NCBI GenBank assembly: GCA_030386875.1
Contig: CM059576.1
Location: 12,057,058 to 12,121,057 of the forward strand
Reading direction: 5' to 3'
From: Morinoia aosen
Taxonomy: Eukaryota; Arthropoda; Malacostraca; Amphipoda; Talitridae
DNA length: 64,000 nucleotides
Positions 1 to 64,000 of the stretch are shown piece after piece; positions within the stretch are counted from its first letter, which is position 1; the number at the start of each line of letters is the position of its first letter. Below the pieces are notes generated by a model, which did no database searches, was not told the DNA's origin, and worked only from the letters and a program-made list of their open reading frames with translations. Position numbers and translations under genes: made by a program.

Positions 1-81
1 ATTCAGGATCCTGGACAGCATAACATAGCGACAGACCAACTGAGTTTCAACATGGCTTTGTATAGAATAACAACAACCGCT

Positions 82-354
82 GATATTCTATACAACCTTA
101 TCTAACATACCAATACACGTGATATTCTACACAACCTAATCTAACCTACCAATACACGTGATATTCTATACAACCTAATCTAACCTACCAATACACGTGA
201 TATTCTATACAACCTTATCTAACCTACCAATACACGTGATATTCTATACAACCTAATCTAACCTACCAATACACGTGATATTCTATACAACCTAATCTAA
301 CCTACCAATACACGTGATATTCTATACAACCTAATCTAACCTACCAATACACGT
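82..354. repeat. 39-bp minisatellite, 7 units
   Basis: Seven head-to-tail 39-bp units, each starting gatattcta and ending ccaatacacgt. Copies differ at only a few positions, and the array ends with a 6-bp partial unit at 355. No coding potential. Confidence 0.95.
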
Positions 355-396
355 GATATACATTCCGACTCCCAACCTGCTGGGTTAAGGCACCGA

Positions 397-500
397 AAAT
401 TGTGGAGTTGATGAAGCTTGTATCACAGATACGCTCATCTCACACCGCAGGCTGGTGGGTGTGACGCACAGACGGACGGACGGACCTACTATTATCCTGT
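397..500 (+). repeat. dispersed repeat with GTATCACAGATAC core
   Basis: The block with 'gtggagttgatgaagcttgt', 'atcacagatac', 'gcaggctgg' and a GACGGAC tract recurs at 38694-38787 in the same orientation. The core also appears alone near 648 and in altered form near 1575. It is probably a fragment of an interspersed element of unknown class. Confidence 0.6.
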
Positions 501-504
501 TATA

Positions 505-570
505 GTTCTACTGTGGACGGTCCATCAAAAATGACAGGATTAAACATCTTTCTTGAACAAATCTTTCAGA
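505..570 (+). repeat. dispersed repeat, one arm of an inverted pair
   Basis: Shares 'cggNccRtcaaaaatgaNR', 'ggattNaa' and 'tttcttgaacaaat' with the minus strand at 1311-1380. A shorter related copy lies at 38571-38610. Two inverted copies 0.8 kb apart suggest relics of a transposon or SINE; the class is not recognised. Confidence 0.55.
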
Positions 571-1049
571 TGTGGATGACAAACAAATATATACATCCTA
601 ACAGTACTCGTGAATATACATATTTATGTATTTGTGCACTGGTGAAACTCGTATCACAGATACGGTCATCATAACTATCCTTAGGAGCGTGACAGACAAT
701 TGGAAAAAGTGGACACCAAATAAATGTATAAAACATTATTTACATAAATATATAAATAAACACACAAGGGTATTATTAGGTTAGATATGTTAATCTTCTA
801 TCTACAACCAAGAATGACCTTCATGTGTTTATATGTTTATATTTTTTGTGTCACGCTCATAAGAATAGACAGGAAGAAATTATCACTGGCGGTCTTGGTT
901 TCAGTTTAGAGGTAAATTACTACACTCATTTTTGCTGTACAAGAGCACTATAGTAAGTCACTTCATAAAAAATTGGGAAGATCTTGAAAAAAATTGGGAA
1001 GCTTATATACTCATCCGTATCGTGGATACCGAGTTAGGCGGGGTATTGT
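571..1049. other. non-coding, nothing recognised
   Basis: AT-rich sequence with 'aaatatataaataaaca'-type low complexity. No convincing ORF or RNA gene. Confidence 0.5.
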
Positions 1050-1130
1050 ATATTACAATATACTGCGTGACAATATACTGTATGGCTTATTACAATACAC
1101 TGTATCACAATATACTGTATTGCACATTAT
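1050..1130. repeat. short imperfect repeat of acaatatactgta
   Basis: Five imperfect copies of a motif close to 'acaatatactgta' lie within about 80 bp. The 60-100 aa frames across it look spurious. Confidence 0.6.
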
Positions 1131-1310
1131 AATATTTGTACATACACAAGCTCGCAGTAGCTCGCAGCAATGCTGAATTTCTGTGTCTAGGATATGACAC
1201 GACTGGCTATAGCTACTTCTATTGCGGCTCAGAATTACTGTAATTCGAGTGTTTATTGTTATAATTACGAGGAAAATAAGTTGCCTCTGAAACAAGATCG
1301 TGCATGCAAA

Positions 1311-1380
1311 CTCCACTGGAACGAAAATTTGTTCAAGAAAGGTATTGAATCCCATCATTTTTGACGGCCCGTGTACACTG
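1311..1380 (-). repeat. dispersed repeat, second arm of the inverted pair
   Basis: Reverse complement matches 505-570 over about 50 bp with scattered substitutions. See the 505-570 entry. Confidence 0.55.
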
Positions 1381-2580
1381 GCAAGTTTATACTACAGGAA
1401 GCTTACAACCAGGTTTACCTCCTGTGAGTGTTGAGCCCGGCTTTCCTTTCCAGAATTCTGCTGATATACTACATAAGTTCCAGGGCGGCGCGAGCCTCCG
1501 CAGTAAAGCTTGATGTTTTCCAGCAATGTAACTTTCACTGATGAATAAGTTTTAGGGATAATACTAAAAAGTTGGTATCATAGATACCGAATTCCTCAAC
1601 GTAACATTAAAAGTTGGCTTTCTTCTATTTCTTTGTTCAAAATCTACTGTCAAAGAAGCAGTGTCAAAAGTGTCGCTAATCCTTTTTATATCTAATAGCA
1701 ACAGAGCAGTGGCAATTTTGTTAGCGGGGGCCGAAATAGGCAAAAGAGAAAAACTCTCTCGATTACCGTAGGACGTCTAAGAAAATGAAGGGAATACACA
1801 GAACAGTGCGTGTATATTTATTAACGGAACACAGGTGGTCAGTGAAAATAGCACAGGGGAGAACTACGGGATCAGGACGGGTAGTTGAGACAAATAGAAA
1901 AGGGTCTAAGGAAACAATGGGATCACAGAGCGTAGGAGAGCCCAAGAAATGGAGTGTGGGCAGGAACACATGTGGCACATCAGCTGCAAGCCAAGTACAC
2001 CCACGGTCAAATGAATAAGACATACTTCTCCCTGAAGGCCAAAAGGCAAGAGCACTAATTAACGAGACCAACAATCGACTCACAAGGCAAGTGACACAAC
2101 GCAATAAAGACGGAATGATAGCACAGAATATTGACAGAAAGTGAAATAACTTAAATAAATAATCGGTTGAATTTCACACTATCCCGACATGCACAGATAC
2201 TGATAAACGAGTAACTGAGCATCTTCTGAACACTTTCACTTCAACGATAATACACAAACAAATTAATTATTGAAAACAAAATATATGTAGTTCATCAACT
2301 GAACAACTATGAATAGAGTTTATTCGTAGGTAAAGTATAATAAAGTTTACTAACTCACCAAGCAAGTCACGCACACAAGAACAGCATCCTAACTACAGCA
2401 AAAACGGAACTTGGCTGAGCAGATATATAATCATACACTTGTATCAGCCACAGTTCTTACGTACCGAAATTTTTTTCAGTTTTGTAGAAGAATTCCCTTT
2501 CAGTTAGGCAATTAATAATTACTGGAATAAAGAGAAAACCACAAAGATTAGGGGAAAATACACGCTCAAGAGGGCAGACG
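1381..2580. other. non-coding, nothing recognised
   Basis: Contains two overlapping antiparallel frames of 77-113 aa at 1763-2104. Neither shows a known domain or flanking splice signals that I trust. No repeat boundary was found. Confidence 0.4.
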
Positions 2581-3476
2581 ATCCAGCGCCACACCCTCAC
2601 AGGTCCATGAGTAACACGTCACCACATGACAGTTCAGAGCGACGTACTCACAGATGGGTTGAGGTGACACCTACACCAGCGCCACACCCTCACAGGCCCA
2701 TGAGTAACACCACCACATGACAGTTCAGAGCGACGTACTCACAGATGGGTTGAGGTGACACCTACACCAGCGCCACACCCTCACAGGTCCATGAGTAACA
2801 CCACCACATGACAGTTCAGAGCGACGTACTCACAGACAGGTTGAGGTGACACCTACACCAGCGCCACACCCTCACAGGTCCATGAGTAACACGTCACCAC
2901 ATGACAGTTCAGAGCGACGTACTCACAGACAGGTTGAGGTGACACCTACACCAGCGCCACACCCTCACAGGTCCATGAGTAACACCACCACATGACAGTT
3001 CAGAGCGACGTACTCACAGATAGGTTGAGGTGACACCTACACCAGCGCCACACCCTCACAGGTCCGTGAGTAACACCACCACATGACAGTTCAGAGCGAC
3101 GTACTCACAGATAGGTTGAGGTGACACCTACACCAGCGCCACACCCTCACAGGTCCGTGAGTAACACCACCACATGACAGTTCAGAGCGACGTACTCACA
3201 GACAGGTTGAGGTGACACCTACACCAGCGCCACACCCTCACAGGTCCGTGAGTAACACCACCACATGACAGTTCAGAGCGACGTACTCACAGACAGGTTG
3301 AGGTGACACCTACACCAGCGCCACACCCTCACAGGTCCGTGAGTAACACCACCACATGACAGTTCAGAGCGACGTACTCACAGACAGGTTGAGGTGCCAC
3401 CCCCACACCAGCGCCACACCCTCGCAGGTCCATGAGAAACACCACCACATGACAGTTCAGAGCGACGTACTCACAG
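2581..3476. repeat. 91-93-bp minisatellite, about 10 units
   Basis: Successive 'gcgccacaccctc' positions are 2586, 2679, 2770, 2861, 2954, 3045, 3136, 3227, 3318 and 3411, giving periods of 91 or 93 bp. The 2-bp difference is mostly a 'gt' gain inside 'aacac(gt)caccac'. Unit variants (gatgggt, gacaggt, gataggt; ccatgag, ccgtgag) are grouped along the array, as expected from local amplification. Confidence 0.95.
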
Positions 3477-3586
3477 ACAAAAACAAAAAACAAACAAAAC
3501 CGTTTATTTCCAAGTTGTCACATGAGATACATATGCCAACATATTGGCTTTTAAAAGTTCCTTAATATAAGACGTCCTAAAACAAA

Positions 3587-4012
3587 AGATCCATACGAAG
3601 AGTATTAATTGACAAACCATCCGAGGTGTAAAAATAGATAAGCCATACGAGGCATAATAATCGACAAACTATATGAGGTGTGCTAATAGATAAACTATCA
3701 GAGGTGTACAAATAGATAGACCATACGAGGCATATTAATAGACATAATATACGAGGCGCACTATAATAGACAAACCACACGTGGTGTGCTAATAGTCTAA
3801 CAAAGTTCCATACGAGGAATACTAATTGACAAACCATACGAGGTGTACAAATAGATAAGCCGTACGAGGCATAATAATAGACAAACTATACGAGATGTAA
3901 TATTAGACAATACTATCATAGGTGTACAGATAGATAGACCATACGAGGCATATTAATAGAAAAAATATACGAGGCGTACTAATAGACAAACCATACGGGT
4001 CGTGCTAATAGT
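3587..4012. repeat. 26-bp degenerate minisatellite, about 16 units
   Basis: Units resemble 'aatagacaaaccatacgagg' plus a variable 6-bp tail. Unit types recur in a similar order about every five units, which suggests an older higher-order block. One 33-bp outlier lies near 3790. Confidence 0.85.
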
Positions 4013-4329
4013 TTAACTCTGTCAAGGGTAGTTGAATGAGAAATGAGAAATATTATCTCTTGGATATTTTATATTCCAAGAGATTCCGGTACAGCGCTTC
4101 TTGCCTTTTTCCTACTTCGATAATTTCAACTAAGAACTTGGCAGTTTCGAAGAATTCTTTAGTATTTTTCGAATTATTTATAAGATCATCGAAGCAGGAA
4201 AAATACAAAAAAACGCTACACCGTACTAGATTGAAACAACACCGTAAATGACAATCAAGTATTGAGAAAAAGATAGTCTCGAAATAATTTGTAAAGAACA
4301 TCGCGCAACACAGCACGCACATCTAGGAA
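4013..4329. other. non-coding, nothing recognised
   Basis: Two overlapping short frames on opposite strands, with no domain or splice evidence. Confidence 0.4.
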
Positions 4330-6310
4330 TGCGTAAACAAACTTACACTCAAAATTGAAATGCATGGCTTGTTCGGCATACAAATATAGAGATAATTTTT
4401 GCACGAGTGCTTTATTTCCTTTGTCTGTTTATACTTTTTAATTTCTTCTGTTCACAGAAATGCCCTTCGGGGTCGTGATAGATCGATTTATAAATCATAA
4501 AGCAAGCGCAATCAATTTGTTTATTTCTGAAATTTGGTGCAGTGTTAACTGATCGCAGAGCTTTAGGTAAAATGTAATGTGTCTTGAGGTTTTGCTTTTT
4601 ATGCAAAAAGTAGAAATAGAAGCCGATATATGTACATGTGCGCATATATGTGTGCGAAACGTGTGCATCTTTACACTGATACATAAACATTTATGTTTGC
4701 GTGCGCACACGTACATACCCACGCACACACCAACACACATATTCATATATATACGTATTGAAAACGAATATAAGAAAAATGCTAATAGACATGAAAAATA
4801 ATCTTACTCTTCCAATATTTAAAATGACAGCCCAAGCTCTGATGAATCGTAAGAAATAACCTGAGGAAAGATAAGGAATAGAAAAGGACTTCGAAAAACG
4901 TATAAATGGAATGGTTTTTTAATTTCCTAAAGGAAATTTTAAGAAAACTCAAGTCACCGCTGAGGAACAACAAAAAAAAAAAAAAACATATATCTTCAAT
5001 ATATATCATATATCATATCTTCTCGATATTCTCTGCAACATCATGCGGACATGGGTACATGGGATAAAATGGAGATACAGTGTAGGCCAGTTACCACTCA
5101 TGATTGACAAATATCTACAAAATTTTGGCAGAAATGCGCAAACAAACATATACTCAACATCAAAATTTGCTTGTACAACATACGGACAGAAAGATAATTT
5201 TACCACGATTCATACGCTCAAATTACGATTAATTTCATTAATTGTATTTGTCATTAATCCGATTCACAGAGACGTCCTCTGGTGTAAGTGGGAGATCTAT
5301 TTTTGAATCATTTCGCTAGTGCAATAAAATTTATTAACCGGATGGTTTTTGTGTAAAGAAATGAAATAGAAACATGAATATCTATTTATGTAGATATATA
5401 TATACCTATATACGTACACACACATATTAATATATGTACTTATTGAGAATGAAATATAAGAAAAAAATACAAATATAAAATAAGAGGATAGAAACAACCT
5501 ACCATCTATTACACCGATAATGACAGTTGAGCTCATTGTAATCCTAAGAAATTATTCGAAAAAAAAAATAACTTAAAGGAAAAGAAGACTTCGGAAAACG
5601 TAAAATGAACTGATTTTTAGTTTCTTCATAGAAATTTTTAAGAAAACTCAGGTTACAGTCAAGAAACAACACAACTCTTCAGCATTATACAGACATGTGT
5701 ACATGGGATAAAATGGAGTAACATTGTGGCCGGATATCACATTTGAGTGGAGAATATTTACAAAATTTGGCACATATAGGTAGATTAAGCAATGGTCCAA
5801 AGTGATAATTTTGATAACAGAAATTAACAGTTTTTTTCGATTTTAAAGTTTAGTGCTGGTGTGCACTGAACGCAAGGAAAAATATTAAAAGACTAAATGA
5901 AAATGGTTAAATTAACCTCTCCCTCTCCTTATCCTTCCGAAATCGATTGAAAACATCTTCGAGAATGATTTTGAAATAACGAGACAACGTTAGCCAAAAT
6001 TTAATTCATTATAAACTTTGCACAATCCTCACATTTATAAACCTGTATATTGGTGTACACACAAAATGTATTTCAGAGTATGTTTTCCATACGGATGTTA
6101 AATATTAACACAGAGAAGAAAAAATAACACAATAAAGATGAGGAAATACTCCTAATTATGGAAAAAAACGTTCATTCTGCTGTATTGAACTCACGGCTGG
6201 GGTGCTCATTATTGTCGACAGAAATAGTTAAGATGAATGCACGAATGGCTTAGCAAACGTAAAATGAAATAGTTTCTAATTTTCTAACAGAAATTTCAGG
6301 AAAATTAAAA
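4330..6310. repeat. diverged tandem duplication, about 2.5-3 copies of 600-800 bp
   Basis: Blocks near 4500-5130, 5300-5780 and 5820-6310 share landmarks in the same order. These are a 'tttNgtgcNgtgt' motif, an AC/AT-rich tract, 'gaatNaaatataagaaaaa', 'gacttcgNaaaacgta', 'tttcNNNNagaaattt', 'aagaaaactcaNgt' and 'acatgggataaaatgga'. The third copy breaks off near 6310, where the LINE begins. Divergence is high, so the duplication is old. Confidence 0.65.
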
Positions 6311-6350
6311 TTTCTGGTAAATGGGAAATTCACACCGAAATGCTGCAGGT

Positions 6351-9311
6351 CTATAGAGATGCAAAATGACGTGACACATTTACTCTAAATTCTTTTACAG
6401 TTTTAGAGTTTTTGATATGCTGGGGAAGCTTGTTCCACAAAAAAGCTCCAGAAACTGAGAGAGCTTTTTGTCCCACGTTAGATGAACGGTAACTGACTAA
6501 AACATCATTCCTCCGATTTGGTTTTTTGTTTGGGATATTAGATGGAAAAAATTTTACCACCTCTGCATTACTTTGGGGGAGGTACAGAGAGGAGAACACT
6601 CGTCGAGCTTTTTGGATCATGAATCTGTTCGGTATTGGGATCCAGTCGAGTTTTCTTAAAAGAGGGGTGACATGATCGTATTTATTGAAATTTCCTTTGC
6701 ACACCACTTTGGCGGCGAAGTTTAGACATTTTTGCAACTCTTCCTGACGATATTGAGGTAAATTTCCCCATACAAGACTGCAGTAGTCCAGGCGCGATAA
6801 AACTAAAGACTGAATCACTAACAACCTAGATTTTTCGTCAAGTGTGTTCTTAGTGCGATGAAAGAACATTAAGGTTCCGTTTATTTTGTTGCACATTGTT
6901 TCGACGTGTGAATTGAAAGTCATATTTTTGTCAAACCAAACACCCAGATTTTTTACCGTCTCTACTGGTTCAATTGTATCGTCTCCAAATGTTAGCTTGA
7001 ATGGTGGTAAATTTTTAGTCGCATTCTGTGATCCAAAAATAATGCATTGTGTTTTACTTGCGTTAAGTTTGAGGCCATTATGGTCATACCACAATTTAAG
7101 GTTTCTCAGAAGGTTTTCAGCGTTGGCTTGTGTTTCTTTTAAATCTGCTGTTGAGCTTGTCATGGCAATTTGTACGTCATCAGCATACATTGAGATTTTT
7201 GTGTTTGCCGGCATGGTGGGGAAATCATTGATGAAAATTGAAAATAAGAGCGGGCCGATGATTGAACCTTGAGGAACGCCAAAATTGTTTGGTATGAATG
7301 ATGACATTTTGTTATTCAAGCACACTGCATGAGAGCGGTTTAGTAGGTAGCTTTCAAACCATTGAGTGTCAATTCTGAGGTTTGAAATTTTTTGTAGAAG
7401 TTTCTTATGCTCAACACTGTCGAAAGCTTTGGAGAGATCAAGCAATAGTAAGAGAGTTAATTTTTTTTGGTCAAGATCATTGTAAATTTTTTCTGTTATG
7501 TTTAACAGGGCGTCCTGAGTACTGGTATTCCTTCTGTAAGCATATTGATTGCGATGCAGTAGATGTGACTCGTCTATGTAAGACGAGAGCTGGTTTGTTA
7601 TTACTTTTTCTAATATTTTGGACATAACAGGCAGGAGACTGATTGGTCTGTAGTTTGACGCTATGTCGATATCACCAGATTTATGTAATGGCTTAATAAT
7701 GGATAATTTCCATTGGTCGGGAAACTTGTTTGTGGCTATAGATGTATTTATTATCAAACGAATGAGGGGTGCTGTGACAGGGAAGCTGTCTTTTATATGT
7801 TGGAGGCTTATGCCATCATGTCCAGTCGCTTTGGTATTCTTTAGTGAGTATAAGATTTTTCGTAACTCTATGACGCTAACCGGCTTTGGTCTCCATTTGT
7901 TTCTACTATTTGGGGATGATACATCGCTCAGATTTGCTCCTGTAGATGTGTCTGAAACTGTCCTGGATACTTCATTGAAAACATCTTCGCCAACTTTTGA
8001 GAAGAAAGTATTAAAGTCATTAGCCATTTTTGAGGGGTTGTCGAAAGTGCTTTTGCACTCCGAGTTTTTATACTGAGCAACTTCTCTAATGATTTCCCAA
8101 GTTCTTTTTGGGTTTTGTTTTGCCGCCAAGAGTTCTTTGTGGAAGTAGTCCCGTTTTGCTTCCTTAACTTTTCTTCGTAGGATCTTCTCATGATCTTTAT
8201 ATAATTTTCGACGCGTACTGTCTGATTTATTCAGTTTGTACTCACGCTGCAAATTTCTTTTAGCTCTGCTCAACCGTTTTATCTCATCTGTTATCCATTT
8301 AGAAATTCTTGGCTTAACTTTCTTCGTAGTGAAAGGTGCGCATTCGTTAAGAGCCGATACGAAATTTTCGTTGAAAAGCGAAACTTGTAAATTGACATCA
8401 TCGGTGTTTTCCATGCCTTGAAATTCACTCCATCTGTCTAATAGCTTTTCTTGAAATATTTCAGGGGAGTAGTGGTTTTTCATGCGATATGAAATGTAAC
8501 TAGATTTCTGTTTCTCTTTTGCAATATTTATTTGGCATTCTACCGAATGGTGATCAGAAAAGGACGGTAAGATTTCTGTGCTGAGTACTGCTTGGGGATT
8601 GTTTGTAATTGCTAGGTCAAGAAGAGTTTTGGAAGCGTTGGTAATTCGCGTTGGTTCTTGGACCATTTGAGAAAGATTAAGTCTGTGCAGCATCTTGCTT
8701 AGCTTGTTGTTTTTATTTGTCAGATCTACGTTAAAATCTCCGAAAACATAGAAAGATTTTTTGGCTGCAGAGATTAATTTAAACGTATTTTCAATGAAAT
8801 CTAATGTTGGACGTAGAGATGCTGACGGATGTCTGTAAAGACTGCCGATAATGAAAGACTTGTGTTTGTTTACCTGAACATTGAGCCAAACCATTTCTAT
8901 GTCTTCGCATTTTTCTTTTATCGGAAATAAGGATGTAGAGTAGACATCTTTGATGAAAATGCATGAACCGCTACCTCTATTACTCTTGACTCCGTCATAA
9001 CGGTACAATGTGTACCCGGCAATGCTGAGATATGAGCTTTCGACTCGTGAATCGAACCATGTTTCAGATACGCATAAAATATCGATATCGTTAGTGATCA
9101 ACATTACTCGTACGTCATCCATTTTACCATTGAGACTGCGAGCATTTATGTGTAATATTTTGATGTTATTTATCTCAATAGGCAGATCTTTAGTGGAGTT
9201 ATTGCATTTTTTAGGTCTAGCAGGGCATTTGATATTCGTCTCTAGGTCTTTATTGCCGCGTTCATTGTTTGTGATTTCAGCTTCAAATTCAATTTGATCA
9301 CTGTTATTTAG
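6351..9311 (-). CDS. LINE ORF2: APE endonuclease plus reverse transcriptase, probably made by readthrough
   Basis: This is the catalytic protein for target-primed reverse transcription: it nicks chromosomal DNA and copies the element RNA. The frame is open for 986 codons after the ORF1 stop. The first in-frame AUG is at 9122; residues below count from it. Endonuclease motifs: an upstream 'HINARSLNGK' whose Asn is 8 residues before the Met, SETW with E20, LYRHPS with Y96, GDFN at 128-131, LLDL with D169, and SDHH with D190/H191. RT motifs: 'LDLSKAFD' with D562, 'GVPQGSIIGPLLFSIF' at 615-630, YADD with D648/D649, and 'GLKLNASKTQC' at 683-693. A CR1-type C-terminal block follows. No internal stop is present. 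Starting at 9122 would delete the conserved Asn motif, so AUG initiation there is unlikely to give an active nuclease. No RNase H or PHD domain was seen. Confidence 0.93.
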   Translation of the reverse strand, partial: LNNSDQIEFEAEITNNERGNKDLETNIKCPARPKKCNNSTKDLPIEINNIKILHINARSLNGKMDDVRVMLITNDIDILCVSETWFDSRVESSYLSIAGYTLYRYDGVKSNRGSGSCIFIKDVYSTSLFPIKEKCEDIEMVWLNVQVNKHKSFIIGSLYRHPSASLRPTLDFIENTFKLISAAKKSFYVFGDFNVDLTNKNNKLSKMLHRLNLSQMVQEPTRITNASKTLLDLAITNNPQAVLSTEILPSFSDHHSVECQINIAKEKQKSSYISYRMKNHYSPEIFQEKLLDRWSEFQGMENTDDVNLQVSLFNENFVSALNECAPFTTKKVKPRISKWITDEIKRLSRAKRNLQREYKLNKSDSTRRKLYKDHEKILRRKVKEAKRDYFHKELLAAKQNPKRTWEIIREVAQYKNSECKSTFDNPSKMANDFNTFFSKVGEDVFNEVSRTVSDTSTGANLSDVSSPNSRNKWRPKPVSVIELRKILYSLKNTKATGHDGISLQHIKDSFPVTAPLIRLIINTSIATNKFPDQWKLSIIKPLHKSGDIDIASNYRPISLLPVMSKILEKVITNQLSSYIDESHLLHRNQYAYRRNTSTQDALLNITEKIYNDLDQKKLTLLLLLDLSKAFDSVEHKKLLQKISNLRIDTQWFESYLLNRSHAVCLNNKMSSFIPNNFGVPQGSIIGPLLFSIFINDFPTMPANTKISMYADDVQIAMTSSTADLKETQANAENLLRNLKLWYDHNGLKLNASKTQCIIFGSQNATKNLPPFKLTFGDDTIEPVETVKNLGVWFDKNMTFNSHVETMCNKINGTLMFFHRTKNTLDEKSRLLVIQSLVLSRLDYCSLVWGNLPQYRQEELQKCLNFAAKVVCKGNFNKYDHVTPLLRKLDWIPIPNRFMIQKARRVFSSLYLPQSNAEVVKFFPSNIPNKKPNRRNDVLVSYRSSNVGQKALSVSGAFLWNKLPQHIKNSKTVKEFRVNVSRHFASL

Positions 9312-9314
9312 TCA
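9309..9314 (-). promoter_or_regulatory. UGA CUA leaky stop joining ORF1 and ORF2 in frame
   Basis: On the minus strand ORF1 ends ...ATC TTG TGA and the next codon is CTA, followed by AAT. ORF2 is in exactly the same frame. UGA followed by CUA is an established high-readthrough context in animal and viral mRNAs. Readthrough would yield a fusion of about 1,784 residues: 797 of ORF1, one inserted amino acid and 986 of ORF2. Its use here is inferred. Confidence 0.7.
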
Positions 9315-11705
9315 CAAGATGGGGGAGGGAGCAACACGAATTTCATCACGCATTTTCAAGAGGGCGCTATAGTGGTCCTGTTTCCGGTGTATGTTTACCG
9401 GAGGACAGTTTATCAGAGCATTTGATGTAGGGGAGATTGTCGTCTTCCAAATCCCATTTTCTCTTTCATCAAATACGTGAATTGGTGTTCTCGTCACATT
9501 AGAAAGTATTTGGGGTATGAGGTCTCCAACTGCGTGATCGAAGACTTTTCTATTGATGTATTTATCGATGAGTTGTTCGAAACTGCCACTGTTCTTGTCA
9601 ACGAATTTTGCATACTGGTCCTTGTTTCTGGAGCTCTCAGTTTTGATGGCTATTTTCAGAGATGTATAATCCCATTTCGATCTTTGTTGTGAAGCAAGCT
9701 GCGTCGTTACGGCGTGGAGGAGACAGTGTCCGTCACCTACAGTGTAAGCAGGCTCCATTTTGAGCGATCGTTTCAAGTCGTCCAGTGTGTTTGCAACGCG
9801 TGTGCAAATTTGATTCACTGTTGGTTTTGCGGTAGCAGTATCGGTTTGATCGTTCAACGGAGGCCTGGCAGAGGCAACAGATTTTTTTTGAATGATTTGA
9901 TTTTTTTGTGAATAGTTTTGAATATCGTTATTAGCTTGACTTTCCTCGGTTCCTGCGTACTCACTGGAAAGTTGAGAATTGGTTGAAAAGAATGGCATGT
10001 CGCAATCACTATTTGTGTCTGTTGCAAGTAACGCAAATTTATTTTTCGTACTGACATTATATTTGTCTGAGATCGAGTCAGGGAAAGGCTCAGGCTTATT
10101 CATGTTCCTCATGTTGTGGGTGGGTGAGTTACTCAGAGCTCTGCTTGATGACGCAATCAATTTTGAAGGATTTGGTGTACCATGTGCAGCGATGTGCATA
10201 GGCTTATAATCTTTTCCAAAGTTTAAAGTGAGACTATTTGTCTCTTTCCGTGAAGTTTTCGATTCATTGGAATGACCTACAATTCCAATTTTTGCTTGAC
10301 ATTTGTTAAAATGAGGACAATATGGCACGGTGATTCGCAATGTTGATTTCATTGCAAGTTGTCCAAGAAAACAGAAGTTTTCTGCCTGGGTGCGAGGCCA
10401 TTGAATGTTATTGAGTGCGTCACCATTTTCATTATCTGGGTAAGTTTGAAATTGAATCAAGTTTAAACCCAGGTTTTTGCAGAAATTCATCGCTTTGTTG
10501 AATTCTTTCGCACTGCAAGCATTGGCGATATAAATAGTAGAAAGTGCGTACTTCCTTACAATTTGTTGTTTGATTCGAGCAAGGTCTGAGGGAGAGTGGC
10601 AGAGACCATCAAAACTTAGTATATAATTTTTAAATCTAGGCATGCAATTTATAGCATGGAGAAGGTCGTCGAAGCGCCCAGATGGAACAGTTTTGATCCA
10701 GCAAGAGCGATCGATGTCCTTCCTTCTGATCGTGCTTAGGATATTGTCACCTAGCAGCAGAGTATCGTAAGGTTCTCGACAATTGGAGTCGACTTCACAA
10801 AAGATACTAGCAGGTACCGCAGTTGCAAGGTCATGAGAACTTATATGTGAATTTAAAGCAAAAAGTTGCTCGGTTAAGTTCTGAATGTTTGATACTGTAG
10901 AGAAAATCGACGACGGGCTAGGAGGCTCACGTTGTCTTAGGGATTTATTGAAAAACGCTGCTGTTAGAGACAAATTGTGAATAATTTCATGAATTTTTTG
11001 AGAGCTTGTGATTTGAAGCGGGTGCAAGTAGCCATTTAAAGAAGTAACAGTGTTTTTTCTATTGCTCTGTACTGAAAATTTCATTTTGTTCTCACAGCTT
11101 GCGCTCTGGGGTAATTTACTGCCAGTATCGGATAGTGCGCGAATATTATCGAACATATGATCTGGAGAATGAGGAGAGTCTACCACGCTTGAAATGTCCT
11201 TATTAATAACAACTATTCTGTCTTGTACCACTGATGAGGATGGCGTTTGTGTCCCCGTCGCTGGCGGACAGTTTGGAGCGTTGTTGTTGACGCAGAGCTG
11301 GGGAGCTGGCACGCTGTTATGCTTGTTCAGATGAGGAGCAGCAGTTGGTTGTGGTGCTGCGGCTGAAACTTCACTGCTTCGAACCTTCAAATGATTGCTG
11401 GAGGTTTGGCAGATATGTTTTCCCTCGTCCTGCGATATTGGTTGCATAGTCTTCACTGACGTTGCTTCGGAAAGTGACACACATTCTCTATCGGAGTTAC
11501 TGGCAGCGGTTAGCAAGTCTCCTGCGTTTTGAGCATTAGAATCTTGTGAGTGAGAGGATGTAGGTTTCCTACTTGCAGGCACTTTGCTTGGTAAGGTCGT
11601 ATTTTTGCCCCTGAAAGAACCATTTTTCCGGGATGTTGTGTAGGGCAACATCTGTGCAGAGAACGGCACTTTCCGGCCTGCGTAGCGAGTCTCGTAGTGA
11701 TGCAT
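9312..11705 (-). CDS. LINE ORF1 protein with SGNH-like and OTU protease-like domains
   Basis: A 797-aa protein opening with a basic, Ser/Thr/Pro-rich, probably disordered region (residues 1-230) of the kind that binds RNA in LINE ORF1 proteins. Residues about 313-450 resemble the GDSL/SGNH esterase fold known from CR1 ORF1 ('LLLGDNIL', 'YILSFDGLCH'), but the usual catalytic Ser after GD is Asn321, so it may be inactive. A 'YCPHFNKCQ' motif follows at 462-470. Residues about 645-785 match the OTU cysteine protease pattern: 'GDGHCLLHAV' with D658 and C661, 'DLIPQILSN..RTPIHVFDE', and 'HRKQDHYSAL' with H778. OTU proteins cleave ubiquitin or polyprotein junctions. Here the domain sits immediately before the leaky stop, so in the fusion it would lie between the RNA-binding part and the endonuclease. 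The Met at 11705 is the first in frame. No CCHC knuckle was seen. Confidence 0.88.
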   Translation of the reverse strand: MHHYETRYAGRKVPFSAQMLPYTTSRKNGSFRGKNTTLPSKVPASRKPTSSHSQDSNAQNAGDLLTAASNSDRECVSLSEATSVKTMQPISQDEGKHICQTSSNHLKVRSSEVSAAAPQPTAAPHLNKHNSVPAPQLCVNNNAPNCPPATGTQTPSSSVVQDRIVVINKDISSVVDSPHSPDHMFDNIRALSDTGSKLPQSASCENKMKFSVQSNRKNTVTSLNGYLHPLQITSSQKIHEIIHNLSLTAAFFNKSLRQREPPSPSSIFSTVSNIQNLTEQLFALNSHISSHDLATAVPASIFCEVDSNCREPYDTLLLGDNILSTIRRKDIDRSCWIKTVPSGRFDDLLHAINCMPRFKNYILSFDGLCHSPSDLARIKQQIVRKYALSTIYIANACSAKEFNKAMNFCKNLGLNLIQFQTYPDNENGDALNNIQWPRTQAENFCFLGQLAMKSTLRITVPYCPHFNKCQAKIGIVGHSNESKTSRKETNSLTLNFGKDYKPMHIAAHGTPNPSKLIASSSRALSNSPTHNMRNMNKPEPFPDSISDKYNVSTKNKFALLATDTNSDCDMPFFSTNSQLSSEYAGTEESQANNDIQNYSQKNQIIQKKSVASARPPLNDQTDTATAKPTVNQICTRVANTLDDLKRSLKMEPAYTVGDGHCLLHAVTTQLASQQRSKWDYTSLKIAIKTESSRNKDQYAKFVDKNSGSFEQLIDKYINRKVFDHAVGDLIPQILSNVTRTPIHVFDERENGIWKTTISPTSNALINCPPVNIHRKQDHYSALLKMRDEIRVAPSPIL

Positions 11706-11830
11706 TGTGCGTTATATTTGCATAGCTATGACTGAATTATGAGAACGATGTAATTTTTGTATATGTATCGCTGATACTGATTTGCTAAATTTTACCTCGC
11801 TCAGCAAGTATTTTATGAAAAGTGAGGTAA

Positions 11831-12162
11831 ATCCAAGCCGTTCATCGATGTATTGAAGCTCACAGCTGAGAGAAGAGGGGTTGCCCTTTAATGCTGGAGG
11901 ACAGAGGCGAGGAACTGGGAGGCTTGGGGTTGGCTGCGAACAATGACATGCAATTTTGCATTTCGCATTTTGTACGACTAGGTCATAGTCTCTGACACGA
12001 GTCGTGATTTTTTTTTCTTTTTTTGGCCGAGAGTTTCTTCCTATTTGAGGGACGTTTTAATTATTCAACAGAATGAGATCTGGTACAAAATGTGATATGA
12101 TGATATTGAGGGACAGCACAATTTTTAAATTTTAGTTTCATTGATTATAAAGAAAGCGTATC
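11831..12162. other. flank of LINE, nothing recognised
   Basis: May include the LINE 5' UTR. It holds a T-rich run and no ORF of note. Confidence 0.4.
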
Positions 12163-12297
12163 TTAGTATTCAGCCTCATCTTCAGTCTTTTCCTTCGTTC
12201 GGATGGGCTTCCTTTCGCTGCGGTAATTTTGCAGGAAATTTTGCAGGATCAAGAAACACATCGTCAGTAGGATGACTAACGCTTTTAGTGAGAACAT
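12163..12297 (-). CDS. possible 44-aa single-pass microprotein
   Basis: A short ORF starts MFSLKALVILLTMCFLILQN, a hydrophobic segment long enough for a membrane anchor or signal peptide. A highly charged tail follows (YRSERKPIRTKEKTEDEAEY) up to a TAA. The layout is that of small mitochondrial or ER membrane microproteins. I do not recognise the family, and an ORF this short can arise by chance. It lies about 0.5 kb upstream of the LINE on the same strand and could instead be part of that element's flank. No clear polyadenylation signal follows. Confidence 0.25.
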   Translation of the reverse strand: MFSLKALVILLTMCFLILQNFLQNYRSERKPIRTKEKTEDEAEY

Positions 12298-15200
12298 AAT
12301 TGAATTACAAATTCAAGGTTAGGTGCACTTTTTATAGTATTTTCCCTGGTGATTGTAAATGTTTTTCAACTTCTCGTTCACCCGTTGTTCTTACTGGTAG
12401 CTCACTTCAAACTTTCTGTGTATTCAAACTATTCGGTGTCAGTAGTGAAACGGAGGTACGAAACACAATAATTCTTTCGTGCACATTTGCCGTCTCGGCC
12501 CCGTAGGAAGTGAACAAAAACTTAACTGAGAGGTTTGACATTACCAAAAATCAAAAACAAACGTAATTTCTTTGGTTGCTTGAAGCGGAAAAGTCCAGGT
12601 TTTGCTATGCTCTGAAACGGTTAGAGGACGGGAGGCAGGTGTACGGGAAAGGGGGGGGGGGAGGGTGCGGGCGCGGTGAGGGGAGACTGAGGGAACAAGC
12701 TGAGCACACCATTTCACACCCCTTGCCAGCACTGCTTCGTTGGCTTTTCATTTAAAGTGCACTGATTTAAGCAGAAATAAGACAAAAGTTATTTTTTCCT
12801 TTTCGTTGTTCCACAGGTAGCAAACACATTCACTGATAGTATAATTTTTATGCATGGCTAGGTTATTTCCTCCTTGCAATTTCAACAATTACCGCACCAT
12901 TTCCCCGCACGTCCGACCGCGACCGAGTCCGACCTTAACAGGTTGAGGTGACAGCTACATTACAGTGTACACGGTGACAGTTTATCATCAAATGTGTCAA
13001 TGATGTACTTGCTTTATATTAAACGGAGTAGAATCAATAAATTCAATGAAAAATCCATCTTTTCGTTTTTGCATTAACCTAAGCGCCACACATATTTCAT
13101 TAAAACACAATCAAAGAGGGCTCGAAGCGTGGCAGTAATAAGGTTAAGAACCACAGATGTAGACTCTCGAGAATAAAGAAAGTAAACACCTGTGATGCGC
13201 CTCGACTTGCTGGAATAATTTTTTTTCCGGTAGTTACGCACTATTGCTGAAATTTTCAAATCAATGCACGGAAATTATATCGTTTTCTTCATTACTGCTC
13301 GTACTGTTACATGGTGATGAACTAATGATGTCGGATACACCACACTGATGAGTAAACATTCATTTGAAGTTTTCCGTCGGTCTTCAAATTCGAGACGGTT
13401 TTCTCAGCCGTGTATTCCAGTTGTGCGGCTGCCATGAACTTCATGTCTTGAATATACCAACCATTTAGCTCTTGCGCCTTCAAAAATGCTGTAGCCTCAA
13501 AATGTTATTTCCAACTTCGACATTCGCGAGTCCAAATATGTGTGAAAAAAAGTTCGTCAAAGACATGAGCTATCATTTTATTTGAAAATCCGATATTTTC
13601 ATACAATTGTTTTTATTTCAAATCAAGTTTTAACCACTATTTTAACTCTCCACAAAATTAAGGTAACGTAACAACCCAATCATTAGTTTTGATGGTTGAA
13701 TTTTAAACGAATTGACACACAATTAAAATTTTGTAAATCACTAAACGATGGACCCTCCTCCGTAGCAAGCATTACATTTCAGCAACATATTTACAACCTA
13801 CACAATTTGAACACAAACGCTGCAAAATGAAAGTGCGCTAATCTGTTTGTGAACTGGTGGGATGAATTTCTTGGATCTGAAGCCACTTGCATAGCCCACA
13901 GCTGGAGTAAATAAATTTAGCTCAACGCAAGCAGGCGAGCAAAGACTGCAGCAACAGTCGCATAAGTTACATTCAATACAGCACCATATTTGCAGTCCTC
14001 ATAAAATCATAAAACGAAGAGGATATAGACATGGGCTATAATCTCGGTTGATGTTACTAACACAACGCGGCAGTCTTACGTTATGTTATCAAGTCATGAC
14101 CAGCTGAGCGCTTGCTGCCTTGTAACATTTGAGATCAAATGTATGCGCTGACGTTTCCAAACGTTTAAGGATACGATAAATGAAAGTTTTCTTAGCTCTG
14201 TGAAGTGTGATCCAACTCGTGAGAATTCTCACATGTCTCTTTAACATCAAAATTTAGTTTTCATTGTTTGCACATTGAAAAAATTTAAAAAGCCACTGTA
14301 AACATTCTTTTTGGAGCGAAAATTTTTAATTTTTTTCTCAATCGTGGGCCACTTTGTACTGTAATTGTACCGCACAGATTCCCTGCATGTTCATTTGTCA
14401 CGAGGGGTGTGTCCCCTTGCTAATTTGGCTTGACAAATTATTGTTATAATTTTTTAGCTATGTATAGAACTTGATTTAATTTACCGCAATATTTAGATTA
14501 TATTTTCATGATACAAAAACTGTTTTCAAAGAATTTGACCTAATCGAGACTATGTTTAATCAGATTATTAGGTTCACTCCCCCCCCCCCCCCTCAACCCT
14601 TGTGGATGTTTTGCCCTCAATGCAGGTGGTCAGTAGTCGTGTTAGAGCGAGCCCTCGCGTTTCTGACACTAAATTATTTACATGATTAGTTTCCAATCTT
14701 TTCTCATCAACAGATGCTCAATATAAATATATTCTTTTATTTCATTGATGTAGATCTTTTTCCCAAGGCCTCTGCACCTTACACGTCTTTCATTTCATAA
14801 ATCCTAATTATTCACATTTCTTATTCCCACACTGCCACACATGAGGCACATTGCTTTATGCCACTACTTTACAGTTTATTTTTACGGCTTATTTCTATCG
14901 GGGTTACATTTCTCAACTTTTACCTTCCCACACGTGAAATGTTTATGCTTGACACTCGTTTTTTGCGCCGAACTTGCAAAGATATTTTGCGCAGAACTGT
15001 AATTTTAATTAAGAAACGCTTCTCATGAAAATTTCTGACTATTGCGACACGAATGAAGGACCAACGAAGATACGAGTCTTAGCGCCTCCTTCCCACTTCG
15101 ATATATTTTTCCGACCATGTGTGGCAGGAGAGACCTCCTCCCCTCATCCCTCGTGTCTCTCTCCTCACGTGCACGGGATGTGTTGGTGCCTCGAGAGCGT

Positions 15201-15639
15201 GAGATCTGAAGCGTGGAATGTTACCCACAGGTCTGGAGTGCTAATACAAAACAACGAACCATCCATATAGCACGTAGCACGCAACACAAACACAACGCAC
15301 CACACATCGCCTCAACACAAAATACCAACACAAATGGTCATTTCTTAATATTTGTTCTCAATAATATTACAGCCTGATCCAACTTTCACATAATATTCGT
15401 AGCTCATTTTATTCAAACTTGATTGATGGTTTAAGAATATTTTTCAACATAATGAAAAAATGACTTCTTGCATCAGATTTTACAGTTTCACAAGAAGTCA
15501 ACTCTTGAGCTGCGTAACTTGTACTAGGCAAGGGAAGGCATGGCCACGCAAATCTCAAAAAAAGAACTCATTCCATTTGACTATTTTGTTCTGGTACCTA
15601 TCATTTCAAACGCAAAATTCAATATTTGTACATTTACAG
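12298..15639. other. non-coding; G and C homopolymer runs
   Basis: Holds a G run inside a purine-rich, G-rich tract (about 12625-12690) and a C run at about 14579-14592. Short frames (about 60-80 aa) show no domain. No repeat family was recognised. Confidence 0.45.
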
Positions 15640-15900
15640 GTGGAACTGGGTGCACCTGTACATCTACGACTAGAGCGCACCCGGTCCGTGAAGAGAACGT
15701 CGCTATGCCTGAGACCGTCAACAGACGTGAGGTCCCAGCTGGTGTGTGGACCCTGCCGCCGTGCAGTTACATCTGGCCACACCAGGATGCTCTTCTTCTT
15801 GTGACTCCTGTTGCCTGTACTGCTGGCTCTGGTGCTGGTTTCTGCTGCTGACTTCTGCTGCTGCTCATCTGCTCCAGGTTATTCTGCTGAGTGAACTTCT
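15640..15900 (+). other. GC-richer exon-like island
   Basis: A good acceptor ('tttgtacatttacag', ending about 15640) is followed by about 150 bp of higher GC that stays open in two frames. A CTG/CTT-rich stretch up to 15877 ends in 'tcatctgctccag' and could be another acceptor tract. Three overlapping frames of 98-114 aa cover it, none with a recognisable domain. It may be untranslated or coding exon sequence of an unidentified host gene. Confidence 0.25.
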
Positions 15901-16604
15901 GGTCTATTTTGTGTACCTAGTTCTGTCTCTTGGTAGTGTGTGTCTCTTCCAGTCAAAAAACCAGTCCGAATCAGCCTCAATTTGTCCTCTCAGACATCGT
16001 CAGTTGTGGACGAGTCAGCTTCGATATAACCTTTCTGATTAAAGGGTTGAAAAATCATGCAATAGTCTTTACTTTTGTCGTATCTCGACTGAGGACAATT
16101 GTGTGAAATACCCAGGTTTGGATTCTGGTATGTTGAGAACATCGCTAAAGAACTGGAACGAGTTTAACATGAACGCTTCATTTCATGAGTGCGAGTGTGA
16201 GTAGGTATATTTATATAATATGAATGAAGCTTCCTCTCTGAAGGACCTCATCATGGAAAACATTATAAAATGATATGATATCACCATTGCGCACAGCTTT
16301 TAATACCCCAACTATGAAGAAGTTACGCACCGCTTCTCAACCGTAAGCGCAATCGCCACTGGACGACTGTGCAGGGGTCTCAGGCGCGAGGTTCTGCCCA
16401 CGCTCAGATTTGACAGGAACTCAGCTCACAATATAGCCTCTGTAATATTGAGAAGGGAAATTGTGCTAATGATTACAAGTCTGCTTCTAAGTTTTTGAAC
16501 AGAAGAAATAAGTATCGGTAGCCTATATCAAATATTTGATAGAATTACTTAACGAAAATCATTCGCTTATTTTGCTTAATCGTAATAAATGGATGTGACG
16601 GCAA
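15901..16604. other. non-coding, nothing recognised
   Basis: No ORF above background, no repeat and no RNA gene recognised. Confidence 0.4.
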
Positions 16605-17245
16605 TGGCCTGATTATTGTAAGTAACTGGAATGATTCTGCCTTATTATGGCCTAATTATTGTAAGTAACTAGAATGATTCTACCTTATTATGGCCTAATT
16701 ATTGTAAATAACTAGAATGATTCTGCTCTATGGTGGCCTAATTATTGTAAGTAACTAGAATGATTCGGCCTTATTATGGCCTAGTTATTGTAAGTAACTA
16801 GAATGATTCTGCTTTTTTATGGCCTAATTATTGCAAGTAACTAGAATAATTCTGCCTTATTATGGCCTAATTATTGTAAGTAACTAGAATGATTCTACCT
16901 TATTATGGCCTAATTATTGTAAGTAACTAGAATGATTCTGCTCTATTGTGGCCTAATTATTGCAAGTAACTAGAATGATTCTGCTTTGTTATAGCCTAAT
17001 TGTTGTAAGTAACTAGAATGATTCTGATTTATTATGGCATAATTATTGTAAGTAACTAGAATGATTCAACTTTATTATGGCCTAATTTGTGCAAGTAACT
17101 AGAGTGATTCTACCTAATAGGGCCTGATTATTGTAAGTAACTAGAATGATTCTGCTTTATTATGGCCTAATTATTTTAGGTAACTAGAATGATTCTGCTT
17201 AAATATGGTCTAATTATTGTAAATAACTAGAATGATTCTGCTATA
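16605..17245. repeat. 43-bp minisatellite, about 15 units
   Basis: Units read 'tggcctaattattgtaagta' then 'actagaatgattctgcttta' and 'tta', with a strict 43-bp period and modest divergence. Each unit carries a 'ttgtaagtaact' string resembling a splice donor. Confidence 0.95.
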
Positions 17246-17891
17246 TTTCGAAGAATTGTTCCATATTATATAAGTGAGGTCACAAATTCTAGCGAGTAAG
17301 CTGCCAAAATTGCAAAGTTGTGCTCTCATCTGAACCAAATATCTGAACTTGGGTTCCAAAGTGTGAGGTCGACGTTAACGTGCTTCGGCGGTTCTCCCCC
17401 ACTCCTCCCCCTGGTTTTTATAAAACCGCATTGCATTGAGTGAGAGTCAAAATCATAAAGTCTCCCAATTCTCTTGCTCCAACCATCTCCTAACACCACT
17501 GAAATCATGTCATCAAATGCTCCTTCTGGAGATGAAATTTGAGGGGACGTTTCGTGCGCGCACATAAATAAAAAATTGACGCACGCCATCATTTCGCATT
17601 ACTGCATAATGTGCAGCTACTGCCTGGCTGCCGAGTTTACCAGCTCTGAAATTAATGCATTTCTCCTCTGCTTTTATTTTATTGTACGAGAATGGGTGTA
17701 CAGTCTTTACTGAAAATCTTCTTGTCTTCACTCGCGCTCGTAATGGAAGACGGGCGGTTTGACTGGAGCATGGAATTAATACAATCGAACTATGCTAATT
17801 TGTGTCTATGTTTCTCCTGTCGTAGTCGTAACGCAACTCAAGCAAGATGTTTGCCTTGAGAATACTTTGATTGGAACTTTTGAATTTATAC
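17246..17891. other. unclassified; open minus-strand frames
   Basis: Two overlapping minus frames (17326-17592, 88 aa; 17513-17731, 72 aa) cover a segment of mixed composition. The product has no domain I recognise. It could be an old transposon relic or exon. Confidence 0.25.
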
Positions 17892-18813
17892 AGGTTGACA
17901 CAAAAAAACGGAAACTTTTCATCAACTCATTGAAACCAAGAAGAAGGTTGAAATTATTTTATTCATAGTAATTGGAACAATATAACATGTCATTTTAGAA
18001 AAGTGATAGAATTGTCATTTTGTTCAAATTGTGCCCTGTAAATGGCGTCTTTGTAGGAATGCATTCTTGGAATCTGCTGCTGAGATTCCTCATCGACCGT
18101 TACAGCATCTAAGCTGGGAAACTTCTAATTTCATCGTGAATTCTCAGTTTTAAGTCATCCAGAGATCTTGGTCAAGTTGTGTACACTTTACTCTTGCAAT
18201 AGCTCCACAAGAAAAAAAAAACAAAGGACACATCATGCGATCTAGGGAGCCAGGGAGCTTTACCGAATCTTGAGATCACACGGTTATCGGACAATTCTCA
18301 CACAGCCACCAATGATTCCGTGCAGTGTGCGTTATCACTTCAATTGTTGAAACCAAGTTTTTTGAGAGTGTGGAAAATTTTTTCATCTAGATGCAACGCA
18401 CGATTGTAACATCTCCACGTAACGATTTGCTGTGACAGTGACTGAGATCCCCTGTGCATTTGGAAAAAATAAGGTCCGATGATCCCTGGCAATGAAGCAG
18501 CACACCTTACTGTCACCTTACGACATCTGTTCTGTGGAGTACGAGCACATCTTGGTCGTCTTGTTAGGTTCTTCTTTAGTGCAGATCCTGCCTCTTGAAA
18601 GTTATTAATAGAACATTTTATCGCGAGTTTTGATGGAAGAGCACCATGACGTCCTATGTTGTGACAACGTCGGAACTCCCTCTGTTCAGGTGGCAAACTT
18701 TCACCGTTTTTATAAACATTTTATGGCTAACTCACACTGTTGCACTGTCTCGCAGTGCTGCCTCTGGCTCATATCTGCCCATATGTGCACTTCTCAAATT
18801 TCTGTTTTGGACA
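17892..18813 (-). mobile_element. mariner/Tc1-superfamily transposon remnant, internally deleted
   Basis: The minus strand encodes pieces of a mariner-type transposase in order. The helix-turn-helix part is 'FRRCHNIGRHGALPSK' followed by 'RPRCARTPQN'. Next come the catalytic-core piece 'GIIGPYFF', an 'ELSDNRVISRFGKAPW' segment, and 'FFLWSYCKSKVYTT' with 'SLDDLKLRIHDEIRS'. Sequence between the N-terminal domain and the core is missing, and later parts fall in different frames with several stops, so it is a pseudogene. The left end 'caggttgacacaaaaaaacg' looks like a terminal inverted repeat; a weak match lies at about 18785-18813. The family is widespread in arthropods. Confidence 0.75.
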
Positions 18814-19911
18814 ACCGGACTAAAAAAATTTCATATTAAAGGAAGCTATTGATTTTAACCCTACTTTTGGAAATTTCTCATGTTCAAAAGAATGAAAGTT
18901 GAACTCATTCAAAAGCATAAATACCTCCGTGTTAGAATTTCAAGCACTGTGCAAGGAGCGTTAAGTTAAATAGGTTAAACCTCACTCATTTTCAACGCAA
19001 TAATTTAGGATTTAGAATTCTCCGATTGTTTCAGAAGAAAAGGTGAGATAGACCATTTTGAAGAGATTATTTGGCTGCTTGTAGAGTTGAAAGGATATAA
19101 GCCAATGGTGCTTTAATCACAATAGTTTCTGGAAGTTCTCCCGTCTGATGTCTCGTATAACGATGCCTTGAACTCTATGCCTTCGAATACCTTCACTACA
19201 TCGCATAAGCAGGGGCAGTGTGGAGAAATACAGAACATCTGCACAACACAGCATGGACAGTGATGACAGTACATTTGACATTACTCCAGGGCGGGGATGA
19301 GTGAAGCATCATTTTTAAATTGCGAAAATCACCTTTACACTAAATGAAAAAACAGTAACCCTTTCATGTTTTAACAGCGGCCTCTATATGGGCAGCTTAA
19401 ACTGAATTTCAATGTTAGGGAAACATTGTGAATGAGACAGATGTGAATGAGAAACATGCCATAATCGAATTTTGAATTAACTTTCATGAAAATTGAGCAT
19501 ATGACTGCTGATTTGTCAGCAGCATGAAAACCAAGTACCTGATTGTAGCATCAATAAAGTCCCTCCAGTCACACCTGGTGGTTGACGCCCAAGTCAAAAT
19601 ATCAACGAGTGAGTTTTATTCAGAAGTTCAGGTGAGATGAGCTTGGCGCTGGAATGCACCGTCATATAAACTGTTGCAAAGTAGTTGAAAATTTTCCTCT
19701 ATCGAGATCCTAGAAATCAACGCTCAACAAAAGCCAGAAGCGGTGATCTTCAATGGAAATAGATACGGTAAAACGTATCTTAAAACCATGCTAGTAGCGG
19801 CAACAATGTAACAGGATAAGTTCACGTTGCAATCGTATGCAAAAATCCACCGTCCGAGCGTTGTGTTTCGTGCCAATACGGAAAAGAACGCCACAAGTAG
19901 CTATGAACTTA
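18814..19911. other. non-coding, nothing recognised
   Basis: No ORF, repeat or RNA gene recognised. Confidence 0.4.
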
Positions 19912-21795
19912 CTAAGTTCACGTAGTTTCACATTCGTACTTGATGTTTTATACAACAGTGTATAACATATTTTCTTATATCTTACTCCACGTTCTATATC
20001 ATTAAGTTCCCGATAGAATTAATTCTTAAGAATCTATGGCACTCTGTCTATTCCGATTATTGTTTTTAATAATCAATGGAAAATTTCCGTTCTAATTGGT
20101 GCGATGTTTGGCTATAACAATCAATAACAATAACATACGCGTATGATAACAATAACACTATCTAACGTCTATTATGAAGTCTCCGGAAGCGCATGCGATG
20201 TTTTGTAATCATTATCTAACGTCAATATTTCCTTATTGGTGGAAACTTTGATGATTCTTTAATTTGATTACCGCTTAGATTCATTACCATTACTGCACTC
20301 ATTTTTCATTACCTACGAGGTAATAGTTTCGATTCTCATAAAATTTTCCGAAATTACCTTGCCGAGAAACTCGTGTTTTACTCGCAGTTAATCTATAATC
20401 CCTCTAATCATTAGATTTATTTAGTTGTTAGTGGTAATACTTTTGTGTATGCGCGACTTTACAAACGTCAAGTAACGATGTTCAAACAATTTGGTGATGT
20501 TTTCTGTAAAAGTGCTTACTGTGGCCACGATTCCGAAATTATCCATGTGATTACCTGATGTCTAAATTGTTTGTTATTTGCAAATTGTTGCGACGAGTGA
20601 TGACTATTTATTGCGAAGGAAATGTATAAAAAATAATTTGGGTAGTCGCGAGTCAAACTTGTTTTTTTTACCACTGGTGTTTTTATTAATGAGAATATCT
20701 GGCGTTTCATTTACATTCCTTTACCATGCTTTGTTGACGTTATTGTAAGTTCAATGGTTGTGCTGACTTTTGGTAGCAGCTAGAGTTTTATTTCTTTTCA
20801 ATTTGTTCCTTCAGTTTTAGTAATACCTATTAATCGTTTACCTTTGTGTTTTTTTTGTAACCATGGTTGTAAGTTGGTGTAACAGGCAGAGGTAAAACTT
20901 GAAATGTGCATTTCTTTTCGCCATTCACTGCGTATAAATGTGGTAATAACATTTTACTTTCCTTGTTTCCAAATTTTTGCAGTTTCTACATTTATCAATG
21001 CAATTTTTACTATGTTATCAAATAATTTATTTATTTTTCGTCTACTAACCGTCAAAAATTTGATGTCGCAGAATGGAAAGTTATTGCTAATGCAGGTCGT
21101 TAATGTGGTAATGAAAATTTACGTATTATTATTGGCGTTTTTGCGTATATACTTCTATAGTTGTTCCTAATTCGTGTTTTACTTATTGTTTAAGCGTTAA
21201 CTAATGCTACTCTGTGTTAGTTTCCGGTTCTATCTGCGAGGTTAAATTAGTAATTAATTTCTTTTTAGGTCATAACTAGCGTTTTTACAACCATGTGTCT
21301 ACTTGCGTTGTTTGTCTAGTACGAACTATGTATTGTGTAATGGTGTTGTACCGAGTAGTTTAATTTTACGTTTTGAAGAAAAGGGCATTTTTGTTATATC
21401 GCTTCAGCCGCCCTTATACTTTTGCTTTGCGTTGTTCTACTTAACACTTTTTGCTTTGCGTTGTTGTTTTCACCCGTTCTATAGTGTTGGGATTTTTTGG
21501 ACTGTGGCGGTCGGTGCTATCTGCGTTATTGATTAGTTTATTTCTGAATTCTGTTCAAACCTAAAAACTTGATTTACATTTTTTCCTCGGCCTATAATTT
21601 TCCGTATGGGGTAGGTATGTGCCTCCCTTCATACATTCATCATCCGAGCCGCGTAAAAGCGCTCGTCGTGTCTGAGCAATCGCATTTTGACTAAGCATTT
21701 CCCGCCGGTAGCACCTGACTAGCAAGCTCCGATCACCAGTAAAACTGATCGAAACGGTCCAGCGTTTCCTTCCCTACCTGGCGACAACGGTAACC
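19912..21795 (+). mobile_element. LTR-retrotransposon fossil: LTR-like segment plus primer-binding-like site
   Basis: The first about 670 bp match 63465-64000 in the same orientation (for example 'taattggtgcgatgtttg' and 'tgtggccacgattccgaaat'). The segment runs to 21777 and is followed by 'tggcgacaacgg', a typical start of an LTR-element primer-binding site. Composition and position suggest a long LTR with U5 next to the site. The two copies differ by many substitutions and by one length difference of over 100 bp, so it is old. No gag or pol follows. The element is broken, and its exact left edge is not resolved. Confidence 0.5.
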
Positions 21796-22067
21796 CCAGC
21801 CTCGGGGCTTACATCGGGCCGTACACTTCTCTGTGTTGTGAACCCAGTGGAGCTGGTGTGTGGTGCCTGCAACACGAAGTACGCGGCATCAGCTTGAGTG
21901 TTTTGCTACGAGGAGTGCTCTGCTATCCACGAAGTTACTGATCATCGTATAATGAAGAAAATAAGACCATTTCAAAGGGAACAGCCGCTCACATCAGTTA
22001 GACAAGCCAGCCAGGCAATGAAAGACTTTTGTTATTTACTGTTATTTTTCTGTTATATTTAGAAAAT

Positions 22068-22206
22068 TTTTTCTAAAAAGAAAAGAAAAGTAATATTAAC
22101 ATTAATATAAATAAATTATAAGATAAATAATATATATTCTTAATTTTACTATATATATAAATATATTTATATTAATCTTAACATAACTTTTCTTTTTTCT
22201 GAAAAG
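22068..22206. mobile_element. AT-rich foldback MITE, about 140 bp
   Basis: The left arm (22068-22112, with 'aaaagaaaagtaatattaac' then 'attaatataaat') and the right arm (22165-22206) are inverted copies, so the segment can fold into one long hairpin. The loop is an AT tract. No target duplication is certain. Confidence 0.6.
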
Positions 22207-22381
22207 CTGATGACGTCACCACCCCGCCACTCAATTTCGCGGCAGCGATGCACTGGCTGCCGTACATATGATTGCACCATGGCTCAACTGCTAAGTTTCC
22301 TCACGTACGTATTTATTAATAATTGGAAGCCGTCCGGAAATTTCTATTTTGAAGAACTGTGTAAATCTTGCCTGAAAGGCT

Positions 22382-22505
22382 TAAGGGCTGATTCACACCA
22401 TAGTTCCGGTCGCGTTTCGTTCTCGATCCAGTCACGCTCCGGTCGCGATACCGACAAAAGATATTTTGACCGCGGCGAGAACGTAGCGAGACCTGACCGG
22501 CACTG
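22382..22505 (+). mobile_element. MITE-like copy, GGGCTGATTCACACC family
   Basis: Begins 'agggctgattcacaccatag' and continues with 'ccggtcgcgtttcgttctcg'. An inverted, diverged version of the latter ends the copy ('gagacctgaccgg'). An inverted copy of the left end lies at about 23470-23522. This could be two foldback elements in opposite orientation, or the two ends of one 1.14-kb element. Confidence 0.55.
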
Positions 22506-22689
22506 CCAGTGTTAACTCACAACGAGGTCCGGTTCAGTCTGTAGCCTAACCAGCAGGATAGCAACCAGCAGGATAATTATGATTTGTCTGCATTATAGAA
22601 AAATAGTGCAGAAAAAAGAATACATTTTCTTGTTTTGTGTATTTATTTTTATTTTTTTTCTTTCTGAGTCCTTCTTAGTAGCTCAATCA

Positions 22690-22960
22690 ATTAAGGCACT
22701 TCGGTTAGGATAGGATGGGTTAAGTTAAAATATGTTCTGTTAGAATTTGTTAGGAAATGTTGACCGATTTTTTTTCACGGATCCACCTACCCTAACGATG
22801 ACGTTGGTTAAAGTTAGGCTAGGAAAGGATAGGTTAGGTTAGGATTGGTTAAGATATGTTAGATTAGGATAGATTTGGTTAGCATAGGTTAAGACAAAAT
22901 AGATTAGAATATGTTTGGTTGAGATGGGTTAGGTTAAAATATGTTATTTTAAAATGAGTC
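22690..22960 (+). repeat. degenerate TTAGG/GGTTAGG-like tract
   Basis: Interspersed 'ggttagg', 'ggatagg' and 'ggttaag' words on a T-rich strand. They resemble the arthropod telomere repeat but lack regular periodicity. Confidence 0.5.
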
Positions 22961-23394
22961 ATGTAATGCTGGCCTAATTTTTTCATGGGTCCACCTAGCT
23001 TATTGATGACAATGTCCGTGGAATTTCCACCGGTCCTGCTAGTCTAAATCAATCCTTGAATAACAAGGAAACATTTGAGCCACGCTTTTTTTGACAGTCA
23101 ATCATTCTCTTGAAGTGAGTGTTTCTCTGTTTCGCATTTACACGTCATTTTCAATTTATGATAGCGTTTTTCATATTTTCTAGTGTTCATCCGAAAATAC
23201 TTGAAAATTTTAGTTTCATCATCAATAAGATATGCATATAACATGGGAACTCTCCTTCACTCTTTCTATCTTCTAGGATAGGATGAACACACTATCTCTT
23301 CCTTCTTTGCTTTCTTTCTTCTTCTCCATCATCGAGTGCAATTGCTATCACTGCCAAATGGGATCAAGAAAAGTCACTCATGCTTCGCCACTGA

Positions 23395-23525
23395 TGATAC
23401 GGAAGATACAGCAGCGAGAACGGTCCGTGACCAGACCGAAAATGTGAATGCCCAGGGCTGGGAACGAACCGTGACTGGATCGAGAACGCAACGTGACCGG
23501 ACCTATGGTGTGTATCAGCCCTGAT
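23395..23525 (-). mobile_element. MITE-like copy, inverted partner of 22382-22505
   Basis: Read on the minus strand it opens 'agggctgatacacaccatag' then 'gtccggtcacgttgcgttct', matching the left copy over about 55 bp. Internal direct repeats of 'ggtcacg..cgttctcg' are present. Confidence 0.55.
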
Positions 23526-25234
23526 AGTCACGCCATAAGTAAAATATGCGTGCATGCCTAACAAAACCGTCAGATTAAACGATGCAAAGCCCTAATTTCG
23601 ACTTGCATCTTCATTTGAATTCTCTAATTCAAATGTTTCGTGTAGAGTGGGTGAAAGGAAAACTCAAATGAAAGTCCGCACATTGCTACTGCATATTTTA
23701 TAAAAACACTAGGTAAATTGTGATTCGGAATGGATACGCCATAGGGTAAAATTACGCTGATAAAAAATGTTTTCCACTTCAAGAAAACTCTCCAAGTCGA
23801 GTATATTACGGGTTAGACGATTTCTCGAAGGAAGTAGGTAAAGTACTTCTAAAAACCGTGGTTCCTTTATTAACAAAACTAAGAAGAAAATACCGAGACC
23901 TGAATGATTTGATGTAGGAGCAGCTACGCGCAAATTGTTAAAGCTGTTTCGAAACATTTCCAACCAATTCAAGCGGTATATATGAAAATATCACGTGATT
24001 GTAAAAATAGGCTCCCACAGACAACGTGAACTGTGTACAAACATCTCTACGGACGTTGTGCGTCGGGGTACACTAGGTCTTCGTCAGGAATCATCGTATT
24101 CGCTGAGTGTGCCTGATGCACAGAAGTGCGACTTTTCGATTCCATTTTCGACTTCGATTCGATTTCTACTTGAAAATGTCTTGAATATTCAAGAAAACAG
24201 ATTTCCAACAAATTCCCAGTCATGCTTCCTCTCAACAAATTGAATAATCATTGTTATAATAGATTTATCACTTCTTGTCAAATTGCACTTCATATGAATA
24301 ACCAGCATCCCTGCAGAGAAAGTGTGGCTGCCATATTGACTACAGGAATATCGGCAGTATTGCTACAGTCAGTCTAGCAGCTACACATTTCCCCACTGAA
24401 ACTCCCTCAATACACGGACTAATGCATTTAGCTAAGTTACATGGGAGAAAGCATTCTTACTTTCATATTTCTACGGTGAATACAGAATAGACCAGATGTT
24501 TTTTGAGGCCTCCCGAACAGCAGCAAAAGTAGCCAAAGGAGGAAGGAGGAAGGCCCCATATAGTATGGAGTTAAGGAAAAGCGGATTCTGAGCGCAGAAG
24601 GAGCATAGAAACAATAAATTGAGAAAGAAGTCCATGAAGCATGATCAAAGTTAAAGAAGAAAGTAGAAGGTGCTGAAAAACAGCAAAGCAATGAACCGGA
24701 AGAAAAGGTGGTCCTTAACACAATAAAAGAATTATATTTTTACAAAAAGCAGGCCAACCCAAATAACTCTCAGCTCGGGCCTCACACATTCCCCCAGGGA
24801 GTGCTAATTCTCATAGATAAAATAATTGTGTCCCCCTGAGGGGAGTGAGAAAATGAAACAATAAAAAAGTTGAGGAGAGCGGGAGGAGCTTAAAAAAGAG
24901 GAGCAGTGAACCGAAGAGGAAATTGTCCCTAGCACAAACCTATTCTATTGAAGCACAGGTTCACCAACTCCATGGAGCTAAAAATGATTCCATGGATGCC
25001 TTAATGGAGATAAAAATGGGGTTCAAATTGAAGACTGAAATTTAGTTAGCAAGTTTAAGCATTTTTAAGCTCTGGACAGTGTTGTGAACGATGGCACTTG
25101 GCATTCAACCCAAGAAGTCCTCTTTGTATAAATAGCTGCGTTTATCACCATGAATTGGGGTAGCTCATGTTAAATACATAGCAACACGCTAGCCACACAG
25201 TAACACCTTGCAATAAACCCTTCACGCGGCATAC
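23526..25234. other. non-coding, nothing recognised
   Basis: Includes a purine-rich stretch at 24480-24900 and short frames under 95 aa without domains. No repeat family recognised. Confidence 0.4.
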
Positions 25235-25318
25235 CTCAACACCTTCAGCAAGTATACCCTCTGCGTCAGGGTCGGCAGGGTCACTGAAGTGAAGCACAAG
25301 AGCAGGTCCAGCCTCTTC
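25235..25318 (-). CDS. candidate host exon, 84 bp, unidentified protein
   Basis: The minus strand shows an acceptor ('attcgtgatttccag'), then 28 open codons starting EEAGPALVLHFSDPADPD, then a donor (GAG|GTATGC). Both introns would be phase 0. An alternative donor 8 bp earlier (AAG|GTGTTG) exists. Codon use is GC-rich compared with its flanks, which supports coding. I do not recognise the family, and no neighbouring exon could be assigned. Confidence 0.35.
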
Positions 25319-25339
25319 CTGGAAATCACGAATGTCTCA

Positions 25340-25960
25340 AGACCACTGCCATAATACGATCCAAGGCTAACCCAAGTTAAAAAAAAATTGGTATCTTCAA
25401 GCCAAATAAATATATGTCATGTGTAAAGTATACTGTGCAATTTCTCCACTTACTCTTTAGTGTTCGGTGCTTTGCGTAATCCGGCAGCTGCTGCAACTAA
25501 TTATCAAAAAATGCCACAAACTGCTCAACATGGGTTTGAGGACTTACACACGAGTATACAACTTTAGCCTTCTAATAAGAACATGTTTTGACCAGCAACT
25601 TGAATTAGAATGTAACTAACAGATGAAGCTAAATCCTATTTTGAATATGAACTGATTAGTATAAAACCTTGTAGCATGAAGTGTTAGTTATACTTTTAAT
25701 ATGCAGGTAACTGCCCATGAAAAAAATAAATTCATCAATGCTTATCGATTACAAGTATATATATGTATTTTACACGAATATACGGGATCGTTAATAAATA
25801 TCATAACAACTTAAAATGAATGACTAACTGTTAGGGATGAGAACCTATTTCTAGCCACCTGCAAGAATACTTCTACATTGACACGACGACTACGAATTGC
25901 TGCTTATGACTACCACTAAGTGCAGGAGTTGGAGAGAAAATAATGGAACAACCTAGGAAA
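25340..25960. other. non-coding, nothing recognised
   Basis: AT-rich; no ORF or repeat recognised. Confidence 0.4.
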
Positions 25961-25964
25961 ATCA

Positions 25965-26216
25965 ACAAAGTGTATTATAGTATATGGAGTAGGTCAACTT
26001 TTTGAGGCAATTACAACCTCAATTCTCCGAGGCATTGGTTCATACAACTTGTGAATTGTTCCCAAATAAAATTTGAGTTAATTCTTCAGCTGCAACACCC
26101 TCCACGTATTTTAGACCATGCTGGCGAAAATCGATTTTTAACTTAACGCTCTACACCCGACCATAAAGGCTCAATAACGTTGAGGTCTGGAGACTGTGGA
26201 GGCCAGAAGAGATTCT
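25965..26216 (-). pseudogene. Tc1-like transposase C-terminal fragment
   Basis: The minus strand reads 'FWPPQSPDLNVIEPLWSGVE', the classic Tc1-family block around the last catalytic acidic residue. A degraded tail follows with 'IWEQFTS', 'PMPRRIEVVIASK' and 'PTPY', which matches the end of Tc1 transposases. Stop codons and at least one frame change break it. Only the last 80 or so residues are preserved. Confidence 0.85.
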
Positions 26217-26543
26217 CAACTTCATTAAAATTTCATGCACATCGTACGAGAACTATACACTTTTTACGAACACAACGAAAATTTGAAACTCAATTTTTGA
26301 AACTTAAAAAAAAAACTCCGTAGACTTAAATGCAAAAACTGAACAAGTCTAAGGACTGGGATCTCCTCGTTTAAGTTATTGCACCTAGAGAGAACGAGGA
26401 GTTCCCACACACCGAGGTGATCTGGTGCAGGTGTTCCTTGAGCTTTGCTTCCGACCAGTAACATCGCCTGCTCTTTTCCGTAGTTTTTGGTTTCTGCCAT
26501 AACTTCCGAACGGACGATTTGCGGTCCATACACGAAACTTGTG
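26217..26543. other. unclassified flank of the 29-bp array
   Basis: A minus-strand frame of 103 aa (26264-26575) has no recognised domain and may be an old interspersed repeat. It runs into the first array unit. Confidence 0.3.
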
Positions 26544-28285
26544 AAAAAGGCGATGTCAAGAGATGCCTCACACAAAAGGCGATGTCAACAGATGCCTCAC
26601 ATAAAAGGCGATGTCAACAGATGCTTCACATAAAAGGCGATGTCAACAGATGCCTCACACAAAAGGCGATGTCAACAGATGTCTCACATAAAAGGCGATG
26701 TCAACAGATGCCTCACACAAAAGGCGATGTCAACAGATGCCTCACACAAAAGGCGATGTCAACAGATGTCTCACATAAAAGGCGATGTCAACAGATGCCT
26801 CACATAAAAGGCGATGTCAACAGATGCCTCACATAAAAGGCGATGTCAACAGATGCCTCACACAAAAGGCGATGTCAACAGATGCCTCACATAAAAGGCG
26901 ATGTCAACAGATGCCTCACACAAAAGGCGATGTCAACAGATGTCTCACATAAAAGGCGATGTCAACAGATGCCTCACATAAAAGGCGATGTCAACAGATG
27001 CCTCACATAAAAGGCGATGTCAACAGATGCCTCACACAAAAGGCGATGTCAACAGATGCCTCACATAAAAGGCGATGTCAACAGATGCCTCACATAAAAG
27101 GCGATGTCAACAGATGCCTCACATAAAAGGCGATGTCAACAGATGCCTCACATAAAAGGCGATGTCAACAGATGCTTCACATAAAAGGCGATGTCAACAG
27201 ATGCCTCACATAAAAGGCGACGTCAACAGATGCTTCACATAAAAGGCGATGTCAACAGTTGCCTCACACAAAAGGCGATGTCAAAAGATGCCTCACATAA
27301 AAGGCGACGTCAACAGATGCTTCACATTAAAGGCGATGTCAACAGATGCCTCACACAAAAGGCGATGTCAACAGATGCCTCACATAAAAGGCGATGTCAA
27401 CAGATGCCTCACATAAAAGGCGATGTCAACAGATGCTTCACATAAAAGGCGATGTCAACAGATGCTTCACATAAAAGACGATATCAACAGATGCCTCACA
27501 TAAAAGGCGATGTCAACAGATGCCTCACATAAAAGGCGATGTCAACAGATGCCTCACATAAAAGGCGATGTCAACAGATGCCTCACATAAAAGGCGATGT
27601 CAACAGATTCCTCACACAAAAGGCGATGTCAACAGATGCCTCACATAAAAGGCGATGTCAACAGATGCCTCACATAAAAGGCGATGTCAACAGATGCCTC
27701 ACATAAAAGGCGATGTCAACAGATGCCTCACATAAAAGGCGATGTCAACAGATGCCTCACATAAAAGGCGATGTCAACAGATGCCTCACATAAAAGGCGA
27801 TGTCAACAGATGCTTCACATAAAAGGCGATGTCAACAGATGCCTCACATAAAAGGCGACGTCAACAGATGCTTCACATAAAAGGCGATGTCAACAGTTGC
27901 CTCACACAAAAGGCGATGTCAAAAGATGCCTCACATAAAAGGCGACGTCAACAGATGCTTCACATTAAAGGCGATGTCAACAGATGCCTCACACAAAAGG
28001 CGATGTCAACAGATGCCTCACATAAAAGGCGATGTCAACAGATGCCTCACATAAAAGGCGATGTCAACAGATGCTTCACATAAAAGGCGATGTCAACAGA
28101 TGCTTCACATAAAAGACGATATCAACAGATGCCTCACATAAAAGGCGATGTCAACAGATGCCTCACATAAAAGGCGATGTCAACAGATGCCTCACATAAA
28201 AGGCGATGTCAACAGATGCCTCACATAAAAGGCGATGTCAACAGATTCCTCACATAAAAGGCGATATCAACAGATGCCTCACATT
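26544..28285. repeat. 29-bp satellite, about 60 units, with a 638-bp higher-order duplication
   Basis: The unit is 'aaaaggcgatgtcaacagat' plus 'gcctcacat', with an exact 29-bp period. Variants (cacac/cacat, gcttc/gcctc, gacgtc, cagttg, gatatc) act as markers. The string of variants at 27191-27445 is repeated exactly at 27829-28083, an offset of 638 bp or 22 units. This shows unequal exchange of a 22-unit block. Plus-strand frames of 84-105 aa here are by-products of the repeat. Confidence 0.97.
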
Positions 28286-30193
28286 TTGATGAGAAGCTTC
28301 TTTTTTGCTGCCAGAAGCGTCAAAACGAAGCATCTAAGTATGCTTGATTCAGTATTTGCGGTAGTTTTGTAATTTTCTGCCATCGGCCGAAAAGAGGCGA
28401 GATGGCCGGGTGTGAGGAGTGAAAAAGAACATATCGTAGAGAAATGTGTGTGGACGCAAAAGGAATTAAACTTGTCTCTGGACATGGATGCAATGGAAAA
28501 CAAATTTTAGTGCTGACATACAAGAAATCATATTTCTGTAAAGACAGAACAAATATTCATGTTAAAAAATTAGAAGAGAATCCCATTCTTCACTAAAACA
28601 TTTCTTCTTCGGGCTTATAAAGTAACCCAAATATGTTTGGGGTAGAAAATCAGAATAACTCTTTATAAACAAGGAGACTTGTGAAATTCTTTAGGCAGTG
28701 AAAATGAAGCCTTCAACCCTATAAAATCAAGTGTTCTGCCTTATGAAATGAGGTATTCAGCCCAACATAGACTTAAGCTTCCTAAAATAAAGAACATAGC
28801 CTTATAGCATGAATCCTCAATTCCTCACGAAGAAACTCATGAGATCAGGCGTATTTTGATTTCGCATTTGGCTTTAAATTAATTCCAGATTGACTTAGAA
28901 ACACTAATTATTTGGCCAAATTTAAAGGGATAATTTTTTGAATAAAAATAAGAAATATTACTTAAATGATGTCCAAAAAATATCCGTTAAGAAAAAAATT
29001 AGATTTTTACTCATAAGCTCATCACATTTAGTGTAAATTTCATGTCATTGAATTCCAGTTACAAATTTTATGTTTGAAAAACATTTGTAACCGTCTAAGT
29101 AATCTGCTGACAGAGAAAATGATATTGCTCATACCAGAAGAAATATTTTTATTGGGGAAAATTATGTCTCACTGTAAACAGTGTGTGTTTTAGAGTGAAA
29201 ATAATTATGGTTGCCCTAAATGTCATTTTCACTTCAGGAATGCTCGGGTGTGGTTTCATTAATTGATATTTTGCAAAGGAAAGTCAAAAGGTGCAGAAGA
29301 CATTCCAAACCTTAAGTTCAACTCCTCTATGTCTACTGCGTCAGGAAGAACTAAAGTTCAGTTTTCAACTCAAAATTGCAGTAAATTTTAGTTAGCAATT
29401 TTGAAAGTAGCAAACATGAACTGAATGGCGCCTTCATTTAGTTTTGGTTATTAAAATAGAGTTCGTGAATACTGGTCGGTCGGCAGCGATATGAAAATCT
29501 CCTCCGTGGCCACCGGTGGCGCACGTCGCAGCCAAAACGCTGAGAACATTCGACATGTCCTGATGCGAAAATTTAAATTACAAAAAAATAGTATATTACA
29601 AAATAGAAATTGTATTAAATAATATATTAAAAATAAATTACATAGTATACAATGTTTCAAAATAAAGTGAAATATATAACACTATTTTTTTACCAAAATG
29701 CCACGAAATGCATTCGCAAAACCAAAGAAATATCAAAAGATGTCCATTTGATGCATAAAGTGTTTTCAAAAGCTGCAAAACACTCACGCTATTTCAACAG
29801 TCCAGCATTCAACTGTAAAAGCAGTTTCGAAATTTGGAATTTTATCACCTGAGCTGCTTCAATAATCAGAACTTCACCACTGGAGCTGTATCGAGTGTCG
29901 GCATTGAAGCGTTTAAGCTGTTCCAAGAGACATGCCACAAGCGAAGCTGTTGTAACAGCCAGCTCTGCGCCGTCGAAGCTGTTTCACACTAGAGCAAGGG
30001 TGAGCCCCTGCAGCGGCCATTTACCGGAGCTGGCAAATGGCAAGCATTTGACTGGAGCTCAGATGGCAGGTTTGGAGCAGCTGTGTGAGCAGCTCGGGGC
30101 AGCGAAAGGCAGACAATGATGCTGCAGTTGTATGTCTGGGACATGCTACGGCAGTACTGAGATGTGCACATGGCACACATGGCTGAACGTATA
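28286..30193. other. non-coding, nothing firmly recognised
   Basis: A faint 40-bp periodicity of 'gccttataaaatgag' type lies at 28690-28830. Degenerate 'gagctgtttc' words occur at 29850-30110. Short frames under 75 aa have no domain. Confidence 0.35.
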
Positions 30194-30881
30194 CCGGGTG
30201 TCCCACAAAAATGCCCCCAACTTTTTAATTGATTATATCTTCGCTATAAATTAACATATTTTAATTGTTTATTTTACAATGTAGTGAATTGGTTTTTCGA
30301 ATAATTTAAGTTATTCAAATTCGGTTTAATAACCAGTTTGCAATGATCGATTTACTAAATGAAGTAGAAAAACTAATTGTTCAAAGAAAAAGTTTTAAAA
30401 ACAGCACTGGTGTTCTTCATTTCTCAATACCTAGGTGTACAGTTGAAAATAATTTCGCATGTTGTATCCTACACACCACCAAGCATGTATCACCGCCTTC
30501 ACTAATAATCTTCTACCCCGAATTGTGTTTCAAGAACTGAAAGAAAACGGTGAAATAATGCGCAAAACTCGTCGCTCAATGGTGGCTAGAAGTAATACTT
30601 GCCCTGAGAGAAATGAAGGGTTTGTCGCAGGATAATAAATTACTTCATTCATTTAAACTTTATTTAAGGTAATGATTTTATACTCTTTTGAGTTTTTGTT
30701 AGGTATGTTTTCTGGAAATTACAAAATAAAGAAGAATATCAATATTGTTTTAAAAACTTTTCCTCTGAACAATCAGTTTTTCTTTCCTTTCAGTAAATCG
30801 ATCACTGTTAATTAAAATACGTTACTTTGAAGCGAAGATATAATAAATTAAAAATTTGAGACATATTTGTGGAACGCCCGC
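30194..30881. mobile_element. non-autonomous DNA transposon with long terminal inverted repeats
   Basis: The left end 'ccgggtgtcccacaaaaatg' and the inverted right end align, and similarity continues inwards: 'ttatatcttcgct', 'atcgatttact', 'agaaaaact..ttgttca'. The arms are about 210 bp (left, with about 60 bp extra) and 140 bp (right). A TA precedes the left end. A short internal frame near 30540-30640 ('MRKTRRSMVARSNTC') may be a transposase tail. The superfamily is not certain; Tc1/mariner-like is plausible. Confidence 0.65.
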
Positions 30882-30967
30882 TTCATTTCTAGGTTCCGAG
30901 AAGAATCTAAAGATTCAAATGCCTAGTAAATTATACATTTATTATGATTGTTTATTCATAGTATTTT

Positions 30968-31305
30968 AGATGGCCTTGCAGTGGCTGAGTAGACACAGCG
31001 CTTGCGTGCCACGCTTCCTGCACAGGTTTGGACCCTGTGGTGGCGCAGCAGTTTCCGTGCAAACGCTGACGCTGCAAATCAGGGTCGTGCCTGCAGTGGG
31101 GTCGCTGACCTCAAGGAATGTTACCTGGGCACTATACGAGAGGGAAACAAGGCCTTAAAAGCTCGTGCGTGACTGGGACCTGAGGAACTCCTATGACGTA
31201 CATCCCTGTGAAAGTATCATTTCAATGATACTCAGCCACTCCCTCCAGCGTTTGATTTGATCATTGATACTCAGCCATTGATACTCAGCCACTACTCAGC
31301 GACAC
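30968..31305 (+). mobile_element. tRNA-derived SINE
   Basis: The head carries RNA polymerase III promoter boxes: an A box 'gtggctgagtag' at 30981-30992 and a B box 'ggtttggaccc' at 31025-31035, both close to consensus and suitably spaced. An unrelated body follows, then a 3' tail of short repeats ('tgatactcagcca' at about 31226, 31264 and 31278). The 62-aa frame over it is accidental. The source tRNA was not determined. Confidence 0.65.
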
Positions 31306-32640
31306 TTGAGAACGAGAAGGGCGGAAGCGTGACGCGATATGGCAGTTAGCTGCTAGCAATACTCTCAACATGAGTGTCGCTGCTGCCACGCGTACCTCAT
31401 TTCTTCCCCCATGTTTGGTTTAGTTTCCGAGCTTAAGTGCACACAGTCGCCTATTTATGAAGATATTTCAGAAAAAAACGATAAAACGTAAAACAAAGAA
31501 AGATCCATGTTTAAAAGACATTTGCAAAACGATCGCAAGCAGAATTTCCAAAATTTAGAGTGAAGCACCAATTGCGTCATGTTCCGTTAAACAAATTGGT
31601 GATCTGTGTTTTCTTGCCATAACAAGAATCAAGTTCTGATGAAATCCCACAAGGCTCACCGTAAATTCCGAGTGTGCCATATTCTAAAGAAAAGAAAGTG
31701 CCTAATTCTGAACGCACTTTCATGCAAGATCTTCAAAATGCGAAGAAAGTGTCCATCGGTTCAGTTGACATTGCTGTACCGAATGAATCAGGGCGGAGAG
31801 ACGACAGGAGACGAGCTTCACATAATTCGCTACGAGCTTCTACTTCTAGCGTCAGCTCAGTTATTGAGATAAGAGTTATTCGTGATACTCAACTGATAAC
31901 ACGGATGTTGATATAGTATACATCTCTGAAGCTATTAATATAAATAACAAATTTTGTCACGTGCGTATGTGCCCCAATGTGACTTCTGTAAGTGTTCAAG
32001 CGTTCAAAAGGGTAAAAAACATGGATTTAACGCGTTAACTCTCAGCAAAAGCTATGTGATGATGCTCAAAATAATGTTATACCTGCTGTCACGAGAAATG
32101 CGCGCTGCAGGAAATGCGAACACATATTGCAAGGTACGCTAATTGATGAGAAACCTCACATCAGGGAGTTAGGTCGAACGAGGATATGAAATTGTCATCC
32201 TTTTCTGAAAGTTGTGGATCTCCGATGCGATCTATCGAGTTACCTAAGTTGCATGTTCAGTGTGACGAATGCACCACCTTGATTGGTGGGCAATCGGGTA
32301 CGGCCACTGAACATCTCATAACGAAGCAATTCACTCGGGATGAAAGTTGACATTTCATCTAAACGAGAGCATCTTATCAATGTTTGAAATATCCCCTGCA
32401 TACCCAAGCTGTGGAACGCGCTGTAAAGTTGTTAGCGAAGTTTCTCTACAAGTGCCTAATTATATGAAACTAGAGATGAGTTAAAAACAAAGTAGCATCA
32501 CGAGAGCGAATGTAAAGATCTGAATAGAAGAAAGATCATATTGTAGACTGATTGATTCTTGCTTGGTCCTATTACCCTTTAATTTTATTAAGATATTTCT
32601 ACGAAGAAAAAAGATTATATTGTTTAATGATTGTCTACAT
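31306..32640 (+). pseudogene. coding-like relic(s), unidentified
   Basis: Frames at 31606-31872 and 31674-31916 and broken segments to about 32520 have coding-like composition. One segment near 32398-32440 reads 'HTQAVERAVKL'. This resembles, from memory, an uncharacterised mobile-element-associated protein of arthropods; the link is weak. The region is broken by several interruptions and no complete gene is present. Confidence 0.3.
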
Positions 32641-33084
32641 TTATGTTTGCAGGTTCATTTGTTAGATCTGTATATGGAACCATAATGAATTATGTAGAAT
32701 GTGTTAAAATTATTGGGGCATGTACGACGACGAAGTTCCGTTCTATAATTTTTCTGAATATAAATAGAGAACACACAAGGATAGTGCGTGAGTCACACAC
32801 ACTCACGACAATGATGTCAGACTAACCGAGCCAGACTCACTAGTGTAAGTGCGCACTAAGTCTAGACACCGAAGTTGTAGAACATTCCAGGACCGCTTGA
32901 AGATATACAAACACAAGTATTATAACGTAACATCACATTTGACTCGTAACGACAAACATTCCTTGCAAAAAATAAGAAAAGACTACCTACAAAGAGTTCA
33001 TACATGGAAGCAGTTGTACAAAACAAAGAACTAGTTCGATCGCTGGTCCGAAGAGAAGCGTCTGGAACAATAATTATTGTAGGG
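32641..33084. other. non-coding; splice-acceptor-like motif
   Basis: 'ttgcaggttcatttgtta' at 32647-32664 is identical to 41500-41517. Nothing else recognised. Confidence 0.3.
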
Positions 33085-34660
33085 TCATGATGTGGTTACT
33101 GTGTGGTTATTGTGGCGTTATTGTGGGATTAAGGTGTGGTTATGGTTGGGTTATTGTCTGATTATCGTGTGGTTATTGCGTTGTTATTGTGTGGTTATTG
33201 TGGGGTTATTGTGTGGTTATTGTGTGGTTATTGTGTCGTTCTTGTGTTGTTATTGTGTGGTTATTGTTGGGTCATGGTGTGGTTAATGTGGGGTTATGGT
33301 GTGGTTATTGTGGGGTTATTGTGTGGTTATTGTTTGGGTTATGGTGTAGTTATTTTGCAGTTATTGTGTGGTTATTGTGTGGTTATTGTGGGGTTATTGT
33401 GTGGTTAATGAGGGGTTATTGTGAGGTTATTGTGGGGTTATTCTGTGGTTATTGTGTTGTTGTTGTCGAGTTATTGTGGGGTTAATGTGTGGTTATTGTG
33501 TGGTTATTGCGTGGTTATTGTGGCGTTATTGTTGGGTTATTGTGGGGTTATTGTGTGGTTATTGCGTGGTTATTTTGGGCTTAATTTGTTTTTAATGTGT
33601 GTTTATTGAGTGGTTATTGTGTGGTTATCGCGTGGTTATCATGTTTTCATTGTGTGGTTATTGTGTGGTTAGTGTGTGTTTATTGAGTGGTTATTGTGTG
33701 GTAATTGTGTGATTATTGAGGGGTTATGGTTTGATTGCTGTGTGGTGTGTGTGTGGTTATTGTGTGGTTATTCTGTGGTTATGTGGTTATTGTGTGGTTA
33801 TTGTGCGGCTGTTGTGTGGTAAGTGTGTGGTTATCGTGTGGTTTTTCTGTGGTTATTGTGTGGTGATTGTGTGGTTAATGTGTGCTTTTGGCGAGATTTT
33901 TGTGGGGGCTACTATTGTGGTTTTTGTGAGGTTATTGTGTGGACATTGTGGGGTTATTGAGTGGTTGTTGCGGGCTTATTGTGTGTTATTAGGTGGTTAT
34001 TGTGTGGTCACTGTGTGATAATTTTGGGGTATTGTGTGGTTATTGTGTGGTTCTCATGTGGTTATAGTGTGGTTATTGTGAGGTTATTGCTTGGTTCTTG
34101 TGGGGTTGTTGTGTGGTTCTTGTGGGGTTATTGTGTGGATATCGTTATGTTATTGTGTGGTTGTTGTAGGGGTATTGTGTGCTTATTGTGGGTTTGTTGT
34201 GTGTTATTAGTGGTTGTCGTGTGGTCATTGTGTGATAATTTTGGGGTATTGTGTGGTTATTGTGGGGCCAAATTGTATGATTATTGTGTGGTACATGCGG
34301 GGTAATTGTGAGGTTAGTGTGTGTTTAGAGTTTTTTTGGTTTTTGTGTGGCTATTGTGTTTTCATTGTGTGGTTAGCGTTTGGTTAGTGTGTGGTTATTG
34401 TTTGGTGATTGTGTGGTTAGTGTGTGTTTTGCGTGTGGTTACTTTATGGTTAGTGTGTGGTTATTGTTTGGTTATTTTCTGGTTATTGAGGGGTTATCGT
34501 GTTACTATCGTGTTTTTATTGTTGAGTTATTGTATGGTTATTGTGTGGGTATGGTGTGTTTTTTGTGGGTATTGTGTTTTTATTGGGTGGTTATTGTGCG
34601 GTTATTGTGTGGTTATTGTGTGATTATTGTAGGATTATTGTGGAATTATTGTGTGAATGT
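33085..34660. repeat. 11-bp G/T-rich minisatellite (GTGTGGTTATT), over 100 units
   Basis: About 1.57 kb of 'gtgtggttatt' units with substitutions and indels. The strand is strongly G/T-biased. The unit has no stop codon on the plus strand and its length is not a multiple of three, so all three frames run open and give hydrophobic pseudo-proteins (V/W/L/C/G/Y). Confidence 0.95.
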
Positions 34661-34719
34661 TAGGGTAGTTGTGGTATATGGCTTAATCCCTGTGTAAAAC
34701 GGCAGTAAAATAGAATATA

Positions 34720-34920
34720 AGCTGCAAAATGAGGTAAAACAAACTTTTTGTTCAGTTGTTAGGGTAAATTTTGTATTATTCTACTTGTAGGAGATGCAGA
34801 CCGACCCTTGCAGACAGCGAGAAGAAAAGAAAAGTAAAACGAATTACTTATATGAAAAAATTCAATCTAATCATAGATCCATTAAACATTGGAAGCTAAA
34901 AAAATATTTAAATTATAGAA
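34720..34920 (+). repeat. dispersed duplication, copy 1
   Basis: 'ggagatgcagaccga' and 'ccttgcagacag' followed by 'gaattactt' and 'atcatagatc' recur at 36785-36965 in the same order and orientation. Confidence 0.7.
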
Positions 34921-35339
34921 TCAAATAATATCCTTCGAACTATCTAGTATTGCGTTGGAAATATTATGACTTGAAAATACGTGTATTTCGGTTAGGTTCA
35001 AAAATAACGTTGTCATCTTAAGACTTTTTGTGAATTGATTTTCTTGCTGTGCGAATATTAATGGTAAGAAAAATTAATTTATACAACATCATTTTTTTAC
35101 AGTTTTTGCATGTAAAATTCAAATGTCATTCAAGCAGATTTTACATGAAATGAAGAAAATATGGTTTTTACTGTCATTTTCATAGTTGTTTTGACATGTT
35201 GACTTATTCTGCTACGGTTAGCATAGGTGATAAAAGTGTTTAGGTAACCAAGTATATCAAATTTTGCTGCCTACAGGCCGAGAACTCTGAGGAATGGTGC
35301 GTACTGGCAGCAGAGGCTCGAATAATGCGAAGAGAGGGA
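34921..35339. other. non-coding, nothing recognised
   Basis: AT-rich; no ORF. Confidence 0.4.
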
Positions 35340-35480
35340 GCCTAGCGCTGCACCCTGCATCCGGTATTGGATGCGATTATGAGTATTGGCTCCGGTGCCC
35401 GATGTTGAATCCTTATTTTCTTCTGAAGGTGAAGTGTACATCTGATATTGGATATTACTTCTGCCAATATTGGCCGTAGA
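35340..35480 (+). repeat. dispersed repeat related to the 41-bp minisatellite, copy A
   Basis: Contains 'gagtattggctcc', 'ggtattggat', then 'tattttcttctgaag', 'tctgatattgg' and 'ccaatattgg'. The same order is seen at 38200-38420, and inverted at 35800-35935. Confidence 0.65.
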
Positions 35481-35799
35481 TAAATGCATTATATTATGCT
35501 GTTCGTAAGTGTAATTGGGTGCTGATATTAGTGATGGATATGTGAATGGTTTTGTGATTGGATTTATTATTGGATTTGAAACTGGAGCAATAAAATAAAT
35601 AGAGCTGCTCAGACATTGTATAGTCGATTTCAGGTTAGTATTCTGGTATGAAAACATGTGCAGAATTCTCTGAATGTTCTCATCAACCATTCAACTCTTA
35701 CAGATAAATTGCACAAATGCATTATTATAAGTAGTAATTGAATTAAATAAACATTCATTTTGAATAATAATATTATTAAACCTGGCACCCACTTAATCA

Positions 35800-35935
35800 A
35801 TCTGTGGCCAATATTGGCTGAACTTATTTCCTATATCAGATCGATATGTTTACATCAAGTAGGAAATAAGAGAATATTATCCAATACTGGACACGGGAGC
35901 CAATACTCAGAATTAAACTATTCTCACACACACAC
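35800..35935 (-). repeat. dispersed repeat related to the 41-bp minisatellite, copy B
   Basis: Reverse complement gives 'gagtattggctcccgtgtcc', 'agtattggataata', 'cgatctgatat', 'aggaaataagttc' and 'agccaatattgg'. This is the same order as copies A and C. Confidence 0.65.
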
Positions 35936-36784
35936 TTCGCAGGCACAGTCCTGACATTGTACTCTATTTAGGTAATTGTGAGCCCGTGGGCTGCAAAATT
36001 GTGTACTAAAATGGCTAGTGTTTAATGCATAAAATTTAGATCTTTCAATTTTTGAGTGTATGCAAATAACTATAATTGCAATGTACAAACAACGTTCAGT
36101 TTTGTATGACAGCAAACTGTAAATGACGTGATGACCGACAGCAAACATACTTGAAAATTTGCGAAAATTTAAAATAATAAACAAATAATAATTACTTTGT
36201 TTTGAAAAATATTTCATTTCTGAACAACAATTCGTATCAATTTAATTTTTTGAAATTTTGAAGTGACATTAATATTTTTGAATATGATCCAAATTTAAGT
36301 ATTTCCAGGTGAGAATATTTACAACACGTTCATGAATAATTAGAGAGATATTATTTGATTCTCCCTAATAAATTGATTTATATTATTAATTCATGTGTAC
36401 ATAACACATTAGAGAAATTGAAACAAATATTAACATATGTGGCGACAACGTTAGTTATCAACCTAACAGAAGCGCAAGTGTTCTCATGTCAGAATATTTA
36501 CCACAAAGTAATATATAATTGGAAGGATATTATTTGATGGTCGGTCTTTTATCTCTTCAATTAGCCTCCAATATTGAGTGGATATATAATTAGATCAAAT
36601 CCTTTTGAAGTCAGTAATTAGATAACCAGGCCGCATTGAGGTCGCCTGATGAGGGACCGGTAAAGTTCGTGCACATGTGAGGTGATGGGCGTTGCTTTAT
36701 CTATACTGAATGGTGTTGTGGGTAATTCAACTTAAGCAAGTAATGATACAACGCAACATCCTGTGTAAACAACTCTAAAATACA

Positions 36785-36965
36785 ATAAGCAGTAACAATA
36801 ATTGTACAATTATCTTTACATTGAGTTGATGGCTCAATTTTGTCTCATTCTACTTGCAGGAGATGCAGACCGAGCCTTGCAGACATCGACAAGCAGACTA
36901 GAGTGAAGTGAATTACTTTCTTGTGACGGATTTATTCTAATTATAGATCTATCCAATATTGAAGG
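36785..36965 (+). repeat. dispersed duplication, copy 2
   Basis: Diverged direct copy of 34720-34920. The two flank the A/B repeat pair. Confidence 0.7.
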
Positions 36966-37599
36966 CCAATTAAAGGGTTGAGAAGGGTTAAAAAGGGGTA
37001 AATGGCTGTCCAATAATACCCGTCTAACTATTCATTCCCGCACCTCCAGAAGTGCCGGCCTACACACATCACACCTCTGACGATCACATCAAAAATAACT
37101 TTGTCGAACCGCGATTGTATATAATTTATTTATTCGATATGCTACGTGTGCACGCTAGCTTACTCGTAAAAAAGTGAATAACTGTGTGTTAAATGTATGA
37201 GTTTTCTGTTTCTTTTTTGTAATAGTACGTGATTTCATTTCGTTCTGAAATAAAATTAAACGTTTATTTTACATACTAACATTTTATTTACTTTATAACA
37301 CCCAGCTGACACGTGCAAAATGTAGGTTGTGCTCCACCCTCAAACTACCTCCAAAAAACCCTCCAACACCAGCATCATATGCGCAAAGCACATCTCTGTC
37401 AGTTCCTATCTATTCATTTCCGTGTTACCTCTTCTCTCCCCGACACACTCTGTGTCAAACTCTCTTTCCGATTTTTCTATAAGCATCGATATTTCTATAT
37501 TCTTTTGTTTTGTAAAATTGCACATGTTTCTGCAGAAAGTCTACTGAGTATTGTAAGCCGCCGTAGAATGCATGTAAACGTCGGTGTACAGCATTGGAT
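36966..37599. other. non-coding, nothing recognised
   Basis: Two overlapping frames of 72-99 aa at 37313-37612 without domains. Confidence 0.4.
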
Positions 37600-38330
37600 C
37601 GGGAATTACTGAGTATTGGCTCTTGCGTCTAGTGATGGATACGGAATTACTGAGTATTGGCTCCTACGTCCAGTATTGGTTAGGGAATTACTGAGTATTG
37701 GCTCCTGCGTCCAGTATTGGATACGGAATTACTGAGTATTGGCTCCTGCGTCCAGTATTGGTTGGGCAATTACTGGATATTGGCTCCTGCGTCCAGTATT
37801 GGATACGGAATTACTGAGTATTGGCTCCTGCGTCCAGTATTGGTTAGGGAATTACTGAGTATTGGCTCCTGCGTTTAGTATTGGATAGGGAATTACTGAG
37901 TATTGGCTCCTGCGTTCAGTATTGGACAGGGAATTACTGAGTATTGGCTCCTGCGTCCAGTATTGGACAGGGAATTACTGAGTATTGGCTCCTGCGTCCA
38001 GTATTGGATACGGAATTACTGAGTATTGGCTCCTGCGTCCAGTATTGGTTAGGGAATTACTGAGTATTGGCTCCTGCGTTTAGTATTGGATAGGGAATTA
38101 CTGAGTATTGGCTCCTGCGTTCAGTATTGGACAGGGAATTACTGAGTATTGGCTCCTGCGTCCAGTATTGGTTGGGCAATTACTGGGTATTGGCTCTAGC
38201 GTCTGGTATTTGAAAGCAGATTACTAAGTATTGGCTGTTGCATAAAGTATTGGACGAGCAATTGCTGAGTATCGGCTCCTGCGTCTAGTATTGAGTAGGA
38301 AATTACTGAGTATTGGCTGCCATATTCGTT
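37600..38330 (+). repeat. 41-bp minisatellite, about 17 units
   Basis: The unit is 'gagtattggctcctgcgtcc' plus 'agtattggttagggaattac' plus t, with a strict 41-bp period. Variants (ttaggg, tacgg, acaggg, ttgggc) recur in groups. The last units (38200-38330) are more diverged and pass into dispersed-repeat copy C. Confidence 0.95.
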
Positions 38331-38420
38331 ATTCGATACTATTCTGATATTTTCTTCCTGAGATAAAAATATCGGTCTGATATTGGAAATAAGTTCCGAC
38401 AATATTGGTCACTGATTAAT
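38200..38420 (+). repeat. dispersed repeat related to the 41-bp minisatellite, copy C
   Basis: Continues from the array with 'gatattttcttcctgag', 'cggtctgatattgg', 'aaataagttcc' and 'acaatattgg', colinear with copies A and B. Confidence 0.65.
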
Positions 38421-38570
38421 TTTGTGTTGGATGGGGATTAGGGGATGGATTGGCGGCTGCGTTTATGAATTTAACTAGCCCGCCCCCTCTCTTTGAAATG
38501 AGATAGCTGGCGAAATGAAAGAAATACCGAAGGAAATAAAAAAATTCCATCTCTCGAGAGTTGATGAGGC

Positions 38571-38787
38571 CGAGTGCACACGGCCCGTCAAAAATGTACA
38601 ATAATGTTCGACAAATCACATGACACACGTTCCTATTTGCTAAGAATTCACGTGAAATTCATTCCTACTCGAATCTGATTGATTAATATACTGGAAATTG
38701 TGGAGTTGATGGAGCTTGTATCACAGATATCACTTACTGCAGGCTGGCTTCAGGCAGACAGACGGACGCCCTTCTTATTATAACATA
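38571..38787 (+). repeat. copies of the two dispersed repeats seen at 397-570
   Basis: 38571-38610 matches the 'cggcccgtcaaaaatg' family. 38694-38787 matches 397-500. At 397-570 the same two sequences are adjacent in the reverse order. Confidence 0.55.
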
Positions 38788-39043
38788 GATCATTATTAAT
38801 AATTAATGAAACTTCATTGAAATAAACATTATCAATATATAAAAATTATTTAATATACATACTGAAAATAATAATAATTAATATACTTACTGTATCATTT
38901 GTCAGGATGAATAAAATGATTTATCAGCATATTGAATAACTTCTTCTAAAATACGTAAATTCTTCCACAACACGGAAGAAATTCCTTATATTTTCCACAA
39001 ATCCTCGGAATAGTGATATCGGTCATTGCTAGTTCAGTTATGG

Positions 39044-40258
39044 CTAGACCTTTTTCACTTCAAATTAATCTAAGTCAAGTTCAATTTAATCCGAGTCAAG
39101 TCCAAATTAATCCGAGTCAAGTTCAAATTAATCTAAGTCAAGTTCAAATTAATCCAAGTCAAGTTCAAATTAATCCGAGTCAAGTCCAAATTAATCCGAG
39201 TCAAGTTCAAATTAATCCGAGTCAATTTCAAATTAATCCGAGTCAAGTTCAAATTAATCCAAGTCAAGTTCAAATTAATCCAACCCTTAGTTGAGTTAAA
39301 AATGACGTAATAATTTGTTAATTTGAGTTTTTTGTTAAATTGGATGTGATGAGCAAAACTGGATTCGAGGATTTATTTACACTCATAGTAATTCATACAC
39401 GTGAAATTCCACTTCATCACATATATGAAATCAAATACATGCAAGTACAAAATATTATCATTGAACGAAAGGTAGATTTAATCTTTAAAAGAAATATACA
39501 AGTGTCATTCACTGATCACTAATGTACGATTCCGTTTGATTACAATTTATACATGTACATTACTACCCAGATACATTCCTGCATTAGCAATAAAAATGTT
39601 ATCCCTTCTAATTCCGAGTTCGTCAATGTGAAGAAATGTAGGATCAACTTACAATACACAATAATAATGCAAGAAAAAATGTTTCTAACTTAATACTGCT
39701 TTTATTTGTGTGTGCTCATACTTCGATGTATAATACTTTCAAGGCTTAAATATTCATAAAATGATTATTATAAAATTTATTGAAGTATGGAAAGTATTAT
39801 ATATTGAATTGTAAATAAATATTAAATTGATTAAATCTACATATCGTCCAATGATAATATATTTTACTTGCATGCATTTGATTTCATATATGTGATAAAG
39901 TGGAATTTCACGCGTATAAATATCTATGAGTGTAAATAAATCCTCGAAACCAGTTTTGCTCATCACATCCAATAGATACATATTTAACAAAAAAACTCAA
40001 ATTAACCAATTATTACGTAATTTTTGACTCAACTAAGGATTGGAGTAATTTGAACTTGACTTGGGTTAATTTGAACCTGACTCGGATTAATTTGAACTTG
40101 ACTTGGATTAATTTGAACTTGACTCGGATTAATTTGAACTTGACTCGAATTAATTTGAACTTGACTCGGATTAAATTGAACTTGACTCGGATTAAATTGA
40201 ACTTGACTCGGATTAAATTGAACTTGACTTAGATTAATTTGAAGTGAAAAAGGTGTAG
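39044..40258. mobile_element. Foldback-like element with tandem 21-bp subrepeats in inverted arms
   Basis: The termini are inverted copies of 'acctttttcacttcaaatta'. Each arm carries about ten or more 21-bp units ('caaattaatccgagtcaagtt' type) at 39060-39285 and, inverted, 40035-40245. About 200 bp of unique sequence follows in each arm (39286-39490 and 39820-40035), giving matching peptides such as 'SKTGFEDLFTLI' on opposite strands. A spacer of about 330 bp separates the arms. Long inverted repeats with internal tandem units are the hallmark of Foldback/Galileo-type elements. No transposase is present. Confidence 0.8.
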
Positions 40259-40416
40259 AATACCATAAAGTAGTTCATGTCTTCAGTAAATTTGTGGAGC
40301 AGCAATAAAAATTCATTCATCGCAGGTTTACAAAACTTAAATGTTAAAACATCATTTCAAATCTTTCACCGCTATGCATTGCTATGAAGAGTCGTTTTGA
40401 AATATTCACGGCACAC

Positions 40417-40645
40417 CTGGGGGGCATGATTGATGAGCAAGGTGAAAGTTTTTAATAGGATTTCAAAATCATGGAAGATCGATAGCGTCGCTAGGACGTT
40501 CACGTGATGACCGACTGTTGCTGGATCATTCAGCAAGACTGCACAGGGAACCGACATTCTAAACGGTCCATTATTGAACGCAAGTATCTGCTGAATAAAT
40601 CTATTATTCTTCGCAAGGCCAACTAATGAATCCGGAATGTGTTTA
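40417..40645 (-). CDS. candidate host exon, 229 bp, unidentified protein
   Basis: The minus strand shows a branch-like 'ctaac', a pyrimidine tract and acceptor 'cttcccatag'. One base and 76 open codons follow, ending at a donor (CCCCAG|GTGTGC). Without splicing the frame runs to a stop at 40372. The peptide contains 'GLAKNNRFIQQILAFNNG' and 'SVPCAVLLNDPATVGHHVN', then an amphipathic helical stretch 'LLKTFTLLINHAPQ'. It has normal protein composition and no low complexity. I do not recognise the family; a helical-repeat protein is possible. Confidence 0.4.
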
Positions 40646-40659
40646 CTATGGGAAGTGTA

Positions 40660-41505
40660 AGTAGTTAGAAACTAATTCTAGATGCTTCTGTTGGGTTTTG
40701 AGTTACAATAATTTGTACTGGTTGAAAATTGTATTAGTAGTGTCTGGTTGTCTACCTGTTCATTGCCTGCAGTAAATGGGAGATCACTCATTGTAAGAAA
40801 ATTCAATCTGAGAGGAAATACATAACTCGTGCCATTTTTGAAATCAGTGACCTAAATTTTTTCAAGAACAGGCTTCAAAGTGTATGCAACTGACGAAAAG
40901 TAAAATTTAGTTTCTCAGAGTTATCTTAGTATCAAATTCAAGATCATTCATGGAGGAGGAAACGTTAAGTTAACCAGTGGGGCATTAATCATCCGACCGT
41001 GAACGCACGTGTGAAAACAGTAGAAAAACAATATTTGACTAATAACTCCCAGAAAAATGTAGTTTCATGAAATAATTTAGAGTCAAAGTACAACCAAAAA
41101 CCTCTGTGATTGGGGCACTATTTTAAACGTACTCTCGAATACTATATCTAACTGCAGTAGGCTTTTACTTCATTTGATATGAAAATGACCTCCAAACCAC
41201 AGAAACCTCCAAGTAATTCATCTTACATGCAACCAAAAATTTACATTACTCTAAATGATTTTCTTAGATTCATTCTTTCAAAGTGTATTGACTAACTTTA
41301 TGAGATTACAAATGAGTCAACACTCCTGGGCTGAAATTTCAAGAAACTCAACTCGATTTTCAAATAGAAGTATAAATCGCATATCCCAGAAGTCGATTAC
41401 ATTCCGAAATGGAAATGTATTTTATCACTATTGCAAACTTACGCATCAATTTATGATCATCGATCCTTAACTGATGCCTAAACATTGTTTCATGCAATTT
41501 TGCAG
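40660..41505. other. non-coding, nothing recognised
   Basis: No ORF or repeat of note. Confidence 0.4.
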
Positions 41506-41674
41506 GTTCATTTGTTACATTGGTTCCCTGCAAACGCAACCAAATACACGTTGCAGTTTTATCTGCTGTCGAGCTGCAAGCGGAGGCAACAAGACAGATA
41601 ATCTCTTTGACCGGACGTGCTGCTCTGACAATGCGGCGGAGTGCAGCGGTCGTGCACAGCAACTAAATTGTTAA
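41506..41674 (+). CDS. candidate Cys-rich terminal exon
   Basis: A strong acceptor ('catgcaattttgcag') precedes a phase-1-type frame that ends in TAA. The segment is GC-richer than its flanks. It encodes a Cys-rich tail containing 'TRCSFICCRAASGG' and 'RTCCSDNAAECSGRAQQLNC'. Paired cysteines suggest a secreted, disulfide-bonded peptide. No upstream exon with a signal peptide was found and the family is unknown. The opposite strand also carries an open frame (41360-41662), so the reading is not secure. Confidence 0.3.
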
Positions 41675-43154
41675 AGCCCTCAACAGTTATTGAGAGGTCG
41701 AGCTTAAATTTACGAAGATAAACTCCTATCCGCATTGCCAGCGATAACGAACGAGTGTTTTCAACTTTTTGACCTATATTGAATCCTTAAATAACAGTGA
41801 AGAAAGTTATTTTAATCTACAACCATATGTTCTCAGCATGTCTGATACAGTCCTTCGATGGGTTGCACGCAAAAAATAAAATCATGAGTGCTTTGCCTCG
41901 TGAAATATCGTTAATGCAAACAATGGTTCTGGTCCTCATTACTTCGAATGACAGCGTGGCAAGAATTTTGGTTTAAGAATTAAATATAACGTAAATAAAA
42001 CTGCAGTGGAAAGTAATTGGTTGTCAGTGTAAAACAGAGCAATAATCAGGTATTTTGATTGAACAAGGTGTCACGAAAAAATGAGGTCATTAAATTGAGT
42101 ATATTGTTAAAATACAGCGTTAGGATATAAACGATTTCAGGATAGAATACATTGTACATGAAGATGACGCACGGTGTTTGCGTACATTTCAACGTTATAA
42201 TAAAAATGAGTAAAAATTGGACGTGTCTCGTAACATAGGATATTAAAGCACAATAAAGTATTATGGTAAAGTATTTGACAACAAGGGAAACTTGTGCAAA
42301 AGTATTTCATGAGAAGAGGGAGCATTATGATTAGGTTGAGTATAATTAGCAAAGGTTATCAAATGAAGCAATGAGAGATTTAGTTTTTCCGTCCTTCCGC
42401 CATTGTCAGATAAGGAGGAATTACTCAAATTATTGTTAATGCCACATGTAGAGAAAATCATGCACTAAGATCAATTTCAAAGTATATGTATGCCACATCA
42501 AAGATGCTTACAGTGATGCACAAACACAACGTTCCTCCTCAAAGTAACGGTATATTTAGTCGAAACTCTGAAGAATATAAAAATATCGCTGTAAAATCTA
42601 CCCGGTCAAAAGTGTATTAACGCCTTTATTCGGAGCAAAAGAATAATTATAATAGTACGAGTGTTACTTGAGATTAACAAAAGAAGAATTACGAAGAATA
42701 AGTCATTTATAACTAATACGTATGATTCAATATGGCTAATGACTAATGCATATTATATTATTGCATCACTATGCAATAAAGACTACCTCCCTCAACACTG
42801 ATGCCAACATTTCACTTAGAATGATGTTTCAGTTTTTTCATTTCACTTTCGTGGGATGAAAATTCGCGAGAATAAATTTGATCTCTGTATTTGGGTAAAC
42901 AAGTATAGAGAGGCATATGTATATATATATAAAATCATTACAAAAGGCAGATGAAATAAATTCCACAGAAAGTGAAACATTTATGAGATGCGTTGTACAG
43001 CGGCGGTCCCTCAATTCACCGTACAACATAAGGAAATAAAGAGGCTCAGGCAACCGCGGTAGACTTGCTGCGGATCAGAGGGACGATATATGGACAGAAA
43101 GTCAACATAGTGAGCATAAAAGAGCACTGAGTGCTTTGTGCCTATATTTTGCAG
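41675..43154. other. non-coding, nothing recognised
   Basis: Short frames under 75 aa; AT-rich. Confidence 0.4.
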
Positions 43155-43218
43155 AGGACACTATGGTCACGGGAGGAGGATAGCCAAAATTTCCGCCATT
43201 GGTGCTTATTGTTGTGAG
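43155..43218 (+). CDS. candidate 64-bp exon with strong splice sites
   Basis: The acceptor 'gcctatattttgcag' and donor GAG|GTAAGTATT are both near consensus. One frame is open through the exon (1 base plus 21 codons): GHYGHGRRIAKISAIGAYCC then E, ending in phase 0. It could equally be untranslated. No family recognised. Confidence 0.3.
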
Positions 43219-44759
43219 GTAAGTATTAACATTTTCTATTCCTTAAGATGGACCAAAAGTTTATGTAAATGCTGTCATCAGAATTTTTCCACTTGTGCAA
43301 ATTTGTTGAGACCACTCTCTTAGTTAACGAGTAATTTTTACCATTTAGCTTAATTTTACACTTAGTGCCTTCACAAAATATCCTGTACAGAAGTTTTGTG
43401 CTTCTCAGGAAGGTTGGAGGGTGCTCGGCAGCGATGGACTTAGGCTTAGAGGCTGGTGCAGCCGATCCCTCCTTGTCCGTATAGGGATTCTAAACTGCGT
43501 TTAACATCGTGCCATGCATAAGTGATTGAATATACGGGATTTTGACTATTACCCTTATAGCCTTAGAGGACCTGAACTATATTACTGGGTATATATGTAT
43601 CTTGCATCGCTTCTATCAATCGGTAATTTACCTTCTTTTTCTCATGGTGGATGACTTCCTCAAATCGCATCATGAGTGATTTGAATGCTTAATGATGTCG
43701 CCCACATTTTCCTAAACTCTCGAAAGTTATGAGAGGCAAAAATACTAACCAAATTTCTAAGTAGACTAAGTGTCAAAAGTAATTTACGAAAATAATTATC
43801 CTCCCCATTTCACCTCATCGAAATAAAAAAAATGCAAAAACGCATAAAATAAGAGAATATCTCAAAAAATGAACGAACGAAATAAAAGGTAATTATTGTA
43901 ATATAATCTGATTTCACATGTTTCGGCCACAGCCCCTGATCAATAAGAATTCTGAAAAAGTGCAAAGTAAAAATAAATTATTTTCGAATGACTAATATGA
44001 AACAAGTTTTAAAATCGCGTTAATTGCGATCATCTACGTACTATGGCTGAAGGAAATGAACAAAGAGTGTTGTTTAAAAGCGATTTGAAAATGTACAAGA
44101 ACGCTATAATGCGCATGTCTGTATAAAACTGCGGGTTTTGCCATAACCGAAAAATGATGAATGGAGACTACGTTATTGCACTCGTCAGAATGTTCTCGAA
44201 CAGCGGAAAATGAGGGCGTTGACAAAATTGAACCTGGTCTAAAGCTCCTCCCAGAATGCTTGCAAACTCGAGTGAGAAGAGTACGAGTTGTACATACATA
44301 CACAGTACTTCAATGGACAAAGAAAAAGAAAAAAAGAAAAACATTTTTTTTCTAATAGAGATGGTACAAAAGTACCATCATTGGTTTTTAAAATATCTTA
44401 AAGTTAATACACTTAGGTGATACACACATGTGAGTTTGCAATACTCATGTCACTAGTCGAAAAGAATTGATTGAGGGCAATGTACTTCTAATCTTGCTTA
44501 ATATGACATTTGACGATACACATAATGATAATTATAAGAGACAACACAATTTCATGGACGATGCATTTTCATTTTGGGTTGAGAACACCTTTGATAATTT
44601 ACGTATACATGATATGAAACTTCGCAATTCTTGACGCCAGGATATAATATTAGAATTGTTTGCTTCGGAAGTTGTTCAAAAATGTCATTTTAAGGAAGCA
44701 CGAAAAAAAATAAGTATATATATATAAGCATGGGGACCACGAAAATTACAAGATTTGTA
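43219..44759. other. non-coding, nothing recognised
   Basis: Includes a GC-richer patch at 43400-43500. No ORF with a domain; an antiparallel pair of frames at 44034-44355 looks accidental. Confidence 0.4.
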
Positions 44760-46170
44760 TTTCTAATTAAGCAATTTTAACATAACGGTCATTAGTTGAT
44801 AAGCACTTAATTTAAATATAAATGGATGATCACTCAACAAATGTATAGTTATTTTACGTGAACGCTTTACAATAATAAAGAGATGACGATTTAGGTAATG
44901 TTACAAGTTAAGAGTGAACAAAAAAAAACTATCTCTAGTTAAAATGCCAGCTGTCAGCTTAATACACACATATGTGCATGTATACATGCAAATATATACA
45001 CATATACATGCACATACATACCTACGCACATACATACACCTAACACGTAAACATACACAAATACATTTCTATGCATCGAGGCATGCACAATATATGCGCG
45101 TTCTATAAAAATGCCATGCGATGTTCTGAAATATAGAATAATGAGCAAAGGAAGATTCGCGACAACACTTTCAGTATATGGTGCTGCTTACAATTTCTAA
45201 TGAAATATTGTAACGATGTTCTATTAAATATTGTATCGAACAGATCATTGGTCGATAAGCGTCTTATTTATCATATGTGGGTGATTGCGCAACAAATATA
45301 TTTGCATATATATATTTTATAAATGTTGTACAATAATCAAGTAAAATGAAGTATTACGTAGTGACACGTTCACCTATCTACGTACGCATAGCGTGCACAA
45401 GTACACATATACACAAGTAAGCATGTGCGCAAATATCAGCGTAAACTAATCAGTATAAACCAGCATTCCAATCGAGGGAATCGGAGAAAATATATTTTAT
45501 TATGGCATGAATTTTATAAAATTTCCGCACTAAAAATACTGGCAAAAACAGTCTACCTTAGTCAGAAACATGAAAACGATAGTTCTACGACAGTTCCCAA
45601 GTACAGAAATATTTCCAGAAGTACGCGAGGCTTAGGTGCGGTTGTTTTAATATACTCTAGAGCGTAAGAGATGATATGATAATTTGCACTACACTGGCCT
45701 ACCAGGAGCATTTTTGGACGCGAAGAAGAAAGAAACATGAATGCTTTATTAGGGTGTCATATTAGGAAAAAAATCACATTATCTTTGAAATAAATAAAAA
45801 TGTCTGCAATTGATAAACATACAGAGGTACCACATTTTACATGTACAAGACATTTAAGCTTTGAATTGCGTTACAATAATAAAATAAAATGAAATTATGT
45901 GTTGGGTAGTGTTAGAAGTTGGGAGTGAGAAAAAAGTCTGGTATTTATAGTTTACATACCAGTTGCTAGTCCAGTGCACACAGGTGCATTGTGCACTCAT
46001 GCACACCCATATACTTACACACAAATACAAGTAAGCATGCTTGCAAATCCCAGCGTATAGGCGATCAAATCAAAATATCTACGCATACTTCGAGACTGTT
46101 GTGTGATGTCTTGAATTATAAAGAAAATGACAACTAAACTTACAGACAAGAGTGACTTGCATTCCTGCAC
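44760..46170. repeat. diverged tandem duplication, about 2.5 copies of 500-600 bp
   Basis: Landmarks recur in order near 44790, 45250 and 45815: 'attNgtNgataagc', 'tacaataat.aagNNatga', 'gtNagtgttaNaagtt', a CA-rich tract with 'acacatata.acatgca' words, 'tctacgcat..cgag' and 'gccatgcgatgttctga'. Divergence is high. The style resembles 4330-6310 but the sequence is different. Confidence 0.6.
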
Positions 46171-46571
46171 GAAGCTTATCTTTATGATTAAAAAACGATA
46201 ATATCATGTACTTGTTCAACAATTTAGTGTTACAATCCACATTTTCAAAATATTTAGAAAAACACCACGTCTTTGTTCAACATCTCAGACAGAGGATCAA
46301 AATAAGGAAGTGTTTCACATGCAATGCTACGAGCCGAGTAGATGTTGCCAACTTCTGGTCTTTTGAATAAAATCTAAAGAGGAATGAACATAATTTTGCT
46401 GCTGTGCAATATATGAAGTGACCATTGTTCATGAAAAAAAAACACAAAAAGTCGAATTCTTGATCTAAAACCGATAAATTAGTACAAAATTTGAAACAGA
46501 GAGGCTCTTAAACCAGAAATGTTTGCAAATTAACTACCACATAGAAAATTTGACAGGGGCATTTTTTGCAG

Positions 46572-46700
46572 ATATGCTACGAGGATAAAATCCAAAGATC
46601 AAATTCATTGCAAGAACAGTCAATTGCTGCAAAACCTCTCCAGAGACGACATTAGCATGCTGGAAATGAGTAGCAGTGCTAAATGCGCCCGAGATCACAG
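46572..46700 (+). CDS. candidate 129-bp exon with strong splice sites
   Basis: The acceptor is 'ggcattttttgcag' and the donor is CACAG|GTACGTAAG. One frame is open through the whole exon (phase 2 in, phase 2 out) and contains 'YATRIKSKDQIHCKN' and 'LSRDDISMLEMSSSAKCARD'. The other two frames stop inside it. No domain recognised. It lies between the 43155 and 48773 exon-like islands on the same strand, but the phases do not allow direct joining. Confidence 0.35.
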
Positions 46701-47599
46701 GTACGTAAGAATTTCATTGTTGAGTGAAGGAATTTCTTTACTCCACACAAGAGGCACAGCGCACCTGTGGCATTTTGAAATGAATGCAAGGGTATAAAGT
46801 GCAGTCTTCATTAGGAGTTACGGACACGAAGTAGTCAACACGCCATGGCAAGCACTGATCCAAGAGGACGAACAATATATCTTATTCGTCATCAGTGAGA
46901 TATCGGCGCTCAAATGGCGTGTGGTAACAGAGGGGAGGTAAAGTAAGGCGGTCAGTGCGGACGAGGCAGGTGAAGGAGTAGAAAAATGGAGAATAAGATT
47001 TCCCAGCAGCAATTGTAAAATTTGCAAGACCCTTGATTCATGGCTCCTCTTTTTTTTCTGCATTATTTTCGTTTCTTTGCTGAGATCTATCCGTAGTAAA
47101 GGTTTGCAAAAGAAAAGTCATTTTAAATGGAATGTTTCCTTGCATCATTAAGCCTTTTTTCATAATTAGATTGGAAAAATATTTCCTTCAGGCTGTGTTT
47201 CAACTATACCTGTAAATGCCTGTACCGAGGCACTCACTCAGGAAAAAGCTAATACCTTTCTCAGGTTATTAATTATCTATACATTGCAAAAAAAAATTTT
47301 TTACGGGGTTATGGTTATTGCTTTCTTTCTCGAAGTTTCTTCAATTTTTTGTTTGCTTACAATTGGTGCATAGGAGCTTGTAATCTGAATTTTGCCAGAA
47401 AATATGATGCATTGAAACAGCTGTTTCACATACTAAGTGATGACTGAATAGACTTATATTAGACGCCCTAGAAATGAACGGAAAGTAATTCAGTGAACAT
47501 GACATGAAAAACTCCAAATTAGGCTAACTTGAGGTGTTTCAGCAGGCTAGGTAGTTCATATCTTATTTAAATTATTTGCCGATGAGTGAATGGATGTAA
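46701..47599. other. non-coding, nothing recognised
   Basis: AT-rich; one minus frame of 81 aa (46818-47063) without a domain. Confidence 0.4.
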
Positions 47600-47601
47600 T
47601 A

Positions 47602-47808
47602 CAGGGTGGCGCATAAGTAACGCACCCTCTTCTCCTCCTCCTCCGTATCACAGCTACACGCGGAGGCATACCTGCATCACCACCGCCTCATCAGTCTTGG
47701 AGATGAGGCCACAATTGAACACTGAGGCCGTAACTGAGCGTAAATTACCTAGTTTTGGCTCGTACCGATGCATTGGAATCAAGGGTGCCTTACTTATGCG
47801 CCACCCTG
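47602..47808. mobile_element. TA-flanked mariner-type MITE, 207 bp
   Basis: Ends in near-perfect inverted repeats of about 28 bp starting 'cagggtggcgcataagtaa', with only a couple of mismatches. It is flanked by TA on both sides (47600-47601 and 47809-47810), the Tc1/mariner target duplication. It has no coding capacity; the 79-aa frame across it is accidental. The clean ends suggest a recent insertion. Confidence 0.9.
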
Positions 47809-48772
47809 TATGTCCAGAGTTTTAACATTTCAGCGATACACGTTTATCATCCACAAAACCTGAGAAATGGAAGCAGATAGTTCAGGGAGAAGGATGACAA
47901 TCACAAATTCATGTGCCACAACACATTCATTATGCAGCATCAGGGTTGACTACCAAGTTCTCATATTATTGAACAGACGTTAAGATGGCAGTCAATGCCT
48001 TGGTATTTCAGCAACAGACAAGGAAAACCGTTCAAATTCCTAATCATAGCAAAATGGCCTACAAAATAAATATCATAAGAGGAAAGTTGCGATTCATTTC
48101 AAAAGACAGACGTACTTCAACTTCAATACAGCGGATCACAGTGTTCGCTCCGATATTCAGAATGTATGTATTTCATTTTTCAACAGCGGTGATGGTGGCA
48201 TTGAGGGAATTATATCACCTCTATATATCTGCTGATTAGCACTTAAAAATTTTTAAGGATCACATCTTATGTTTTATCTTAACCATAAACTCAGCTGAAC
48301 TTCGAATACGAAGAAAAAACCTTGCCAGCAAAAGTTGCAATATAACTTTATCAAATATTAATATATCAATAGCTACACTGCCAAAAAAAATGAACAACAT
48401 AGCGGATCACGAAGAGCCTCATTCGGTCCCTCAAATCTGCATGAAGATGTTAAATTAATTATTTATAACCAATATACTCGTCATGTCTCTAGCTATCACC
48501 GGTTTAGTTATGAAACTGTTTTAGTTTCGTGTATTGTTGACTGCCTTTAACTCATGATCATGTTAACCTGTACGTAAAAATTGAACCCTCACTTGGCGAG
48601 AAACTTATACCATCTAACTCTACTTATATTAGCTTAGTAATTTCACCAAATCAGAGATGAATTGTTATAAGACAGTAATAGAGAGATATGACTGAATTAG
48701 TAATTATGCAGACACCCCTTCATTTTCTGCTCACACCAGCATTAGGCACAATAAAGGATTGTATTTTTTCAG

Positions 48773-48894
48773 ATTTGTTTGAGCTGAAGAAAAAATGCCA
48801 CTGGCAGGAAAGCCGCCAGGAAAAGAAGCGTATTAGCCGTCAGCAGCCCGTTCGACTATGCCCAGGAGTCTACCAAAGAAATGTGCAAATCACG
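48773..48894 (+). CDS. candidate 122-bp exon with strong splice sites
   Basis: The acceptor 'ggattgtattttttcag' and donor CACG|GTAACT bound a frame of 2 bases plus 40 codons. It reads 'LFELKKKCHWQESRQEKK', then 'PVRLCPGVYQRNVQIT'. It is highly basic, with two Cys, and ends in phase 0. The other two frames stop within the first 20 bases. No family recognised. Confidence 0.35.
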
Positions 48895-48989
48895 GTAACT
48901 TTACCTTAACTGCCGTATCGTTAGGATCCAGCCACCCTTTTGGGATAGCAAGCATTACAATGACCCTCGCACCTCGGCTCTCAGTTGCG

Positions 48990-49438
48990 CTACACAACGC
49001 TCTGAGGGGAATGGTTGTTGGTTGAGTTTGCCCTTGTGTTACAGTCGTTCAGCACATAACGCGTGTTGGCAAATTGCCGACTGGCATGGTCCTCTATTAC
49101 AGGAGTTCTCAAAGTTGGGTCCGTGGCACTTCGACAGGGGGTCCGTAAAATGTAACGAATTTAACAGTGGATGCGTGTATGTGAATACGAATATTTATTT
49201 TCCTGAGGATAATACATGTGAAGGGTCCTTCAAGCTATTTTCTGGAATAACAGTAGTCCGTGGCCGGAAAAAAGTATGAGAAGCCCTGCTCTATAATATG
49301 CAGGAATTCCTCGCTTGCCTGCTCTGTTATCATCGTGGTCATGAACATCCTCATTGGCTTGATGTTAACAACAACGTGCACCGAGTTTTCTGGCTTGGGA
49401 TCACTGTCCTCCACTCTAGGTGGGCTGGCGGACGATGG
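48990..49438 (-). CDS. exon-like ORF interrupted by a hAT MITE
   Basis: After the acceptor 'cttatacatttcag' the minus strand is open for 50 codons ('PSSASPPRVEDSDPKPENSV', then 'MRMFMTTMITEQASEEFLHI'). It then meets the MITE at 49100-49288. Ignoring the MITE and one target copy, the same frame continues for about 33 codons (DHASRQFANTRYVLND) to a TAG at 48990-48992. This suggests that the insertion struck an open frame. The product has an acidic, Pro/Ser-rich start and then a helical part; the family is unknown. The MITE adds a premature end, so this copy is probably broken or the segment is untranslated. Confidence 0.35.
49100..49288. mobile_element. hAT-type MITE, 189 bp
   Basis: The termini 'caggagttctcaaagttggg' and the inverted right end 'cagggcttctcatac' follow the hAT pattern CAGGGNTTCTCA. 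The flanking 8-bp direct repeats are ctctatta (49092-49099) and ctctataa (49289-49296), 7 of 8 identical, which is the hAT duplication size. No transposase. Confidence 0.85.
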
Positions 49439-49849
49439 CTGAAATGTATAAGTCGCCAGAAGATAATTATCTAGATGAGGATTGTCGGTCAGCAACATCA
49501 CAATATGTGGAAAGTTGAAGGTTCGATATTCAAATGTAAACTTCATTGGTTATTTGTTGCTAGAGCCTGTGAGCCAAGATTCCTTTCATTACGAAGTCTA
49601 GAAGTGAATGACGAATCAAACACGCGAAGTTTCAGGTTCATGCTTCAGAAGGTATTTTATTATGTCAAATAACACTATCAATATTTTCATTACTACTGCA
49701 CATTGTTTTTAATAGTTCCAAATTATTTTCGGAATTATGTGTAACAGGAGAAAAAGTACAGCAGATATAGTTTTGAGTAAATGCAAGGTATTTCACAGCA
49801 ACGACACAGGAATGCAATTAGATCGGATGCTTCAAGGGCATAACAATTG

Positions 49850-50444
49850 CTTCAACTATAGTTTCGGAAGACCGTGACGCGATCTTCCATCGACTGGATC
49901 GCAGTGACCGCATCGGAGGCAATGGACTAACACACATCCTACGGAGGCAGCTCGAACTCTAAGAAACAAGGAGCGCGGTAACACCGGCCCTCAGATCTGC
50001 ACGCAATGCGAAGCCACACATGATATTTACTCTACGAACAAAAGACAAGTTTATTTAACACAAAGTATTTACAGCAGTTCTTGCGAAGATCGCAAAAGAA
50101 TTAGTTTATTTATAAGGCGCTTCAACATAGTATTACCAAACTTGTATAGAGAATTTTTTAAATTGGAAAAGCTGACTTCAGCTACATGTACACTACCGTG
50201 CTTATTTTTAATACGATAATATCCCCCCTAGAGGCCAGAAATTTCTAGGTTTGTTTTGGTTTAACACAAGCACAAGATTCCCGACGATATGCGACCCTTT
50301 TTCGGTTATCAATTTCTGTCTTTCTTGAAGGAGAGTCAAGTAGCGAGATCTCCAGCGTGACCAGAATACATCTGCCAAATACTGAGCTCGTTTCCATCTT
50401 CGTTTAGCATAAATGGGCACTGTACAAGCTACACGTGTTTTCAA
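49850..50444 (-). mobile_element. BEL/Pao retrotransposon fossil, 3' end of pol and likely LTR start
   Basis: 50208-50444 (minus) encodes the BEL/Pao-specific C-terminal part of pol, downstream of the integrase core, with 'RRWKRAQYLADVFWSRW', 'YLTLLQERQK' and 'KPRNFWPLGGI'. Downstream, a sequence starting TGTTGAAGCGCC at 50127 with an AATAAA-type signal has the look of a 3' LTR; its far end (about 49850) is uncertain. Only the 3' end of the element is present, so it is broken. Confidence 0.75.
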
Positions 50445-50934
50445 TCTATCACCGGAATGATTTTAATGTACCCTTTGTGACACAATCGTCATTTTAGAAC
50501 AATTATTATTACTTTCTAATCATAAGTTCATCACTGAGGTAATCGGTCTTATTTACATAGGTGGTATTCTTCCAATACATCTCTTGTTCTACAACACATT
50601 TTCATCGGACCATTTGTAAATAATTCAAAAACATTAGAGATTTTTTCACAAGTGCAACTTGAAATGAACCAGTGTGTAAAAATGAATTTTTTACTACTAG
50701 AAATTCAGTTCAAATTAAATTCAATCTCCCGTATTACTGCAGTCATGACTTGCGTGTGCCATAACAAATGATATATAAAAGGAGTGGGATTCTAAAACAA
50801 TCGTATTTTTTACCGCAGCTTCCATTTCTCCAATACAAAGGTTGTTTTTTCTTCAATATTGGCTGAGTCTGATACTACCGGCGTACGCGGCGAGATACAC
50901 TTCTTTACACTTCCGCTCGGCTACGCGTGATGGA

Positions 50935-51135
50935 ATGTCTTATCATGCGCAATATGGCCCTGCATTTTATGAGAAGTTTTATGATGTGCAATATGACAGA
51001 GTATCAATGAAAGTCTAATGATGTACAATATGACCGTGTGTATCATGTAAACCCTAGGCCATGTTCAATATGAACCTGCGTATTGTATAAAGTTTTTGTA
51101 ATGTGCAATCTGACCCTGCATGCTTTGTAAAGCCG
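50935..51135. repeat. about 47-bp degenerate repeat, 4 units
   Basis: Units carry 'atgNgcaatatgaccctgc' and 'tNtNaNNNNaagt' words. Divergence is high. Confidence 0.65.
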
Positions 51136-51212
51136 TTCTCAATGAATGACATCTCGAGGTTGCGTGAGGACGCTCACGGAGCTCTGTCGCCTCGTGTGAT
51201 TAAGAGCAACAT

Positions 51213-51392
51213 CTTTTTTGGTCGGAGCTGTGATTACCTCCAATGGTCGGAGCTGTGATTACCATGATCTCCAATGTTGGTCGGAGCTGTGATTACCTCC
51301 AATGGTCGGAGCTGTGATTACCATGATCTCCAATGTTGGTCGGAGCTGTGATTACCTCCAATGGTCGGAGCTGTGATTACCATGATCTCCAA
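51213..51392. repeat. 59-bp repeat, 3 units, each of two related halves
   Basis: Each unit has 'ggtcggagctgtgattacc' twice, followed alternately by 'tccaat' and 'atgatctccaatgtt'. The units are nearly identical. Confidence 0.9.
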
Positions 51393-53746
51393 TGATTCGA
51401 GTTCGCATCATGAGTCAAATTTCTTCTTTCCTTATTAAGATCCCAACTCTGGAGCAGGCTTAGTCAAGTTTTGAATCAAATATTGAAGTTCAGTTCAGCC
51501 AATTATGTTAAGGTGTTAAGAATACATTGATTTCATTCAGACTTGAAGGTGGAGACCTTAAAGATTCGATACAAGCGACATACGATAGACCCGTCATAAA
51601 CTATTCCGAGGGGAAATACTCCGAGAAATATTCCGAGGGGAAAACCCTACAACCTTCCCTTGATCTTGATCAATTCCAGGCTCCAAAGCATTCCTTTCGA
51701 CCCAGAGGTCCTCGCAATTGAGCTCCAGAATGAAATTCAAGCAATCCTAGCCCTCGCGTAAGGCCTTCTCATCCTTGTTACTCTTTCGATTGAGCGAAGC
51801 ACATTCTTCGAATTCCAACCGTTTTGTTAAGAGAAAACTCTCCAAATGAGTTTCACTTACCATTCCCAGAGAGTTCTGTGTTATCTACAATACCGCTGTC
51901 TTCTTCTTCTTTAATATCAATCTCGCTACTTGTCTTTGAGATAATTAATTTTTTCAAGCCTATCTGCACGAGAATACTAGGTTAGGACTTTGATTTTTTA
52001 CTCGAGACTTTCTTGTAATCATCAGAGCTGTTCAAATTTAACCTTTTCCGCCTGATGAATGGGACAAGTTAATCAGAAACCTAGGGCATTTTTACGCAAA
52101 GATTGCAGACTCTGTCTCGTGGAGGAAATCGAAAACAGAGCGAGGAATTTTAATTGAATTTTCTTTGCGAAACATAAAGATTTAAGAGTACATTATTAAT
52201 GAGCTGCATTTCTTTTTAGAATTTCTGTATTGGCAGGAAGGAAGTGCACAGCAGAATTGAATTGAATCAACGAATAATATGAATTTAATAAGAAGTTATT
52301 GTTAGCAATGATGGATTACGTTACACTGTAGTCTAATTATGAATAGTAATTTAGGCTAATTATTTACCCAAGTTCAGCCAAATTAAAGTCATTTTGCCTA
52401 ATTACTTCAACTTTTCAAGGTTTCTCTCCAGCAGACGTCACAGTTCGTGATAATCAAGAATTAAAAAGTTAAATAAGTTTAATTGACGCATTCTGTGAAT
52501 CACGAGTCCACATCCTGAAGGGTATTGGGCGAATAAAAAACTAGCCAAGAAGAAGAAAACAAACATTTCTTAGATGCAATAGGTCCGTGCTAATCAACCA
52601 TTTCAGTGGTGACAGGATGGATAAATATATAATAATTGCCCGCCACAAAAGAATGGAAATTCATCTGCAGAATATGTACCTTGCTCTGAACATGCCAGCC
52701 GACCTTGTTGAGTCTGAGCTGTTGAGATGTTCAGTGAAAATATTTCTGGGTTAAATTTTCGAATTTGATATACTTAAATGAACATTCAACGAAATTTCAT
52801 TTGGTTATATCAGATTGAATTAGACAAATAATAAATTCCGAACGCTACCCCTCAGTGTTATTGAGAGCTTTCCAACAAAAAATGCGTCACCGTAATCAGG
52901 GATATCGATAACTCATATCCGCCAAAAATTCAAAGTTGTTGTGAAAAATTTCGAATACATCAATTCTACAAAAAATACACCAACCAACCTAGGATATGAT
53001 ATGGAATACATTAAATCAACGAAATATGCGTCACCGCATGGCAGAATATCACAACCGTGAAATTTAAAGGAAAAAATACATCATCACAATATGATATCGA
53101 ATTCGTCAAATCTGCTGGAAAATATATATCACCTTTACATAAAATATTACAAACGTCAAACCTATGGAGTTTGCCACAAATTGCAGAAGCGAAGAGATGA
53201 ACTGCATGGTTATCCAAACAGAAGATGTGAAGAAATTTCAGCGGTGACGTTGAACGTAACCGCTGCACAAACATTCGAGGCGATGTGATCTTACGAGAGT
53301 GACGCCATTTCCGCCGTACAGCCTCCAACGGATTGTGCTCGCTGGGTAGCATAAATCATTACAGTGTGTAGATCATCTTCGTACCTAACTGATTTCCAAT
53401 GTTTGTGAAAGTTCTCGTTCTTGAAGTACAGTTCACATATATGAACTTCACGTCGCGGAGTAAAGCATTTCAAGGGATTGAAGTCAGGAAGTTGGCAAGT
53501 CATTTTGCGAGCGTAATTCAAGTTCAAGTCGACTTGATATTCAAAAAATTAGATATGCGTTTCGGATCCATTTTTCGACATTTTGATCAGCATAAATAGC
53601 GCATACTGCTTCCATGCTGCACTGTTTTATTCACGATATATCATCCATTCAATTTATCCATCCTGTCCATATGGTGCACCAAGCGCAGCAGCCCCTCCTC
53701 ATTGCAATCGGCTTCGGAATATACTTGCAACTGACTTTCCTGTTGT
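51393..53746. other. mostly non-coding; weak 90-100-bp periodicity near 52870-53170
   Basis: Words such as 'gcgtcacc', 'aatacatca', 'gatatcgaattcgtcaaat' and 'aaaatatatatcacc' recur loosely at 52870-53170. Frames of 65-113 aa lack domains. Confidence 0.35.
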
Positions 53747-54950
53747 TCATATCGTACCCTATATACACCAATATGTACTCTCCCATTCATACTGCACTCT
53801 ATACACATCAATATGTACTCTATCGTTCATACTACACCCTATACACATCAGTGCGTACTCTCCCGTTCATACTGCACTCTATACACATCAAAATGTACTC
53901 TCCCGTTCATACTGCACTCTAAACACATCAATATGTACTCTCCCGTTCATACTGCACTCTATACACATCAATATGTACTCTCCCGTTCATACTGCACTCT
54001 ATACACATCAATATGTACTCTCCCGTTCATACTGCACTCTATACACATCAATATGTACTCTCCCGTTCATACTGCACTCTATACACATCAATATGTACTC
54101 TCCCGTTCATACTGCACTCTATACACATCAATGTGTACTCTCCCGTTCATACTGCACTCTATACACATCAATGTGTACTCTCCCGTTCATACTGCACTCT
54201 ATACACATCAATATGTACTCTCCCGTTCATACTGCACTCTATACACATCAAAATGTACTCTCCCGTTCATACTGCACTCTAAACACATCAATATGTACTC
54301 TCCCGTTCATACTGCACTCTATACACATCAATATGTACTCTCCCGTTCATACTGCACTCTATACACATCAATATGTACTCTCCCGTTCATACTGCACTCT
54401 ATACACATCAATATGTACTCTCCCGTTCATACTGCACTCTATACACATCAATATGTACTCTCCCGTTCATACTGCACTCTATACACATCAATGTGTACTC
54501 TCCCGTTCATACTGCACTCTATACACATCAATGTGTACTCTCCCGTTCATGCTGCACTCTATACACATCAATGTGTACTCTCCCGTTCATACTGCACTCT
54601 ATACACATCAATGTGTACTCTCCCGTTCATACTGCACTCTATACACATCAATGTGTACTCTCCCGTTCATACTGCACTCTATACACATCAATATGTACTC
54701 TCCCGTTCATACTGCACTCTATACACATCAATATGTACTCTCCCGTTCATACTGCACTCTATACACATCAATGTGTACTCTCCCGTTCATACTGCACTCT
54801 ATACACATCAATGTGTACTCTCCCGTTCATACTGCACTCTATACACATCAATGTGTACTCTCCCGTTCATACTGCACTCTATACACATCAATGTGTACTC
54901 TCCCGTTCATACTGCACTCTATACACATAAATATCTATTCTCCCTTTCAC
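53747..54950. repeat. 40-bp satellite, about 30 units, with 360-bp higher-order duplication
   Basis: The unit is 'atacacatcaatatgtactc' plus 'tcccgttcatactgcactct', with an exact 40-bp period and very low divergence. The pair of variants aaaatg...ctaaacacatca at 53881-53940 recurs exactly at 54241-54300, 360 bp or 9 units later. The plus strand of the unit has no stop codon, so frames of up to 489 aa run through it. Confidence 0.97.
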
Positions 54951-55194
54951 ATCGCAGTTTACACATCTTGGTTACTATTCATGTGTTCGTTCCATGGGTG
55001 CTTGTTTATGCAATTTTTTACAAGGAAACCGAAAGAAATTCTTAATGCTTAATCTCACGATATTTTCCAGTTGAGGTATTTTCATCAACTGTACAGAGGG
55101 GCTCATAAGAAGTCCCGTGTTTTGTATTTTCCCTCAGCACAAACCGCTTCAGTGGATGTGATCGTAGATGTCAGCACCAAATGTGCAAGACTGG

Positions 55195-55490
55195 GCTGTA
55201 TTTGCTACCTTTGTAGTATTTACTTTCGTAGCAAATAGTACAACTGAAGTAAATAGCAATATTTGCTACCGTGGCAAATAGCAATGTTTGCTATCTTACT
55301 GCTATTTTCAACTGTAATTAACAGCAATATTTGCTACCGTAGTATTATTTGAAACCGTAACGAATAGCAATATTTACTACCATAATGCAATTAGCAGCTG
55401 TAAAAACCAACAATACTTACTACCAAAATGCTATTAGCAACTGTAACAAACATTAACACTTACTACCGCAGTGCCATTTTCTGCCATAGC
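55195..55490. repeat. degenerate repeat of 'caatatttgctaccgtag' words
   Basis: About six diverged units of roughly 50 bp built on 'atttgctaccgtag' and 'gcaactgtaac'. Period not strict. Confidence 0.65.
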
Positions 55491-56327
55491 TCACGCTACC
55501 GATCGTCTCAGATTTCCATAAGGGAACTTGGCGTGTAATGGGCGTTGATATGAATATAATAATGATTATTATAATTACTGACGGTTTCAAACGTTTAAAT
55601 GCCGTTGTATGCAAAGATAAATTTGCGATTCACGCTCTTCTGCAGTGTTGTCGTTGCTAAACTGGCAAGCAACTAAAATCTGTTGCGTATAACGCAGTTC
55701 GAACGCTAAATATTATAGAATTTAAATAAACGTAAAATAATGGAACTATTCTCTCAGCGTAAATTATCTCTAATAACAGCGTCTTAAAACAGTAGAGGTA
55801 CCAAAGAAACCACAGGCAGGCGAGAGCTTACGTATAAGTTTTGCAAAAATGTTTTTCACTGAAAAATCATGATTTCAAACATCAAAATTTGATTCTGGCT
55901 AAGACTTACCTCGCCTGCAGCAAAAAAATACAACTTCACGAGATTGTTTGCTCACCCTTCTAAGATTTATAGGTTACAACCAATGTACCTTGGATAGAAA
56001 CTACTTTTGTAATAGCGTTGAGGGTAATTTCTTTCATGTGTACATAATACGAAGTATTCACATAAGAAACACATTTCTACAACGTATTGTCCGTACGTAT
56101 ACAACTGCCGTATCAAAGGGAACTTTCACACGGGTGAAATTTCAGAAAGAGCTTTGGACTCTCCTAATGAAAAAATGATCAATGATGTCTTCTAACATTA
56201 GAGATGTTTTTACGTTAATGTAGCTCCGCTACGTTCACGAAATATGAATACCAACAGCAGGGAACACATTCATAGCCAGCGTCATCGCAATGTGAAAGCA
56301 ACTTCAAACTAACTCAACACTGGAGCG
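55491..56327. other. non-coding, nothing recognised
   Basis: One 76-aa plus frame (55948-56178) without a domain. Confidence 0.4.
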
Positions 56328-56515
56328 TTGCGCCGGGCTGTGAACTGCATCAATTATTGTTGCGGCACCCGTTCTCGCGCTTATATTTATTTACTGAAGC
56401 CTGTCAATGGGCATTTACTTGAGTTGTTTTCTCGAGAAGAAAGAAAAGCATCACGTCGGGGGCAGCAAGCAGCTCATTTAATGTTGCTGCCCATGAGCAA
56501 GGCAGTAAAGTAAGT
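56328..56515 (+). CDS. candidate exon ending at a strong donor
   Basis: An open frame with 'RRAVNCINYCCGTRSRAYI' and 'LLELFSREERKASRRG' runs to CAGTAAA|GTAAGTAG, a near-consensus donor at about 56512. It is GC-richer than its flanks. No convincing acceptor was seen, so it could be a first exon or an accident. No family recognised. Confidence 0.2.
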
Positions 56516-57311
56516 AGTTAATGCCTTCATTCGAGGCGCTCTCGCTCCATTGCTCCGTGCTCTCTGTCTCGTCTCCTTACGAGGCAAGATATCTTGCAAG
56601 GGGCCTTTAATTATCAGTCAAGTCAGTCCTAGCTCAGCAGGGCACCATGAATTCTGTAAATGATTGCACTACGAGTCCGATTACTGATCATTCCAGCCTT
56701 ATAAGGTTACGTCACTGCTGGTAAAAATAGATGAAAATTATTAAAATGATGTTTGTCAACAACAAATTTCAAGGCAATTGCGAAATGATTGGTGCTTTTT
56801 CAGTCACCTCGCAAAGACAAGACAAGCATTTTACAAAAGGTATTGCAATGGAGAAGTAGTGAAAATTACATCTTTTCACTTAGGAAAATTCGGGAAGAGA
56901 AATTGCTATTATCATGTTCAGATAATAGCAATTAGCCTAAAAATTAGTTAGCATAAAAATGGAAGAAATTCAGTGATATAACTTTTGTAAATAATAGATT
57001 TTCTTCTCACCATAGCAAGTATATCAATGATAAAAAGTCACGTAATACTCTCTGATGAAGTTTGATATAACGTCGACCTGAATGGGCGCCCAGCACTCAA
57101 AAGTGTTTTTAAATTTAACGTCTGCGACATTTGTGAAGAACAATACCCTGACAGAACATGCCCTGAGCTCTGTTCTGTTACTGCCAATGTAACAGCAGAT
57201 TATACACTTAAACGTGACTAGACCTAAATAGAATTGAAATTGGCGCCAATAAGGAGCGAAGTAGCCCATTGTTGGGTGGTTCCTAAATCCCATGTGTTGC
57301 GTTATGCTACG
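56516..57311. other. non-coding, nothing recognised
   Basis: No repeat or ORF of note. Confidence 0.4.
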
Positions 57312-57533
57312 TTAAATGGGAATGTTGGGTTACAGGAACGTTGGGTTAACTGGAATGTTGTGTTAACTAGAATGTTGTGTTAACTGGAATGTTGTGTTAA
57401 CTGGAATGTTGTGTTAACTGGAATGTTGGGTTAACTGGATTGTTAGGTTAACAGGAATGTTGGGTTAACTGGAATGTTTTGTTAACTAGAATGTTGGGTT
57501 AACAAGAATGTTGCGTTAACTGGAATGTTGTGT
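57312..57533. repeat. 17-bp minisatellite, about 13 units
   Basis: The unit is 'gttgtgttaactggaat' with small variants (gttggg, acagg, actag). Confidence 0.92.
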
Positions 57534-58599
57534 TGACGAAAACTATGCCCCCATGATATAACCGTTATTTTCGCACATTCAGAACTAACTGTAGGAGTTG
57601 TTTAGCTGCAAGACACAGCAAATTTCTTAGATCGCAAATCTCACATTAGTTTTAAATGCCGAAATAAAATCTTGAAGATCTCAAATCATTGTGAAATATT
57701 TGAAGTTTATGAACATGAACTACGCAGAGTCTCACTTACTGTTTCTCTCGTACAATAAATATGCTTCATAATGTTAAAAGAAGACAAGTGAATATATAAT
57801 TTTCACTAAGGAAGCAAGATTTCAACAGCAAAGTATTTGTCGACGTTAACAGCTAGTTTTCATTCAATTTTTCTTGATAAGAACTATCACGAGCCTGAGA
57901 CCGGGCCCTTGTTTTGTTAAGAACACGACGATGATTGTGAGTGTGGGTGTCGATAGCGGGGAGAGAGGCAAAGGACGTTGGTATCCTCAGCGACATTTCC
58001 TACGACACACACAGGATACGACATGGCGTCAACCACTTGCAGTCCTTGGAAACAACTTATTTGTGGTGCTGCGATCAATCTTTGTACTTTATCCGATGTA
58101 TGTTTGTTACAGAAGAGGAATTCACATTTGAAACTAGACACATACATCACTTATACTTTCGTTAGCTCATCGCTAACTAAGAATCATCATTCATCATGTT
58201 ATGTCATTCAAAAGCTAATTATGTTTTTTATGTTATTTTTGTTGTAAATACTCTTTTTGATTAATTTTTACTTCTTAATGTTCGCCTATTGAATTTTTCC
58301 CATTACATTGTTTTTTAACTTCTAAGTGTACGGTCTGAGGAAATGCTGTCAAATAGCATGCAGACGTTAAATGAACAAATTAGAATTGAATTTTTCAAAA
58401 TTTCTTAATGTATCAAAGAAACTAGGTTACTTTATTGGTTTAAAATGAATGTAATTTCTTTCTAAAATGCTAGGTTTTGAGCAGTATCAGCAAGAGATCA
58501 CATTATTTCGAATATATTACATACGTGTAACATTCTTCCTCGAGTACGTGTACCATTCTTGGCATTCTTCTTTCCCGAAGAGTGGATCCTTCAGCCACG
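57534..58599. other. non-coding, nothing recognised
   Basis: Overlapping frames of 74-89 aa at 57874-58247 on both strands; no domain. Confidence 0.4.
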
Positions 58600-58800
58600 G
58601 ATTGATTAGGCAAGGATGAACATCGATCAATTAATCATGGATGAGGATTAGTCAGTTACTGGCGGATCAACATTGATCATGGATGATCGATAATTCATTG
58701 GTGAGTATACATCAATTGAGCCATGAGAATCGATCATTCAGTCACAGGTGAGTATCGATATATTGTTCACAGATAAATTAGTCTCAGATGAGTATTTACC
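58600..58800. repeat. degenerate 40-50-bp repeat with GATCATGGATGA words
   Basis: 'gatcaNttaatcatggatga', 'gatcatggatgatcgat', 'ggtgagtatacatcaatt' and 'ggtgagtatcgatat' recur at uneven spacing. Confidence 0.6.
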
Positions 58801-59699
58801 AACCAGCGAAAATATAATCTGTAAAGATTTACCGTCGGATGAGAGTTAAATATTCTTCTTATTTCTTACACGGCAAATGTTCACTACACCTGAGCTCGAA
58901 TTTTGTATTCCCCAACATTTTCCTTATAAATGCGATATTGAATGCATCTAATATCCACCGGTTTATTTATTGCAAAGTAGCCTTACAATGGTTCCGTTTA
59001 GGTATTCAGCACGTTTTTCAAACGTACTTCACTGATTGTACAAGTAGCTTAACTTCTGTGAGTAATTAGAAACACACTGAGGAACTAGAATACTTCATTC
59101 CTATGAAGTTGTAACATATCATCTTGTGATGCGTTTTTTAAAGTTCACCATAATTAACTCTACGACGTAATTATGGTTATGCCAACCGAGCTGCCACTCA
59201 TTCCAAACGCCTGGATAGGGAATTGAATTGTCAACTTTCTGTTCTTTCATACGGGCCGAAACTTCAGTGTGTGTGGAATTTTGAAACATCGAAAACACCA
59301 CACCGTGGGTGAGCGCTCTCAGCCTTTTCGCCTCGGTGGACATCGACCTCGATAGTGATACAGAAATAGCTTTCTACAAAATACACAAGGACATTAGGTC
59401 GGTTAATTTGAATGTTTGAAAGTTTTGAATTCAATGACCAGGGTGAAATGCTGGTACCTCATGGTTTTCCTATATCTAATAGTTCTAATTTATACAAATG
59501 CGAGCTTTGTCTGTGATAGGTCTGAAACAAAAATGGTCATATTTTACTTTTATTGCGATAGCTCTTGTCAATATAATGGGGTGTACGAAAGAGAAGAGTT
59601 TAGATGGTTCTGACCCAAAACACACAACATTACACCCAGAATTTCCAGTAGTGAATTAATATTTTTTTGTGAGTTTTTGAGCTCGGCAAGACATTCGTG
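58801..59699. other. non-coding, nothing recognised
   Basis: Short frames (60-76 aa) without domains. Confidence 0.4.
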
Positions 59700-60825
59700 C
59701 AGAAGTTGAAGGAGCGTAAAATGGGCCCTCAGAAATGGTAGTGGGCGCAATTAAAGAGCAGAAGTTGAGGGAGAGTAAAATGGGCCCTCAGAAATGGTAA
59801 TGGGCGCAATTAAAGAGCAGAAGTTGAGGGAGAGTAGAATGGGCCTTCAGAAATGGTAATGGGCGCAATTAAAGAGCAGAAGTTGAAAGAGAGTAAAATG
59901 GGCCATCAGAAATGGTAGTGGGCGCAATTAAAGAGCAGAAGTTGAGGAAGAGAAAAATGGGCCCTCAGAAATGGTAATGGGCGCAATTAAAGAGCAGAAG
60001 TTGAGGGAGAGTAAAATGGGCCCTCAGAAATGGTAATGGGCGCAATTAAAGAGCAGAAGTTGAGGGAAAGTAAAATGGGCCCTCAGAAATGGTAGTGGGC
60101 GCAATTAAAGAGTAGAAGTTGAAAGAGAGTAAAATGGGCCATCAGAAATGGTAGTGGGCGCAATTAAAGAGCAGAAGTTGAGGGAGAGAAAAATGGGCCC
60201 TCAGAAATGGTAATGGGCGCAATTAAAGAGCAGAAGTTGAGGGAGAGTAAAATGGGCCCTCAGAAATGGTAATGGGCGCAATTAAAGAGCAGAAGTTGAG
60301 GGAGAGTAAAAAGGGCCCTCAGAAATAGTAATGGGCGCAAATAAAGGGCAGAAGTTGAGGGAGAGCGTAAAATGGGCCTTTAGAAAAGGTAGTGGGCGCA
60401 ATTAAAGAGCAGAAGTTGAAAGAGCGTTAAATGGGCCCTCAGAAATGGTAATGGGCGCAATTAAAGAGCAGAAGTTGAGTGAGAGTAAAATGGGCCCTCA
60501 GAAATGGTAGTGGGCGCAATTAATGAGCAGAAGTTGAGGGAGCGTAAAATGGGCCCTCAGAAATGGTAGTGGGTGCAATTAAAGAGCAGAAGTTGAAAGA
60601 GAATAAAATGGGCCCTCAGAAATGGTAATGGGCGCAATTAAAGATCAGAAGTTGAGGGAGAGTAAAATGGGCCCTCAGAAATGGTAATGGGCGCAATTAA
60701 AAATCAGAAATTGAGGGAGAGTAAAATGGGCCCTCAGAAATGGTAATGGGCGCAATTAAAAATCAGAAGTTGAGTGAAAGGAAAATGGGCCTTCAGAAAC
60801 GATGATGGGCGCTACTGAAGAGCAA
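59700..60825. repeat. 59-bp minisatellite, about 19 units
   Basis: The unit is 'gcagaagttgagggagagta' plus 'aaatgggccctcagaaatgg' plus 'taatgggcgcaattaaaga', with a strict period and small variants. The last unit decays at about 60825. Confidence 0.96.
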
Positions 60826-61639
60826 ACCTCGGTGCTTGTGGCCTCCAAGTAGGAAACACTTTTTGTTTATACATGTGCACCTGAAATAGATGCTTTTACA
60901 AATATTTGTTCTCTGATAGCATTGCTGGTAAAATAAACCAATGTGAAATTTAATGGTTACACCGACACACGAATGCGTTATTTTCGCAGTGCAAAATGTC
61001 TCGCATGTGCAGGACTTGCAAATGAATTCTTCAGCGAATTAATTTTTCTAATCATGATGTTATGCCCGTAAAGATGGAATTGCGAACTGTTATAAAAATG
61101 AAATATATTGTTCATGAATTGTGTTGTCACTGCAAATATCGATTCGCCAACACATACAACTAATTTGATTTAGCTCAGATAGTTCAATTTGTTCAAACAC
61201 CTCATTTGAAACCAATTTTGTGAATCAAACCTAAAAATGCATGGTATCTTTTAGGAACTCCTATTTATTTCAGCAGATGACACACATATCGACCCAGTCA
61301 ACAATTTCATGTTTATTCCCTCTCTAATCAATTTGATGAAACTTGAACAATACGCATTCCCTAGAAGTACTGCAGCTGTGGGTAGCATATCCTGTTTGAT
61401 ATCAAAATATTTTTGAAATGTAAAAGACTCACGACGCTTTCTGTAATATCTTTTGATTTAAGAACTATTTGCTTCCACCCATTTTTATTAAGATCTGCAA
61501 GCGCAGATTCTGACAGCCAACCAGTAGAAGCCAACCAAGAGAAGGAAAAAGGCTTGATTTGAGCTACTTTCTGCCAGCAAAGTATTACATTCAAGGGAAC
61601 ATTGAATCACCAACAAAGTGTATCACCAACATAGCCACT
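60826..61639. other. non-coding, nothing recognised
   Basis: One minus frame of 77 aa (61361-61594) without a domain. Confidence 0.4.
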
Positions 61640-62051
61640 AAATGCTCTCAATTCTACACCGGGGGATACTCCCAGTTACATCGTATTCAACAGAGACACG
61701 TGTCCTTACTACCTGGGCGAAAGTTTCAATAACGTAACTTACAGTTATGATGAGGAGATAGATTTGGTTAATTTCCGAGCCAAAGAGGCAGCTCGTATAG
61801 TAGAAAACGTTAGGAACCTAATATTGAATAACACTACTGAACGGAATCTATACCGGAATATTGGGCGTAGAGACAAGAATTCCGTAATCGGGGATCGAGT
61901 CCTTTTAAGTAAAAAGGATAAGCTAGAGCTGACATGGCTAGGGCCGGGCATAGTCCTGAAGGTCAAGCGAAATTGGGTCGAGATAAAAATTGGGGAGAAG
62001 ACTTACAAAAGTTATATGAATCATGTGTTACCTTTACGGAGAGTTAAATAA
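61640..62051 (+). mobile_element. Ty3/Gypsy-like retrotransposon fossil, integrase C-terminal end
   Basis: The frame has 'STPGDTPSYIVFNRD', the segment that ends a retroelement integrase core. A basic C-terminal domain follows with 'SVIGDRVLLSKKDKLELTWL' and 'GPGIVLKVKR', typical of Gypsy-group integrases. Only this end of pol is left, so the element is 5'-truncated and broken. About 1.4 kb downstream begins the sequence shared with 19912, in the right place for the element's 3' LTR. Confidence 0.6.
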
Positions 62052-63464
62052 AAAGCTCTCCATTTTTACTGTTCTTACGACATTCACTATGACGACCCGA
62101 CAGTTTACGGCATTGACGACTCGACAGGTTACGATTTGCTAAAAAGTATAAATGTATTACTTAATTTAGCAATTTCTCTATAGGTTAAGAATTTTTCGTT
62201 GTGTTAATTGCTTTACCAACGTATTATTAGTATTATTTGCTTTGCCGCAATATAATCCCGTATGTTTTAATTTCAATTGTTGTTCAGCTTTTAGCCGTGC
62301 CTGTTATAATTAGTTAGGTTTAGTGTTGTACTTTAATCTCGAGGTTAAAAGATATGTTTATGTATCTCAAAAGATGACTCTAAAGATATTTTTTCCGAAT
62401 TTTTTTAATTCGCTGTTTTTATTGGTTTGTGTTGTGCTGTGCACATGCAACTCTAGGCGTGCATCCGCTTGGACGTTGTTGCTGAATTAACGAATTAAAT
62501 GGTGAGCGAATTCCATGGTTGCTAAATGCAATCGCTGACATTGCATCTCGTCTCATGATGCGGTCGATTTTGACGCTACAGCGAAATTAGAATTATTTTT
62601 TATTTATGATTGGAGTGCTTGATCATCAGCATAACGACCAAATTGAATAATATTTTCCATTGAGTGGAAATTCCCCTAACGAAGGTATAGCTGCAGCTTT
62701 TGCTTAAAATGCAAGTTTTCTCGACGAGCAACATTAGTTCATATTTTATGTAATTGCCCTGAATGAAATTTGATTTCTATTTAAATTAACTGTTCTTTAT
62801 CAAGCTACAGTTCAACTTAATCAAGCCTTTATGCTTGTGTTTTTGTGTTGTATGTTACTTAGGTTTGTTAAAGTTATGTATATTTTTATTTATTAATTGG
62901 CCATGCTAATTGTCTTTGTTTTCGTTCTAATTTCAGCTTCGCGTTGGTGGACGAGCACATGAACGAGTCACGTAACACGTGACACCTTCACGCACTGTAC
63001 GGTGGGTGTCCAGACGGCCTGGCTCCCGAACGCCTGTCAACAACTGGGGCGGCCTTGACGGCAGCTGAGCCTCAGCGCGGTCAACGACTTAGCAGCAGTT
63101 AACCCCCGCGCGCAGTTAATCCATACTAATTAGTGGTAAATCACCTTCGTGAAAGGGAAGGATAACAATGGTGAACCATTGATGAACTCAAAAGGATAAG
63201 TGACGTTAAGTATTTAATTTGGTGTTAATTTGAAAAAGAGTGTTTATTTTTTACAGTGTTGCTTTACCATGATCGTAGTATTGAAAAGTGGTTTAATAAA
63301 TTTAGTAACTTGAAATGTGGTAATTATAAATTCAGGCTCGTTCAAGAAATATGAACTGTGTTTACTCTTCATTACGATTGGCGTATTATATTATATCATA
63401 AATTATAATTATAATAAATAGCGAATTATCCAAGGTGCTGAAGGTGCTGAGCCCATTTTATTAT
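62052..63464 (+). other. region between integrase fossil and LTR-like copy
   Basis: No ORF of note. A purine-rich stretch near 63148-63165 could be a polypurine tract of the same element, in which case the LTR begins earlier than 63465. Confidence 0.35.
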
Positions 63465-64000
63465 AATTTCTCACTAATTTTACATAGTTTCATACTCATA
63501 CTTGATGTTCTAATTGGTGCGATGTTTGACTATAACTTAATAACAATCAATAGATATAATACACGCGTATGATAACAACAACATTATCTTGCTATTTGGT
63601 TAATTTTGTACTCTACGATCACGGAAACTTGTAATCGTTCACCACCGTCATTTTTCTCTTTTGTTTGGTAAAAACTTTGATGTTTCTTTAATTTGTTTAG
63701 CATTTGGATTCATTACCATTAAATACTGCGCACTCATTTTTCGTATCTACTAGGTAATAGTTCTGAGCAATAGAAAATTTCCCGTGATTGCCTTGCCGAG
63801 GAACTCGTGCTTTATTTTGCAGTTTATCTATTTAACCAGTAATATTATCATATAATCACTATATTTATTTTGTTGTTATTAATAATACTTGCGTTTATTG
63901 CGCATCAAGCAACCTGGGGAAGCTTTCTGTAGAGGTATTTGCTGTGGCCACGATTCCGAAATTATCCTTGTGATTACTTGATGCCTAAATTGTTTGTTAT
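63465..64000 (+). mobile_element. LTR-like fossil, copy 2, cut by window end
   Basis: Matches 19912-20580 in the same orientation throughout, with many substitutions and small length changes. The copy lacks the over-100-bp segment present at about 19955-20090 in the other. It likely belongs with the integrase fossil at 61640-62051. It continues beyond the window. Confidence 0.5.

Follow-up and report, generated by a model that had tools for sequence, protein, structure and literature searches.

Probable Stop-Codon Readthrough between the Two Open Reading Frames of a LINE in the Amphipod Morinoia aosen

Introduction

By what means LINEs keep their ORF2 protein scarce, when it is made from a dicistronic RNA, has long been asked in the biology of non-LTR retrotransposons. 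One known device, the 2A sequence, skips a peptide bond, with no stop codon involved. The mechanisms that appear for ORF2 in the accessible text of the reviews are reinitiation and 2A, with bypassing also considered (PMC5972666, PMC5009743). The initial annotation of the locus described here had stated that readthrough would be unusual for LINEs. In Zorro3, ORF1 and ORF2 are parted by multiple stop codons and the first ATG of ORF2 is needed, according to the available parts of the reports (PMC7175516, PMC1965478). Among the matches listed in our literature searches, judged from titles and the start of abstracts in a collection with few subscription journals and with Repbase outside it, no paper describes readthrough of a stop codon that separates the ORFs of a LINE.

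Outside LINEs, in the extracts available, UGA CUA is reported to be sufficient for readthrough in reporters of U. maydis, while in HeLa cells UGA CU gives readthrough and an A in the next position helps further (PMC4207609); high readthrough in human cells has this same UGA CUA as its consensus, top levels being attained with G next (PMC4359377). The C following UGA promotes binding of near-cognate tRNA, and the bases upstream of the stop codon matter too (PMC12233894). Here we analyze a LINE in which precisely this core motif lies between two ORFs that share one frame.

Layout of the Element

The window, that is the whole stretch of DNA analyzed, comprises 64,000 nucleotides of Morinoia aosen (GCA_030386875.1, contig CM059576.1, positions 12,057,058 to 12,121,057), and the element lies on its minus strand. 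ORF1 (9312..11711) measures 799 codons from stop to stop; it is open from 11711 to 9315, has its first ATG at codon 3 (11705-11703) with A at -3, and ends in UGA (9312..9314, TGA 9314-9312). The codon directly after this UGA is CUA (9309..9311, CTA 9311-9309), giving the readthrough-prone context UGA CUA A, and the junction hexamer UGA CUA, read from the sequence, therefore occupies 9309-9314. ORF2 (6351..9311) continues in the frame of ORF1 for 986 codons (9311 to 6354) before ending in TAG (6353-6351), and neither ORF1 nor ORF2 contains a further in-frame stop in the window copy. The translation of ORF2 begins with a linker of 53 codons without in-frame AUG (9153..9311), followed by the start of an APE-type endonuclease, HINARSLNGK, at codons 54-63 (9123..9152), the Asn of HIN being, we assume, a catalytic residue of APE endonucleases. 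The first in-frame AUG of ORF2 is codon 64 (9122-9120), past HINARSLNGK and within the endonuclease domain, the Pfam match to which starts ahead of it, at residue 56. Hence the initial annotation was accurate on the two ORFs joined in frame by UGA and CUA, on their otherwise uninterrupted reading and on the late position of the first AUG.

ORF2 matches the endonuclease family PF03372 at residues 56-254 (8550..9146; 36.7 bits versus a cut-off of 24.5) and the reverse transcriptase family PF00078 at residues 544-792 (6936..7682; 133 bits versus 29.6), with an additional match above cut-off to PF14529. Having endonuclease and reverse transcriptase in ORF2 and many dispersed copies, the element is an APE-type non-LTR retrotransposon, or LINE. 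In ORF1, residues 659-756 (9444..9737), close to the C-terminus and just upstream of the UGA, form an OTU-like cysteine protease domain (PF02338, 29.4 bits versus 23.3); ORF1 also shows a weak PDB match to VCPIP1 (E 0.0093) over about 40 residues around GDGHCLLHAV. In the sources available in part, OTU domains are known from other transposons, namely Ginger1 and some Helitrons (PMC2836005), and a Utopia element and nematode NeSL LINEs have an Ulp1-like cysteine protease (PMC4640811); a term search of the available text of a survey of ORF1 in the Jockey superfamily gave zero occurrences of OTU (PMC4120745).

Copies of the Young Subfamily

All copy counts were made in one genome, of 1.99 Gb in 29 contigs, in which 962 copies of the junction occur at no more than two mismatches; the 100 of them among the matches listed all have TGACTA, with flanks free of mismatch. 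To count variants of the stop codon, we used a pattern of 30 fixed bases around it (CTA included, one base being Y) with no mismatch allowed. TGA is present in 749 of 759 such exact-flank copies, the other ten having single-base changes of the stop codon: two TGG, two CGA, one GGA, one AGA, one TCA and three TAA. The count covers one-base changes only; within it, the site holds a sense codon in 7 of the 759 copies and TAA in 3. The seven sense-codon copies look like the result of mutation after insertion. A stop lost from most copies, or replaced by UAA, UAG or a different frame, would have spoken against the initial annotation, and the copies present the opposite picture, the same frame being kept also in the two older subfamilies described below.

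This evidence has to be qualified in two ways. Because CTA is fixed in the exact-flank patterns, the 749 of 759 figure says nothing on the conservation of that codon, which is instead seen in the fetched young copies, henceforth group A: CTA follows the stop in all 31 of them, window copy (L001) included. Moreover, with few sources behind them, the 749 young copies amount to roughly one observation. From a sub-group that matches the window at 93-98% identity across the junction piece, 20 loci were also fetched, two of which (L138 and L147) are without the junction; TGA is present in all 18 junction-bearing loci, followed by CTA in 17 and CTG in one.

Of the 29 young copies fetched in addition to that of the window, 9 keep an open frame before and after the UGA as far as the 3.5 kb retrieved extends, which indicates that the UGA arrangement belongs to recently multiplied elements. 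The idea that a dead copy had acquired a chance nonsense mutation was considered and rejected on the grounds that 749 exact-flank copies have the same stop, against ten with one-base changes; the judgment of the initial annotation that a lone random mutation was unlikely has thus held, and two diverged subfamilies have TGA as well. In 6 of 29 young copies there is also a stop further up, 204 codons ahead of the junction, which reflects a change in the length of an A-run and not a new stop codon.

Two Older Subfamilies

Subfamilies B and C were found in the same genome by a motif search that excluded the codons of the young subfamily, plus follow-up searches. Before counting, 126 loci were classed, a number that omits L039 and L040 because they repeat L035 and L034. 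Of the 126, six had no subfamily match (L031, L033, L079, L082, L083 and L084) and five were dropped for having fewer than 400 aligned bases (L032, L038, L089, L094 and L119). Also excluded were L034 and L035, which differ by one base in 3020: at the B stop site they have TGG, preceded by a TAA nine codons further up, and since their ORF2 is broken by frameshifts they were judged to be decayed.

In subfamily B, TGA stands at the site in 35 of 39 copies, the remaining four having CGA (twice), TCG and TGG; in subfamily C it is present in 42 of 43, the exception being AGA. The codon after TGA is CAA in 28, CAG in six and AAA in one of the 35 B copies, and CAA in 41 and GAA in one of the 42 C copies, so that the base next to TGA is C in 34/35 and 41/42, respectively. 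Over the first 16 endonuclease codons, the median pairwise difference is 21% between A and B, 25% between A and C and 25% between B and C. The stop also lies at a similar place in the three reference sequences, 20 (A), 18 (B) and 19 (C) codons from a conserved HYS, counting its H, and it is followed by a linker of 53 codons in A and 56 in both B and C, always in the frame of ORF2.

A UGA, usually followed by C, with ORF2 in the same frame and without conserved AUG, is therefore common to the three subfamilies. The conservation that the initial annotation asked about in other copies holds in part: the TGA and the shared frame are kept, whereas UGA CUA as a complete hexamer is confined to the young subfamily and B and C mostly have UGA CAA, a less established leaky context in which only the UGA-C core is found. 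In an alignment made by program, the TGA of the young subfamily fell opposite a codon that lies beyond the B stop, so that the exact alignment of the A stop with those of B and C is uncertain, and both a common origin of the stops and a shifted stop are possible. The three subfamilies share ancestry and are kin rather than separate cases.

Context of the Stop Codon

The motif UGA CUA had been called the best-known leaky context. It is a published core motif of readthrough in fungi and human cells, but the strongest form is UGA CUA G, while the base that follows here is A. Structures of the kind that commonly, though not always, assist readthrough were sought in the RNA after the stop: folding does not exceed that of shuffled sequences in the window copy (z 0.13 and -0.37) or in 12 copies of A and 12 of B (mean z between -0.55 and -0.03), while for 12 copies of C the mean z is -1.75 over 80 nt, a mild signal that has vanished at 150 nt (-0.20).

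Along the 1785 codons of ORF1 and ORF2, the junction UGA is the only one, against 17 occurrences of TGG, which eliminates the reading of UGA as a general tryptophan codon reassigned within the element. UGA is also the codon of selenocysteine. Such decoding has a practically negligible probability here, given that no match to a SECIS family was found in window positions 5000-13500 at E up to 1 and that the stop sits in a poorly conserved tail. The same search returned two matches to miRNA families, both below their family cut-offs.

The Linker between Stop Codon and Endonuclease

An in-frame AUG conserved upstream of HINARSL would have offered ORF2 a conventional start, contrary to the initial annotation; the linker has an in-frame ATG in 0 of 31 A copies and in 1 of 43 C copies, while in B such codons are scattered and reach at most 6 of 39 copies at any one codon (codon 27 or codon 28). 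The young family, in particular, has no in-frame AUG able to give a complete endonuclease. Its linker does contain three AUGs out of frame, at nt 46, 83 and 104 counted from the stop, opening frames of seven, three and two codons, and among the intact C linkers listed the majority have out-of-frame AUGs too. The near-cognate codons in frame in the young linker include ATT 7, ATC 13, ACG 25 and CTG 43, of which ATT 7 and ATC 13 come before the earliest of these AUGs; with their short frames, and with near-cognate codons ahead of them, the out-of-frame AUGs leave room for other starts.

If the linker is translated, one may expect traces of coding constraint. Linkers of B and C differ by a median of 37%, and in frame they give dN 0.44, dS 0.87 and a dN/dS of 0.51, to be compared with 0.73 and 0.60 out of frame and with 0.15 for the endonuclease start between the same subfamilies; these linker values come from open, ungapped linkers alone (27 of 39 B and 23 of 43 C). 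Differences between B and C in the commonest base of the linker number 16, 16 and 27 at codon positions 1, 2 and 3, and a 56-codon linker would stay open by chance with a probability of about 0.20 at the B-C divergence, according to a neutral simulation without indels. When variants common to at least four copies are counted, the B linker has 11 synonymous, 20 nonsynonymous and one stop, and the C linker six synonymous and seven nonsynonymous, as against 12 synonymous and seven nonsynonymous in the B ORF1 tail and 12 and six in the B endonuclease start. One linker codon is TAG in 4 of 39 B copies, and a single A-rich place of the linker has a 1-base insertion in 7 of 43 C copies. Together, these data suggest at best a mild coding constraint on the linker, weaker than that on the B ORF1 tail or on the endonuclease start; they speak slightly for its translation, with the TAG and the insertions pointing the other way.

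Possible Ways to Express ORF2

The sequence layout, the hundreds of near-identical copies and the two diverged subfamilies are seen directly, and they pose a problem of translation: How does a ribosome reach the endonuclease? In the absence of an AUG start for a complete endonuclease in the young family, three routes are left, namely passing the UGA, starting at a non-AUG codon or using another mRNA. The first is favored by the shared frame, by the UGA-C present in three subfamilies and by the three out-of-frame AUGs of the young linker. Three features of a readthrough cassette are present in this one genome: an in-frame stop with a long sense frame beyond it, a leaky context, and stop and frame kept across three subfamilies. 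The young LINE thus probably expresses its ORF2 by programmed readthrough of the in-frame UGA in a leaky UGA-C context, as the initial annotation had proposed with what now appears good support from comparison of sequences. Most ribosomes would terminate at the UGA, producing an ORF1 protein with the OTU domain near its C-terminus, while a minority would insert an amino acid at the UGA and read on through the poorly conserved linker of about 53-56 codons, giving a low-abundance ORF1-ORF2 fusion endowed with endonuclease and reverse transcriptase. That readthrough occurs, at what rate, and that the fusion is the active protein, we infer from these features.

A mild constraint on the linker would suit a partly untranslated segment, and with it the idea that ORF2 starts at a non-AUG codon of the linker, reached by termination-reinitiation or internal entry, the shared frame being incidental. 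An in-frame CTG flanked by A at -3 and G at +4 can be seen by eye in B and C, and the young linker has the four near-cognate codons listed above; however, the young CTG lies elsewhere, in a poor context (G at -3, C at +4) and behind out-of-frame AUGs, and the recurrence of a UGA-C stop and of the shared frame in all three subfamilies would go unexplained, which makes such a start unlikely. Reinitiation at an AUG has the merit of precedent among LINEs, being used by SART1 and proposed for mammalian LINE-1 in the available text of PMC5972666, and could invoke the AUG that overlaps the stop in C (AUGA) as well as the few in-frame ATGs of B. Yet the AUG of AUGA is out of the frame of ORF2, an in-frame AUG is conserved in neither B nor C, and in the young subfamily the first one lies past HIN, inside the endonuclease domain; we thus regard this route as very improbable. 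It is hardly credible, finally, that the stop is eliminated through splicing or a separate transcript, or that the rare sense-codon copies supply ORF2 in trans: such copies do exist, but they are seven, scattered and of five kinds, while a sense-codon source should leave many copies like itself.

Comparison with Known Systems

Some retroviral plans place a protease directly before the stop. By analogy, one could speculate, with rather little likelihood, that the OTU protease preceding the UGA releases endonuclease and reverse transcriptase from an obligate fusion made at a fixed low ratio, or else shields the fusion from ubiquitin-dependent degradation, a LINE lineage having independently reached the gag-stop-pol plan of retroviruses. 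If readthrough is true, the retroviral control of the ratio between structural and enzyme proteins would enter a class of elements for which it was not found in the literature searched. The question is testable, as there are many young copies with UGA CUA and no usable AUG, some of them open in both ORFs as fetched.

Among LINEs, the element resembles those of the CR1, L2 and Jockey groups in having an APE endonuclease and a reverse transcriptase in ORF2. With SART1 and mammalian LINE-1 it shares two ORFs, the second translated off the same RNA (PMC5972666, as far as its available text goes), but these restart at the AUG of ORF2, whereas the young family has no AUG upstream of its endonuclease. 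The non-LTR elements with 2A (StopGo) of sea urchin and trypanosomes show non-canonical translation in elements of this kind (PMC5972666). The 2A sequence acts without a stop codon, while one is present here. None of the viral contigs matched the ORF2 peptide patterns.

Further parallels lie outside LINEs. The readthrough genes of fungi and animals, in the class of LDHB and AQP4, have the UGA CUA core in common with the young LINE (PMC4207609, PMC4359377, in the parts available), but the extension of LDHB amounts to 18 nucleotides (PMC4359377), whereas that of the LINE would amount to 986 codons. Another parallel is the gag-pol of gammaretroviruses such as Moloney murine leukaemia virus: it has a single in-frame stop after an abundant first protein and before an enzyme polyprotein, their ratio being set by readthrough as it would be in the LINE, although in this retrovirus, as described in the available text, the stop is UAG with a 3' pseudoknot (PMC5009743), while the APE-type LINE has UGA-C and no clear structure.

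Variation among Copies of the Element

Of 29 young copies of the element, which belong to subfamily A, 6 (L005, L006, L007, L009, L016, and L022) have in common a shift of the ORF1 reading frame at a run of A residues approximately 204 codons upstream of the ORF1/ORF2 junction; this possibly reflects either recurrent slippage or an ORF1-defective sub-group that multiplies. In the older subfamily C (L069-L128), the stop at the junction is overlapped by an AUG, forming AUGA, and the frame of this AUG differs from that of ORF2.

Two other copies, L138 and L147, resemble the element only from a point shortly upstream of HINARSL, the start of the ORF2 endonuclease, the sequence preceding it being unrelated; such a boundary may derive from 5' truncation or from recombination within the linker that follows the UGA. 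The decayed copies L034 and L035 differ at a single position in 3020 bases and lie 2.3 Mb apart on the same contig of the host genome (G000:C9, at 70.02 and 72.37 Mb, respectively), a combination of near identity and shared location that suggests a segmental duplication.

Other Features of the Window

On the plus strand, long open frames that overlap one another (window positions 53553-55052) extend across a tandem repeat with units YTHQ/LSRSYCTLYTS, which looks like a minisatellite rather than a gene.

The ORF1 of the element includes an OTU-like cysteine protease domain (window positions 9444-9737, minus strand). A term search through the text of a survey on ORF1 in the Jockey superfamily (PMC4120745) gave 0 occurrences of "OTU". 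Comparison with the PDB matched the domain, over a short stretch and weakly, to VCPIP1.
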